Positions 1 to 64,000 of a stretch of DNA of 64,000 nt are shown one piece after another. Both the position numbers and the translations under genes were made by a program. Position 1 is the first letter of the stretch; each line of letters starts with the position of its first letter. The stretch is from positions 1-64,000 of the forward strand of contig JAYKXP010000152.1 in the NCBI GenBank assembly GCA_037176845.1, written 5' to 3'. The notes below the pieces were generated by a model, which saw only the letters and a program-made list of their open reading frames with translations, did no database searches and was not told where the DNA came from. This DNA comes from Paramarasmius palmivorus. Its lineage: Eukaryota > Basidiomycota > Agaricomycetes > Agaricales > Marasmiaceae.

Positions 1-2178
1 CGCCTGTGACGCACTGTGAATGACTATTGCAATCATACGAGAGCGCCCTACCTGGATGCCCTCTCATATTTCTGGTTGCATTCTCGGGAGCTCGTATTTG
101 TCGAGCATTCATAGACGATTGTTTCACTAGTTCCTCATTGACACTACCTTCTTATCGGGGACTCCCCCCGAGTCCTCTCAGAGATATAACACATATTTGC
201 CCCAGCAATTCACTCAACTCCAAGAGGACAATCACGCATTGCGTAGAATTTTCGACTCACGCCGCTCGGCGACTGGCGAAGAAAAAGATTCATCAGCTTG
301 TTGACAGAGCCTGTTGGCCAATTTATCTTTGTAAGCGTCTGACGAATCTCAGAGTGATGATGATTTAATCAATGGAGCGTGGTTGGAAGCGTCCATTTCT
401 TCGGACTATTCGGGTTCGATAGTTTTGTCTGTCCCATACCATGCATTGGATCTCCTCTATGCAGAGATCTTGTCGAACAATATCGTAAGACTGGGTATGA
501 AGTGCGGGATGGTTTTACGCCATCCTCTATCACTATAACTCCTCAACATTTTAGGCCCTGATCGATAATCTCACCAAGAATGAAGAAATGGTCCCGGACT
601 GTGGAACGTCTCCTTAGAATTCTCCGTTTGTTACCCGCGCAGAGCGCTACACTGATAAACTCTATGCCGCGTCTCTCACTGAAGTGCCACCAGTAAACTC
701 ACTGGGGGTACTCCTTCGACACTCTTCCTGGCCACACACTCCTGTACCTCCCCTTTTCTTCAGAATACATTGAAACTATTCTTGGGCTTAAGCCTGTGGA
801 AGTGTTCAAAAGCCTCCTATTTAGATTGCCATGCAGTTATAGAGGTACCAAGGTTGGCTCTTGCCTCAAATACCGCATATCACATACATCTTTTACAGAA
901 TTTCTTTTGGACCCTGCAACGTTCTCAGAACTAACCATGTGAAAGAAATACACTTCACTGGGATATTTTGATCTGGTAGCTCAGCCTCCTACGTGCTATC
1001 TCAGTTAACGTCACTAGGAGTACTGCCGATCTCTCAGTGGGATTGACCCGGGATTCGGGCTTTCCCATCTCTCGTGGAACCTCCTAGGCTCTCATGAGAT
1101 TCCACTACTTACAGTTTTTCGATTGGTCGAGTCCCTTTCCTCTCCAAGTGCTTATCTATTGGCAGCCTTGGACCAATTTGATCCATATTCCTTTGCCACA
1201 GGACTATTGAATTCATGGGATTGGTATGAGGAATTGGATACCTGGCCAAGAAACAGCATGGAATGGGCTAAGGCAAGTCATATTATTATATACCAGCACA
1301 CTGATCTGATATGGGACGTAGTCACTTGGTACCCAAGCACCCCAAACATTTATTGGCAGAATGGAGTCATTTTTGCGTAGCTTTTGCGTTGCCTCACCGC
1401 CCGATACGGCACCCGAGAAATTAGCTAGAGCCGTCATTCACCTGGAACAGTGTTTGTATGAGCTATCCTCCTGGTATAGTCTTTGGTTCGACGCAGAACC
1501 TAGTAGTGACGAGGATGGCATTTTGATCCTTCCACCTGATCGACAACTACCTTCGTCCTGGTCATGTTATACTGTCACGTTTGAAAAGGCGGATACCATC
1601 AAGAGCCTATTGAGCTCTCTTTCACACTGCGATGACTCCAAGCTCAAAAAAGATATTTGTAGTGGCACCTATGATAGTGTTCGTTACCTCAAGGTATATC
1701 CCATAATTGATTGTCTTCCATTCTGATACTAACTGGGACTATTCAGGAAAATGACCTATATGCCCTAAAAAAGCTGGTGGCACAACGCCGACGAGAGCTA
1801 GGTTTGGACCCCTGGCCATGCACGCCACCCGTCACAGAGGACAGTCTATTGGATGGGGCGGTCAACTCATTTCGTCGGACCAATGCAATTCTAGGCGACA
1901 AGGATACCAACGCAGTGAGCGATGCGGCGACAGACTCGGATGTGCGCACCGTTCGACCCTACTCCAGTGAATGTCGCGACAAAGCAGAATCTGGTTTGCC
2001 ACCAGACGCTGCTGGTACTGACTCGGACACACTCCAGCAAGTCGATCCGTACGAGGTAATTGTTCGTCTGTTTAACGAAGAAGTGGGCGGTGAGGGACAT
2101 ACACTCCGTTTATTATTCTGCGTAGTATTACCGATACTTCTCGTTCTTTATTATACCATACTTGATATTTATGCTTAG
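1..2178 (+). pseudogene. Relic of a NACHT-family NTPase gene, 5' part outside the window
   Basis: Plus-strand relative of the two minus-strand NACHT genes at 6.4-9.5 and 13.5-16.1 kb. The segment after Walker B is recognisable near 70-130 (LIFLVA, then RICRAF, matching LIFLIASRPEPRICRAFDH in the intact copies), but frames shift and stops interrupt from about 130 to 1120. The 3' exons are better kept. The segment at 1361-1700 begins MESFLRSFCVASP, as in the 7.4 kb copy. It joins across a GT-AG intron to an exon from about 1747 (ENDLYALKKLV, then WPCTPP), which ends with a hydrophobic membrane segment at about 2099-2178. The intron before the MESFL exon has a GC donor (AAG|gcaagt, about 1273). 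P-loop and Walker B lie off the left edge. I infer a decayed paralogue; a C-terminal fragment could still be transcribed. Confidence 0.7.
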
Positions 2179-4480
2179 CGTTTGTACGTGTTGTATATAG
2201 CAACTTCATCGCATTGGTAGCAATAATGTATTCAGCCGCTTCGCCGAACTTGATCTTGGGATGGAGTATCGATATCATTGAATTTCGACCTCGAAAGACA
2301 GACGTATATAGCAACGACAGTATCTGTTCAATTACGCATCTCAGTAAATCAAGGCAAGAAAACTTGAACAAGCGAGGCTGAGCTTACCGTTCAAAGTAGC
2401 GAGAACACAAGCTAGTTCCGGGCACAACGGTAAACTTGAAAAGGCGGCGAACGCAATCTCGACCATCGATGAAACCTTCGTTGTCCCGAACTGCACGATA
2501 CATCAGTACTGTGTCGGTCCCGGCCACCGAAAAAGACGTACAACCGGATTCCAACTTCATATCAGCCTAAACTCCTTCTCTCGGCCAAGGTTGCAGAGAC
2601 TCAAAAGGCATGGAGACGTTCGCCGTTGGCTAAAATCGAAGGTCAGCGCTAAGTGATGACTCCGAAAAAATGAACGACTCACGGAAAGATCTGGTGATTG
2701 CAGCTCGTTCGCTCGTGGTAGCGTTCCTTCACGATTCATGTGCGGCGCCCGAAATCCTTCAAGCCTCAACACATTCCTCAGAAGTCGCATGCCCGAAACC
2801 GAGCCCGAACCTGGACCCTGCAGGGTACCTAACCATCCACATGCTGATCCGAAGAGCGTTCTTTTACCATATACGTATCCGGCTGAGGGCTCAGGGCGAG
2901 AAATAAGTGAATGTCGAGTCGACCTGGAGGAGTGTCACGATGGCCTGGAGCTGAGGAACGTAGCAGAAGAAAGGCTAGGTGAAGGCTAAGATGTGCGGAA
3001 AGGCGATAGAGGTCAAGGAAAGAGAACCACGTAAAGGCTTCAGATTCGTACTCCATGCATATGCTTTGTCGTACACGAGCGCCCGATGTCAATCACGAGA
3101 AGGATGACTGCGGAAAGATCATAGCGATACGAAGATTTGCGGTCCATGATATTTTCTATTTTCATTTTGAAATCGGGGCAGTGAGAGGCGTTGGGAGATC
3201 ACGAAAGGTGCGGGGTATTTCTATGGGACTATTATTAGCCAGGTTGTCGTGAGAGTAAGATGAAACTCAATATTAACTTACCTTGTAGATGCTACCTCAC
3301 TTTGTCTGGCGTAGGCTCCGAGAAAGGCGCACTGTCCCGGGACCCAGCTCGTGAATGGGTGATCCTTCCTTGGGAACTAAGAAAGATATGCCAAGCTCCT
3401 CATTTCGACCTAGTTCATGTCCATAGAGCGACTCGGAGCTCCCAAAGCTCCGAGGGTTGGAAGCATCCGACGAAACCTGAATTTCAAGGTCAGTATGCAC
3501 GTTGGTGACTTGAAGGAGTAGAGCGCGCACCCACTGGCGAAGGTATGATGTAGCTTGCTTGCTGTCCAAGCAGGTAGACGAGTACAACGCGTTCCCGATG
3601 ACGACCTGATTCCCCTGAGCCTTGCTTTTCTCGTATACGGCTCAACCTCAGAGGTGTCATGCCCGAACCTTGCCCGAACCCGAACATTGACTGGCGAGGA
3701 CCTAGGAAAGACCCACACCCTGATCCGAGAACTCGAGGAATGTTGGGATCGAACGGAGCTCGTGTAAAGACATCCAAGGACCTTCTCGTACGCGAACGGT
3801 CATCTAGAAAGTCCGATGTCGATCACGAGAAGACGAATAGTTGAGAGATTCGAGAATTGATATAGAAAGAGTGCTGCGGAGAGCGATACTATCAGGATTT
3901 GCATCTGTGCCTGGTCGATATCTTGTTAGACACTTTCTGGATAACATTGGGAGCGAGAAAGAGCGTACGAGAACCAAACTGTCAGCGGGGTATCTATAAG
4001 CCCAGAGATCCTTGTCAACGCCTAGGCGAAACACGCGAACATTTAGGCCACATCCAGGCGTTCTTGAAGGCTGGCACACATCATGGAGAAGCAAGAGCGA
4101 CAACGAGGGCGATACGACTGAAAGCTGTTGAATGAATCATTGTATGTATGAGAGAAAGAAGAGAAAGAGGCCAGGGTCGCCAGGACACAGCACCGGATTT
4201 TACGCCTGCCGCTTTCGGCAAAGAACGACGCTCAGGCGCAACACCGCCTCTCTCACCTAATTTCATTGACAATCATCTGGACCATGACTCGACAGCAAAA
4301 GAGTTGTTCTACTTTCCTCGAACGCTGTTGACTGAGGGATGTAGGATTGGATAGCGCAAGTCGAGAGATAAGGTTTATAGGGCGCTGGAATTGGCCTGGG
4401 GTATTAATGGATTGAACGAGGTATACTATTTTTTTTTGGAGAACAAGTACGGGCGCATCGCCTCGGTTCCATTTCCATTG
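2179..4480. other. Intergenic stretch, no convincing gene
   Basis: About 2.3 kb between the NACHT relic and the BRI3-like gene. Many short overlapping frames on both strands show no recognisable domain and no consistent splice pattern. The only structure I see is a degenerate duplicated block (separate entry). Confidence 0.5.
2738..3845 (+). repeat. Degenerate local duplication in the intergenic region
   Basis: The block near 2755-3120 is repeated at about 3640-3845 with substitutions and indels. Shared landmarks in the same order are a Pro/Glu-codon-like gcccgaacc run after 'catgcccgaa' (2789 and 3659), 'ctgatccgaaga/ctgatccgagaa' (about 2843 and 3720), and 'gatgtcaatcacgagaag/gatgtcgatcacgagaag' (about 3085 and 3815). 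I do not see a coding reason for it. Confidence 0.45.
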
Positions 4481-4491
4481 ATACGGTCGCA

Positions 4492-4499
4492 TATAAATA
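4492..4499 (+). promoter_or_regulatory. Probable TATA box of the BRI3-like gene
   Basis: TATAAATA about 120 bp upstream of the ATG at 4618, followed by a pyrimidine-rich leader. This is a classic basidiomycete core-promoter arrangement; there is no experimental support. Confidence 0.5.
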
Positions 4500-4617
4500 C
4501 CCAAGACATTATTCTCTTTTTCCCTGATTCACCCATCTCCATCGTTTCGTGGAGCCCATCACTCTCGCTTCTACCGTCCCTATAAAAACCCCCAATCCCC
4601 AAAAACCGACATCATTC

Positions 4618-5207
4618 ATGATCCAAGACGAGACCAAAATGTCCACCGATAACAAGCAGAACCCCCCTTCTACGCAGCCTCAGGATCTTCACCCACCGCC
4701 GCCGGTATATGAAGCGCAGGGACAGGGAAGTCAGTATCCGCCGCAACAGTCGCAGATGTCGATGCCGACGCCAGGGGGATCTTACCACCAACAACAACCG
4801 CAACAAGGAGGCCCACAACCGCCTTCGCCTTCACATTACCCTTCATATCAAGGCCAAGGACCGACGATGATGCAACCGCCAATGCAAAGACAACCAGAGC
4901 CCAAGTCGGCTGCTCAGATTGGGGAGGAGTATAGGGCTGGTCGTGCGTTTTACTTTTTTCTTTGTCCGTTTGTTCCGTGCTGACAGCGACAAACCAGTGT
5001 TCGCACAATGCGCCCAAGGAATTCATGAACCCAAGACACAATACGGTCCTTGTGGTATCATTACAGCGGTGTTATGCTTCCCATGTGGGTTGATCTGTTT
5101 GTTGTGAGTACCTCCTCCACTATCGTTCATCTTTTGGGCGGCTGATGACCTTGACGTATAGTACGGATACGGAGCAAAAATGCGCACGATGTGGGGTCAA
5201 GTTATAG
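4618..5207 (+). CDS. BRI3-like (brain protein I3 family) small membrane protein
   Basis: Three exons. Exon 1 encodes a low-complexity Pro/Gln-rich N-terminus with a PPPPVYE stretch (PPxY-like). A short intron follows (donor near 4930, acceptor at 4987 or 5001). Exon 2 encodes a QCAQG Cys pair side, then YGPCGIITAV and the hydrophobic CFPCGLICL. The next intron (gtgagt at about 5104 to tatag at 5161) leads to exon 3, TDTEQKCARCGVKL and stop. The layout of a Cys motif, a CGII-hydrophobic-PCGLICL segment and a terminal CxxCG is that of the BRI3 family of endosomal/lysosomal membrane proteins, which often carry proline-rich N-termini. The ATG at 4618 is chosen because the open frame beginning at 4549 starts with GTG; the ATG at 4639 is an alternative. 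A decayed duplicate lies at 11.6-12.3 kb. Confidence 0.7.
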
Positions 5208-6351
5208 GTCTAAGGCTTGGAACGACGAATGCTCTTCTGGATACCCCCTACTCCGTCGTACACATCACACATTCCACTCATACATCTCCTGTATCATGAA
5301 CCACCACTACTCGTGCTACATCATACATGTATATTTATTCTATCCCATGCTCTCATTGCCTACGTTTGTAGATTACACCCTTGATAGTCATTGTTACCGA
5401 ACCATGAATCATAGCTTGCGTTATTACCAAACTTGAATACAATATCGTCGAGACTAGAGGCTGTGATACAGAACCATGCATGTACTACAATAAGTATCCC
5501 CGACAATCGAGTCTAATACGGCCGCCAGCGTCTACAGGTTTCCTTCTGACACCGAGTCACAAGCCTGAACGTTCCCTGTTCTCTGCTTGTTTGGCTCGAA
5601 CCGAACAAATCGGTACCGTCAACACCAGAAGCTGCATCTCCGACTCCGCTCCACTTTCATGAATCGCCTCAGTCGTGTGAAGATGCTGGAGGAAAGGCCC
5701 GTAAAGGTGCTCGTGCAAGCCCTGGACTTTAGACATTGGAGCCCTGAACGCTCGACAAGTCTGCCAAAGACTCGAAGACTACAACACCGACAGGGCCCAA
5801 GGCTTCCATTCGGCTCGGGAGAGCGATGGTAGAGGTTCTCGTGTGAGGACATTGGGGACGAGACGAGGTACGAGGCGCAGCGTCAAGCATAAGTTAAGGC
5901 TGAAGCCAGGTTCGCGGGTATGGGATTGGGGAAATAGATAATATGATGGTTCGAAGGTATGAGGGCGAGGGCTGGATTCGATGTTGATCATTGCATACTG
6001 AATGTTCGCGCTAGGATGAAAACACGCGGAAATCTCGGTGGTATAGATGGGCCTGGAAAACAGGGAAGGAAGGCGCAAAATGGTAGTGTTGTGCTAATGA
6101 AAGATCAGCGAGCTATTCACGTTTTGGCTCTAGGGTTACTCTCACCTGGAGTTGCGGAAATCTCTCGTCTTGCCTCCGACTCCAGAAATGCTAACACTAT
6201 CTCCCAGCACTGAGACCCGACTTCGAAGGGCGACATCACAGGACCAGGAACCACGACCAGCCGCAATGTACGATGGATCCAACACCTGCACCTTCCCATC
6301 TCTGTATCTCAACACCTCGCGCGCCTCACGCTCCGATGCCTTCAATGTGGG
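5208..6351. other. Intergenic, duplicated at 12267-13531
   Basis: No gene seen. Much of this 3' flank is clearly homologous to the sequence after the decayed BRI3-like copy (for example the stretches after 5208 and 12267, and 5860-6180 against 12960-13320). This marks it as part of the segmental duplication. Confidence 0.6.
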
Positions 6352-9300
6352 TCAAGCATAGAGCACCATCATGGCGAAGTTCAAGCACAGCGCAAGGAAT
6401 ACGGACAATCCCAGACCGAAAATCAAACCAATCACGCTCGGGTCCCTTCCATCGATCAATTCGTGTTCGTCGATGTTGTCGTCTTTCCTATCCGCCTCCT
6501 CTTCAGGCGGATGAGGAACTGTGTCGTCAAGAGGAACCAATGAGCATCGCTCCAAGGTGTTGTCTTTGGCCACGTCGCTTCTAGCGTCAACGTCTGCCAT
6601 CGAATCCTCGAGAAGTATAGCCGAGTCGTGATCATCTGCACCTGTGCGCCGGGTATCATCCTCCACGGATTCGCCTTCTTGCACCTTCTCGTCTACTGCA
6701 CCTGCTCGAGCTAATAGGCTGGGCAATTCAGCCAAATAAGACCCTGGATTGGGCAGTGGTTCAATGAACAAGTTGGCTAGGACTTCTCCGTCCAGTATAT
6801 CATATGGATCGGCCCGGGGTGGTGGTGGTGGTGGCGGTGGTGTGCATGGAAAAGGTTCCAGTCCTATCTCCAGACGGCGTTCATTGACCAACCTTTTTAG
6901 AGCGTACAGGTCATTTTCCTGGAACATGGGATTAGTGTAAGCCGGAAAGAGTAATTCTAGCCTTCACCTTGGATGGCATACCGAAAACACTTCGGTAGGT
7001 GCCTTTCCGGAAATCCTTTAACAGGGTATTTCGACGGCGCCTGTCTAACCTTCCATCTCGTCTGTACTCGCTTAATTTATGACAGCTTTTAAGAGAGTCA
7101 AGTAGCTGGGCTATCGTCGTGGATTTTTCAGGGGGAACAGTGATCGATAACCAGGACAAGGGCAGAGGATGGTCAGCTGGAAGAACATATATGATATCGT
7201 TAACGTTCCAGTCTGGTCGGAACTCGTCGATCCCAACAATTTCATTCCAAACCCAATTGGAGTATCTGGTATAGATCGCCTCTTCCAGATATCCCATTGC
7301 CTGCCATAACCGGAAAGGATCTCCACAGGGTGACGCAATGCAGAAGGACCGTAAAAATGACTCCATCTTCTCAATCAATATATGAGGAACTCTGCTACTA
7401 AGTGACTTTGTGAGCCAGATCAGTTTCAGTGTGTCAGTAAAGATGATCACTTTACCTTAGCCCACTGAATTATATCTGACCACGGAACCCAAAGCCATAG
7501 AGCATTGTCCTCATTCAAGTACCCTGTAGCAAAGGTATATGGATCAAAGTCATTGAAGGCTGTCATTAGCTCAGCACTGAGAGATGTCAGTGCCTGAGCC
7601 ACTCTAAACACGGAAAATGGCCACCAGCAGTACTTCCCAGTGGCATAATCTGGGAAAGAACAGGGATTGGGAAAACATGACCAGAGTTCTTGCGAGTAGG
7701 ATGAGAGATAGCGGAGAAGGCATTGAGCAACCAAGTCACGATAGTCCGACTCGTAATATTGTACTACATGGAAGTCCCTTGAACGCTTGTAGTCCAATAG
7801 AAACTCAGAGAAGGATGCATGAGGGATACATATCTCCGCCTTGTCATTATAAGGCACCTGTATGACTGCATGTAGTTTGTAAAGTAGGCTTCGTACCTTT
7901 CCAGGTTTGAAGTTAAACAGCACTGCAATATGCTGCGGAGAGCATGAAATTTTTATGACAGCTCCCACCACTGACCCGGGCCTAATCCATAGATCGAGAT
8001 TCACACTTCTGGGAATGGTGAGAATGAGGCGCACGACCCTTTGAACTTCATCCCAATGGGGACACACTCTCAGAATCTGATGATAAAGAAGGTCCAAATC
8101 AGGGTACGGAGACTCCGGAAGGTCGTCAGCCCTAATCCGAAGAATATCTCCTAAACGCTCCTCTGGATCGTCGTCGTCACTCTCAAGGTACTTTATGACG
8201 GTGACAGCGAAAATGAATTGTCCACAGGCTCGCTCAACAAGCTCCCAGATTATATCTTCGCCTGGCCATGATGTATTGAGATGAATCAGCGCGGGATGCG
8301 TACCCTGCAGCTTTGCGAAGTGTTGGTGGAGGTATGTAGCTATATCTTGGCTGGATTCAGCTGAGTCTCCAATGGAGAGGCGGCGTAGGAAGGAAAGGAA
8401 TGATACATGATCGAAAGCTCGACAGATTCGAGGCTCTGGACGGCTGGCGATAAGAAATATAAGCCGACAACATGGCAAGACCTCGCGAATCATCGCTATA
8501 AGTCTCTCCTGCGATGGTATCAGGACGCACTCATCGAGGCCATCGATGACCACCACATTGGGAAGAGTGTTCCATGCGTCCGGCTCGATTTTGGAGCAGG
8601 GCTCGAGGATGAGCTTTCGAAATTGATTCTCGGAAGTGGTATGGAAGATTTTGGGGTCTGAATGAATAGCTTCGATGATCGATGGGCCAAGAACCTCTCG
8701 AAGGGGCTTTGACTTGAGGAATTGATAGACAATGGTTGCAACAAACGGATCCAGTTTGTCTCGTGTGGGGTCATTGCGAGAAAAGAAGAAGCTTGCCGCC
8801 AGTCGCGGGTGGGTCCCTTCTGCCAACGGACAAGCGAATCTTTCCGATATATTCTGCGTGATGGCCGATTTGCCTACTCCGGCATACCCGTGTACCCAAC
8901 AGACTCGCACCATCGACAAGTCTATGATCTCCTGATGGGATCTATCTAAAATCTCCGTCGGAGTGCCTGCACGGCTGATGGGTAGACCAGAGCCAAAAGA
9001 CTGAGGACTCTGGTGTGTACTGTCCATTGAGTCATCCAAGGCACTTGGTGCATCAATTGGCATCGTCGACCTATCCATGATCTCCCGATCGGAGCTGTCT
9101 AATGTCTCTGGAGCGGCTGGAAGGCAGTTCGACGGAGGAAAATGTTGTTCTGAAGGTCGTTCATCCCTATGGTCCACTGGCTGGTTTCGGTCTTTTCTTC
9201 CCTCCATGATCCACCGATCGAGGCTTGTTAATATTTCCGTTCGAGTGCCTGGAAGACAGTTGGGCGGAGGAAACCGCTGTTCTGAGTTATAGAATGCGTT

Positions 9301-9490
9301 CGACGCAGCATAATTGCCCACAAATTTGAGGACTTCGTATTTGAAAACGGTGAGAAAGGGTAATGAACCAGGATAATGCATGCTTACTGGGGTCAGACGT
9401 ATTCGTGATATTGATTTGGTCCCTCCCGACCGAATTGAATATACCATCGTTGATCGCAAAGTCTTTGGCATTGGCAAAGAAGTCCGACAT
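6352..9490 (-). CDS. NACHT-domain NTPase (fungal NLR-like) with C-terminal membrane anchor
   Basis: NLR-like STAND NTPase. Exon 1 (9388-9490) starts MSDFFANAKDF and contains VGRDQINIT, the short leader common in agaricomycete NACHT proteins. An intron (gtaagc, 9387) leads to the large exon with the P-loop GYAGVGKSAI, Walker B VVVIDGLDEC, then FLIASRPEPRICRAF and an alpha-helical C-terminal part. Further introns lead to the MESFLRSFCIASP exon (ATG about 7370) and the last exon from about 6911 (ENDLYALKRLV, a poly-proline run, an acidic stretch, and a final hydrophobic segment at 6352-6440 likely to be a TM helix). The open frame extending to 9591 only reads through exon 1 in another frame. Before the P-loop, the linker CLPGTRTEIL...WIM is present about three times, against once in the 16 kb paralogue. 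The usual acceptor of intron 1 is mutated (caaat); an AAG 9 bp on would keep the frame. No effector or repeat domain is recognised. Confidence 0.75.
8930..9275 (-). repeat. In-frame tandem expansion in the pre-NACHT linker
   Basis: Three diverged in-frame copies of a 100-150 bp unit encode variants of (FPP)xNCLPxxxxTEILxxxDRxIMDR between the leader and the P-loop. Copies lie around 9190-9275, 9075-9170 and 8930-8990. The paralogue at 13.5-16.1 kb carries a single unit (FPPPDCLPGTRTEILADLE). Copy-number variation in this linker is therefore recent relative to the gene duplication. Confidence 0.6.
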
Positions 9491-11018
9491 CCTCCGGGGA
9501 GAGGTGTGTACGAATGTCGATGGGGGAGAATAGAAGGCGGTCCTAGCAGCAGAGATTCCATTGGCAGGAGTATAAAAGTATCACACCTCATGTTTCTCGC
9601 CTGGAACCCTCATTGCAGGTACTGTGCTGTTCAGTAACTGGCCTGAGGCCACGCAGTCTACACGCAGTAGATCTGACATCCGGAACCCTGCAAATGAGGC
9701 CTCGTTTGGACGCCTGACAGGACACGAGGTAAAAGCATGGAAGGATGCTGTTCGATCACAAAAAGAACAGGTGGAACTCGTGGAGATCAGTACCAGCAGC
9801 CATGTCCACGTTAACGGCGGCACTGGATTCTGACTGTACCACACGGGAAAAGACGCGCCAAAGGTCGCAGAATGTCGAGTCCGATATGGGCGCGATCGAA
9901 GTGCCAGGACTAGGAGGATATGCAGTAATGGGAAGCAATCGATGCCTGGTTCTGATTCCGAATCCTCTTGCACCGCATCCAGTCCTTCGACGCTGCAGTG
10001 ACAGCGGACTCGGATGCTGGACGAACAGTGAAGATATGACATGGCGGCATGAAAGCAGAAGAAAGGTGCAGGGAAAGCTCTGAGTCACACTCTGAGGCTT
10101 GGAGCTGCGGATAATAGGTCCATAAGCCTGTCATAGCATTTGATAGTCGGAGTAATAATAGCACGCAGATGTGACTCTGTAGCTCGAGGAGGCTCGAGCT
10201 GTGCTTTGTACCGCTGGGCACAGGTGCACCTCCACGCACAGATGGGTCCTGAGATCGTGAAATTGTATCGTTGGTAGACTTTGGATGATCGCCGAATGGT
10301 TCAAACGTGAGATAAGGAAACCCTGACGCAACGTGGCCCTGAAGTGTAATATTCTATGAGAGCGTACACATTCCCTAGAGTAGTAATTAATGAGGAAGGC
10401 CCGTAGAGTTGGATTTGAGTACTCACTCGTTAATTACACCAAGCTGAAGTGTAGGCCGCACCGTTGACCGCTAATTTTCTCAGCTGATTCAACGACGCTA
10501 CAACCCTGTCACTGTGCCCTGCTCCTGCTACGTCCTTCTTTGTCTCGTAGCACCGAATCCAGATTCCGCATTCGTTCGTCCGCAACCGGTCGCGTGCATC
10601 AGATCCCGTTCTTGCCTTGCAGTCTGAGCTGAAGAGTCGGACTTGCCAGCAACAGTTGGTGCTTATGACCGAAAAGTCGGTGATACAGCAACGACTGGGG
10701 AGACGGGAGGTGCGGAGAATGTCGCCGGGTTGTCAATGGGAGAACCAAAAAAAAATGTATAACTTGACGCTTCGAGCTAGCCAGGCTCTGGCATGCGAGC
10801 TATTGCAATATTCATACGCCATCTAAGTCAAAGCCTGGTAAGCAAAAGGGCTTTCAAGAAGATTTGTAAAGACGAACGATTTAGTAAAATTTCTTGTCCC
10901 AGCTAGAGCGACAATACCGAACGAAATGATACATGTCTCTCGAAGGAATCCACAAGTTCGAAGTCGTAGGGAGGCAGAAACTTTGCTATTGACGTGGAAG
11001 CGTGGATATGGTATCGTA
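9491..11018. other. Intergenic, no supported gene
   Basis: About 1.5 kb between the start of the first NACHT gene and the small minus-strand gene. Several frames of 70-150 codons overlap on opposite strands but none has recognisable motifs or paired splice signals. Confidence 0.45.
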
Positions 11019-11463
11019 TTATTCGTCGGAGGGGATGCAGAAGAGGTCTGTGGATGGAATACTGCTGAGTTGAAAATCCGGGGTCGAGGAGCACGGAATA
11101 AATAGCGACTTACCTTGCACACAGAGGACTTGGTTTACAAATTGCGACGAGAGACTTTCTCCAAATAAATAGAAAGACCAAAGTTTCGCGAAGGGTTAGG
11201 TTGGCAAAGTTGATGACCGTTCGAGAGCAAGAGACAGTTCTTCTTAGCGCCCATCTCCTTTGTCTCCCGCTGACCACGGCCTTCTTGTAGTACTCAAATT
11301 CAAGCCGCTGTAAATGCATATTTTCAAGCATCAATCCAATGACTGGTATGGGTAAGGGGACAGGATGGAAGGATCGATACAATGGCGGTCTTCGATGATG
11401 GGGAATATGAGCAGAGGAGAGGACGGTATCTAAGAAGCTGGTGTGGTGGGTATCCCAGGCCAT
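11019..11463 (-). CDS. Small hypothetical protein, two exons
   Basis: ATG at 11463 (MAWDTHHTSF) opens a frame of about 115 codons ending at a good donor (gtaagt, about 11112). The acceptor actcag (about 11064) leads to a short second exon that stops at 11019, giving a product of about 131 residues rich in basic and hydrophobic residues. No family is recognised. Support is only the open frame plus a matching donor/acceptor pair, so this may be spurious. Confidence 0.3.
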
Positions 11464-11619
11464 CTTCCTTCCCTCGGCGTCTCACTGATGGCTAGGAAAT
11501 CCCAATTACTCATCTTTCTGGTTCGATAAAGCCTTTCATTGCAAGAAGAAGCGGAGCACCTCCCGTACCCTGCAATCCTAGATACACATCAAGACGACAC
11601 CAGAACGAGCGCTGATAAC

Positions 11620-12266
11620 AATAAAATACCCCTCCTACCACTCTGCACACGGAAGACATACATCCTCCACAGCCGGTATACACAACGGTCAAGGACAAGG
11701 TAGCCAGTATCCGTCGCAACGATGCCCACGCTGGGGAGATGTCACCAACCACAACAAGGATTCGATAAGGCAGTCTGGATACTCACTACTCCACTTTCCA
11801 CATGCTGTACATATACTTCATTCGCACTCACGTCTCCCGTATCACGAATCACCACTGGAGTTGATATCCGCCGCAACGCAGCCAACGCCAGGGAGATCTT
11901 ACCACCGCCAACAACCGCAACAAGACCGCCTTCGCCTTCATTTCGTATCAAGGACAAGGAGCGACGGTGATTCAACCTCCAATGCAAGGTCAAATCGGGT
12001 GTTCTCCTTTTTTCCCTTTGTCTGTCCGTTCCGTGCTGACAACGACAAACCAGTGTTCGCACAATGCGCCCAAGGAATTCATGAATCCAAGACACAGTAT
12101 GGTCCTTGTGGTATCATCACAGCGGTGTCATGTTTCCCATGCGGGTTGATCTGTTTATTGTGAGTACCTCTTCCTCCACTGCTGCTCATCTTTCGGGCGG
12201 CTGATGACCTTGATGTCTAGTACGGATACGGAGCAAACATGCGCACGATGTGGGCTCAAGTTATAG
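11620..12266 (+). pseudogene. Decayed duplicate of the BRI3-like gene
   Basis: The last two exons are almost identical to those of the gene at 4618-5207: the Cys/hydrophobic exon at about 12055-12160, the gtgagt donor, and the exon ending CARCGLKL at 12264-12266. The proline/glutamine-rich exon 1 is broken: pieces of it recur around 11650-11760 and 11860-11990 separated by unrelated sequence, with frame changes and no open path from a start codon. The acceptor equivalent to gacag (4987) is mutated to gacaa. I infer a pseudogene produced by the segmental duplication. Confidence 0.65.
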
Positions 12267-13531
12267 GTCTAAAGGCTTGGAACGAGGAACGCTCTGCTGG
12301 ATACCCCTACTCTGTCGTACACATCTCACATTCCGCTCATACATCTAATGTATCATGAACCACCGCTACTCGTGCTACATCATACATTCTATCCTATGCT
12401 CCCATTGCCTACGTTTGTAGATTACACCCTTGATAGTCATTGTTACCGAACCATGAACCATAGCTTGCGTTATTACCCAAACTTGAATACAGTATCGTCG
12501 AAGCTAGAGGCTGTGATACAGAATTATACAGTAAGTATCCTCGGTAATCGAGTTCAATACGGCCGCCAGCGTCTACATGTTCCCTTCTGACACCAACTCA
12601 TAGCCTGAACGTTCCTCGGGGTGCTGACCACACTCTTGAGCGCTTGAGCCATGGAACCTGGTCGAGGGACCACGCGCCGGTTTCCTTCCGTCCTACTCTC
12701 TACTTCTCTAGGCTTGAACCGAACAAACCGGTACCATCAAGACCAGAAGCTACGACATCATCTCTGCTCTACTTCCACGAATCGTTTCAGTTTCGGATTG
12801 TGTGAGGATGTTAGAGGAAAGGCGTGTGGAGATCTGGATGTCGGACGTCAGAGTACCAGGACCCGAAGACTACGACACCGACAAGGCCCGATGAGGCTTT
12901 CATTCGAGCGGTGGTGGAGGTTCTCGTGTGAGGACATCGGGGAAAGCCTGTGACGGATGGGGACGAGGCGAGGTACAATGCGTAGCGTTGAAGCATAACT
13001 TAAGGCTGAAGCCAGGTTCGCCGGTATCGGGTTGGGGGAATGGATGATATGATGGTTTATAGGTACGAGAGCGAGGGTCTGGATTCGACTATGGTCGTTG
13101 CGCGCTGAGCGCTGAACGTTGAACGTTCGAGCTATCACGACTCGGATGGCGGTACAGATGGGCCCGGGAAACAGTGAGCAAAGGTGCAGAATGGTCGGAG
13201 TGTCGTTTCGTCATCTCTATCGGTGAAAAGATCAGCGAGTTATTTTGAGTCTCCGGTTTACTCACCTGGAGTTGCGAAAATCTCTCATCTTGCCCCGACT
13301 CCAGAAACGCCAACACAGATTCCAGGCACCGACATCCGACACTCAATCCCCAATAGCGATATCGAAGAAAAAGAGTGGCTCGCGGTTTTTCACTGGCCAC
13401 AGCTGGTTTGAATGTACGATGAATCCTACCACTACACCTTCCCATCTCTTTGTTTCAGCATCTCATACGTCAAGCATAGATGGCACAGTACACCATGAGA
13501 CAAGTCCCCCTGCTCACTTCCGTTACACAGA
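12267..13531. other. Intergenic, duplicated copy of 5208-6351
   Basis: No gene seen. Homologous in order and orientation to the flank of the functional BRI3-like gene. Confidence 0.6.
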
Positions 13532-16050
13532 TCATTGATTAGCCCGTGCTCGTTGATGTCGAAGTTTCCACCACCTCTTCAGGCACACGAGCAACCGCAT
13601 CCGAGGAGTCGTCTGTACATCCCTTGTGACCATGTTAGCGGGGAGTGTCCGACGAGATGAGTTGACCCCTCTATCAGAGTATATGTCCAAGCTGGGCAGT
13701 GGTGTCCATGGGAAAGGTATCATTTCCATCTCCTTGCGGCGTTCTGCAACAAATTTTTTTAGAGCATACAAGTCGTTTTTCTGGAGAATATCATTAATAT
13801 AAGCACAGAAGACCAGATATAACACTTGCCTTGTCTGGAGACAAGCAAATACTGTTGTAGGTGTCTTCCCGGATATCCTTGACCAAGGCGTCTTGCTTGC
13901 AGCCTTTGAGAGAGTCGAGTAGCTGAGCTATTGGCTCGAACTTTTCACGGGTGACAATGACAGATAACCAAGACGGAGGTAGAGGTAGATCGGCTGGAAG
14001 AACATATACGACATCACATGAGTTCAATGGAAGGGATTCATTGGAGTAGATCCCAAGAATTCTGTTCCAAAGCAGCTGATTGCAATTGGCATATGTGACC
14101 TCTTCCATATATCCCATCGCCTTCCATAACCGCGGAGATGTTCTACAGGGTGATGCAATGCAGAACGACAGTGAAAATAGCTCCATCTTCCTGATAAACT
14201 GATGTGGAACTCCGCTGCCCAGTGACTTTGCGTGTCAGATCAGCCAGGTCAATTCCGGTGCATTCATAAATGACCTTACCTTGGCCCACTGAATGATGTC
14301 TGTCCATGGTAGCCAATTATTTGAATACTCGTCCGAATTCAAGTACCCCGTGGCAAAGGTATAGGGATCAAACCTGTTTAAGGCTGCCGTCAGCTCAGCG
14401 CTGATGGATCTCAGTGAATGAGCCACACCAAACACGTTAAGTTGGATCCTCCTTGTGAAATAAGGTCGGCTAGCATCCTCGAATTGCTTTGGAGAAGGAC
14501 AGGAATTGGGAAAACGTGACCAGAATACTTGTGAGTACAATGAAAGAGAGCAGAGAAGGGATTGTGTAAAGAGGTCATGATGTTCCGACTTTGTATGTCG
14601 TATTATGTGGTATTCCCTCGATCGTTTATGGTCTAGTAGAAATTCGGAGAAGGAGGCATGTGGAATGCATATCTCAGCTCCGGCATCCTGAGGCACTTCG
14701 ATGACTGCATGTAGTTTGAACAAAAGGCTCTGCACCTTTCCAGGTTTGACTTGAAGCATCGCAGCAATGCACTCCGCATTGCTTGAATGGCCTATGGTGG
14801 TCGTAATAGAACCGCGCCTGTTCCAGAAACTGATATTGCCAATAGTGGGAATGGTGATCATTAGGCACAGGACTTTTTTGACTTCGTTCCAATGGGGGCA
14901 CGTCTTCAAAATCTGATGATAAAGAAGGTCCAAATCGGGATACGGAGACTCCGGAAGATCCTCCGCCCTGATACGAAGAATGTTTGTCAGACGCTCCATT
15001 GGATCGTCGTCGTCACTCGCGAGGTACTTCATGACGGTGACAGCAAAGATGAATTGTCCACTGGCCCGCTCAACAAGCTTCCAGATTACATCTTCACTTG
15101 GCCATGAAGTGTTGAGATGACGCAGTGCATGATGCGCGTCCTGGAGCCGTGCGAACTGTTGGTGGAAATACGTAGCTATATCTCGAGTAGACTCGGCAGA
15201 GTCTCCAATCTGGAGACGGCGAAGGTTGGAGGGAAGGAATGATGCGTGGTCGAAAGCTCGACAGATTCGGGGCTCCGGCCGACTGGCAACAAGAAATACG
15301 ATGCGACAATTCGGCAGTGCCTCACGAATCATTGCTATAAGTCTCTCCTGCGATGGTATCAGGATACATTCGTCGAGGCCGTCGATGACCACCACATTCG
15401 GAAGAGTTGCCCATACACCCGGATCGACTTTGGAGCAGGGTTCAAGAATTAGTCTCCGAAACTGATTCTCGGAGGCGGTGTGGAAAATCTTGGGGTCTGA
15501 GCGAATAGCCTTGATGATCAATGGGCCGAGAACCTCTCTGAGAGGCTCTGACCTGAGGAATTGGTACACAATGGTCGCGACGAATGGATCCAACTTGTCT
15601 CGGGTGGCGTCGTTGCGAGAAAAGAAGAAGCTTGCCGCCAGTCGTGGGTGCGTCCCTTCTGCCAACGGAGATGCGAACTTTTCTGATAAATTCTGCATGA
15701 TGGCTGATTTGCCCACTCCGACTCGTCCCTGTATCCAATATGCGCGCGTATTCGTAGACCGATCAGCAAACCAATTTTCTAGGTCTGCTAATATCTCAGT
15801 TCGAGTACCCGGAAGGCAGTCAGGCGGAGGAAACCGTTGTTCGGAATTATAAAAGGCATTTGGTGCGACATATCTCCCCAAAAGTTCGAGGAATTTGTCT
15901 TTGAAAAGGGTGAGAGGCCATAATGAACCAAGATGATGACTACTTACTGGGATCAGTCGTATTCGTGATATTGATCTGGTCCCCCCCAACCGAGTTGAAT
16001 GTACCGTCGTTGATGGAAAAGTATCTGGCGTTGGCAAGTATGTCCGACAT
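13532..16050 (-). CDS. NACHT-domain NTPase, C-terminally truncated paralogue
   Basis: Exon 1 (15948-16050) encodes MSDILANARYF and VGGDQINIT. The intron at 15899-15947 (gtaagt...caaag) joins in phase to the main exon, with P-loop GRVGVGKSAI, Walker B VVVIDGLDEC, FLVASRPEPRICRAF and the helical C-terminal part ending DIIQWAK. The MELFSLSFCIASP exon (from 14186) and the NDLYALKKFV exon follow; the intron between them has a GC donor (AAG|gcaagt, about 13833). The last exon diverges after about 50 codons and ends at 13532 without the acidic stretch and membrane helix of the 6.4-9.5 kb copy, so the product may be soluble. The frame extending to 16103 reads the intron and is not the start. The retroelement ends only about 136 bp upstream of the ATG, so its promoter was probably displaced or altered. 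Confidence 0.7.
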
Positions 16051-16185
16051 CGTCTGGGGTTTGGGCAAAGGTATGCACGAGTGTCGATACTGCGGGGCTT
16101 CAAGCTTCATGAGTCATGGAGTCACGACAATGACATTGACACCGCTCGCTGTCCAGCACGTGATTTACATAGCCTTCAGTGCAGT

Positions 16186-16381
16186 CTATGAATCAGCATT
16201 GTGCTCCGACCATTTAGATTACATTATGTGATGAGTGGGGATGGTTGTATATAGGTACAGTAGATAAAGATTAATGGTTTATAGTACGGGAGACAAATCC
16301 TTCGCCGCTTCCCGCGGCACATGGCCGCTCTTTCTTTCTTGAGCTATGCGAAGGATTTGACGGACAGGAAAACTACTGGGG
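16186..16381 (-). repeat. Split direct repeat B2 (element 3' end)
   Basis: About 196 bp closely matching B1 (16611-16811), starting ctatgaatcagcattg and ending ggacaggaaaactac. It is the outer right terminus in element orientation. About 66 bp (16382-16447) between it and A2 has no match in B1. Confidence 0.85.
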
Positions 16382-16447
16382 ATCGAGGTGAGTGAGGATT
16401 CCCAGTGGTGAGCCTGTGGCGGAGCCAAGATAGGAGTGGGGGGTGGG

Positions 16448-16610
16448 TTAATGAAGAATGAGTATGTTACGAATCAACTAGGCCGTGCTGAAAGGCCTGG
16501 AGATCGAGGATAGTCGGCGTAGAGAACAGAAAAGGAGCCACACAGGGGTTCTACGCCAAACTGCAAGTCATAGATCTTAATTCTAGGTTTATTTCCCCTA
16601 GAAAAACCAT
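16448..16610 (-). repeat. Split direct repeat A2
   Basis: Matches A1 (21822-21973) from ttaatgaagaatgagtatg to ttatttcccctag with a handful of 1-3 nt indels. It abuts B1 directly at 16610/16611, as expected for the B1-A2 junction formed through a circular intermediate. Confidence 0.85.
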
Positions 16611-16811
16611 CTATGAATCAGCATTGTGCTCCGACCCATTTAGATTACATTATGTGATGAGTGGGGATGGTTGTAATATAAGTACAGTAGATAAAGATTA
16701 ATGGTTTATAGTACGGGAACAAATCCTTCGCCGCATATCCCGCGGCACATGGCCGCTCTTTCTTTTCTTGAGCTATGCGAAGGATTTGACGGACAGGAAA
16801 ACTACGTGGGG
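16611..16811 (-). repeat. Split direct repeat B1
   Basis: Partner of B2, directly adjacent to A2. It lies about 226 bp downstream of the YR stop codon in element orientation. Confidence 0.85.
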
Positions 16812-17037
16812 ACTGTGCGTGATGTGTCGAATTCATCCTTATTCTCTTAGGAGTCCTTGCGACGCAGACGTGCGAAGTCCGAGAAAGTTCCCGAGATCAT
16901 GGTAGGAGGGAAGACTCACAGTAAATTCAGGTTCGGCGCCCAATGAATGGCATGCATAAGGAACCAACCACCTCGGTAAGCCTAGACGCATTAAGCACAC
17001 CATTTTACTTAGCCGCAGCGACATGTGTGGTTGAGAA

Positions 17038-18249
17038 TTAGGTTCCAACTGGTGCAGGAGCACTGGACGTGGTTGTAGGAGTAAGATGCGCCAAAATCTG
17101 TGCGTGCTCACGCAGGTATGTTGAGAATGAGTTACTTGTCCAACGGCCCTTTTCTTTCACAACATCCATTGGGATGCCCCGCAGCAGCAGCTCCAGGGTG
17201 GAGCCGATTCGGAGACCATGCGGAGGAATGAATTTGAGGCCAGCTGCCTTAAAAACTCTCTTGAGTTGACGTACAAGGCACTCGTACGTTAAAGGTTTAT
17301 GTTTGGAGCCGTCGCGGTAAGCAAAGAGTGGCCCGTCATGTGGCGGGTCGTTAACTCGTAGGTGGTTCTTGAGGGAGACGTCGGGATCTGAGGACAGACC
17401 CGGTTGTGGAGACCAGCAGACATTCTCTCCATGGGGAGAACATTTGGTCTTGGGTAGCCAGAGGTTCGTTACTGGGAGGTCGTTGGGGTCGTGGGTGAAT
17501 GTTACGTTTGATCTTTTGACATGAATTTTCGGGTCGAAGCTGCTTAGTGTTTCCACGGTGAACTCTCCAGGCCTGCTCGTGGCCCAGAAAGTAGTGGTGA
17601 CACATGAATGGCAGGCGGCGTCTAGCGGAACGTTGAGATCAAAGTGGGGAAGAATCTTGTCAAATACAGCAGGGGTGTAAGGGTCTCGAAGGTCCTTTAT
17701 GCTGGTGGGAGGTGACATTGCGTCGGCAGCTTTTAGCAGTGCGTTGATTGTGGGTTGGTGCATGTTCCAAGCACATCCGTGCAGGAGATGCCAGGCACGT
17801 ATGCCTGAAACGTAATTCGATATCGTTTTTCCAGAGATGACCCCTGCAAAGGCCGCAATAAACGTTTCGATGAGTTCCGATGTTGCGGGAGCTCTGCTTT
17901 CCTCAGGTATGAACCTTGAGTCACAGAAGACGTGGAAGTTGAGTAGGCCTGAGCCGTAGAGCTCAGTTGTGCCCTTTGACCAGGCTGCCGACATGACGTC
18001 AAAGACTCTTCGGAGATCAGTGGAGTTGTTGGTATCGCTTCGAGATGATATTGGGCGCCAATGCAACAGGCGTTCACGTGCTAGACATTCAGGTCGAAGT
18101 GGGTGTATGGATGAGAGAGTAGGTTGGGGGTTCAGTTCGAGACATGGTGATGGAGAGTTCTCAGAGGTGGATATAGGTGGCCTCATGTACGGGTGAAAAC
18201 GCCGATTTCTTGTTGATATGCTCCCGTTACCACCACGACGTTTTACCAT
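17038..18249 (-). CDS. Tyrosine recombinase of the Ngaro-like element
   Basis: 403-residue phage-integrase-fold recombinase that integrates the circular cDNA. Catalytic signature of the family: Arg226 in ATSRPGEF, the His344-x-x-Arg347 box in PPHGLRIGST, Trp370 in KGRWTS, and nucleophile Tyr378 in FSTYLREH. The N-terminal part (SELIETFIAAF, ISNYVSGIRAWH) fits a SAM-like core-binding domain. I chose the ATG at 18249 (MVKRRGGNG) because it overlaps the end of the RT-RNase H frame by 23 nt, as is common in compact retroelements. The frame is open upstream to 18387, but that part only shadows the RT-RNase H C-terminus. All catalytic residues are present. Confidence 0.85.
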   Translation of the reverse strand: MVKRRGGNGSISTRNRRFHPYMRPPISTSENSPSPCLELNPQPTLSSIHPLRPECLARERLLHWRPISSRSDTNNSTDLRRVFDVMSAAWSKGTTELYGSGLLNFHVFCDSRFIPEESRAPATSELIETFIAAFAGVISGKTISNYVSGIRAWHLLHGCAWNMHQPTINALLKAADAMSPPTSIKDLRDPYTPAVFDKILPHFDLNVPLDAACHSCVTTTFWATSRPGEFTVETLSSFDPKIHVKRSNVTFTHDPNDLPVTNLWLPKTKCSPHGENVCWSPQPGLSSDPDVSLKNHLRVNDPPHDGPLFAYRDGSKHKPLTYECLVRQLKRVFKAAGLKFIPPHGLRIGSTLELLLRGIPMDVVKEKGRWTSNSFSTYLREHAQILAHLTPTTTSSAPAPVGT

Positions 18250-20268
18250 CGTAGAGGTCAAAGGCGTCTTGATCAAAGATGAGGTTTGCGTTTTCTCGCT
18301 CTGCACGTTGCTGTTGGGAGAGCTGGTGTTTGGGAATAGTGTCGTTGAAGGAGAAGGATGGTGCACTGTTGTTGTTGAAGTCAACAATGAACAGTTTGAG
18401 TTCTGATGGAATTGGGATGTGAGGAAGAAGGAGGTTGTCTGGTGGGTAGATGCCTCTGGATGGCTTGTCTGCTGGATTCTCAGTGGTGTTGACGTATCTG
18501 TGAAGGAGCATTAGTACGGTTACAGTGCCGGGGTTTGGATGAAGAGTCACCTGGTATGGAAGGTGAATTGGTTGTTGAGGTTCGCAAGGTGCCTGTGGAT
18601 GCGCTTGAATACTTTGTTGACATGGTTGCTTCGGCTCCTGAAGTTCCACCAGCCTTCGACAACTCCAATGTTGTCTCCATAGACTTTGATATGATCGACG
18701 TCTTGGTTGAGAGCAGTGATGGTATAAACCAGGAATTCGAAACCGATTGCCTCGGCCCATCCGATGTCTCGACCTGCGCAGTTCCAGCCCGGGAGAAGAG
18801 TCCATGCCCGCCAGAATTTCCCAATGGTGATGGCGACACCGACCCCGGAACTTGCGTCCCAGAAGGCGTTGATGTCAAACACCTCCACCGGTCTAGGAAT
18901 GGATCTGGAGATCTCTGGTCCTGAGAGTACGCCGATCCACCAATCGATGTCCTCGTCAGTTCCACGGGGCGGTCGTCGGGGGATGTGTGGAGTGTCATGA
19001 AAAATACCCAGCATGGATTCGAGGGTGGTGATGTAGGCACATCCTTCAGGTCTGAGGTTGGATGTGTGGAGGAGTTTGCCGTATAGTTTCCGAACTTCCT
19101 CAAGTTCATGAGTAGGGCGAGTCTTCCATGCTTTGGTGCATTCCAGATACTTCGCTTGTTTCTTCGGGGGTAGAGACACGACCTGCGTTTGTACATTCCA
19201 GCAGTAGCCAGTGTAGGGGGCGGAGGCAGCAAAGTGATGATCTTTGTCTCGTTCGCATGGGATTCCAAGTTCATCCCATAAGCGGTCGATGTCATCGAAG
19301 TTGTAGGTGAATCGTAGGTCATCTTCAGAGCGGGGAGATGATTTGGATAGATCTTTGATGGGGAACTGCATGTCTTCGTCAAATTCTTCTGTGCGGCCGT
19401 CAGGCAGAATGTCTCCACCGTACCAGTACCGGCCGCCTGTGTGGTGACGGCCTCCTCGAGCAAGGATGCGTTTGCGGCATAGGGCGCGTTGGGCATTGAA
19501 CTCCTTGAGATAGAGGATGAGAATTCGTATGAAGAGGTGATCATCGACCCATTTGGAAAGCGGGCCAATGCCTTGACTGCGAGCAATGTCAGCGCCAGCA
19601 TCACCCACCATGCCAAAGGTACCTGCTCCAGATCGTACTCCGAAGCAGGTTGAGAAGTCAAGGTCGAAACTTGTTTCGGATGTGCGAATGACGGCCCCAG
19701 CCCATTGGGACGGGTGTAGTGGGCACCTGCGATATGCTTCGGATATGTCGCGGCACGCCGCTTCAGAACCTGGTGGTAGGCGACAGCAGAGATGTGATAC
19801 GGCTTCGAATGTTCCCCAGGTGCAAGGGAAATTGTTTGAATTGATAGCGGAGTTGATGGAGGAGATTCCGGAAATGGGTTGATAGGGGTATGAGTAGTTC
19901 TGGACCAGCCTGAGTTTAGAGGGGTTGTGAGGTTTTGGGACGAGAGAAATGGGAGAAGATTGAAAAGGTCCAACGAGGAATTCCACCTCATCACGTGATA
20001 ATGGACCGAGCCAACGATGGGAAGCTCGTTCGTGAGCAATGGTGCGAGCCAGCTCCTGATGGTGTTGGCTGATGGTGTTGCTGTTAGGGGGTGTGAAGGT
20101 GTTGCTGATAGTGGGGATGTGCAGATTAAAACCAAAGTGTATGGAGTGGGTAAGATGAGGGTAACGGTTGGTGAGATTTGCTTGGCGTAAGAGGCGTTCC
20201 CATGATTCTGGTATGAGGGTGGTGACTGCTTTAAGCTTTCTCTGCTCGAGAGCACTCTTGAGCGCCAT
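18227..20268 (-). CDS. Reverse transcriptase-RNase H of the Ngaro-like element
   Basis: About 662 residues with the intron removed. Numbered from the ATG at 20268: RT motif LVPKP...LRLVQN near 109-123, motif A with catalytic Asp174 in CRDISEAYR, motif B FGVRSGAGTFG (209-219), motif C WVDD with Asp242/243. RNase H follows: Asp471 (FWDASSG), Glu506 (WAEAIGFE), Asp532 (VYGDN) and the terminal ENPADKPSRG motif with Asp583. The last motif is reached only by removing a 53-nt intron (18498-18550; donor gtgact, branch ctaat, acceptor cacag), which turns HTR-stop into HTR-YVNTTENPAD. The frame is open upstream to 20664, but that part overlaps Gag zinc-knuckle sequence, so the ATG at 20268, overlapping the Gag stop by 38 nt, is preferred. 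All catalytic acidic residues are intact. Confidence 0.8.
18498..18550 (-). other. Spliceosomal intron inside the RNase H domain
   Basis: 53-nt GT-AG intron with a ctaat branch site. Removing it restores the conserved final RNase H motif in frame. Confidence 0.7.
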
Positions 20269-21788
20269 GAGACGCAGACCCACATCCTGAACACTCGTGG
20301 CAGAAACCGCAGTTTGATTTGCAACCGAGCGGCCGGTTCCACTGTGTGCAGAGGACATTGCCTGCGGGATTGACGAGGTGGCCACTTCGGTTGCGCTGAA
20401 CTCGCGACGGTGACTTTCCGTCCCAGAGTGTGGTTTTGACACATTTCCACACGTCGTGAGATTCGCGCCCGAGGCAAACGGCGCAAGCGGAGTGGGCAGA
20501 ACGGCTTGCGCCCTTGAGAAAAAACGATCCTCGAGAGTTCGTGTCTCGTGATGAGGGTGCTGAATGATAGTTTGCACGCCGAGGAGAAGGTGACCTCGCT
20601 TTGTAACGCTTGGAGGAGCCTCTGAGGGGGCTTCTGGATCTTTCACGAAACCCATATCTGCCACGTTCTTGGTATGGATGGTTGTTCTGAATGAATGGAT
20701 GGATGAATGGATGAATTAATGAATGAATGGATGGATGGATGGATGGATGGATGGGCGGGGTTTGATGATGCAAGCCAAAAGTCGTTTGGTGGAGGTAAGG
20801 TAGATAGTTCAATGTTTTATGTGGGAGAGGTTGGGTTCATGAGCATGTGGATTAGGGTGTGTAAAAACGGAGAGACTCACCAAACCATACTTGTTTGAAA
20901 AGAAGTTAGAGTGGTACTCGTCTTCGATGTTTCGGAGGAGGCGGTCGTTGATCAACGAGGGGTTGAAGTCAGAGCCATCCTTTCGTTTCATCGCGTCGTG
21001 CCATTCCTTCCTGACCTGCGCTTGATACACGCTAGGATTTGCCTCTCCAGGGCACCTCGGCTGCGGAAGTGTGATTCATCGATTTCCCAGAACATGCGAT
21101 TCATGGCAAGGATGTGTTCTTCCGGCCAGTTCTGGCGTCGTATCTCTGCTAGGAAGCCTACTTTCCCAGCTGACATTTGGTGAAAAGTTAGCTGTTCGTC
21201 TTTGAGAGCAGCTTTCGAGCTCGTTTGTGCAATAGAGGGGAGAAGTCCGAGGCCGGTGTCAGTTTCGGTGAAGGAAAGGAGGTTGGAGATGGCCGAGGTT
21301 TCTTTGGCCTTGGAAGTGTGGGTGATACCTTCGGGAGTGAAGTACCAGAGTTCAACGTATTCTTGGTCTTCAACTTTCTTGAGAGCATAGGCCGAGGGTT
21401 TGTTCGAGATGTAGTCGGGGGCCATTTTGCCTTCTTGGAAGGACCCTATCTTTCTCCTCTTCCTCTCCGTCTCTGCTTTCTCTGCTTCTTTTTCAGCCTC
21501 TACTGCCCGCCTAGCTTCCTCTTCATCTTGTCGTTTGCGTCGAAGCTCCTCTGCGAGCTTTGCTTCGTCGTCGGCCAATTGAGCGTCCCATTTCTCGATG
21601 TTGCGCTGGCGGTCATTTTCCCATGACGTCGTGAGAAACTCAATTGCTTGGTTTCGGTCGCGGGTGTCATTGACGAGAGCGTCGACGGCAGCGGACCACA
21701 GAGGGTCTTTGAAGTCAGGGCATTGCAGAAGTCGAGGGTCGAAGGGTATACGTTGTTCATTGACCCGGTTGTTATCGGTTTCCGACAT
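20231..21788 (-). CDS. Gag-like protein of the Ngaro-like element
   Basis: Nucleocapsid-like ORF1. The N-terminal part (ATG 21788, MSETDNNRVNEQ) is a charged helical region with a long coiled-coil-like Arg/Glu/Ala run (about residues 65-115). An intron at 20687-20880 (gtgagt...ttcag) contains the (ATCC/ATTC)n microsatellite. It joins to a second exon encoding an Arg/Ser-rich segment (RSRSPLRGSSKRY) and Cys/His knuckles (CAVCLGRESHDVWKC and GFCHECSGCGSASHGAQEC), ending at 20231. Frame continuity breaks once near 21035-21045: the upstream frame stops at 20988, while the coding signal continues as VYQAQVRKEWHDAMKR in the -1 frame. This is a 1-nt lesion, a sequencing error or an unrecognised splice. 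Confidence 0.65.
20690..20752 (+). repeat. TGGA/TGAA microsatellite
   Basis: Tandem tetranucleotide run (ggat/gaat units) inside the Gag intron. Translating it gives spurious PIHPSIHPSIHS-type peptides. Confidence 0.85.
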
Positions 21789-21821
21789 GATTCCAGTGAT
21801 TAGATGGTTTGTATGGTAGAA

Positions 21822-21973
21822 TTAATGAAGAATGAGTATGTTACGAATCAACTAGGCCGTGCTGAAAGGCCTGGAGAGGATAGTCAGCGTAGAACAGAAA
21901 AGGAGCGCACAGGGGTTCTACGCCAACTGCAGTCATAGATCTAATTCTAGGGTTTATTTCCCCTAGAAAACCA
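21822..21973 (-). repeat. Split direct repeat A1 (element 5' end)
   Basis: Left terminus in element orientation, partner of A2. It ends 33 bp before the Gag ATG at 21788, so promoter and leader must lie in A1. Confidence 0.8.
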
Positions 21974-22317
21974 CATCCCCGTTTTTCGTAACCCCCACTG
22001 CCATCGACAACACTTCTTACTGTGCATTGGCATGTATATTGAGTTAATATGCTTGTTTTTCAATAAGAGGATCTCAAGAATGTCTAACGACCCATGATAC
22101 GTTAAATTGTGTTCACTGCGAATGCATCAGTCACTATCACGTCACAATATGGATTCCCTTGCACAATTGTCTTCACAAATCACGCTCGCACGCAGGAGAA
22201 GCACAAGAAAACATGAATTTGGCATAAGAGAATAGACTAATGACATTCAGACCTCGACTTAGTCTCCTTCCCCAATAACCTCAGTTACATGGATCGAATT
22301 TCGGTGATTTCCGGAAA
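21974..22317. other. Intergenic between retroelement and membrane-protein array
   Basis: 344 bp of AT-rich sequence; nothing recognised. Confidence 0.5.
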
Positions 22318-24522
22318 TCACATTGCATCCTCATACCTTGGCGGAAGTCGGACACCCGGTCTCCATCCACTATCCAGATCTCGTTCCTCACCGGGCGTAT
22401 TCGCAACTAGAAGATGTCAGTACCTTTGAGCATCGGTATTAGAGCTTACAACTAACCGGAAAGAATGGGCTCTTGAACTGGCATCAAAGTGGCAGGACTC
22501 GAGTATCGTCTGCTCCGTGGTGCGACTACATCCTCCGCACGCGTAGCCGCTTCGGCTTCAATCCAACTGCGACCACTTCGGTCCTTAAGCTGCCAATCCC
22601 TTGGGGCGTTACTGGTGGTGACGAGCTGTTTGTCTGAGAGTTGTAAGGTAAATGGGTCAAGACCTGAGTTCTCCATACGCGACTCGGGCTGAATATCATG
22701 TCGGCGACGATTATAAAGGAGATATGCCCAAATCAATATTGAAATGAGGAACACCGCGCCAACACTACCTCCGACAATCGCACCCGCAGGCGTCTTGTGC
22801 GCCTGGGGAATTTCTGGCATTGCGATACCCGCGAGCAGCGTGTAGGATATAGACAATCGTCTCTTCATATCCATATATGAAGAATCCGAATTGTTCCAGT
22901 TGTTATAGTACGGGTCCGTCGAAGTGATGCTCTCAATCAAGGTGTTATACTACAGGTGCAGAAGTCAACTTGGGGATCGTGGCTGATACAAACAACGGAC
23001 CTTGTGAGAAATGTAGGCCTGGAGATACTTGTGTATATCGTCATACTGCTCGAGACGCTGAAATGCCCTTGAGAGACTTAAAAGTGACTCTCCTACGTCC
23101 GTTTCAACCTCGGTTCCGAGATTAGCTTGAGAAATAATCTCTCTCAATCTAGACCAGTGTCAAAGATGTGCCGAAACGATCAAGATGACCGCTTGCCTTC
23201 TCTCATCAAAATCGTGTCCCGTCTCAGACCAAGAAGTCTTTCCATCTAAGCGTATGCTTTTCCCCTCCAAACCGGTCCTCGAGTGGTATGAATCCACGCT
23301 ACAGTTAGTCCCACCTTGAGTGGTTCCAGAGAGGAGTAGATCGATTGGCTTCTCCATGGCATCGATTAATTCCCTGTACTCAAGCGAAAAGGTGTCCTGA
23401 TAACGCTGAGCAATATACCTAACCGTTCAGAAAAGAGGAATGGCAAAGAATTACGTGACATACTTGTACCACAATCTGTCAATGTTGTCAAATTTTTGCG
23501 TAAACAATGGAGTACGTAGCGTGAAACTCACACATTTGTGTAGTAGCTGATGCAGATTTTGTTGGGCTGCACTGCTTCGGAGACCACAGTCCTGGGTATT
23601 TGCCCGACATTGGGATTTGTGACGGGATTTGTGACGGTGAGATTAAGTTCAGGATACGTGGACCCAGTCTGTACCAATTATGAATATTTAAAGACACTGC
23701 AGATAGTTCTACGGGCACACCTTACACTCATCCCAGACAACATTTATCGACGAGTCTTCGTTATACAGAGTTTGAGCCAAAGAGGAGCGTCAGATCACTC
23801 GAGTACTTACCGTCAAAACACTGGGAAGTTATCCGTCCCTTAATGAGGTCTTCCACTTGGCTTATTATACTATCCAAAGTCTTTTTATAAAGGGGAGGTA
23901 GTTCGTAAATGGCAGCTAATCGTTGAGCTGCTATCACATAAAGGCTGAAGGCAAAGCAATCAGTTAAAAGGATGCCATTACCCAAAAAAATTAAACCTCA
24001 CAGAATAGATTCGACCTGGTCATATTTCAAGGGCGAATGATGGGAAGCTGAATTTAAGTCGCTGATGGGGTAACCATCGTTCGCGCCGTTCCCCTGGTCA
24101 ATCTTCCCATAAAGTTTGAAATACCCCAAGACAGTTTCCTTGAACACATTTTGCTGTGTGATCTCATCAAATAACTCAAGCTGGGCAACAAGTTTTGCAG
24201 TGTTCGAAGGCGACATGCTTGAGTTGTCTTGATATGTAGCGCTAAGAATAAGTTCGTTTAAGCTTAATCGGACATACGATGCACACCTGCAAGTATGAAC
24301 AAGTCATCAAGCATTTGGACGGTGGTATTCAATGCCTGAAACGCAAGTTCCATCCTATTTTGTTTTGAGATTGTTATATTTAGCTTCTAAATAGTCACAA
24401 TTAGAACCGAGCACGCAATAGAATGTGATGGTTACACTGACCGTCCAGGCAGGATCTGGATTAAGCTGTGCGCACGTTAGCGTGCTCCAGAAGAGCAAAA
24501 TGAAAAGAGGCGGTAGAAACAT
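22318..24522 (-). CDS. Type I membrane protein of the array (copy 1), PPxY tail
   Basis: Multi-exon gene. The ATG at 24522 starts a signal peptide (MFLPPLFILLFWSTLTCA) followed by QLNPDPAWT and a gtcagt donor. Recognisable exons include NTAKLVAQLELFDE (about 24150-24210), SLYVIAAQRL-type helix sequence (about 23930), a dispersed LDGKTSWS segment (about 23240), SLLSLSRAFQRLEQYDDIHKYLQAYIS (about 23000-23090) and the exon at 22452-22940 with YYNNWN, SISYTLLAGI, a TM segment (GAIVGGSVGAVFLISILIWAY), the RRR stop-transfer signal and the tail motif WQLKDRSGRSW. The final exon ends RLPPRYEDAM. The ectodomain pattern resembles the GH76-like gene at 57-59.4 kb, so an (alpha/alpha)6 toroid is inferred; the adjacent catalytic Asp pair of GH76 is not evident. 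It is probably a surface protein, with the PPxY tail offering a WW-domain (Rsp5-type ligase) docking site. Confidence 0.65.
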
Positions 24523-24559
24523 GATTCAATGGAATATTCGCCTTGAATCTATCTCAGTG

Positions 24560-24567
24560 TACTTATA
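24560..24567 (-). promoter_or_regulatory. TATA box of array copy 1
   Basis: TATAAGTA on the minus strand, 38 bp upstream of the ATG at 24522. The surrounding promoter sequence is shared with copy 5 (39457-39464). Confidence 0.6.
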
Positions 24568-24569
24568 GC

Positions 24570-26701
24570 GGGAAATGCCGATGGCTAACAAATCAAGCAT
24601 GGCATTATGAATGCTCATATCATTACAGAAATCTTGTCGAACCTGCGTGGGTTTTTGTACCTTGTGATTAAGCATTGTTCTCGGTAGACAGGCGTTAAAA
24701 TTGTGGTCATATTTCCGCCTATGGAGCCGGATTCTGGGTGCACAAATTGATACCCTATCCTCGAATGAGTATATCTCCAAAGCTCTTTCCGTGAATTCAG
24801 GGGTTCGACGAGTCAACGGGAAATAGTTCCGTCCCAAGAACAATGCAGTGGCATTTCATGATAACGGTGGATTTCAAATGCGATCACCGCATGGTAGAGT
24901 GCAGTGCTGTGTACCCGAATACGTTCGGAAATGAAAAGAAGACAATGACCTTTGCTTCCATTTCAATCTAGGCTGCGTTCGCGTCAACTAAACCCCGAGA
25001 TTGAGGTTGGGTGCGTAATTCCAGCAAAGGGCTGTGAGGGAGCGAGGAGACGATGGAAAACAATAGCTGTTCGTACGGTGCTCATGACCAGAGGCGTACG
25101 TTCATAGAGGAAGAGATGAGGATGGCCGGACCTTGAATGAGAGTAGAATGGAGATATCAAGCCACGCGGCCTCAGAAACTGGAGGTATTAGAAGTGACCA
25201 TCACTGACATGCATCCAAAACATGGATGTCGAGGTCAATCACTTTCCCGGAAGCTCTTGTCATTGACTCATCCAACACATTTCCGGATCAGGAGAAGTAT
25301 GAGATAACTCGGAGCACCAGATTGACCCCAGGCTGCTCTGGTCACAATTTTATCCAGCTGATTCAACCGTTTGGCTTACTCCACAACCGCCACGGTCCGT
25401 GGATATAACGTTCAGTATCCCAGATGGGCAATTCATGGCTTAAAAACCTGCACATCACTAGACTAAGGATTTCCAAAAACACGTATATCTTTAAGCAAGG
25501 GACATTAGGCTTGGGCGAACGTGAGAAGCGCACCGGACGGTACGTTTCCCCCAGGAGTAATTGAAATTGTTCACAACGACATGATCACCGGAGTTGTGTG
25601 TATTCAGGCTGCCTGCCAGTCGTGTTCACTATCAGCAGATGCCAGGGAGTAGCGCCTGCACGCCAAGCATTAGATATCACAAGGCGAAGCACACAAGACA
25701 TTGGCGATGACAGCTCTGATTATTCGACGGGGATTATGGGGAAAAAAATATACATTCTCCAATCCCATCGTGCTTCCCCGATCGACACGCTCCCTAGGAT
25801 CCTTCTATGTTTTGCAAATATTCGTCGCTACCCTTCCAGAATAGACTTCGATCGATAAGAACGATTGCCACGACAAGCTGTTAGAGAACCTCACCTTCAT
25901 AGTAATACAGATCCTCGCTTCCCCCTGTTCCCCCGGTTTATCCGTTTCTCATTGTCCCTGCTCCTTAACCCAAGTTACCCAAGTTCGTGCACATTCCCGA
26001 TACTGGGCATAATCTGTATGCGCACATAATAGACGACATTGATAGCGTAAAGACGTTGGTAAGAGGTTCGAGCAGGTCTCGTGTAAGATTAGAGTACAAC
26101 GTGGGGTGTTTTGCATATGTATCATTAGCCTGAAACAATGTCTTCCAATCATATTGAACCAGTGCTTGCGGATAGAGGACATGAAGTTGCTTCCAGACGG
26201 TTGGTTGAAGGAGGCAAACTGTGCTTTGAATCAGGTCGTCGTGGCAGCGAAGAAAAAGAATTTTTACGCCACGTGACCGAGTCCCGGATCAAATACCGGG
26301 AAGATAAGATTACCAAAGATAACGGTTAATCGAATACTTATTCGCATGAATATATAGGATACATAGTAGAACAATCTAATGGCTGATTGCACAATCAGAC
26401 GTTCAAGATCAATGGACGCGCAAAAAGCGAGCGTCAGGTTCCAACCTACTCCCTTCACGTTGCTTAATCTACGTACATCAACACAATTCTCGATTCAGAG
26501 ATAAGTCGGGGACTTGGTCTCCATTCACTATCGTTCTTTGCTGGGCAACTTGGACAAATAGATACTCTGCTATTACCGTATCCAACTTGAACGGTATACA
26601 TGATCACCATAAATAGAGGTATAAAATCTAGCGAACCAAAAATCCTGACCCCGTCCTATACACTGTCACTCTTGCCATCATTTCAACGGCATCAAGCAAA
26701 A
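24570..26701. other. Intergenic, with one fragment of the dispersed repeat
   Basis: No gene supported. The part nearest copy 1 is a duplicated promoter flank. Around 26205-26330 lies a fragment of the repeat also found near 31.7, 36.9 and 42.0 kb (gtggcagcgaagaaa..., ccacgtg, ...gataagatt). Confidence 0.45.
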
Positions 26702-28989
26702 TCACATCGCATCCTCGTATGTGGGAGGGAGTCTGCGATGCGCACCGCTTGGTCGCCATCCGCTATCATGATCTCGTTCTCCATTAGCCTGATTGAGCGC
26801 TAGAATATCTGTTGATATACCTCTGCGTCTGTAACAAGGAATTCGGGACTTACAAGCTGAGATTGATTCTTGAACCGGCACCAAAGTTGCAGGACTCGAG
26901 TATCTTCGGCTTCGTGGTGCGGCTACATCCGCTGTATCCATACTCTCTCCAACCCCGATCCAATTCCGACCGCTCCGATCTTTGAGTTGCCAATCCCTTG
27001 GTGCATTATCCGTAGTTACGAGCTGCTTTTCCGAGATTTATAGGGCGAACGGTTCTGGATCGGTGTTTTTGGATTGTTCGGATTGATCCCGACGCCGACG
27101 TCGATTGTAGAGGACCCAGACCAAAATCGATAATACGACAAGGATCAGTCCACCTACACTCCCTCCTGCGATAGCTCCAGCTGCAGGTCCAGAGTGAGTG
27201 AACGGAGAGTCGTCAACGCTGGACGTATTGTTCGCTCCAATGATTTCTGGCATTCCGATCCCTGCGAATAACGTATAAGAAATTGATAAGCGTTCCTTGA
27301 TATCCATCTCTTTGGTATTATTCCAGTTGTTGTAAGACGAGTCCGCTGAGATTATGTTGTCAAGCAGTGCGTTATACTGGACAAATGATTCAATCGACAA
27401 GGAGCAATTATTCGTTCAGTAACAAACCTGATCAGAAATGTAAGCCTCAAGATAGGACCGCATATCCCCATAGTTTTCCAAGCGAGGAGTTGTAGAAGAT
27501 AGACTGAAAATCAACTCTCCGTGGTTGAGAGGCGTGAATCCCGGGTGTAAGGGTGTCCCTTCATTCTGGCCTGGTCCACCAGAGACACGCCAACTATCAA
27601 GCGCCCTGACGGTCTCAACAATGTATTCTCTGAGGCTTCGGGAAACGTTAACCGGTTCCAAAAGAAATTGAGGCAATAAAACAATACTTACGATCTCTGA
27701 TCAAATGAATTCCATGCCATCGACAGTGTTGTGTTGCCATCTAGATATATAGGGTGTGTAGGATATTCAAATGAGTATATAGCTAGACCGCCCACAGAAC
27801 TACACCCGCTCGACACTGCCAGGCCCGAAAAAGGTATACGTTCCATAGTGTTGGCAATGTCTGCATCACCAGGTGTAAAGCTATCGTGATATATCTGGGC
27901 ATGAAATCTGAAATTACCCTAAGCACCGAACAGATACAGGTTAAACTTCCATGCAACTTACCTGTACCATAGCCTGTTCAAATGTTTAATGTTTAGAATT
28001 CTTGTATTGCAAACATTTGAAAATACTACGCATTGGTATAGCTGATCATTGCGGGCAATTGGCCTATTGGCAGTGTCCCTAACTATGTCTTATCAAACTT
28101 CAGCCGCCATGAAAAATCCCGAAAGACTCACTATATCGCAGTTGTCAACGATAGCGTACTGAAGCGAGCTATTGCGAAGCACTACTTAAGATTAGCCAAT
28201 ATATAGGACTATGAATGGTTTGAATACTTACACTCTCTGCATTCAACATCCATATTTGGAACCCCCCATTGCGCTGTTCGCCGGAACAGCAAGCTTTGAA
28301 CTGTGACCACAATATCTTGTCGCATGGCCTGCTGTGCAGCTACTGCGTAAAGACGTGTGCGAGATATTCATTCCAGTAACCGCGTTCGAAAGAACCAACT
28401 CGTACAGTAAATAGTTTGCCTGCGTGTTTCCAGACCGCATTAACAAAAGAAGGTTGGTGTATGGTTTTGTCCCACTTCAATCGTTTCGCTAGATCCACAA
28501 GATGAGCAATATACTTGTATCAAAAAGATGAAATACTTACTTTGACGCTAAGGTGGATCTTTCGTTACCGGAAGTTCCGTACAGCGGGAAGTACTCATCA
28601 ACAGTTTTTCTATACCTATTTTGGCCCGACATCGCATCGAATGCTGCAAGTTGTGCAAAAAGCCTTGCAGTGTTGGCAAGCGGAATGCTTGAGTTGTCTT
28701 ATACGATATGTCTTTCAGCGAGTATTGTTCATGGACAGAGACGATTGGCGGTGCATACCTGGAAGAATCAAGCTGGAATCAAGCATTGCTACCATTGTAT
28801 CAAGCGCCTGTGCCGCCAGATCCATTCTTTGCCGTTTCACGAGGTGATATTTGGTCTCTAACTCTCCAATCAGAGCTAGCATAGACGAAGTACCATATAA
28901 CCACGCACCGCCCATGCAGGATCAGCAGCAAGTTGTGCAACCGCGAGAGTGCTCCAGACGAGCAGGATGAAAGAGAAACTGAAAATCAT
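26702..28989 (-). CDS. Type I membrane protein of the array (copy 2), nonsense codon after TM
   Basis: Same architecture as copy 1. ATG 28989 starts a signal peptide (MIFSFSFILLVWSTLAVA, then QLAADPAW). Ectodomain exons follow, including GELIFSLSS and ENYGDMRSYLEAYIS (about 27425-27540) and YNALLDNIISADSSYNNWN, SISYTLFAGIGM. The TM is GAIAGGSVGGLILVVLSILVWV, with a polybasic RRRRR stop-transfer. The tail exon ends RRLPPTYEDAM at 26702. The codon at 27038-27040 is TAA where paralogues have a Gln codon (FTLQLSDKQ, FILQVSDKE), so as written the product ends just inside the membrane and loses the WQLKDRSGR and PPxY motifs. The downstream tail coding sequence remains well conserved, implying a recent mutation, readthrough or a sequencing error. 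Confidence 0.6.
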
Positions 28990-29020
28990 GACTGAGAGTG
29001 GGCACGCTTGACCCCGTTTT

Positions 29021-29026
29021 ATTATA
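29021..29026 (-). promoter_or_regulatory. TATA box of array copy 2
   Basis: TATAAT followed by AAAA on the minus strand, about 33 bp upstream of the ATG at 28989. Confidence 0.5.
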
Positions 29027-29029
29027 AAT

Positions 29030-32028
29030 GAAATCGGAAATCAAACCGTCACCGAACAACTGATTGAACGATGGAAGTATCCACTTCACTGCAACTCGCC
29101 CATTGCCGATATCTTGCATGTTCGTGACTTGAACTTGTCCAATGAGAGTTTTTACGACGTTGACTCGAGAAGAAGTCCCTACTGACATCTACAGTTCCCA
29201 GCAAAATTGAAAACTCTGCCTCCTCTTTACCTGTATTAGTCAATGATCATGGTATCCATGCGGGAGTGAACCGTGACCTTGTTGATGGCAGCGTCTGGAG
29301 TAACAATTGTTGCTCTCCAGACAGATCTCATACGTGATGATTCCTGGCAAACATCAGACGTGGGTAACTCAGAGCAGCGTAAGTGAACCTAGTTTGTATA
29401 GCATAGGGACAGCATAGACTCAAGAACATGCCGTTCCTGATACCATCTCCCGTTCCCAATTAACATCTCCAGGATCCAGGATCTTTGTGCTGTACACTAT
29501 GCTACGCCCGTCTTGATTCCCTCGATGATTCATTGTTGCATCAAGAGTACCCTCATGGAGTCGAGAATGATCACAGGGACCGTTATCGGAGTCTGTCACG
29601 TTCAGGGAGTAAGTTATGAGACAAATATGAAGATCATTCGAGGAAAACCTTTCCATAAACCTTGAATTTCCGTCTCGCACGTTTGGCATCGAAGATTTCC
29701 ATAATTTGGCGACAGATGCTAGCTTCCCGGTAAGATTTATACCAATGACCTCTTTCCTTAGAGAGATTAGTTTCAAACGTTTGTCTGATGGTCGCTAGTT
29801 TCGAGCAATGAGAACAAATTTCAGGAACGGGGGCAAGACGTTATGACCTTCATACAATACATCACCATTCAACCGACTCTCAGCTTCTCCCGTCTCTCGG
29901 TGATTATCGATCAATTGCCCTCAGCTTCCGTTCCGACTTGGTACCTTATGCCTCATGTCTGCAGCCTGCATTTCCGATACCCGTACAGAATGATTTTACA
30001 ACAGCGGTAGCTTGATAGCGCAGAAAGATGCGAGATGCTTTCAAACGAGGTGTTCCATATAGACAAAGTGTCTGGGATCTACTGAAGACGCGTTGGCGCC
30101 CTGAACTGAATGAAGAGCGAAGTAGAAATGCTTCCCAATGCCGAGTTCGACGCGTCCAATCACTTGGCGTTCGTTCCTCTGCAATCTCCACCATCTTCTA
30201 CCCGGCCCGTTTGTCTTTGACCTTTTGCATCTCGACACTCCCCCTGATCTGTGCGCTGGCGGTTGGGTGTGATGTATGTCATACCAACGTGTAGGGCTCG
30301 TGATCGATCAAGTTGGAGGCCATTTCACTGGCGGTGTGGATGGGGAGCAATAAGTGTCGTTGTATGGCGTGTGTTGAAGCTTCCAGGGGCTCAAGAATTC
30401 GGGGGTTTGGGAAATAGGATTTGCAAGTGCGTTCGGTCTATCACGAGTGTTAGCACGACCCGACAAAACGAAACGGATTATAGAGCATATCCATTGAAGT
30501 AGGTCGAATCCAGGATCGATAGTGTCGTATTCGATAACTTCCGGCATCGGACATCTCTTCTCCAACACGTGGATCCATAGATGGCATTCTGCATGTTTCG
30601 CTGAGAGTGCGTTGGAAACCAGAACGAGTCAGGAAGGATGGTAGACGTACGGTTGTAGTTTCTTAAGCCTAATCCGGTTCCTATCTCTCTTGATATCGAA
30701 TCCTGCGCCAGACCACACCCCTTCCATCCACTGCCCGCTTCGGGTTCTAAGCGCGGTTTCCATTTCTCTCCCAAGCCCGTGTTTCCCTGGCCTTCTCTAT
30801 GTCCGTAACGTCATCCATGCAATCAAAATCTGACCGCCATCCACATCTGCCTACGTCGTTTCTACTCGAACGGATGGGGAGATAATCGATAGTGACGAGC
30901 ACGCAGGTGTGAAGCTCGTCATCGATGACGCTGCAGGGCAAAGGGTTGTCATCATCGGTGTTTGTGGAGAGCAACAATGGGATATCAGGAAGGTGTAATC
31001 GAGGAGTACTACTTATCTTGCGAGTCAACTAGGAGACGAGAGAAATAGAGGGATGACTCACCAGCTATTGAGAAGTAGATATCGTCTGGAGGAACCTGAA
31101 TGTGATGGTTTCAAGGAACGTCGAAAACACTTCGGTGTTGTATGTCAGGGTAGGAGGGATGTATCGTTGAGTGCACTGGAGAGTCTGAGGCCGAGGGCGC
31201 GGTATGGATGAGAGAAGACAAGGGAGCGTTGGCTCTACCTGGAGCGCCATTGGATAAGAGTTGTTTGTGGGTGCGTTTTGGTATGGTATGACACACGTAT
31301 CTCCTTGGCATTTTGGACAGGTGTATCCCACGGACCAGCTACCAGGATAATGGTTGGCGTTGAGGAAGGGCGAGCGGGCATTTAGATGGGATGGAGTCTC
31401 CTCTGGATACGAGCGTGTATGGAGCTCATCATTGATGACATCGCAGGGCAAAGGGTTGGCGTTTGGTCGTTTGGGATTGCCTTGATGAGTCAATATAGAG
31501 GAAAGAATTAGTCAATTGACCAACGGTTGGCACACTAGGCGGAGGAATCTGGAGAAGGTGACGAAGTGAAGACGTACGTAGAGTCGTAATGGGTGCGAGG
31601 AATGTCGACTAACAGGGTCTTTTGATGTGGGACGGGATGGTTGGTTTCGCGTAGAAGGCAGAAGATAAAAGAAAAATTCATGCCACGTGTCAGAGTCTCG
31701 AGTCTTTGAACCGGTGGACCGGTCCATCAGTCCATCATGGGCATCAAGCGTCAACGATAATATCATCGAATACGTTGGTCAACGAGCGATGAAGATGGGA
31801 GATCTACTTAGGGACTTGACTGTTGCGGTGATGGATCCTCGGGCAGGTAAAAATGTAAGATTGGTCGATAGGAAATGTTGCGCAAGACTAAATATCACGC
31901 AACGAATCAGACCTCCGCTATTAGCGTATTCAACGGTATAAGTGCATGACCACGATAAGTAGACCCTAGCCAATACTCCTGACCCCGTGCTATACAACAT
32001 CACTCTTGCAGTCATCTTGACTTGTAAA
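29030..32028. other. Intergenic between array copies 2 and 3
   Basis: No supported gene. One 118-codon minus-strand frame (29420-29776) has no recognisable motif. The section 30880-31700 consists of blocks of the dispersed repeat. Confidence 0.4.
30880..31480. repeat. Dispersed degenerate repeat, two adjacent blocks
   Basis: Block at about 30890-31035 (gctcgtcatcgatgacgctg, cagggcaaagggttg, ttatcttgcgagtcaa) recurs at 41210-41355. A second block at about 31200-31465 carries gagcgttggctctacctgg, also found near 36710 and 41820, and again the cagggcaaagggtt motif. On the minus strand the blocks read PLPCxVIxDELHT, hinting at a decayed coding origin. Confidence 0.5.
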
Positions 32029-33271
32029 TCACATTGCATCCTCGTACGCTGGCGGAAGTCGGCGATGTGCACCATCCGGTCTCCATCCACTGTCCTGATC
32101 TCGTTCTTGGTCAGACTGATTCCCTGCTAGAAGATTTTTCAATACATTTGCGGAATTGACAGAGATCTGGAGACTGGCCTTCTGGAGCTGGTTCTTGAAG
32201 TTGAGCTGGCATGATCAAAATAGCTGGACTCGAGTATCTTCGGCCCCGTGGTGCTACTACATCCGTGGTATCTGTTTCCTCTCTAACTTCACTTCGTCCA
32301 CTTCTGTCCTTGAGTTGCCAGCCCCTTGGTATATTATTGGTAGTGACGGGTTCCTTGTCTGAGACTTGTAAGATGAACGGTTCTGGATCGGTGTTATCTA
32401 TGGATGACCCGGATTGATTTTGATGTCGACGACGATTGTAGAGGACCCAGGCCAAAATCAATAATGCGACAAGGAACACTGCGCCGACAACACCTCCTGC
32501 GACCCCTGCTAGGAATGCGAAAGAAATTGACGAGCGGTTATTGTTAGTCATCTCTGATATTTCCACATCCTCAACATAAACATGCGCGCTGCTAAAAGTA
32601 ACTGCTTAAATCTGATCAACACAAAGGATTACGAATGATTTGGCCACTCACGTCGTCTGAAGAGAGCTTCCATATTTGAGATCACCCATTGCCCTATTCG
32701 TTCAAATGACAAGCGTATGTCCTGGATCATGGGAACCATCGCGTAAATCCTACTCCCAGTGTTTCTTTCAGCAACGGCGTTTGACGGATTCCACTCGTAC
32801 GCTAATTTATTAGCCTGCATGTTCCACTGGGGTGTGAGAAATGGAGCAACGTGTATGTTTAAATCTCACATTAATGGCTTCGCTGAGTCAAGATGATGAG
32901 CAATATACCTATATCAAGAGCAAAAAATGCTTACTTTGTCGCTGAGGGTGAGTTTTGGTTAAGGGAAGTTCCGTGACGCAGAAAGTCTGTCACATATATT
33001 CTTGGGCGGTTATTCGTGGCATGTGAATATTTCCAACGCCTACCTGGAAGAACTCGACTGGGAGGGATCTTCGCTACCCTCATATCTGACGGGCGTGCCG
33101 CAAAATCGTTTCTCTGCTGTCTCATGAGGTTGATGTTATGTATCTGATTGATCTAAATTAGCTTTAGAAGAATACCATAAAGATACACACCGCCGGCTGG
33201 GGTTCAGCGTTATCGTAGGCATGGGTGAGGGTGCCCGCGACGAGCAGAATCAGGAGGACAATGGGAATCAT
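32029..33271 (-). pseudogene. Array copy 3, internally deleted type I membrane protein
   Basis: The signal peptide survives (ATG 33271, MIPIVLLILLVAGTLTHA), as do one or two N-terminal exons (FAARPSDMRVAKIPPSRVLP region; NTGSRIYAMVPMIQDIRL at about 32700) and the full TM and tail exons (GVAGGVVGAVFLVALLILAW, RRRH, WQLKDRSGRS, terminal RRLPPAYEDAM at 32029). The middle of the ectodomain, including the LDGKTT and SRAFQRL...YIS exons, is missing: the gene is 1.2 kb against about 2.2 kb for its paralogues. I infer a deletion derivative. It could still make a short membrane protein, but the exon junctions are not clear. Confidence 0.55.
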
Positions 33272-33931
33272 GATTGCAAGTTCATCCGCACGGGACACCA
33301 CTTTAATATGTGAACTAGCTAATGGCAGTGTCTGTAGGTCCGATGTTCTTCGTCGGATCCTGATCGCATTTCTTAGTCGCATAGCATAAAGATGCGGCAT
33401 CAATGAAATGTATAAATGAAACGTACTGTTCCATCTCCCTTCCCCAGTGAAGGAATCATGCCAGTCTCGAACCTGAAACCCGTTGGCAGAGAAAACAGGA
33501 TCAAAATGTATATACTATCTAATCGCCGAGGATCCATTCTTATCGCCTCTCCCGGTCGTTACCTCACACGAAGATGAGTAAACGACACCGACAGCAAGAC
33601 GTGAGATACAGCCGAACAAGTCTTGCACAACAGTACCAAGCCAGAACCAGGGAAAATGTATCTCCCTATAATACACCTTCTACACGTCCACCCGTTGCTT
33701 GTATGGTCATGTGCATTCTCCACTACTCTCCGGTCAAATTACGCTGATTCGATCCAAGAGCTATAATGCTGTGTCGATTCGAATCTACACATCAAGTTGC
33801 TTTACGCTGACAGATCCCTATTACCATTGACTTTCCAGAAGCCTGGGACACCCTAATCCATCATCGATCCAGTAAGAAGCGATACGAACTAGTTAGATCA
33901 TCGAAAGAATCACAAATCGGGACCACACAGT
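33272..33931. other. Intergenic, nothing recognised
   Basis: About 660 bp between array copy 3 and the hAT-like element, without recognisable coding or RNA features. Confidence 0.5.
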
Positions 33932-33939
33932 GCCTCACC

Positions 33940-34601
33940 GTGAGTAGTGATGCGGCGAGTCGAGCCCAACTCGACCTCGAGTTGATCTGAGCTGGGCTCA
34001 TTGCCTTTTTGGAGAGCTCAACTCAAGTCTGTTACTGTATACGGTAATTCCCATCTTCCTCTGCTACTCCCACTCCCCTCGACCTATCCTCCTCCTTCCA
34101 CCATCATGTTTTCACGTCCTACTCCTCAAATTCATGTACCCCGTCGAAGTAATGCAAATACAGTTTTATAAAACCCATTAATCCCGAAGTGATGTAAGAC
34201 AAGAAGTTCAAAAATACTAGAAGCAAGGGTTGCTCAGTCGTTGGTGCTGGTTGCGTTTTTCAGCGCGTTTTTGGTAAGTGGTTTAATATACATTTACAGA
34301 GTATACTTAATGGTACTTTACTCCAACCTTCTGTACCCCGGGACTCACATTTATGTTGTAGAAATACTTGTATATACCATAGGTATTACTATCTGCAAAT
34401 AACTCTCCTTAGAAAATCATGCCTCGTACGGTACTGTGCCGTCTGTAGCAGCGCAGAGATGACGGAGACCCGATTGCCGAAAAAGGCAACTCAAGGTGGA
34501 GCTCAAGCTTGAGCGGCTCGAGGGCTCGACTCACCTCGAGTCCTTGAGCTCATCAAAAAGCGTCAGCTCGAATCAACTCAAATCAACTCGCCGCATCACT
34601 A
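33940..34601. mobile_element. hAT-like miniature inverted-repeat element
   Basis: About 660 bp bounded by long imperfect inverted repeats. The left arm from 33945 reads tagtgatgcggcgagtcgag followed by ctcgagttg/gagctc-rich sequence. The right arm ending at 34601 is its reverse complement (actcgccgcatcacta at 34586-34601), also followed inward by ctcgag/gagctc motifs. The 8-bp word gcctcacc occurs just outside both ends (33932-33939 and 34602-34609), as an 8-bp hAT target-site duplication would, though 5 extra bases (gtgag) separate it from the left repeat. No transposase is encoded, so it is non-autonomous. Confidence 0.6.
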
Positions 34602-35872
34602 GCCTCACCACTGTCCAGCTCGTTCCCACGCTCAGGTGCGGCTTTCTGAGGGTAAGGTCGAGAGATCACTATGAGAGGCCGAGAATGGCCCTAAGATAAA
34701 TACTGACGGAGGTGGTCGACTGCTTGAAGCAAATATGAGCCTAAGTAAGTGGCGTCATCGATGCCGGTTCAGGGCAAAGGGTTAGGTACGGTGCAGGCGA
34801 AGAACGGGAGGTTGAAAAGGTTGAAAAGGTGTATACGATGCCGCTACACATTAGCCAACGATTAGTAAGTTAGAGATAAGACACCAAAAATGACAGTAAA
34901 CTCACCTCATATCGCAGTCAGTGTAAGCGTTGGATGTCATGAGCGCGTTCAATCGTGGTTCCAGGTCAAGAAGCAATATTAAGCAAGATTGATATTACTA
35001 TCAATTACATGTTTGCTGCACCTAATCACCCCTACCCTCCGAGATTGATTTGTATCAAGTTGGACCCAATGATTATGTATGTACAATGCCTTCGTCGACG
35101 CACTTAGTACTAGAAAACGATTGGGTATCGTGATACTCGGGGCACAGTCCATTCTTGGAGTTATCGCCGATAACTTCACGTACATGTATTGATGAGAAAT
35201 CCATGCCTTGCTCAGTAAGTTCTTTTTTCCTTCCTCGGACATTCGAGAACTCATAAATATAATACTCAAAGATATCTAGTGGAACTAAGTACATAAGCGG
35301 TGTTCAGAGTCAACCAGAAAGGTTCCGGAAGTCCGGGCCGTCCAATTTTCTACGAACGGACGTTGTGCGCAGGAAAAGACCAGAGCACGACGTGGAAATA
35401 GTTTTTGACACTTTTACACCACATATAAAGTGCCCATATCAGCGCAGGTTTCTAGTGTCATTCGATATTTGAAGTATCCTCTCAGCTGATACTCCCATCA
35501 AAATTCAGTCGGCATGATTCGCCTTAGAAGAAAATTGACATACAGAAAAATATCAGGAGCAGTTTTGACTCTAACTAATATAACAGATCTCCCCATCTTT
35601 CCTCCGAGCCGAATTTCTTCCCTTTCCGGTGTGCAGAAAAAAGGGGACACTTGGTGTTTACATACCAGATGTAAACTTATTACCATATTAGGGCGTGCAA
35701 CACATTTTTGGTGGTGACTGTAAATTGAACTCAGTACGAGTAGCCGATTGTGTCTTCCAATTTGTGATGTTCAAATAGGACTCGTTCGATGCTACGATGT
35801 ATTTTCATACTACCTATCCTCATTCATTTTATGTTATCGCGCATAAACTCATCTTCATATGTCAGTGGTAAC
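34602..35872. other. Intergenic, no supported gene
   Basis: Contains a short degenerate piece of the dispersed repeat (gtcatcgatgccggttcagggcaaagggtt, about 34752-34782). An unrecognised minus-strand frame at 35073-35294 has no family features. Confidence 0.45.
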
Positions 35873-36540
35873 TCATGATCCACTGATTATTGGTGTCCAA
35901 CCGCTATTCTGATGCCTCTTCTGCCGATCTGGTCCATGAGCAGAATAACCTGCCGCGGGAACAGGATTGGCCACGCGCCCGTAAGTCACTAGAATATTCA
36001 CCACGTATCGGTATCCTGCCTTTGAACTCGATACACCTCTGTGCAATACACGCCATACAGGCTGAAGCTCCTGGCTCGGCAACGAGATTGGCGAGCTCTC
36101 CGTCGCTTTCGCTGTTCCTCCAGAGAATAGCTATCCTGAAAGCATCATCAGCAAGAATATCACACCCCTAATCACACCCCCAACAATCCCTCCGGTAAAT
36201 ACTCCCTTCTGTTGTCAGCTTTTCCGGTATTGGATAGTCCAAGAGCCATCCGATGTTGTTTGTACTTCGGGAAGACTAATACTCGCAACCAAGGTGATAA
36301 GGGCTTCCCGATGTCTGATGATGATGAATTGGCATTGATCTCATTCTCAGGGCTAGATATCATATTATCGAGAAGGATGTTATATGAAAACATTGATTAG
36401 CTTCTAGAAGTCATACTTCTTGAGGTCGGGAGTCGACCACACACACCTGATTGGTGAGAAAGCCTTCGAGAGAATCTCGTATGTCATTAGGTCTATCAGT
36501 CCGTATTCAGAGTAGCTGAGATCAAGAACGCTTACCTCGC
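35873..36540 (-). pseudogene. Relic of an array member (copy 4)
   Basis: Minus-strand remnants of the C-terminal half. MFSYNILLDNMISSPEN (about 36345-36393) matches the YNALLDNIISADSS segment of copy 2; degraded TM and tail sequence follows toward 35873. Frames are interrupted by stops and no N-terminal exons are present. Confidence 0.5.
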
Positions 36541-36639
36541 TCTAATTCAACGCTCGTAACCGAGGCGAACTACTGGAAAGGTAATTGATAGTCATTCGGG
36601 TCCGTCCAGATATGATGCTTGGGCATGAGGATTGTGTTG

Positions 36640-36960
36640 GAGGGGTTCCAGTGGAGTGCGAGGGATGTGTATTGAGCGATCACTAGGTGTGAATGAAGGG
36701 GCTCAAGATAGCGCTGGCTCTACATAGAGCGGCGTGGGATATTTTTGATGTGGGTTTCGATGGGTGTCATACATTGCTCGATAACTACTTGAGAATATTG
36801 AGTGGAAGGAGGCGCGCCAACCTCTGGCTCGTCGTGTTGCTGACGTTAGTCGTGGTAGCAGCTAAAGAAGGGTGAAGCCACGCCTCCAAGGGCCGAGTTT
36901 GCAAATACACCTGATAGGCTTTGCAATGATAACGTGAACCTTCTCTTTGACGTGCGTTAC
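36640..36960. repeat. Dispersed degenerate repeat block
   Basis: Homologous to 41740-42010: gtgcgagggatgtgt, agcgctggctctacatagagcgg, ggaggcgc followed by ctctggctcgtcgtg, and agtcgtggtagcagc occur in the same order in both. Confidence 0.55.
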
Positions 36961-37110
36961 CTACGTCGAATTTTGAAACCACTCGTTACTTATGAAGTCA
37001 TTCAGGCTCCAGAACAAACATTCACAACCAATTAAGACAAAACACTAGTTCTACTCTGCTTCAATAACCTCAGCTCCAGTAATCGGACTTGATGTCTTTC
37101 GATTCGATGA

Positions 37111-39420
37111 TCACATCGCGTCCTCATACCTTGGAGGAAGTCGGACATGCGCACCACTCGGTCTCCATCCACTATCCCTATCTCGCTCTTCACCAGCCAA
37201 ATTTACAGCTGGAATATATCAACGCCTTTATATGTCAGTATCTGAATGTATGGCTCACCTGCAGGAACAGGTTCTTGAACTGGCACCAAAGTGGCAGGAC
37301 TCGAGTATCTTCGACTGCGTGGTACTACATCGGCTACATCGGTACCCCCTCCAACTTCAATCCAATTCCTACCGCTTCGGTCCTTAAGCTGCCAATTCCT
37401 TGGTGCGTTATCGGTAGTGATCAGTTGTTTGTCTGAGATCTGCAAGGTGAATGGTTCGGGAGCTGAGATTTTGTTGGATGAATCGAGTTGATTGCGGCGT
37501 CGACGGCGATTGAAAATAACACACGTCGAAATTAGTATTGCAACGAAGACCATCGCACCGATACTTCCTCCTGCAATGGTTCCAGCAGAAGGCTTCGCAG
37601 AAGCATTTGACTGGGTAGAAATTGAAGGGATAGGCAGCCCTCCCGTCTCTGAGGTATTATTTTCTTGAGACAGTTCTGGCATGCCAATCCCCGCAAGCAG
37701 CGTATAGGTTATAGCTAAGCGTCTCTGCATATCCATATGCGAAGACTCGGTACTGTTCCAGTTGTTGAAATTTGGATCGGTCGAAGTGATGTTCTCAATT
37801 AAGAGGTTATACTGCAAACAGAGAAGTCAACTTAAGGATCATGGCTGGCACAAGCAACGCACCTGGTTGGAAATGTAGGACCGGAGATACAATTGCATAT
37901 CATCGAACCTCGCCAGGCGTTGAAATGCCCTTGAAAGACTCCAAAGTGACTCTCCAATTCTCTCTGATGCTGATGGCAATCCTGTAGGTCCACCATTAAC
38001 TTGAACAATCATTTCTCTCAACCTAAGCAGGCATCAAAATTGTTCCGAAACGATCAACGCATTCACCTGCCTTATCTCATCAAACGAGTTTTTTGCATGG
38101 GACAAAGTGGTCTTTCCATCTAGGTGTATGCTTACCTCCACCAAATTGTCGTGTACTATACTCGACCTTGATTTGCTTGAGGATACGCGCTCAATTGTCT
38201 TCTCCGTGTCGTCAACTAATGCTTCTCCATAGCCGGCCGAAAAAGTGTCAAGATAATGCTGAGTGACATACCTGAGATATAGTTCAGAAAGAAGAACAGG
38301 CTGGGTTAAATTGCATACTTATACCACAATCTGGAGTCAATAACATTTGATTTTCAGACGGACTATAGAGCATGCAGCTTGAAATCTTACGCATTTGTGT
38401 AGTAGCTAATGCAAATTCGGGGTGGCTGAGTCGGATTCATGAACTCAGTCTGTGCCTGATAAATATGACAAGCCATTCGCGACAGCTTTATAAACACACC
38501 TTGTAGTTGTTACAGTTATCCATGATAGCGTTTGTCAATGAGCTGATATTGAGTTCTGCAGGGCTTGAGCTAAAGGGAGGAGTCGGGTTGCTTGAAGTCT
38601 TACGAGCATAACATTGGGGATCCGGATCGCTTGAAGGGTTACAGCCACCACATTCGAAGTTCGGATTCATAATCTTGGCGTTGTGGTCATCCACAAACCC
38701 ACTTGTTGTGAACATGATTATCTCCTGTTTTCTTTCGTAGCCGGCTGGTATTTGTTGAGCCGCCATTCCATACAGGCTGAGGGCCCAGCAATCAGTTAAA
38801 TGGTTATCGTTATCAAAAAAAAAAGAAATCGCACAGTACATATTTGACCTGGGTATAATTCAAGAGTTAATAATGGATATAGAAACGAAGTTGAAATTCA
38901 CGTCAGAAGTTTCGCTGTTGTGGGGGTCATCAGAAATAGCTCTACATTCCGATATGAAGCTTACTTGGTCCTAGTGCTGAGATTTCCTGAACCATCTATC
39001 CCACGAATGTCGAAGTACTGCAAGACAGTTTCCTTGAACATGGTTTGCTGTGTGATCTCATCAAATGCCGCAAGCTGAGCAAATAACCTGGCAGTATTCG
39101 ACAGCGGCACGCTCGAGTTGTCTTGAGTTATATAATAATAATGAGTTCATTCAAGCCTTATCCAAGTTGGATATACGATACACACCTGCAAGCATGAAGT
39201 TACTATCAAGCATCTTTACAGTGGTATTCAATGCCTGCAACGCAAATCCAATCCTTTCTTGTCTTGACATTGTGATATTTGGCCTCTACATTGTCCCAAT
39301 CAGGATTGAGGTTCAAGAGAATACGATGATTACACGCACCGTCCAGGCAGGATTTGGGACAAGTTGCGAGCGTGTTAATGCGCAACAGGATATGAATATG
39401 AAAAGAAGTGCCGCGGGCAT
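37111..39420 (-). CDS. Type I membrane protein of the array (copy 5)
   Basis: The most complete-looking member together with copy 1. ATG 39420 starts the signal peptide (MPAALLFIFISCCALTRS, then QLVPNPAWT, gtgcgt donor). Ectodomain exons include a helix ending ALSLYGMAAQQI (about 38790), the LDGKTTLS segment (about 38110), SLWSLSRAFQRLARFDDMQLYLRSYIS (about 37870-37950) and YNLLIENITSTDPNFNNWN with SITYTLLAGIGM-like sequence. The TM is GTIAGGSIGAMVFVAILISTCVI, with RRRRR stop-transfer. The tail carries NAPRNWQLKDRSGRNW and PRSRRYSSPATLVPVQEP. The last exon ends VRLPPRYEDAM at 37111. Promoter and exon sequences show copies 1 and 5 to be each other's closest relatives. Function is inferred only from architecture. 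Confidence 0.65.
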
Positions 39421-39456
39421 GATTCAGTGGATGTTCTCCGTGAGTCTGTCTCAGTG

Positions 39457-39464
39457 TACTTATA
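39457..39464 (-). promoter_or_regulatory. TATA box of array copy 5
   Basis: TATAAGTA 37 bp upstream of the ATG, in the same context as copy 1 (24560-24567). Confidence 0.6.
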
Positions 39465-39469
39465 GCGAC

Positions 39470-40335
39470 AATGCCGCACAAAATGATTGGGGCAGTGTCT
39501 GGAGTTGCAGCGAAATATGAACGCGAGGGTGACACGACAGTTGTAACCATCAAAATATCTTCGTGGACCCGTCATGATGAATCTGTGTGACACACGAGTC
39601 TCCGTGCCTCGCGGTCGGAATGACCCACGAGACAACTGTGTGGAGCGAAGTCAGTAACGATGGTGGGCGGAGTTAGGTGTGATGAAGAGTGCTATAGAAC
39701 TGATCGGAATACAAAGCAAGGCGTGCATTCAGTATCAAACTTTGCTCCCATTTCAGGATGCCACACACCATGAGCCGTGGAATGAATGGCTCTATGTTGC
39801 GCCTTTCCTTTCACCAAACTCTCGAGACGGACTCGGAGGTTGAATGTTAAGTTCCCGTTAGATGGCTAGTGATTTCATAAAGTGATGGTTCCCCGAAGGT
39901 AGATTAGTGGCAATGATAATTCGACCCGAACGTTGGAGGCAAGACGAAAGTAAGCAGTAGATATGAAATACTTCTCGTATGACAATGTAAATGTTGCTAT
40001 GTTGATCGTCCATGAAGAGCTGTTTACGGATCTGATCGTACCTCATTGAGCTTGGAGAGGCTTCGGAGAATCGGATGAATTCAAAACACTTTTTGTTGGG
40101 CTTATTCAACATTGCTCTTGTTGGAATGGAGCCGACGTGTCACAATCCAAACGTCTTGAACTCTCGGATGCTGTCACCTTCCGACATTTGCTCCTCTTCA
40201 ACGTGGTTGAAAGTTGCTTTGAGCTCGTAAATGCTTTATCTATTCTTACATTGTACCAAAGGAACCGGATTTTTTTCGGATTCTCATGACGTGAGCGAGC
40301 CTCGAAAACCATCTCAGTCCTACGCCTTGCTAAAG
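39470..40335. other. Intergenic between copy 5 and a relic
   Basis: About 0.9 kb. The proximal part is homologous to the copy 1 upstream flank; no gene seen. Confidence 0.4.
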
Positions 40336-40570
40336 CCCACAGCTAGGTTACATCGCATGTCGGTGGGGCTGGGCAACGCACGCTATTTGGTCTCCATCCA
40401 CTACCCAGATCTCGTTCCGCACCGGACGAAAATACAGTAGTATCAGAACATTCAAGGCTCACCCACAGGATTAGGCTTTTGAACCGGCACCAAAGTGGCG
40501 AGAATTGAGCAGCTTCGGCTCCCCGGTGTTACATCCGCTGAGTCCAACCGCATATAAGGGGCAGTCCCCT
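40336..40570 (-). pseudogene. Relic of the tail exons of an array member (copy 6)
   Basis: Degraded match to the last two exons of the array genes, such as ggtctccatccact...gatctcgttc (about 40389) and gaaccggcaccaaagtggc (about 40480), as in copies 1, 2 and 5. No upstream exons or open frame. Confidence 0.5.
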
Positions 40571-41205
40571 TCGGCTATCTATTTTCTAACCTCTTCCGGA
40601 ACTGCCTCTCATACCTCCCGGCGAATTAGGTCCGGAGGGATAGTCGAGAAGATAGGTACAGTAGACGGCACCGATGGCGTGACGAAATTGGGAAGAGGCG
40701 TAAATAAGCTGTCTCTGTAAGAGTAGAGTACGGAGTGGAATCTGCATGTATATCTTTGGTCGAACGTGAGATTCTATTCGTTGTAAATGGAAGGCGGGAA
40801 GGTGAGATGCATATCGAACGAACATAATGTTCAGGGCAAGGGTGTGGATGACATGTCCGTAGTTGAATGCAAGAGCATAGACTAGATATCTAGTATCCGC
40901 TAAGGACCAGGAACGAGCAAGAAGCGAGATGGACGTACTTTCTCTTTGGGCCAACAACCCAAATCAAACCCAACCCCTACCCGAATCCAAATACTCCACG
41001 TAATCCACCACATACTCTCTTCTCCCGCATGGATAAACACGAGCTGATCAACGCACAGGTTCCTACATATAGGGGTCTGCACGCGTCTGTATACTGCTCG
41101 ATCCCCTTGTCCGGAAACCCACTTCCAAACCCACATCGCCAGGTCTTCTCAATAATTGCACCCGATCAATCGTCTCCGTCGCTTTTCCATCACCGGCTGA
41201 GAAGG
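40571..41205. other. Intergenic, nothing recognised
   Basis: A 123-codon minus-strand frame (40586-40957) has no recognisable features. Confidence 0.4.
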
Positions 41206-42012
41206 AAGATGATCGATAGACGAGGGATTATGCGTGTGAGGTTCGTCATCGATGACGTTGCAGGGCAAAGGGCTGTCATCGTCGGCGTTTGCGGGGGAGC
41301 AACGATGGGGGTATGAACAAGGTATTCAATGCGTATTATCTATCTTGCGAGTCAATAAAGAGACGAAAAAGAGACGAAAAAAAGGGAAAACGGTTAACGC
41401 ACCGAGAAGGGGTTATCAAGGATAGAAATTGTCCAAATAGTGAGCTGGTAGGTCAAACGAGTCCTGTGTTTTTGGAAAGTTGCAGAGCAGGTATGTGGAT
41501 TGCGACGAACTGCGCGGAGAATTAGCACGAAAAAAAAAAACCAAAAAACAACCGTGACTCACTCTGAGCACCAGAAGGATTGAAGCGAGATTACATAGTC
41601 GAGGATCTAGGGCCTATCCCTTTCCTAATCCTCATCAACGCTCGTAGCTACTTGAACTGCTGAGAATGGTTGGCGGTGTGTCCGAATATAGTCAACGCGA
41701 AGATGATCAAGTTTCAGGATAAAGGGTTATAAACGGAGCAACGAGGGGAATGCGAGGGATGTGTGGAGCTTCTTAGGGATTGAGGGAGCGGTCGATATGG
41801 ATGAAAGAACTCAAGAGAGCGTTGGCTCTACCTAGAGCGGCATGAGGGATGAGAGTGTTGTAGAATGCGTGTGACATACCTGGAGTCCCCTAGACCAACG
41901 AAGACAACGATGTATAGCGCTCGAAGATCTTGAGTTGAAGGAGGCGCATTGTGATTGAGCTTTGGCTCGTCATTGTTGTGGTAGCAGCGAAAGAATTTTT
42001 GAGCCACGTGCC
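41206..42012. repeat. Dispersed degenerate repeat, two blocks
   Basis: 41210-41355 is homologous to 30890-31035, and 41740-42010 to 36640-36890. Between them are A-rich tracts (41529-41550) and a weaker copy of the aggg(c/t)aaaggg motif (about 41720). The right end ccacgtg...ggagataagatt (42003-42055) matches 26268-26315. Confidence 0.55.
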
Positions 42013-42323
42013 CGGGTCTGTGTTCGGATCGGCATCCTCGGCTCCGGAGATAAGATTGTGATAAGCGAACGCAAACCGAGCAATAACGTTTCTCCCACCG
42101 ACTACCATGTCCTTACGAGCCACCTTCCAATCTTTCAATCTTCCAACCTTCCTATCCATAAACATATTTTTCCATAGGACATCAGAGAAACCTGAGATGA
42201 GAAGTACCATTCGGCCCTATTTAGGACCGGTGCCGTCCGCGAAATTCCGCGATCGCAAAAATTTTCATTTTCAATTCCGTTCCTCCTTGGTTCCTCCACT
42301 ATCGTTGTCGCTGCTCCCCCATT

Positions 42324-43413
42324 ATGTCGGACGAAATCGATCTCATCAGGATTTCCGCTCCTTGCTCAGGTGAGTATTGTTCTAATCTCTCAGAAGTCAT
42401 TCCATTAACTGTATATCTGGCCTGTTCAGTCCCGACCTGTAGCCTCTTAGCAGACTTTGTTGTTTTTGGACAAGAAGGTGCTGATATTTTCCATTATGGC
42501 GCGCACACTCGTGAGATGGGCGCTTTCAACCTCAACATGCGTCATTGCCTAGAACCTACTCGCGACGATCCAGGGGCTGACGATGCACCCAAGCTACTAC
42601 CCAAGTGTGAGCCACTCGGTATGGGAGAAATATCCAGAAAGGCCATTCAACTATTCCTCCAATTATGCCATAATCTCCACCCGAAGGACGAACCCGACCT
42701 GTTGAGCCCGGAATTCGGTCTGGAAACTCTACTCCAAGTAGCAGATAGAGCTGATTATTGGGGAAACTATCGTGCGGTGAAAGAGTGTACAAGGGCTATA
42801 AGGCGCGTGTCCCGTTCATTCTCACTCAGCAATTCGCTAAATCGAGGCTCCATACCAGTGATATCGCACTGCAATCACACGAAAACGCCATCCGAGTGCT
42901 GATATGGGACTATCGACACGGTTATCATAACGCCGCAGAGCACCCGTTTGACTCCAACAAAATCAATGAAATAGCACATTTCGCCACATCCTCGAGAGCA
43001 CTCTCCTTCGACGAAGAACATGAAGCCGATAGAACTCTTCCCGGATTCTCTCGTAGCTATGTCCGTGGTATTCTTTCTCAGCCAATTCACCGTAGTAACT
43101 GATATGATCGCAGAGTCGTTTCAGAGATGAATGGCGGAATTCAATGCAGAAATACCAAGAACATCTCGAGCCGCAGACCTCTCTTAACAAAAAGGACAGC
43201 AAGTGGAAGGACTGTTTCGGTTTCATCCTTAGGTATCTTGACTATCCAACGCTTTATGTGGAGCGGGCAGCTATTATCACCAGCAAGCGACTAGGAACAA
43301 CCCTGGAGAGTTTCGAAAGAGAGGCGGCGGAAATCGTGCGGAACTTACCGAAGTGGCGAGATGTATGTCAAAAGCAGAAGATGTCGATGCAGAGAAGTCC
43401 AGGTCATGTTTGA
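42324..43413 (+). CDS. BTB/POZ-like protein, apparent frameshift
   Basis: Exon 1 starts at 42324 (MSDEIDLIRISAPCS). A 60-nt intron (gtgagt at 42371 to ttcag at 42430) joins in phase to a long exon with ADFVVFGQEG, FGLETLLQVADRADYWGNYRAVKECTRAI and, after a 1-nt frame change near 42795-42812, VPFILTQQFAKSRLHTSDIALQ and IRVLIWDYRHGYHNAAEHPF. A third segment (43144-43413) encodes DSKWKDCFGFILRYLDYP and LESFEREAAEIVRNLP. The order (a short core, an LLQVAD(R)ADYW..AVKECTRAI helix pair, then an 'IWDYRHGY' segment) resembles the many basidiomycete BTB-domain proteins, but the BTB core itself is weak, so the family call is tentative. Either the gene is recently disabled or the sequence has a 1-nt error. 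Confidence 0.45.
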
Positions 43414-43686
43414 TATGGCAGATCCTGATAATTTATCTTAAATTTAGCCTTTAATTCGTTCACCAATTCAACGGTATTTCCCCATTATCACCATCTCGAT
43501 CCGTCGGGAGTAGGTGACAACGTACATGGGTCCTCTACCAATCGAGGTTGCTCAACATTACTCCACGACGAACAGATTACAGCCTGTCCTGTTATTTTTC
43601 GCACTACACCGTCTCTCGATATCCTATCCATTAAGTGCGATACGCAGATACTAGAATACTGTAACGAACGTAGCTATTGAATAAGA

Positions 43687-45921
43687 CTATACCGCTTCCG
43701 CATATGTGGGAGGTAATCGCCTAGATGAACGATCCGGTCTCCAACCACTATCGTGGTCTCGTTCTTCCTCAGAGTAATCATCATCTATAAAACTCTTCAC
43801 GCTCCGACTGACTGAGATAATCAATGAGAACGCACCTTGACGTGTCACTCCCCCTGGACCTCCGTCCTTGACTTGCCAATGCGACGGTGCATTACTCTGA
43901 TTGACCACCCGCTTTTCTGAAATTCGCAACATGAAAGGGTCGGCTGGTGGTAACGGTTGAATAGACCGCGGTTTTCCATTGCGACGACGATGACGACGAA
44001 TGGCAAGGATGATGCCTAGCGCCAAAAGTACGAGGAGGACGATCCCTCCAATAACTCCGCCAATAATACCTCCGACAGGAACATCAGTACTTCCCCTTGT
44101 CAAGCTGCCATTATCCGACGTCAATGCATCTGCCGGTGCCATACCAATCCCAGCCAACAGCGTGTAAGAGATAGACAAGCGTGTCTTCATATCCAATGAT
44201 GATGACTCTGAGCTGTTCCAGCCCGTATACGAGGGATCCGAGGTGATATTCCGATGAAATTCATTATACTGCTCAAACTCGTTAGATTAACTATCTCTCA
44301 ATTGATCATGATGAGAAACTCACCCGACTTGAAATGTAAGCCCCAATGTAAGCCTGCATATCACTGTAGGCGCCCAAGTTCTGGTGCGCCGTGTATAGAC
44401 TGAAGAGTAGCTCTCCCATATTCAGCGGCGCTATGTTAAACACAGGCTTTCCGGAACTATCCTTGAATTCATCCTTATCACCAGCAGCGTGCCAAGTATC
44501 AAGCACGGTGATTGCATCAACAATTTGTTCCCTGAGTCTGTCATACATATTAACGTTCAGTAACTCCCAACACGAAAGCAAGCAAGTAACCATACTAACG
44601 CTGTCTCGTCGAACGAATTCTTCGCCGCTGATAAAGTCGTGTTTCCGTCGAGGTAAATAGGTTTGGCCACGCCATTGCCGAGGTAAAATTTTCCACCACA
44701 ATCGCTACCCAAAGATTTGGTATCGAATGAAGAGAAAGAATCCTCTAGAACATTGGCAATTCCTTGAGTACGTTCTGCGAACGATGGTTTGAATGTATCG
44801 TAGTACTGTCGTGCACTGAACCTAGACATAGAACGGGGTTTACGGCTGTGAGCCTAGTAATGCATACGACTTACTTGTGCCATAGCCTGAAGAATTCGTG
44901 GATTCAGTATTGCTTTAGTGACAACGGCCACAGAAACTTACGTGTTGGTATAAAATTCGATGCTCACACTACTGGAGTTCGCGAGAAGCATTTGCTACAA
45001 TATCACTTAGTCGCCAAGGTAAGCGTGTCATATGAATGATCCACTTACCCCGTCCGGCCCAGGTTCTGATGCCCAGATCGAGTCGTCAAGGATAGTATCC
45101 ATCTGTGAATTGTTGCGGAAGTCTATGGAGCAGAGTAAAAAGTCTCGACGTATCCAATTGACTAATCTAACCCACCTTCGAAGCAGCGATTCGGAAACAA
45201 TGGTGTTCCAATTGGTTTGCCTGCAGACGCGGAGTTTGCTGTTCGTGATTGAAGGAAAAAATCGATGCCACTCGGTATATCTTCAAGAACGCTGCCTTTG
45301 CCGTAGTACTTGATGGCCTGCTGAGCCGCAATTCCATAGAGACTATATCCGAATCTCTTGTTCTGCAAAAGCCCACTTCATACAAGATTAACTTACAGTA
45401 CATAGTCGGCTGAAGATGCCTCACTATATAGTATGAATAAGGGACTTTCGTCAAATGAAGGATCGTGACTGACGTAGAAGCAGTGGTAAGGTTACCATTG
45501 CCACGGGTCCCGCGAAGATCAAAGTACTTTCTGACACGTTCCATGTACCTTGTTTGATTTGATAGCCCATCAAACGCGGCAAGTTGTGCAATGAGCCTGG
45601 CAGTGTTTGATAGACTAGTCTTTGAGCCATCTTGCAATCATGTCAGGGAAAGTTTCCCAGCGAAGAGAGCAAATGTGCGTACTCTGAAGCCCGAGGAGCA
45701 CATTGGAATCGAGCATCGCCATAGTTGTATCCAACGCCTGCGCTGCGATATCAATTCGTTCTTGTCGTGACATGGTAATGTTGGATTCCTGGCCAGTCGA
45801 AATGAGTATTGTAGGGGTGAATGATAAGGATAACCCGTACAGTCCATCTGGAATCGGGAACGAGCTGTGCCTGCACTAATGTGTTGACCGTGAGCGATAT
45901 GAGAAAAAAAGAGAGTAGCAT
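43687..45921 (-). CDS. Type I membrane protein of the array (copy 7)
   Basis: ATG 45921 starts a signal peptide (MLLSFFLISLTVNTLVQA, then QLVPDSRW). Exons follow: SRQERIDIAAQALDTTMAML (about 45700-45770), SLSNTARLIAQLAAFDGLSN (about 45555-45625), YSLYGIAAQQAI (about 45320-45355), LDGNTTLSAAKNSFDET (about 44605-44655), MGELLFSLYTAHQNLGAY and MQAYIGAYISS, and LDMKTRLSISYTLLAGIGM. The TM is IIGGVIGGIVLLVLLALGIIL, with basic stop-transfer RRHRRR. The tail has HWQVKDGGPGG, an acidic stretch and the terminal RRLPPTYAEAV at 43687. It is the most divergent full-length member of the array. The ectodomain shows the helical periodicity of GH76-like toroids, but I do not see a clear catalytic Asp-Asp. 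Confidence 0.65.
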
Positions 45922-45950
45922 GGATGGATTTATAATTGAGTCTCCAATTC

Positions 45951-45957
45951 CTTTATA
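45951..45957 (-). promoter_or_regulatory. TATA box of array copy 7
   Basis: TATAAAG on the minus strand, 30 bp upstream of the ATG at 45921. Confidence 0.5.
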
Positions 45958-45959
45958 AT

Positions 45960-48785
45960 GGGCAAGCCTGATTAAAATCATACCGCGCATCTTGGGTACA
46001 GCCACGCTTCTCCTTCACAACCCGTTGATATTTCTCATGTTATATCAATGCCGAAGCAGTCGTTGATTACAATCTGTCATATGTGGGAAAGAACTTACTG
46101 GAATGTGTCAAGATGCATCATGGCCTTCCGGTGCGTTATCTCTCCGACTCGGGACGAACATGAAACGAACGACACATTCAATACGAGTACACTACCAGAT
46201 CTGACGGCGCGCAATCATAATCATCGGGAGTGGTCAAGGCAGCCTCTCTTCATAGTACATAGCAGAGATCATTCCACGTAGTCTCCGCTTCTCTCGTCAC
46301 GTATCCCCTGCTCGTCTCTTCCCCGTTCCTGCAACTGGCATTCACGACAGTCGAAAAGGATTGGTGCTCGCATGCAGTACAAAATTATGAGTATGGGAGG
46401 AGGCGAGATGAGTATGGCTCTCTGGGTAGGATAAAGCAAACGCGCAGAATCTGAGAATCTGAGTGAGAAAGACGACGTGGGGATCCCGAAAAATGGAAAG
46501 AGACCAGCAGGCTGAAGCCAATTGACCCCAAGACAACTGCGCGGACAATCCTCGGGGTGATGAGATATAGACAGCGTTAGTAAGAGCCTAGGAAGGCGAG
46601 GCGAGCGCAAGATGCTTCTTGAATTATCTTGAGGAACAGGTTGCGAGAATTGAAAACTGTTCTGTAATGCCACTCGCCTCCTCTCCTTCTCCTTCAAACG
46701 GATTAGGGTAGCATTCCATTAACAATGAACCATCTTCCCCAGTTAGGACGTTTGCGGAATTCTCCAGCGCGATATCCACCATATCATCCATACCGAGTCT
46801 CATTTCTAATTCCATAGCGTTACTAATATCCAATCAGGATCTTCTCGGGAGTGTTGTGAACTCTCTGTCGCGTTTTCGTCAGCTAGAAGTTTTCACATGG
46901 GCCCAGGATCGCAAAAGTGTCCTTCGATCTTCACCAGTGACACGCAGTTACACCCCACAAACCGAGTACGAACACGTGCTGCGCCTCAAGGCAACTGTCT
47001 ATATGTATAAACTTCCTCGTGAGCCACACTGCCATCTATGCTGGCCGTATCTACTCTTCCCTGTAGATGTACTTTACTGGAAACACGGAAGATTAACGAC
47101 ACAACGCTGACACTCGATTCGGTCGTCTGCCGATGGATGTACACCCATCTCAAGAATAAGACACCCAGTAGTAGCGTGGTCTCCGAGCTCGACTGGGACC
47201 TTTGTCGTCGGTGATGAGGATCATTGCTCGATACGAAAACAAGAATGTTCCTGTTACCAGGTATACGGCGCTGAGGATGATGACCTATGGTATGAAAGCG
47301 GGACTTTGGATTTGCACTGAATAGTGGTAGTTAATGGTGCAATGAGCTTTTGTATGATTCTATTTTTGAGATCGATGAGTTTGATTTTGACTACCCCGCT
47401 GCCTGCGGACAAGATACGGAAGCGGCCAAACGACATTGATACAAATTTGATGGATTGATGATGTTGGAACAAAGGCTGTCATACGATGATCACACCAAAC
47501 GTTACATGTAAGGACTCTTCATTGGTACATTATATTGTATTGACACTTGGGAGTCCTCAAGTTTGCTGTCTTGAGTGGTACCTAGTAAACAAGTCCAAAA
47601 TAACGGCAATAGCCCACAGTCTGATGCAGCAGTAGTACTGACTCTTGGCTCTGCGTCTACAAGAATCTACGTACTGATACTCGTCGCCTCATGGTAAACT
47701 GGTATACTTGTGCTCTTCTGACTCCATCGCATACTGAGTTGACTTTGGGGAATCGAATGAGGATTACTGTATGCTATCTGCTTCGTTGAATATGCCACGG
47801 TGAGGATCTGAGCAAACAGCATTAGTGGCGCTACAATGCTCACCCAACCAGATTGCAGTAAGCAATCGTGTCACGTTAACTGCCGTTAAAACACGCTGAG
47901 ATGTTTGTCTCGCAAGCAGTGATCATCGTGAGAATAGTCCTTGATATCAGCGTTGCAAACGGAGGTATGGGTGACAAAGTCAAGACTCGGCCACATCGAA
48001 GTATAGCACACAATTCCATCACTCTACGGTCTATCGAACAGGATGTTTATAATGGGACTCGAAGACATACCTGCCACGGTGTACTGACCCACAGAAGACG
48101 TTTTTCCTAGTTCAGTAAAAATGGCATAGCATGCGGCGTTGTTCGATGCAGTATGTGTCGAGTGAACACTCTTTCAGGAGAGACCTGGCCGCAGTACCTT
48201 TGTTGCATATTATTGAGACCCGAGTAACTTTACTCTGACGTTTTGACAGAATTCTTGAGGTGAGTCGCAGAGCTACGATGAAGGGGGTGCATTCGGGGAA
48301 AGCCCCTTTGTCTCAGGCTGATACTATTCACGCAACTTGTGGCTTAACATTAGGCTTTGATCTTGACTAGCAAGTTGTACAATTCCGAAATTTATAAAGA
48401 TCTCCAGGGGTTTTTGTATCTATTCAATACACTCCCGAGTTTGTCTAATATTCCTTCGTCGTAATATCACGATCTCTTTGAGTTGAATACTTTTGTGTTG
48501 TGCTGTCATATTCACGGATCACTTGCAAGCTCTGCTGAGTACATTCACTGCGCACCAGCTACAGTACCAAGGCTATGAGCGTGTCGGTCACGGTTCAATC
48601 TCATCGGCGGAAGTTCCTCGCCGTGGTTCGCGAAAGTACTAGCGTGACATACTTCACTTGTCAAATTCGAAAGCGAGATGCCTCTCACACACGTTGTCCT
48701 TGGTTCGATCTCATCCACTGTGCATGATACCGATCTCATGGTCCATCTTATTCCTTACAGTGAACTTGCAAGCGAGAGAATGAGA
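45960..48785. other. Gene-poor stretch
   Basis: About 2.8 kb. An acidic 69-codon minus-strand frame (46624-46833, including DISNAMELEMRLGMDDMV) and a basic one (46269-46697) are the only longer frames. Neither has recognisable family features or clear splice partners. The rest looks non-coding. Confidence 0.4.
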
Positions 48786-48896
48786 TATAAGTAATGCCCT
48801 ATTTGACTAGTAAGTGCATCATTACCTTACTGCCCTTGTACTGGTATCTCTTTCTTGTGGTCATCAGACATCCCAGCATTTTTCATTTAGACGACT

Positions 48897-49369
48897 ATGC
48901 GAATCTCTACCGTTGCCTCTGTAACCATGTTCTTCCTGCATGCCAGTGGGCTCCCAATGACTATGGTACGTTCACTCGCGGGAGAATCCTCGTAATCGAC
49001 GTTCTTGATCTGAGATTCCTTGTGCAGAATACGCCTGCGCAGCCTGAAAACAGGAAGTCGAACTTCCGTACTGAAGACGTCGAGGTGCGGCCGTCATCGT
49101 CCTCAATTCCTCAAAAAACTACTAAAGCCATTGTGTCTTAGCTTGACAATACCTCCGCCTCTAAAACAGAAGACATCTTCGCCGTTCGTCTAGGGCCACC
49201 GTACTGGGCACGCCACGAGGGGCATACTGTTCGTCCAGGGCCCCCGTATTGGAAACGTGATTCCGGGGATGACGCCACGGAAGGTTCTAAGGACAGTCAC
49301 GTACGTCCTGGCCCACCTTATTGGAAACGCACAGGCGAAGGCCGTAGCATCGTTGATCTCCCAGAGTAA
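48897..49369 (+). CDS. Secreted repeat-peptide precursor with Lys-Arg (Kex2-type) sites
   Basis: Three exons, 117 residues, found by splicing by eye because no single frame is long. Exon 1 (48897-48965) encodes MRISTVASVTMFFLHASG, a signal peptide. The intron 48966-49027 (gtacgt...gtgcag) leads to exon 2 (49028-49084), then the intron 49085-49141 (gtgcgg, branch actaaag, tcttag) to exon 3 (49142-49369), all in phase 0. Exon 3 carries three copies of a decapeptide at residues 57-66, 72-81 and 96-105: VRLGPPYWAR, VRPGPPYWKR and VRPGPPYWKR. The spacers are acidic and polar. The last two copies end in KR, the Kex2 consensus, and differ at six synonymous positions but no amino acid, implying selection on the peptide. 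The layout is that of fungal Kex2-processed repeat precursors (alpha-factor-like pheromones or dikaritin-type RiPPs). A 5'-UTR intron (48810-48890, gtaagt...tttag) is possible. The acyltransferase at 49.6 kb is convergent, 270 bp away. Confidence 0.72.
49184..49330 (+). repeat. Three VR(P/L)GPPYW-coding repeats
   Basis: 30-nt units at 49184-49213, 49229-49258 and 49301-49330, separated by 15 and 42 nt. They are coding repeats of the precursor gene. Confidence 0.85.
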
Positions 49370-49639
49370 ATGCACCGATTGGTGTTCTTGTTACCAAGGC
49401 ATTCATAGCGACAGGTGATATACTTGCCTTTGGTCCCGGACCATATTTTTCCTTCAACAACTTTGCCTCTTTCATTCGGGATTAGCCTATCTTCAGTTTC
49501 TTAGCCGTAATTGCTTGTTATTTCATCTGCTACTGTCAAATTTCGGACTGATAGAGTACACTCAGCACGAATCGTTAATATAATGCCCTTGAGATAAATC
49601 TTCAGTGATGCGTGCTTTGGAGAAACTAATATACCTCAC

Positions 49640-50890
49640 CTAGTTATCTAATTTCCAAATCTTAGCAACCAGACTGACTCTCGGCGAATAATCCAACAAT
49701 CCAGCGTGAAATAGCGGATCCACGTAGATGGGTGCACACCATATGAGCCATCCAACCACCCATAAGTACCCCACAAATCGACACCTCCCAGAATAATCTC
49801 CGAATGCATGGATCACACCCGACTCCACCGTGATCGCCATGGCTTGGAGCACAAAGAAAAGTATACTTTGAAAGGTCGTGAAGCTGCGATGAAGCACTAT
49901 GTCACCGAGATAGTGTATCGCACCCGATAGAAAGAAGGCCGTGTAGCACACAACGAGGTTATATGACACGCTCCCGCGGTCAAAGCGAAAGGTCCTAGAG
50001 GCAAGGAATCGACCGTATGGCAGGATCATCTGAAGAAGCACGAATGAGCAAGGAACGCGGGACTTTGAGGATGTACGGAGCCCTTACTGGACGGAAGAGT
50101 TGATGCCAAGTACGTCTGAAACTAGTAGCTTAGGTCTCAAAGAATAGAACCAATCACAACTCAAAGCTTACCCCCAAAATCCGCGGATAGTCGAAGCATA
50201 TCGAACGCTCCCAAAGAGCGGCGGCCACTCGTGAGGCTTTGATAGTCCTAAACACACAGAGACTACTGAAGTGATATCGTACATCGCTGACATAGACGTG
50301 GCAGCAGATATCGCAAACGCTCCGGTGTTGACACATCTCCAAATGAAGGTCGTATCGGCGATGGATGGCCCCCCGACGTGAAAGGCAGGTATGAGCCCTA
50401 AGTAGGCGTTTAGCCCATCGAGAAGGAAGAATTTGATGGATCCGGTGATTATCTGCTTCATCACGAACGATATAGGTTTTGTTGACGCCACAGGGGATGG
50501 GGATATAGCAGATTTGGGTTCGTGAGACCATCCGATGCCTCGAGGGGTACAAAGGAGCTTGAAGGACGTCCTTATCCGCGAACTAAATGATGTGTGCCCT
50601 TTCCCATCCATTGCATCTCCGGTGCCCGTCTCAATGGGCGTGCTGTCTATTACACTCCACGCAAATGCGTTCAGGAAGAAGCTAACGAAGTATAGCACCA
50701 GTGCATAATCTGCGACTACGTTCCCGAGAGTCATCACAAAGATGACTCTGTACAAGACGAAGACGAGGGGAATCAAGCATAGTTGTCGAAACTGTGATGG
50801 TTTTATTTCGATGGCGATCCAATACGTGAGCAAGTACAGGATAATGTACCATGCTGGGAGTGAGGATCGTGCGTGCGGTTGGTTTGTCAT
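49640..50890 (-). CDS. Wax-synthase-like membrane-bound O-acyltransferase
   Basis: Three exons, about 378 residues: 50172-50890, a 28-nt mini-exon 50088-50115, and 49640-50029. Introns are gtaagc...tttcag and gtaagg...cttcag, and phase is kept throughout. Landmarks of the wax-synthase (MBOAT-related) family of fungal acyltransferases: RGIGWSHEPK (about residue 110), PPLFGSVRYASTIRGFWG continuing through the mini-exon into RTWHQLFRP (the catalytic-His box FWGRxWHQLFR), and several hydrophobic TM segments including LVVCYTAFFLSGAIHYLGD with the second conserved His. Members acetylate or acylate secondary metabolites (for example TRI7- and AusQ-type enzymes) or make wax esters. The substrate is unknown. 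It converges on the peptide-precursor gene 270 bp away, which raises but does not prove a functional link. Confidence 0.8.
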
Positions 50891-50899
50891 GCTTTGCTA

Positions 50900-51406
50900 T
50901 TGAATTAGAGGGGGAGCCAGCCGATGAAAACGTAGGTGTCAGAAGGCAGAGAGGAAAGAATACGCTTTCATTAAACTGCACGAGGTGCATGAGGGCAGGC
51001 TGATGAATCCACTGATGAGAAGCATCGCGGGACAGTTTAATAGAGACGTACCCCATCTATCCGAAGGAAGTCCCAATTTCACCAGTCTGCCGTCTACCAG
51101 TGCACTATTCATCTTAAGGGAGTTGGAAGTTGAGCATTTGGTATACGATGAGGGGAGCAACGACAAGTGTACTACTCGTGTCCGTCGTCAAGCAAAAAGA
51201 ACATTATGACACGTGCTATGATTTCATTGTCTTTACGTACAGTACGCCCGGCAGGCACAAGCGAAATCACAAGTTGCGCTAAACCATCGTCACCGTTGCT
51301 TGCTTCCCTTTCTCCCCCATCTCTCCCTTGATATCGTGAGTACTCCCCACTGTATTGTACTCCTCGTCTCTCAATTCTCCGCGCCTACGATAGGTCACGC
51401 AATATC
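50900..51406. other. Intergenic between acyltransferase and SRPK-like gene
   Basis: About 500 bp holding the divergent promoters of the two genes. The only coding hints are overlapping short frames. Confidence 0.5.
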
Positions 51407-53226
51407 ATGTCAACGAGTCCCCAGTCATTCAAAATTGGCGATACCCTCAACGCAGGACGATACAGCATTACACGACGACACTCCAATTCCGTTTGGATCG
51501 CCAGCGATTCGCGGTGAGAATTCAGCTCATATTTTGACCACTTGTTCCTGATCAAGACGCTTACAGAAATTCTCGAAATGTATCAATCAAACTAGCGTCA
51601 TACTCCCAAGTAACCGAAATTCTCAGAAGACTGGCTTCAGGCGGAAGTGAACATCAGGGGAGGTTTTACGTTGCAAAGGTACTAGATTACTTTCGGTGCG
51701 TGAAAATACTTGTGGCTTCACTCAACCAAGCTCACCCCTCGGATAGACATAATGGCACCCAGATCTGTGTTGTATTCGAAGCATTTGATGACGATCTTCC
51801 TGAGTACTGATTTGATTCATTAATTCTCCATCTACTAAGCCCTTCCCATTTAAAGATTGGTCAAACATCACAAGCCACGCGCCCCACCGCTTAATTTGAT
51901 CAAACAGATCACCACACAACTGCTTTCGGCGCTGGATTGGTTACATCGGTGTTGCGGGGTAGTCCATGGCGGTAACTGATTTCATCCTTCCCTGTCGCCT
52001 ATGTATCAATCGCGTTACCAGATATCAGACCTGAGAACATATTCGTCGCAAGTTACACGGCAGAGAAGATTATTGTCAAGATCGGCAACTTTGAGAGCGG
52101 TATGCTTAGCCTCAATATCCATGAGCATCTCTGACATGCTATTTTTATATCTGGAGGCTCCTCTCCTTCCAAACAGCAAGCTTCTCTATACTCACCACCG
52201 GAGTCCATACTTGATTGTTCAAACTCTCCGAACCCAAGCATCGACATATGGTCACTTGGTTGTATAGTACGCATCACCAATTGTTTCCTCTTCTCCTCGT
52301 TCATGGGCGGCCGGCTAGATCTTTGAGCTCCTCACTGGTGGCGATCATCTTTTCAATCCCCATAGCGGAAGCAAGTACAGTAAGGTACTTGCTCGAACTT
52401 CGTCATCGTACCGCTAACCAACGTTCTCAAACACCACAGAACGAGGATCATCTAGCCCAAATTATCGAACTATTGGGGCCTCTTCCCTTATCTCTTACTC
52501 AATCATCGACATTCTTCAATAAAAGTGGTAAGTTCATTGCACTCTCAGTGTTCTTCGTGTATCAACACCAAGTTACAGGCAACTTGATCAACATTTCGAG
52601 CCTCAGTCCGTGGTCCCTGGAGGCGGTGCTTCGGGAGAAGTATCGTTTCTCTGAAAGTTCAGCAGAAAAGACCGCTTCCTTCCTGGGACTGATGCTGCAG
52701 TATGTTGTTCCCTATTGCGTTTCGTATTAGTTCTGAGATGTCAATGAAGTCCCGATCCAGTGTCTCGACCTACGGCAGCGCAGTTCATTCGTCATCCGTT
52801 CTTGAAGGTACGATTCTGTTTTGCTACGTCTTTGGTTCTCACTTTTACGGACGCTCTTTAGATTTTATCTCCACCATCTTCCGCTTCCACTGGTCGGTAC
52901 AAGAAGACCTCAACCGCATCCACACCAGCCAACTCTCCACCTCGCCAAAACGCACAAAGAAGGACAGGATGGGGTATCATCGACAACCCAGGCGAAGGGA
53001 ACGCTGGTGGACCTTTGGGCTACGTCTTGGGCGGTGTAGGAGGTACGACCGTGCTTGGATTGATTGGTATGATTGGTGGTGGTGGCAGTTTAGTTGGAGG
53101 TATTGCTGGTGCTGCTATTGGTGTGTATCGTCTTTTCCCGTGTTGGCACGTCCAGCTCATGGCATCGGAATATATAGGCGGAATAGAGGGTTCAATGACA
53201 GGTGGTGGAGCGCGTGTACCCCGTAA
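51407..53226 (+). CDS. SRPK-type kinase-fold protein, degenerate active site, glycine-rich C-terminal tail
   Basis: About ten exons splice in phase from ATG 51407 (MSTSPQSFKIGDTLNAGRYS). Early exons are 51407-51513, 51567-51695, 51747-51803 and 51856-51971. The kinase fold is clear: VSIKLAS (Lys), TQICVVFEAFDDDL hinge, LLSALDWLHRCCGVVHGDIRPENIFVA (catalytic loop, completed across the intron at 51972), SIDIWSLGCI, then IFELLTGGDHLFNPHSG and NEDHLAQIIELLG, diagnostic of SRPK kinases, and SRPTAAQFIRHPFLK closing the C-lobe. Two elements are degenerate: the glycine-rich loop (RRHSNSVW in place of GWGHFSTVW) and the metal-binding DLG/DFG (KIGNFESG, Asp to Asn). After the kinase comes a Ser/Thr/Pro-rich linker, then a highly hydrophobic glycine-rich segment (GYVLGGVGGTTVLGLIGMIG, then GGGSLVGGIAGAAI) ending at 53226. 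The protein is probably a pseudokinase or weak kinase with a membrane-interacting glycine-zipper-like tail. Confidence 0.7.
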
Positions 53227-53317
53227 TTCGGACTGAGGATTAGAATATACGAGCGAACAAATTTTTGATCGTATCTGAGGGAGAGCTGCGAGTCACCATA
53301 AGCCTCGGCTCTCACTG

Positions 53318-53405
53318 GTCTTGGTCGCTTAGTGGTTAAAGCATCTCGTTGTGGCACAATTTACGCAGCTCCGAGAAGCCGAGGGCTCGACTCCCTCCCG
53401 AGACA
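53318..53405 (+). tRNA. tRNA-His (GTG) with a 16-nt intron
   Basis: A full cloverleaf can be drawn. Acceptor stem 53318-53324 pairs with 53398-53404, with one G-U. D arm gctt/aagc is at 53327-53342. Anticodon stem tctcg (53344-53348) pairs with cgaga (53372-53376). The loop is TT-GTG-G...C, with the GTG anticodon at 53351-53353. T arm gaggg/ccctc (53381-53397) has the loop ctcgact. A 16-nt intron (53355-53370) sits at the canonical site one base 3' of the anticodon and begins cac, complementary to the anticodon, as tRNA introns usually do. Mature length is 72 nt plus CCA. The B box has C where T is usual, a small deviation. Confidence 0.82.
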
Positions 53406-54065
53406 TTTATTTTGGTTCCCCGAGACCTTATCGATCTCCAGTCGCATTTCTTGAGGTCAGTGTCGCCGGGATTAGATTAGTTTTGAGCCTCAGTGCACAG
53501 GTAGTGTTACTGCCAACAAGCCAGTATCATTGTTTTCGATTTGACCATTTCACCATATTCCACAGATAATACATGTAAATGCTACGTATAGTATACGCAA
53601 CATTTTCAATACTTCACAATCGATCTATTTGTCTCTGGTCTATCAAATAATGTTTTCCAGGCATACTGACAGTGTAACTAGGGATATTGGTGCGTCGTCG
53701 TGCACGGAAACTGCATGGCAGATCAGGGCGATACCATTTTTGGTATACATATGACCTTGTCCATCACTGCTGTTTCTCATACCATCGTCCATCGTCCAAC
53801 GGCTGAAATAGGGAGTTACTGGCACGTACCACATATGATCCTCCCAATCAATCTCAAGTCGTTGTTGTGGGATGATGGAGACCTAGGGCATTTCTGGTAT
53901 ACCTATGTTTGATGGTAACAACCCCCTCAAGGGTGCCGGGCTGGTTCTGCGTCTCGGCTTCCTGTCATGTTCAAGATTAGTACCGTTGCAAGCTGAGAGT
54001 ATCACATTTATGGTGACGGTTTTCTTTCTTCCTGGTTATGTCATGGTTCATGATACTTTCATCTT
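53406..54065. other. Intergenic, nothing recognised
   Basis: About 650 bp after the tRNA gene; a 70-codon plus frame (53700-53912) has no recognisable features. Confidence 0.45.
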
Positions 54066-54406
54066 CTAATCGCTTCGCTCGCGATGGCTATCGAGGTGGT
54101 GATCAGCATTTCTGTGGACATCAGCGGTCCTCCCGGCCATCTTAGACGGTCTCATATTCTCTGCAACCGTCACAAATACTGGGTCTGAGGCTGTGAAGAT
54201 ACTCAAGAATACCATCCTTGAGGGAGATCTACCTACCTGTTCGTTCTTCGTTACAAAGCACGGTGCAGATGTTCCCTTTGCAGGTGTCATTGCAAGTACC
54301 ACATCATCATAACCGAACAGTTCACTGAGGTGAACTACAGCTTTGTATCTGCCTGTCCCATGCAGCACATACCTTTATTCGGTTCGGCAGGAGCGTTATC
54401 GATCAT
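54066..54406 (-). CDS. Small hypothetical protein
   Basis: ATG 54406 (MIDNAPAEPNK), then an intron (gtatgt...caaag, about 54338-54367) joining in phase to AVVHLSELFGYDDVVLAMTP and KGTSAPCFVTKNEQ. The frame stays open through VTVAENMRPSKMAGRTADVHR to the stop at 54066. About 100 residues, no signal peptide, no recognised family. The in-phase intron and lack of stops give modest support. Confidence 0.35.
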
Positions 54407-54433
54407 GTTAGTGAGGTCACTGAGTTACACCCA

Positions 54434-54830
54434 TCAGCTTCCGCCTTGTGACTTATGATCTGCCGTAAATAGAACCTTCAAGTTCAACCTCCAGCACATC
54501 ACCTCCTTCCATTCTTCCTCGTCTGTGCAACTACCCATTCTATTGAAGTAATCAGAGGTAAGATCATTCAAGGGTGTCAAGCATACGAATGCACCGAGTT
54601 CTCGAAGAAGGGTTCCCTGGAGCTGGCATATGTTCTCTCGTGTGTTTCTGGATCAAACGACTCATTCCAGGGCACAGCTTCAGCGAGGCCATGTTGATAT
54701 CCTCTCTTTCCTTTATCTCCTGATCTTGGAAAGACGTCACGATATTCGGACGGTATTTGAAGACAAAGGTAGATCTACTCTATTTTGGGACGTTCACCGT
54801 CCATGTTAATTCGGCCGTGGTAGTCTCAAC
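54434..54830 (-). pseudogene. Unidentified coding-like remnant with frame changes
   Basis: On the minus strand, segments with protein-like composition follow each other in different frames: FVFKYRPNIV, then GYQHGLAEAVPWNESFDPETHERTY, then LRELGAFVCLTPLNDLTSDYF and EEEWKEVMCWRLNLKVLF, ending at a stop at 54434-54436. A 1-nt shift separates the last two around 54625. I do not recognise the family. It could be a decayed gene or one with splices I could not resolve. Confidence 0.3.
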
Positions 54831-54839
54831 TACCCAGTG

Positions 54840-55670
54840 GGTCTGGTACCGATGTAGTTGCTTATAGCGTGAGTAGCACCTCTTAGTATTGATATCACAG
54901 TGCTGATAGAGGGCATCATATTTACGTCTGCCTTGTTTTCATTCAACTACCTCTAGAACAAATTTGTGGCTTCCCTAGTGGGGCTGGCATCACCCGGAGA
55001 GGTGGTCACAGTGCTACTATGCTATATTAGGTTCTATTTCTATTCTTTTCTTGTTTACTGCTCAGTCAAGGTGTTTCCTCAACTGTCGAGCTTGTGCAAC
55101 TGCCTCGACTATATCAATCTTTCGGCAGTGGACCAACTTTGCAATACAAATAACTATAATAAAAGCTAGTCTTGAGACCCACCATGAAATGTATGTAGTA
55201 TGTTGCGAGTCAGGTATTATGGCGCGAGGCAATCTGCTAGGCGGCAAGAAGACAATACAACTTCGAAGTATAGAACTTCTCGAAGTACAGTGATGGATGT
55301 AAATGATCAAACATTAATTGTTTACGGCAGGCTATCTACCAATACGATGATAGCTGTCACCCCATGGTAACCAGTCGGTAAATAAGTAGAGCCGGGATTT
55401 CAATCACTCTGGGCGACTTACGTCCAACCCTATCTAAGCTGGGGCGCAATCGGTATGCACATTTGACTAAAAACTCGAAGACCGGTCATTTTTGGCTCGT
55501 GAACTATAATTGGACTCTCATACAATCCCACACATTAGATCGAATGAATGCACATCGCCTCGTACGTGAATCGTGATTGATATCCATGTATCGCACCTCA
55601 GCTGGGAGTGGCGCCGTTGATCCACGCCTCAGTATTGCTGTGTTGCGCTTCTGGCGGCGTTGTCACCCGG
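54840..55670. other. Intergenic, nothing recognised
   Basis: No supported gene, repeat or RNA. Confidence 0.45.
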
Positions 55671-55675
55671 GCTCT

Positions 55676-55684
55676 TATATAGAA
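55676..55684 (+). promoter_or_regulatory. TATA box
   Basis: TATATAGAA about 45 bp upstream of the ATG at 55727. Confidence 0.5.
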
Positions 55685-55726
55685 TTCCTCAGCTGTTGAC
55701 AGAGCTATCCGCCTTGAACTCTCGCT

Positions 55727-56914
55727 ATGTGGTCGCTTTTCCTGTAAGTTCTCACGTTCCTAATTTCAATCTAGCTGATCTCGATTGCCAAAGGACTGCG
55801 CTGGCTTTATGCATAACAATTGCGAACACTTTTAGCATCGCTCCCTTACCATCGACAGTTACAGTAGATGCTGACCTCAACGTTACATGGTTTCGCAATT
55901 CAACCGAGACTCAGGGCTTTGTCTTGGTGAAAGGTGAATCGGGCGAATCCCTCCCGTCCACGAACGGCATTGTGTATGTGACAGCGGCGGCAACTCAAAC
56001 CATCGGAACAGTACAATTTTCCTTTTTGCAAACAAAGTGCGAGAGTTTATTCTAAGCTCGATACTCTTTGCTTATTACTTCTTATCGTAGGACTTTCGAA
56101 CTGTATGCAGTACAGACAGATAGCGATGGGACAACGTGCGTCCATGTAGTTCTCCTCGTCTCAGGAGCTTAATTTCTCTAGATCTTTAACGATTTACACC
56201 TACCCAAAGATGGTGGTTGCGCAAGCAAGCCCTACATCAGGGTACGGAATATCCATTGAGTGTAGTTCCGGCCATCTTTCCAACTGCAGGAGCCCGAGTG
56301 AATCCCAATCGACAGGCTCGGGGATGTCTAATACAAGAATTACAAACGCACATTCCACTAGCACCACTTGCACCACTACCACCCAGCAAAGTGTCCAGTC
56401 TCCTGCTGAAACAGATCCGAGTGGCAGCACACAATCCGCCTCCGGGACCAGCATGATCATCGGCAGTACAGTTGGTGGTGCCGCCCTCATTACCTTTATG
56501 GTCTTCCTCATTATGCTCGTCCGTCGCCGAAGGAAACATCGCCTATCGACATCTACACTTCGTTCTGGTCACTTTGACAGGGAGCGTATGATCGTGGCTC
56601 CCATCGCGCCAGCAAAATCTGAGGTCCTCTACAGTCCCATTCGGTCTCCCAGTAGTATCTCCTCAGCACCTTCTTACACTGAAACTGCTGTCACAGTGGA
56701 AACAGAGAGACCCAGAGCAAGAACGGACAGACAGATGGAGATAGAGGAAGTGATACTGTCCCTTGAAGCACAAATGATCAGACTTCCTCGAACGACCGGA
56801 CGACCTTCACCTGAAGAGTCAGCAATTCGAGCAAAGATTGCTCGGTTACATATGTTGAAAATGGGCGACTGGGCACTGCAGAGATCTGACGAGAAGCCAC
56901 TAGAGATGGTGTAG
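55727..56914 (+). CDS. Type I membrane protein with Ser/Thr-rich stalk and charged tail
   Basis: Five exons splice in phase: ATG 55727 (MWSLFL), a 49-nt intron to TALALCITIANTFS completing the signal peptide, then a beta-type ectodomain (VTVDADLNVTWFRNST, GIVYVTAAATQTIGTVQFSF), introns at about 56037-56091, 56137-56181 and 56238-56288, and a Ser/Thr-rich stalk. The TM is MIIGSTVGGAALITFMVFLIMLV with RRRRKH stop-transfer. The cytoplasmic tail (about 110 residues) has a basic/acidic helix (MEIEEVILSLEAQMIRL) and ends at 56914. This layout, a small ectodomain, mucin-like stalk, single TM and coiled tail, is common among agaricomycete cell-surface proteins of unknown function and resembles Mid2/Wsc-type sensors in outline only. 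It is not homologous in sequence to the array proteins. It converges on the next gene, 75 bp away. Confidence 0.7.
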
Positions 56915-56989
56915 TGATTGTTAGTGGTATATATGGACACGAATGTACAGTAAACTTTGGGTATATCTACGACTACCAAATATTCGAAT

Positions 56990-59397
56990 TCATTTCGCCT
57001 GATTATGGTCCTGTTCGTATGCAGGCGGACGTTCATTCCGATCTGGTCGCCACATCCTATGATACAGCGCCCGTACCATCTCTGCTACTTCCTGTGAAGG
57101 TACGCCGTCCAGTGTTACCGTATGTTCTGTCCTCGTGCGAGACGCTTGAGGTGATTCCGTATCCGCTGAGACTGACTGGGGTTGCTCTGGAGGGGAAGGA
57201 GAATGATCAGCACCTTCGGCTACCCGTACAGGCCTGATCTTGTGCTGTGGAGATGACGAGGTGTGACTCTTATCATTATGGAGAGATTTGGAACTGGGCG
57301 TAATCTGTGTGACCGTCTGTGACATGAAAGGAGTCACCTCGTAGCTGGGATCAAGGTCGTAGTGCAAGTCTACAGGGGGCTTTTCTCGTTCCTCGTATTT
57401 TCGTCGTCGACGGCGGGCGAAGAGGAGCCATAGCAATCCAAGTATCAGGAGAACAACGACACCACCAACTACACCACCGATGATTGCACCGATTTGCTTT
57501 GACTTTGAAGGCGGGGATGGAGATGTGGGGTCACTCATTCCGGAATCATTGGTTGCAAACACCTCAATTCCATCGATGAGCACCTGAGCCGCAGCAGCCT
57601 GTCCAGCAGGATCGAAGGAAGATGTAGGCACCCCGAGCCATGAAGAACCGTAGACATTGCTTCCCCCAGGGTTTTGTCCACGAACGGCATTGTACTAGTT
57701 CGTAATTAGACATCGCTGAACTAGAGGTTAGGATGGACTCAACCCGTACCTGGACCCCGAGAAATGTTTTAACAAACTGCACCAAGTCGGAGCGCAATGG
57801 CATACTTTGAGCTTTTACTCGCCTATATGCCTCGGACAATCCACGAACGAGGTACATTCCCCCGCCATATTCGCCACCGTTGTTCACTGTCATGCAATGT
57901 AGGTGTATGCAAGGAATAAGACAAGCCCCAAGACTCACTGGGTACGTTTGGTACGACACCGGTGGGGCTTGGCCAGGTTCCCAGAGTCAACTTGAATATA
58001 CTCTCTACAACTTGTTCAAATCTAGAATACAAATTTACAGTCAATCAAAGTTATGCGAATGGAAATAAGACGTACAAAGTCGCGTTCGCATTTGGGAGGC
58101 GGCATATTCCCTCCAGAAGCATGCCAATCGACGACTCATTGAAAGAGTTTTGTGGAGCTTGTGATTCTGCGCGCTGAATACACGCATTTGGGTCGCCCTT
58201 CACGGAGATTGATCTTGTTGACCTGATTGAAGCCGTACTTTGTGACGATGTTTAAGTGGGAGTTAATGAAGTTGAGAGACTGAAGAGCTTCAGTGATATA
58301 TTGATCGTCTTGGGTCGCTTCACCAAGTGATGCGGAAAGCCTGAGACCAACATGTTGGCTTAACTGCGCCGAAAAGGACGACAAGAGCACGTACAGGAAA
58401 TATAATCTAGTATGGTTCGTGAGCATGATTCGTTTTTGAGGCCAGTCGCAGACGCACCCAGTCTCAAATATCCCAATATCTGTACCGTTCACATCCACTT
58501 CCTACCATAAGCTTTATCTCTCATGTCAAGTAAAACGAACCAGTGAAGCACTTACTCGAAATGTGGCTCCCTTCATCGACCTAGAGTTGTATTCAGCGGG
58601 TATGTAGCAGAAACGGAGACGAAGAACGTACTGCGAATCACATTCCGTCAAAACCTTGAAATTCTTTACGGAGTCTGATTCGGATACAAAGTTCTGCCCG
58701 GTGATTGTATACCGCTTCATCTTCACCCAGTTATCCTGCGCGGCACCGAGAGCCTCCTTATCTCCGTACGCAGCGTAAGCACGAGCTGCAGCGTACCCGT
58801 ACCGCCTACACTAAGTCTAGTCACACTAGAGGATCGTGCATGGGTTGAATACTCACAGGTAATCCTTGACCTACAACAACAGTAGCTCCTCAGCCGAAAT
58901 TACATGATCTGTAAAGGCCAGCTCACGCACCTGCCACTTCGATGGAGTTACTGCACCTCCGATCAGTGACCACCTGATGTAGTTTGCAAGACTTTCGAAC
59001 GTCTTTTGCTTTGTGACATAGTCGAAATTAGCCAGTACCCCAAGAAAATCAAATGTATCGCGTTCGTCACTGTCTGATGGGGTGCTATGGTCACTGGACA
59101 GTGTAAAAAGAACAGTAAGGAACATCCACTCACCTGGAAACCTATAAAACGCCGAGTCGAGCATCGAAACGCCTTTGCGTAGGGCTGAGCTAGCAGAGTC
59201 GAGAAGCTCTTCGTTTGTTTGAGCTACTTCGGTTGACTAGAGTCGTGATAAGTCGCTCGCTAGTCTAAAAACAGAGAAAATCGAGTGCTCACCCAAAGTG
59301 ATGGAGTCTTGTCGAATGTGGGGTCGAAATCCGAGCTGGATTGTGCAAACGCCGAGACGACCAGCGTAAAGGTACCCAAAATGACATGGGTGATCAT
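56990..59397 (-). CDS. GH76-like type I membrane protein with PPxY tail
   Basis: ATG 59397 starts a signal peptide (MITHVILGTFTLVVSAFAQS), then FDPTFDKTPSLW. Ectodomain exons include LANFDYVTKQKTFESLANYIR (about 58970-59040), a YGYAAARAYAAYGDKEALGAA helix (about 58765-58805), YGGGMYLVRGLSEAYRRV (about 57825-57870), LVQFVKTFLGVQ and SNVYGSSWLGVPTSSFDPAGQ with AAAAQVLIDGIEVF. This series of helix pairs, ending with GLxxxY, then a 'YG..W.G....F....Q..A' segment, fits the C-terminal part of GH76 (endo-alpha-1,6-mannanase-type) toroids. The consecutive catalytic Asp pair expected before the AYAAYGD helix is not visible; an 8-nt mini-exon DYL would sit there. The TM is IGAIIGGVVGGVVVLLILGLLWLL with RRRRRK stop-transfer. 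The roughly 165-residue tail ends with ERPPAYEQ (PPxY). Distant relative of the 22-46 kb array; possibly non-catalytic. Confidence 0.6.
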
Positions 59398-59425
59398 TAT
59401 CAACAGAAGGCTCTTCTCAGGTCCT

Positions 59426-59433
59426 CTTATATA
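59426..59433 (-). promoter_or_regulatory. TATA box of the GH76-like gene
   Basis: TATATAAG on the minus strand, about 29 bp upstream of the ATG at 59397. Confidence 0.5.
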
Positions 59434-59439
59434 GTATTT

Positions 59440-61495
59440 TCAGTGTAGCGACCCTGAATCGTAGTATGCAGAAAATCAAACGTCGCCAAGATGTGTATCA
59501 ATCAACGCGGTTGGCGCGTTGCACTGATGTCGCTCGCTCAGACGAGTAACTATGGCCAGGATCAGGGCCCTTGGATCAAGTTTCAGAAAGACAATGTGTT
59601 TCACTACAATTGATACTCACCATGACTCCGTATTTTTTTCCAAGTTGAGCCAAAGGCACCTTGTCCTCATCGCCCCAAATCTTAGGCGACACAAAAGGAG
59701 ACTTGTAAGGTGAAAGCAGCTAGTGTATTTCGGTGTATCGCTGAATATCTTCCGGTAATGGATCCATTTGGTGGTGTATAGTACAGGGCGAGGGACATAC
59801 ACAGCGAAAGCCAGATGAGAGCTCGAGAGCAAGAGTCATCGGTTTTGTAACGTAATGACACTTGACATGCTTGACAGCTTGACACGTGATATTTTTTCTC
59901 TGACTCGGACCACTACCACTGCCGTCCTGCTAGTCCCTTCGTCAGCGCACCGCTAATGATCGATGATGCTACTCTCCAGCTCAGAGCAATAGTCAGTCAT
60001 CCCCTGGCCTGTCTGAGAACTACCGATGTCAAACCCTCTGCCATGATTAGTACACCACTCTGCCGATGACAATCGACTCATTTGCCTCACACGCTTCAAA
60101 GTTCTTCTTTGCCAAGCCCTGGCATTGAGTTGAATGGGATAGGATTCCTGGGTATCGATGGGTGCTAGCTGCGATGGAAGCCCAAAGAGATGCATGGAAG
60201 CCCTTTGAAAATCTCGGTCAAGGTTAGTTTCACCCTCTATATCCAGTGGACAAAAACCGACAACTTCTCCATCGGAACTAGAACATGCGTCGAGTTGGAA
60301 CCTGACTCTCACCGGTGCTTAATTGGAGGCCCATTGGGCGGAATCTTTGGTTCTTCTCATCGCTTTAGCGACATTACTCTGCTGCTGGAGACGGAGCTCT
60401 TCCGCTTTTTGCTGATAGCCACGCTGTTGACATCAACGATTCGGACTCCACATGGGAACTACGTCATTACCAGGAGAAGTCATCTCAGCGATGGAACCCT
60501 CGTGCCAGAGGACAACCGCCACCGATGGGAATCTTCTGCGCAGCATAGAGCACTTTCGATAATAGGGTAGCAGAGATGGTACGCGTCCATCGACGTGGGA
60601 TCCAGATCATGCCGCCCGCATGCGAGGCTAAACACCCCAGTCGATCATAGATATCATCAGGATGATCGAGAAGAAGATGGAATGCCAAATCCGGAAATCG
60701 TGTGACTGCACTTAGCGCTAGTAACCCTGTATAGGATCAATGTCGAAGATTTGGATTTTCCTCTGTCTATAGGATAGAGTTCAGTAGGATGTGCAAGAGG
60801 ATCCACCAACGTTTGTCGAGTGATCACTTGACCTACCCTGCCATCAATCATCGTCTGATATAGAGCGTTTGTTGCCTATGCCATATGTTGATTAGGTTTC
60901 TACTCTTACTGGTTGCCGCTATGACGACCACTATCTCTCGCTGCTTCATCGGTACGACTCAGGTTAGGTGGCACAGTTGCAATAATAAATAATTCAATGG
61001 GAGCTTCGAATGGCTTACCACCGAAGGCGATCATTAGGTCAGTTGGCTTCCATCTACCCTGGACTCTTGGCATGTCAAAAATTCGACATCTAGTGCTACG
61101 GTATAAATCGAGCTCTGAGGAAGTTGCTGTGTAAACATTGATGCCCTGATTCTATGTACCGGTCTGGTATAGGCGACGCGATTTTCGGGATTGATCCCAA
61201 GTTTGATGATATATACGCCACAACGAAACAAAATCAACACGAGAACAGGGTTTGCTGTATATGTCAGGCTTTGTCTACATCTCCATCAAATTGTGTGTCC
61301 ACAGAGATCAAAGGATCAATATCAGATGTAACCAAAACCATAGCCTATCCCTGTCCACGAGGTACGGGTTGGGTCTGCCTAGACGAGACTAAACCTGTGC
61401 AGAAACGTCTTCTCTCCAAGCCCCGATACTTAAAGGGCGCTCTAACAGGTAACTATCCTATCACCCATCTTTAATCCTCATTTTTTCTATTGACT
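59440..61495. other. Stretch with unassigned frames only
   Basis: Frames of about 60-125 codons lie on both strands: minus 59953-60312 (SLD-rich, containing FGLPSQLAPIDTQES), minus 60485-60688 (HPDDIYDRLGCLASHAGG) and plus 61154-61474. None has a recognisable domain. The two minus frames lie in one direction and could be exons of an unrecognised or decayed gene. Confidence 0.35.
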
Positions 61496-61498
61496 CAG

Positions 61499-62777
61499 AT
61501 GTCTGCGATCACGATTAGCGCGATCACTATGCCGATAGAGTGTATGCTTTACGGTGGGTTCCTCGGCTCTGTTTTTCCGCTTCGTAGAGCTTCAAGTTAC
61601 CTATCTCATTAGGTATCCTCGGAGCTATGTTTGCAAGCTACATATTTCTGGCGCAAAAAAGACGCACACCTCAAAACTTTATGGTCATCCACACTGTTGG
61701 AATCGCAATGTTCGTCCTGGCAACGGTGGTAAGCACAATATGTACGTAGTCTTGAGCATTATCTGATAGCATCCTTAGCACGTTGTGCTGAATGTACACC
61801 GCACTATAACAGCCATAGCAAACTCCGACACTGGGACCTTGTTTCACAGTGGTACTTTGTTCTTATCAGAGTGGTTGCGATCGACCTTCAGATACTGCTC
61901 GGGGACGGATTTTGGGTAGGCGTAAATACTCCGCTGTCTCATAGCTAATGTCAGTGGTAGCTATATAGGCTGTATGTGGTCTGGATGGGAGACAAGCGGG
62001 TCATGATTCCTTTCATAACAACATTTCTGGCCTTCTGTGTACTCAGCATTTTCGGCCTGATTCAATACCGGAGTTTATCGGATAGCACAGGTTACATCCC
62101 GAGCGAACTCGGAGTTTTAGGTGGCGCGTTATTCGGCCTGGCACTCGCTACAAACCTTGGATGCACAGGTGAATGTCGCTATTGCGGCCGCCCGTTTCTA
62201 GTTGCGCTAATCTCAATCCCTATCATCAAGTACTCATTTCAGCTTAAGCTATATCGCACGACTTACGCAGTCAGAAATATCCGAAACGATACAAATCCAA
62301 ATGCTCTCAAGACACTGATGCACCTGGTCGTTGAGTCAGGAGCAATATACACGCATTCCTGCTCATGCTGCTCGTCTTTGTCATTTGTCAGAGTAAAGTA
62401 AGTGCGATAACTATGGAATTGGTGAGTGTTAATGCCATACTATCCGGCACTATACTGATGGCTTTTCAGATGGTACAAGTGGTCGTAAGCACGTAAACTT
62501 CTGCATTCTCATGTCTTTGACAATATCCCAGGGAATTGTTTTCTTTATCATGATGCTACCCGCAACACTTGCAGGTTGGCGTGCCGATGAAAGTTTGAAA
62601 AGAGAGTCACCACCCAATGGACCGGAGCCAGATGATCAGTACCCTTTACATGCTCCTCGTGGCTCGAGATATGAGCGAGGCCTAGATATAGATATAGCGT
62701 CTCCTCCAGAGGTTCTTCGTCGACGGACAATGGTGGTCCATGTCAATTCTTGGAAGACGGTCACAAAAGGATCCTGA
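61499..62777 (+). CDS. 7-TM integral membrane protein, apparent frameshifts
   Basis: ATG 61499 (MSAITISAITMPIECMLYG). Intron gtgggt...cattag (about 61553-61611) joins in phase to ILGAMFASYIFLAQKRRTPQNF and HTVGIAMFVLATV. Intron gtaagc...ccttag leads to HVVLNVHRTI, then, after a 1-nt shift, HWDLVSQWYFVLIRVVAID and LQILLGDGFW. Intron gtaggc...gtggtag leads to LYRLYVVWMGDKRV and TM segments FITTFLAFCVLSIFGLI and LGGALFGLALATNLG. An exon KLYRTTYAVRNIRND...HLVVESGAIYT follows, then FLLMLLVFVICQ in a shifted frame, and the last TM SQGIVFFIMMLPATLAG with a charged tail to 62777. The motif series (MLYGI...ATVHVV..., GDGFxxYRLYVVW, VESGAIYT) is that of a large agaricomycete 7-TM family of unknown function. 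Two apparent 1-nt shifts suggest a decaying copy or misjudged splices. Confidence 0.5.
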
Positions 62778-63361
62778 AATGATCACAAATCTAGTATAGT
62801 TTCCGGAATTATCCTAGGGCACTAGTCGGTAAATTGTACGAATTACCAGTATCTCGAACGAAAACTTACTTTTTGCTCTGTTGGCGGCGCGCCCCTGGAG
62901 TAAGGCTAATCCTGTTCTACCACATCGCGTTGTTCGAGCGGAGGAATCTCTAACATCATGCTCCTCCTGCCTCATCATCTTTTTTGGGCATATATTATCG
63001 CGCATAATACATGTTTATTACCAAAAACTCGCTGCCATATAGTATACTCGGCATTCTTGCCGTATTTTGATAGTTTGCTTGCCTATAAATCTGGTGAATG
63101 ACTTTTTTACTCGAAATAATGCATGGACCACCACTGTGTATTGGGAGAACAATGCCTTCGAGGTCTCCCATCAAATATCTGTGGCAGTACTATTGTTCTC
63201 ATTCTGTGGCCCTCAGCTATTACTCTGGGTCTGACTCACCGTATATAAATGCGTCGCAGCTGTAAGAGGTATCTTGACTGCCTCTCACTTTGCTGTGACT
63301 ACAACGTGAGTCGATCTTCCTCTCAAATTGTGTTATCTGATGCTCAAGTTCCGGAACCAGG
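62778..63361. other. Intergenic, nothing recognised
   Basis: Upstream region of the F-box gene. Confidence 0.5.
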
Positions 63362-64000
63362 ATGGCAAACACGGACACTACGATCTCACGAATGCCCCCC
63401 GAAATCATGCGCGAAATATTTCTGCGCTGTCCCCACAGCAAAAGTACTCTCTCCCCCACCGACACACCCTGGACGCTGACTCGAGTCAACCGAAGTTGGC
63501 GTATCATCGCATCCAAGACCTCCGAGCTCTGGCGTACGGTTCACATTGACAACGCCAAGGCGACGATGTCCAACATCACTTCCCTGATTCCACTAGCCAT
63601 GGAGCGCACTAACGAGCAGCCCATTGACGTTACTTTTGACTTCAAACCTATTTCTGATCTCGCGCAGAGACGTGATCCGCTCTTTCGTTCCCGTACTCGT
63701 AGGGGAGAGTGGAAAAAGGAAGAAGACATTATGGAACACGCGTTCAGGACCCTTCTTATCAACACCAAATCACGACAGTGGCGTTCATTGGTAACCTACT
63801 CCACTCCATCCAAGTCTCGTACGCATCATGAGCGATGTGTTGGAGGATATCAGAGCGAGCTTTTTTGAGAACCTCAGAAAGCTTGAGGTCCTTGAGCTTC
63901 CTTCTGGCTTCAACAGTGCACCCGAACTGGTTCATTTCATCACAGAGTCTCTCGGACATCTCCCGAGCCTCAGGCAGCTACGCGTTCTAGAGGCGGTACC
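63362..64000 (+). CDS. F-box protein, N-terminal part, cut by window edge
   Basis: ATG 63362 (MANTDTTISR) is followed at once by an F-box: MPPEIMREIFLRCP, WTLTRVNRSWRIIASKTSELWRTVHI, the usual pattern (LPPEIL.EIF...L..VCR.WR.IA..TP.LW) in basidiomycete F-box proteins, which act as substrate receptors of SCF ubiquitin ligases. The first frame stops at 63868, while the leucine-rich continuation (ASFFENLRKLEVLELPSGFN, then ITESLGHLPSLRQLRVLEAV) runs in another frame from about 63830 to the edge. There is an intron I cannot place or a 1-nt frameshift near 63800-63830. The C-terminal part lies outside the window. Confidence 0.7.

What the first reader, a model, noticed from the sequence alone, without database searches (positions are those of the whole stretch)
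48897..49369. Hidden three-exon gene for a secreted repeat peptide (VRPGPPYW) with Lys-Arg processing sites
Seen: a signal peptide exon, two short introns with consensus ends, and a last exon with three spaced copies of VR(P/L)GPPYW-(K/A)R. Copies 2 and 3 differ at six synonymous sites and no amino acid, so the peptide, not the DNA, is conserved. Copy 1 has lost its KR (now AR) and a proline. Known: fungal Kex2-processed repeat precursors yield alpha-factor-type pheromones or cyclic dikaritin RiPPs. The core has adjacent Tyr and Trp, residues used in RiPP side-chain crosslinks, and a (K/R)PGxP-like turn reminiscent of ascomycete alpha-factor, which basidiomycetes are not known to use. Because each exon is tiny, standard gene callers would miss it. 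I do not recognise this peptide.
Basis: partly seen in the sequence, partly recalled or inferred. Interest (0 to 1): 0.9.

Follow-up and report, generated by a model that had tools for sequence, protein, structure and literature searches.

The report
Fungal secreted repeat-peptide gene (VRPGPPYW)
A fungus carries a small gene for a secreted protein that is probably cut into copies of one short peptide ending in tryptophan, a type of peptide precursor already known from mushrooms, here with a core sequence for which we found no earlier report.

Summary
Three in-frame copies of VR(P/L)GPPYW-(K/A)R lie in one open frame at 49142-49369, behind a plausible signal-peptide exon and a good first intron. 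Chance is excluded: 1 of 17,735 simulated ORFs had even one repeated 6-mer. In the other haplotype (contig C95) all three cores are VRPGPPYW, and the six minimal changes among them are all synonymous (p about 6e-4). There the TAG inside 'intron 2' reads CAG, so intron 2 is likely but unsettled; the rival is a nonsense mutation in the window allele. Best reading: a Kex2-processed repeat protein (KEP) giving linear peptides ending in -PPYW. KEPs giving Trp-ended peptides are published for agaricomycetes (GPPAPSW, QMRPPSW, SGVAADW). The alpha-factor reading lacks Ste13 dipeptides, and no STE2 match was found (no positive control). The dikaritin reading lacks a nearby UstYa gene (nearest match 52 kb). 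Relatives in other fungi could not be searched. Verdict: new member of a known kind. In passing: a UstYa-adjacent 16-repeat secreted protein gene in the same genome, perhaps the more interesting find.

The parts
48786..48790 (+). TATAA, possible core promoter element about 110 bp before the ATG
   Evidence: sequence; a 5-base motif is weak evidence
48897..48965 (+). exon 1: MRISTVASVTMFFLHASGLPMTM, plausible signal peptide
   Evidence: hydropathy peak at residues 6-14; in-frame stop just upstream; codon score not coding-like, 52nd-53rd percentile of non-coding frames
48966..49027 (+). intron 1, 62 nt, GTACGT...TGCAG, phase 0
   Evidence: donor hexamer equal to 2 of 8 introns of my model of another gene of this genome; low codon score in the exon-1 frame
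49028..49084 (+). exon 2: NTPAQPENRKSNFRTEDVE, pro-region
   Evidence: codon score at the 96th percentile of non-coding frames
49085..49141 (+). candidate intron 2, 57 nt, GTGCGG...CTTAG, phase 0; holds an in-frame TAG at 49139-49141 (CAG in the C95 allele)
   Evidence: weak donor, may instead be coding in the C95 allele
49142..49369 (+). exon 3: 75 codons plus stop, three peptide copies
   Evidence: codon score at the 98th-99th percentile of non-coding frames
49184..49213 (+). copy 1, VRLGPPYWAR (VRPGPPYWAR in C95)
49229..49258 (+). copy 2, VRPGPPYWKR
49301..49330 (+). copy 3, VRPGPPYWKR

Best explanation
This is the gene of a small Kex2-processed repeat protein (KEP) of a probably basidiomycete fungus. 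The signal peptide sends the precursor into the secretory pathway. Kex2 cuts after the two Lys-Arg sites, and perhaps less well after the single Arg of copy 1. A Kex1-type carboxypeptidase trims the basic residues, leaving linear peptides that end in -VRPGPPYW, such as HE(G/E)HTVRPGPPYW and DSGDDATEGSKDSHVRPGPPYW, possibly trimmed further from the N-terminal side. The conserved -VRPGPPYW is the active part and probably acts outside the cell, on the fungus itself or on its neighbours. Shown: the repeats, the two alleles, the peptide-level constraint among the copies, kexin-like loci in the genome. Inferred: expression, splicing, cleavage, linearity and target.
For: Three in-frame copies, a signal-like exon and two KR sites. 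The six minimal core changes among the three C95 copies are all synonymous, p about 5.8e-4 at 29% synonymous opportunity. Exons 2 and 3 score as coding. Two haplotypes keep the frame of exon 3, with 0 differences in 148 bases at 49222-49369. Two P_proprotein (kexin-type) matches on C58, one beside a kexin-like HGTRCAG motif. Published KEPs of agaricomycetes give linear peptides ending in Trp: GPPAPSW and DDDPEGPPAPSW in C. cinerea culture fluid, SGVAADW in Pleurotus fruiting bodies, QMRPPSW and QYKAPSW from a C. cinerea KEP expressed in Pichia (PMC9769878).
Against: Only two copies are followed by dibasic sites, so by my reading the published screens (at least three similar fragments or repetitions) would not call it; I did not run those pipelines. 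The window allele breaks one core (Pro to Leu). The four exon differences between the alleles are all nonsynonymous, which shows no constraint outside the cores. Exon 1 has no coding-like codon score. The gene is less diverged than its flanks (7 of 473 bases, Fisher p 0.012), but 1908 of 5725 windows of that length are as low or lower. GT-AG flexibility is large: 135 two-intron models keep the repeat frame. No transcript, peptide or relative in another species could be checked.
Confidence: 0.75

Rival explanations
1. Same kind of gene but with two exons: 'intron 2' is coding, as the C95 allele can be read through it, and the window allele carries a premature stop (TAG at 49139), so the window allele makes no peptide. 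This rival concerns the gene model and overlaps with the best explanation.
For: C95 has CAG in place of TAG and a 192-codon open frame. The donor GTGCGG is weak: 8 of 8 introns of my model of another gene here begin GTA. The window allele also carries the Pro-to-Leu change in copy 1.
Against: 57 nt, phase 0 and a YAG acceptor in both alleles fit an ordinary fungal intron; the T/C difference sits at the -3 base of the acceptor, where both are usual (recalled). The codon score of the stretch is ambiguous: 86th percentile of non-coding frames in the window, 75th in C95.
Confidence: 0.35
2. Alpha-factor-like peptide hormone sensed by a GPCR, its C-terminal half resembling that of the ascomycete pheromone.
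For: VRPGPPYW is the only one of 3943 8-mers before KR or RR in the DNA at hand that reaches its own score against the end of yeast alpha-factor (that sequence recalled; the comparison is post hoc and the pool includes this locus). Alpha-pheromone-like KEPs of basidiomycetes are published.
Against: No XA/XP dipeptides follow the KR sites. STE2: 0 matches in the genome, no positive control; STE3: 36 match rows, on C22, C64 and C100, none on C152 or C95.
Confidence: 0.12
3. Dikaritin-like RiPP: Tyr and Trp of the core are crosslinked by a UstYa-type oxidase.
For: Adjacent Tyr-Trp; 36 UstYa match rows in the genome, one on the same contig at C152:101185.
Against: That match is about 52 kb away and no other listed match lies on C152 or C95 (counts there are lower bounds, and the part of C95 held beyond the gene is only 3.9 kb). 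Of 29 frames of the window given to Pfam, 5 had a match over cut-off (MBOAT_2, NPHP3_N in two, F-box-like, TM_ErbB1), none a known RiPP enzyme. In a published survey 6.1% of basidiomycete KEPs had the gene within reach.
Confidence: 0.07
4. Chance open frame with a local repeat, not a gene.
For: No transcript data; exon 1 has no coding-like codon score; allele differences in the exons are all nonsynonymous.
Against: C95 cores differ only synonymously; such repeats are nearly absent from simulated ORFs.
Confidence: 0.04

Closest known systems
Agaricomycete KEPs giving Trp-ended peptides (Coprinopsis cinerea KEPs 490115 and 447393, Pleurotus KEP 1091723; PMC9769878)
   Same: Secreted precursor cut by Kex2; peptide ends in Trp; proline-rich ends -PPSW and -APSW beside -PPYW; an acidic N-terminal stretch as in DDDPEGPPAPSW
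   Different: Core VRPGPPYW found in 0 papers of the library searched; no Ste13 motif, which KEPs 490115 and 1091723 have; GPPAPSW comes from a non-repeated C-terminus, here the core is repeated; only two dibasic sites after cores; unequal spacers
Ascomycete alpha-factor precursors
   Same: Secretory precursor with repeated cores before KR; (K/R)PGxPx(Y/W) end (yeast sequence recalled)
   Different: No Ste13 XA/XP motif, no counterpart of the N-terminal half, no STE2 match found
Dikaritins (ustiloxin, phomopsin, asperipin-2a)
   Same: KEP architecture, Tyr in the core
   Different: No UstYa match within 50 kb in the sequence held
Ustilago maydis Rep1
   Same: Basidiomycete Kex2-processed repeat protein without Ste13 motif
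   Different: Rep1 peptides are 37 aa and attached to hyphae; here 13-22 aa are predicted

Membership tests
Kex2-processed repeat protein (KEP) | N-terminal signal peptide | tested here: inconclusive
   hydropathy only, no SignalP
Kex2-processed repeat protein (KEP) | repeated short motif, at least three copies | tested here: met
   three copies
Kex2-processed repeat protein (KEP) | Kex2 dibasic sites separating the repeats (strict screens: three or more similar fragments) | tested here: inconclusive
   KR after copies 2 and 3, AR after copy 1 in both alleles; in-silico cutting leaves two core-bearing fragments, so the general architecture is met and the strict rule is not
Kex2-processed repeat protein (KEP) | Kex2 protease in the same genome | tested here: met
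   two P_proprotein matches on C58; HGTRCAG in L033, not seen in the 3.3 kb held of L032
alpha-factor-type pheromone | Ste13 XA/XP dipeptides after KR | tested here: not met
   DS and TG follow the two KR sites, HE follows AR
alpha-factor-type pheromone | STE2 receptor | tested here: inconclusive
   0 matches in the genome, nothing rang in the controls either
dikaritin RiPP | UstYa-family gene in the cluster | tested here: not met
   nearest of 36 match rows is about 52 kb away
dikaritin RiPP | crosslinked or otherwise modified core | not testable with these tools
   needs mass spectrometry

The most novel reading that the evidence does not exclude
VRPGPPYW is an alpha-factor-like peptide hormone of a basidiomycete, read by a receptor other than STE2, whose C-terminal half keeps the (K/R)PGxPx(aromatic) turn of the ascomycete pheromone.
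Probability: 0.08. Interest if true: 0.75.

Novelty: new member of a known kind. Interest (0 to 1): 0.35.

Why it matters
It adds a KEP with a peptide conserved at the protein level and a core not met before to a class whose functions are mostly unknown, and shows how such genes can fall below published screens (tiny exons, one Kex2 site degenerate). If the alpha-factor resemblance were functional, it would bear on the open question of what alpha-pheromone-like precursors do in basidiomycetes.

Tried and rejected
Loose DNA pattern over the genome: useless, 3583 and 3549 matches against 2816 and 2793 for the reversed pattern. Third protein match in the genome (C31:117860, E 1.9): rejected, it lies antisense to a CDQYGGC-repeat protein. 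Single-exon 191-aa reading of the C95 frame from the ATG at 48792: not the main model, because its extra part scores at the 58th (window) to 67th (C95) percentile of non-coding frames and its ATG lies right behind the TATAA. Low haplotype divergence as evidence of constraint: not used. Viral-contig scan for relatives: 1 stretch matched a pattern, none confirmed. Text searches: the core, 0 papers; MiSSP8 with DWRR, 0; DUF3328 with Agaricomycetes and precursor peptide since 2021, 0; a search since 2022 listed 4 papers, of which by title and abstract only the KEP paper already read bears on the point. Pfam on the 117-aa protein: two matches far below cut-off. A repeat scan of all 38 sequences then held (265,276 bases, overlapping loci counted twice) gave no other repeat ORF built like this one with Lys-Arg after each copy; it did bring up the C26 repeat gene.

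Full report
What is there. The window is C152:1-64000 of a 68.3-Mb, 393-contig genome. The spliced protein has 117 residues. Enumerating GT-AG pairs gave 135 two-intron models that keep the repeat frame, so the mere existence of a model is no evidence; what supports this one is the GTACGT donor, the signal-like exon and the codon scores of exons 2 and 3.

Chance and constraint. Of 939 stop-to-stop frames of at least 40 aa in the window, 3 contain a repeated 6-mer with four or more different residues: this one and two overlapping frames of one stretch at 20.2-20.8 kb. In a first-order Markov simulation 1 of 17,735 did. The three cores of the C95 allele need at least six changes and all are synonymous; with 29% synonymous opportunity p is about 5.8e-4. 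This counts sites as independent and the copies as unordered. The window allele breaks the pattern once (Pro to Leu in copy 1).

Second haplotype. The protein search of the genome scored three candidates: the window, C95:187066-187290 (97% identical) and a chance match. C95:131000-190994 was compared with the window plus the next 10 kb; the six matches longer than 300 bp are all colinear, from 28 to 53 kb of the window, 78% to 95% identical, 95% at 46.8-53.1 kb, where C95 ends. No such match was seen for the first 28 kb of the window. I take C95 as the other haplotype rather than a dispersed paralogue. In the gene the alleles differ at 7 of 473 bases: Pro/Ser in exon 1, one base in intron 1, Arg/His in exon 2, two bases in candidate intron 2, Leu/Pro in copy 1, Gly/Glu in a spacer. 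All four exon differences are nonsynonymous, so the alleles show no constraint on leader and spacers. There is no difference in the 148 bases 49222-49369, which hold copies 2 and 3. The gene is less diverged than its flanks (Fisher p 0.012), but 1908 of 5725 windows of that length are as low or lower, so I do not lean on it.

Intron 2. In C95 the in-frame TAG at 49139 is CAG and the frame runs open through the candidate intron. Either the intron is real and the base is the -3 position of a YAG acceptor, or the stretch is coding and the window allele is truncated. The donor GTGCGG is weak: 8 of 8 introns in my model of a repeat gene elsewhere in this genome start GTA. Codon scores, trained on 31 long ORFs (12,037 codons, some perhaps of mobile elements), put the stretch at the 86th percentile of non-coding frames in the window and the 75th in C95; exon 2 at the 96th, exon 3 at the 98th to 99th, exon 1 at the 52nd to 53rd. 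I put about 0.6 on splicing. The 191-aa single-exon reading of C95 is less likely: its extra part scores at the 58th to 67th percentile.

Mechanism. Two P_proprotein matches lie on C58, one beside a kexin-like HGTRCAG motif (the motif's link to kexins is recalled). Cutting at dibasic sites in silico gives two core-bearing fragments ending WKR. Copy 1 ends in AR, a poorer site; products suggesting single-Arg cleavage were reported for C. cinerea KEPs expressed in Pichia. After Kex1 trimming the products would end in Trp. That Kex2 does not cut before proline, which would keep VR attached to PGPPYW, is recalled.

Comparison. The class is known: KEPs were defined in a survey of 250 protein catalogues and extended to 1461 assemblies (PMC6339444: passages and sections 9 and 15; PMC7329392: passages), and most KEP types are unique at least at genus level. 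PMC9769878 (abstract and sections 3, 5-8, 10, 14; [quoted passage not shown] cinerea culture fluid; SGTGEASAADW in shiitake; SGVAADW and longer forms in Pleurotus; QMRPPSW and QYKAPSW from KEP 490115 expressed in Pichia. Knockouts of six C. cinerea KEP genes had no apparent phenotype in axenic culture. VRPGPPYW resembles these in its Trp end and prolines; kinship by descent was not tested. The core occurs in 0 papers of the open-access library searched; supplements were not searched.

Alpha-factor and dikaritin readings. No XA/XP follows the KR sites. STE2 gave 0 matches, with no positive control; STE3 gave 36 match rows on C22, C64 and C100. VRPGPPYW alone of 3943 8-mers before KR/RR reached its score against the recalled yeast alpha-factor end, a post hoc test whose pool includes this locus. 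UstYa gave 36 match rows, the nearest at C152:101185, about 52 kb away. Of 30 sequences given to Pfam (29 frames of the window and the spliced protein), 5 had a match over cut-off: MBOAT_2 just downstream on the other strand, NPHP3_N in two (one also NACHT), F-box-like, and TM_ErbB1. Shorter frames and those not sampled were not scanned.

Limits. The protein database was off, G000 has no relatives held, and the collections at hand are bacterial, archaeal, viral or plasmid, so orthologues in related fungi were not sought beyond one scan of viral contigs.

Noticed in passing
L036 (G000:C26:482900-492800) 7110-8533 +: My nine-exon model (no transcript) gives a 329-aa secreted-looking protein with 16 GVDxDNxxWxLK repeats (12 exact GVDLDNKQWGLK, all 12 with different DNA) and only one dibasic site, divergent from UstYa-family matches, the nearest about 0.9 kb away; may be the precursor of a UstYa-linked RiPP with spacers not of the Kex2 type. 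All 9 matches of part of it in the genome lie in this gene; 0 papers in the library hold its core.
   Followed up: partly
L011 (G000:C31:116360-119527) about 1037-1684 +: Small secreted-looking protein with many C(D/E)(Q/E)YG(G/S)C repeats.
   Followed up: no
L026 (G000:C152:94700-104654) about 6015-6782 +: UstYa-like frame on the same contig, about 52 kb from the finding.
   Followed up: no
window 7450-9609 and 14238-16106, - strand: Two long frames with NPHP3_N/NACHT-type NTPase domains, NLR-like.
   Followed up: no
window 17041-18510, - strand: 490-aa frame with a below-cut-off Phage_integrase match, possibly a tyrosine-recombinase element.
   Followed up: no
G000 contigs C95 and C152: Two haplotypes seem to be held here; the colinear matches are separated by unaligned stretches of unequal length between 28 and 47 kb of the window.
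   Followed up: partly
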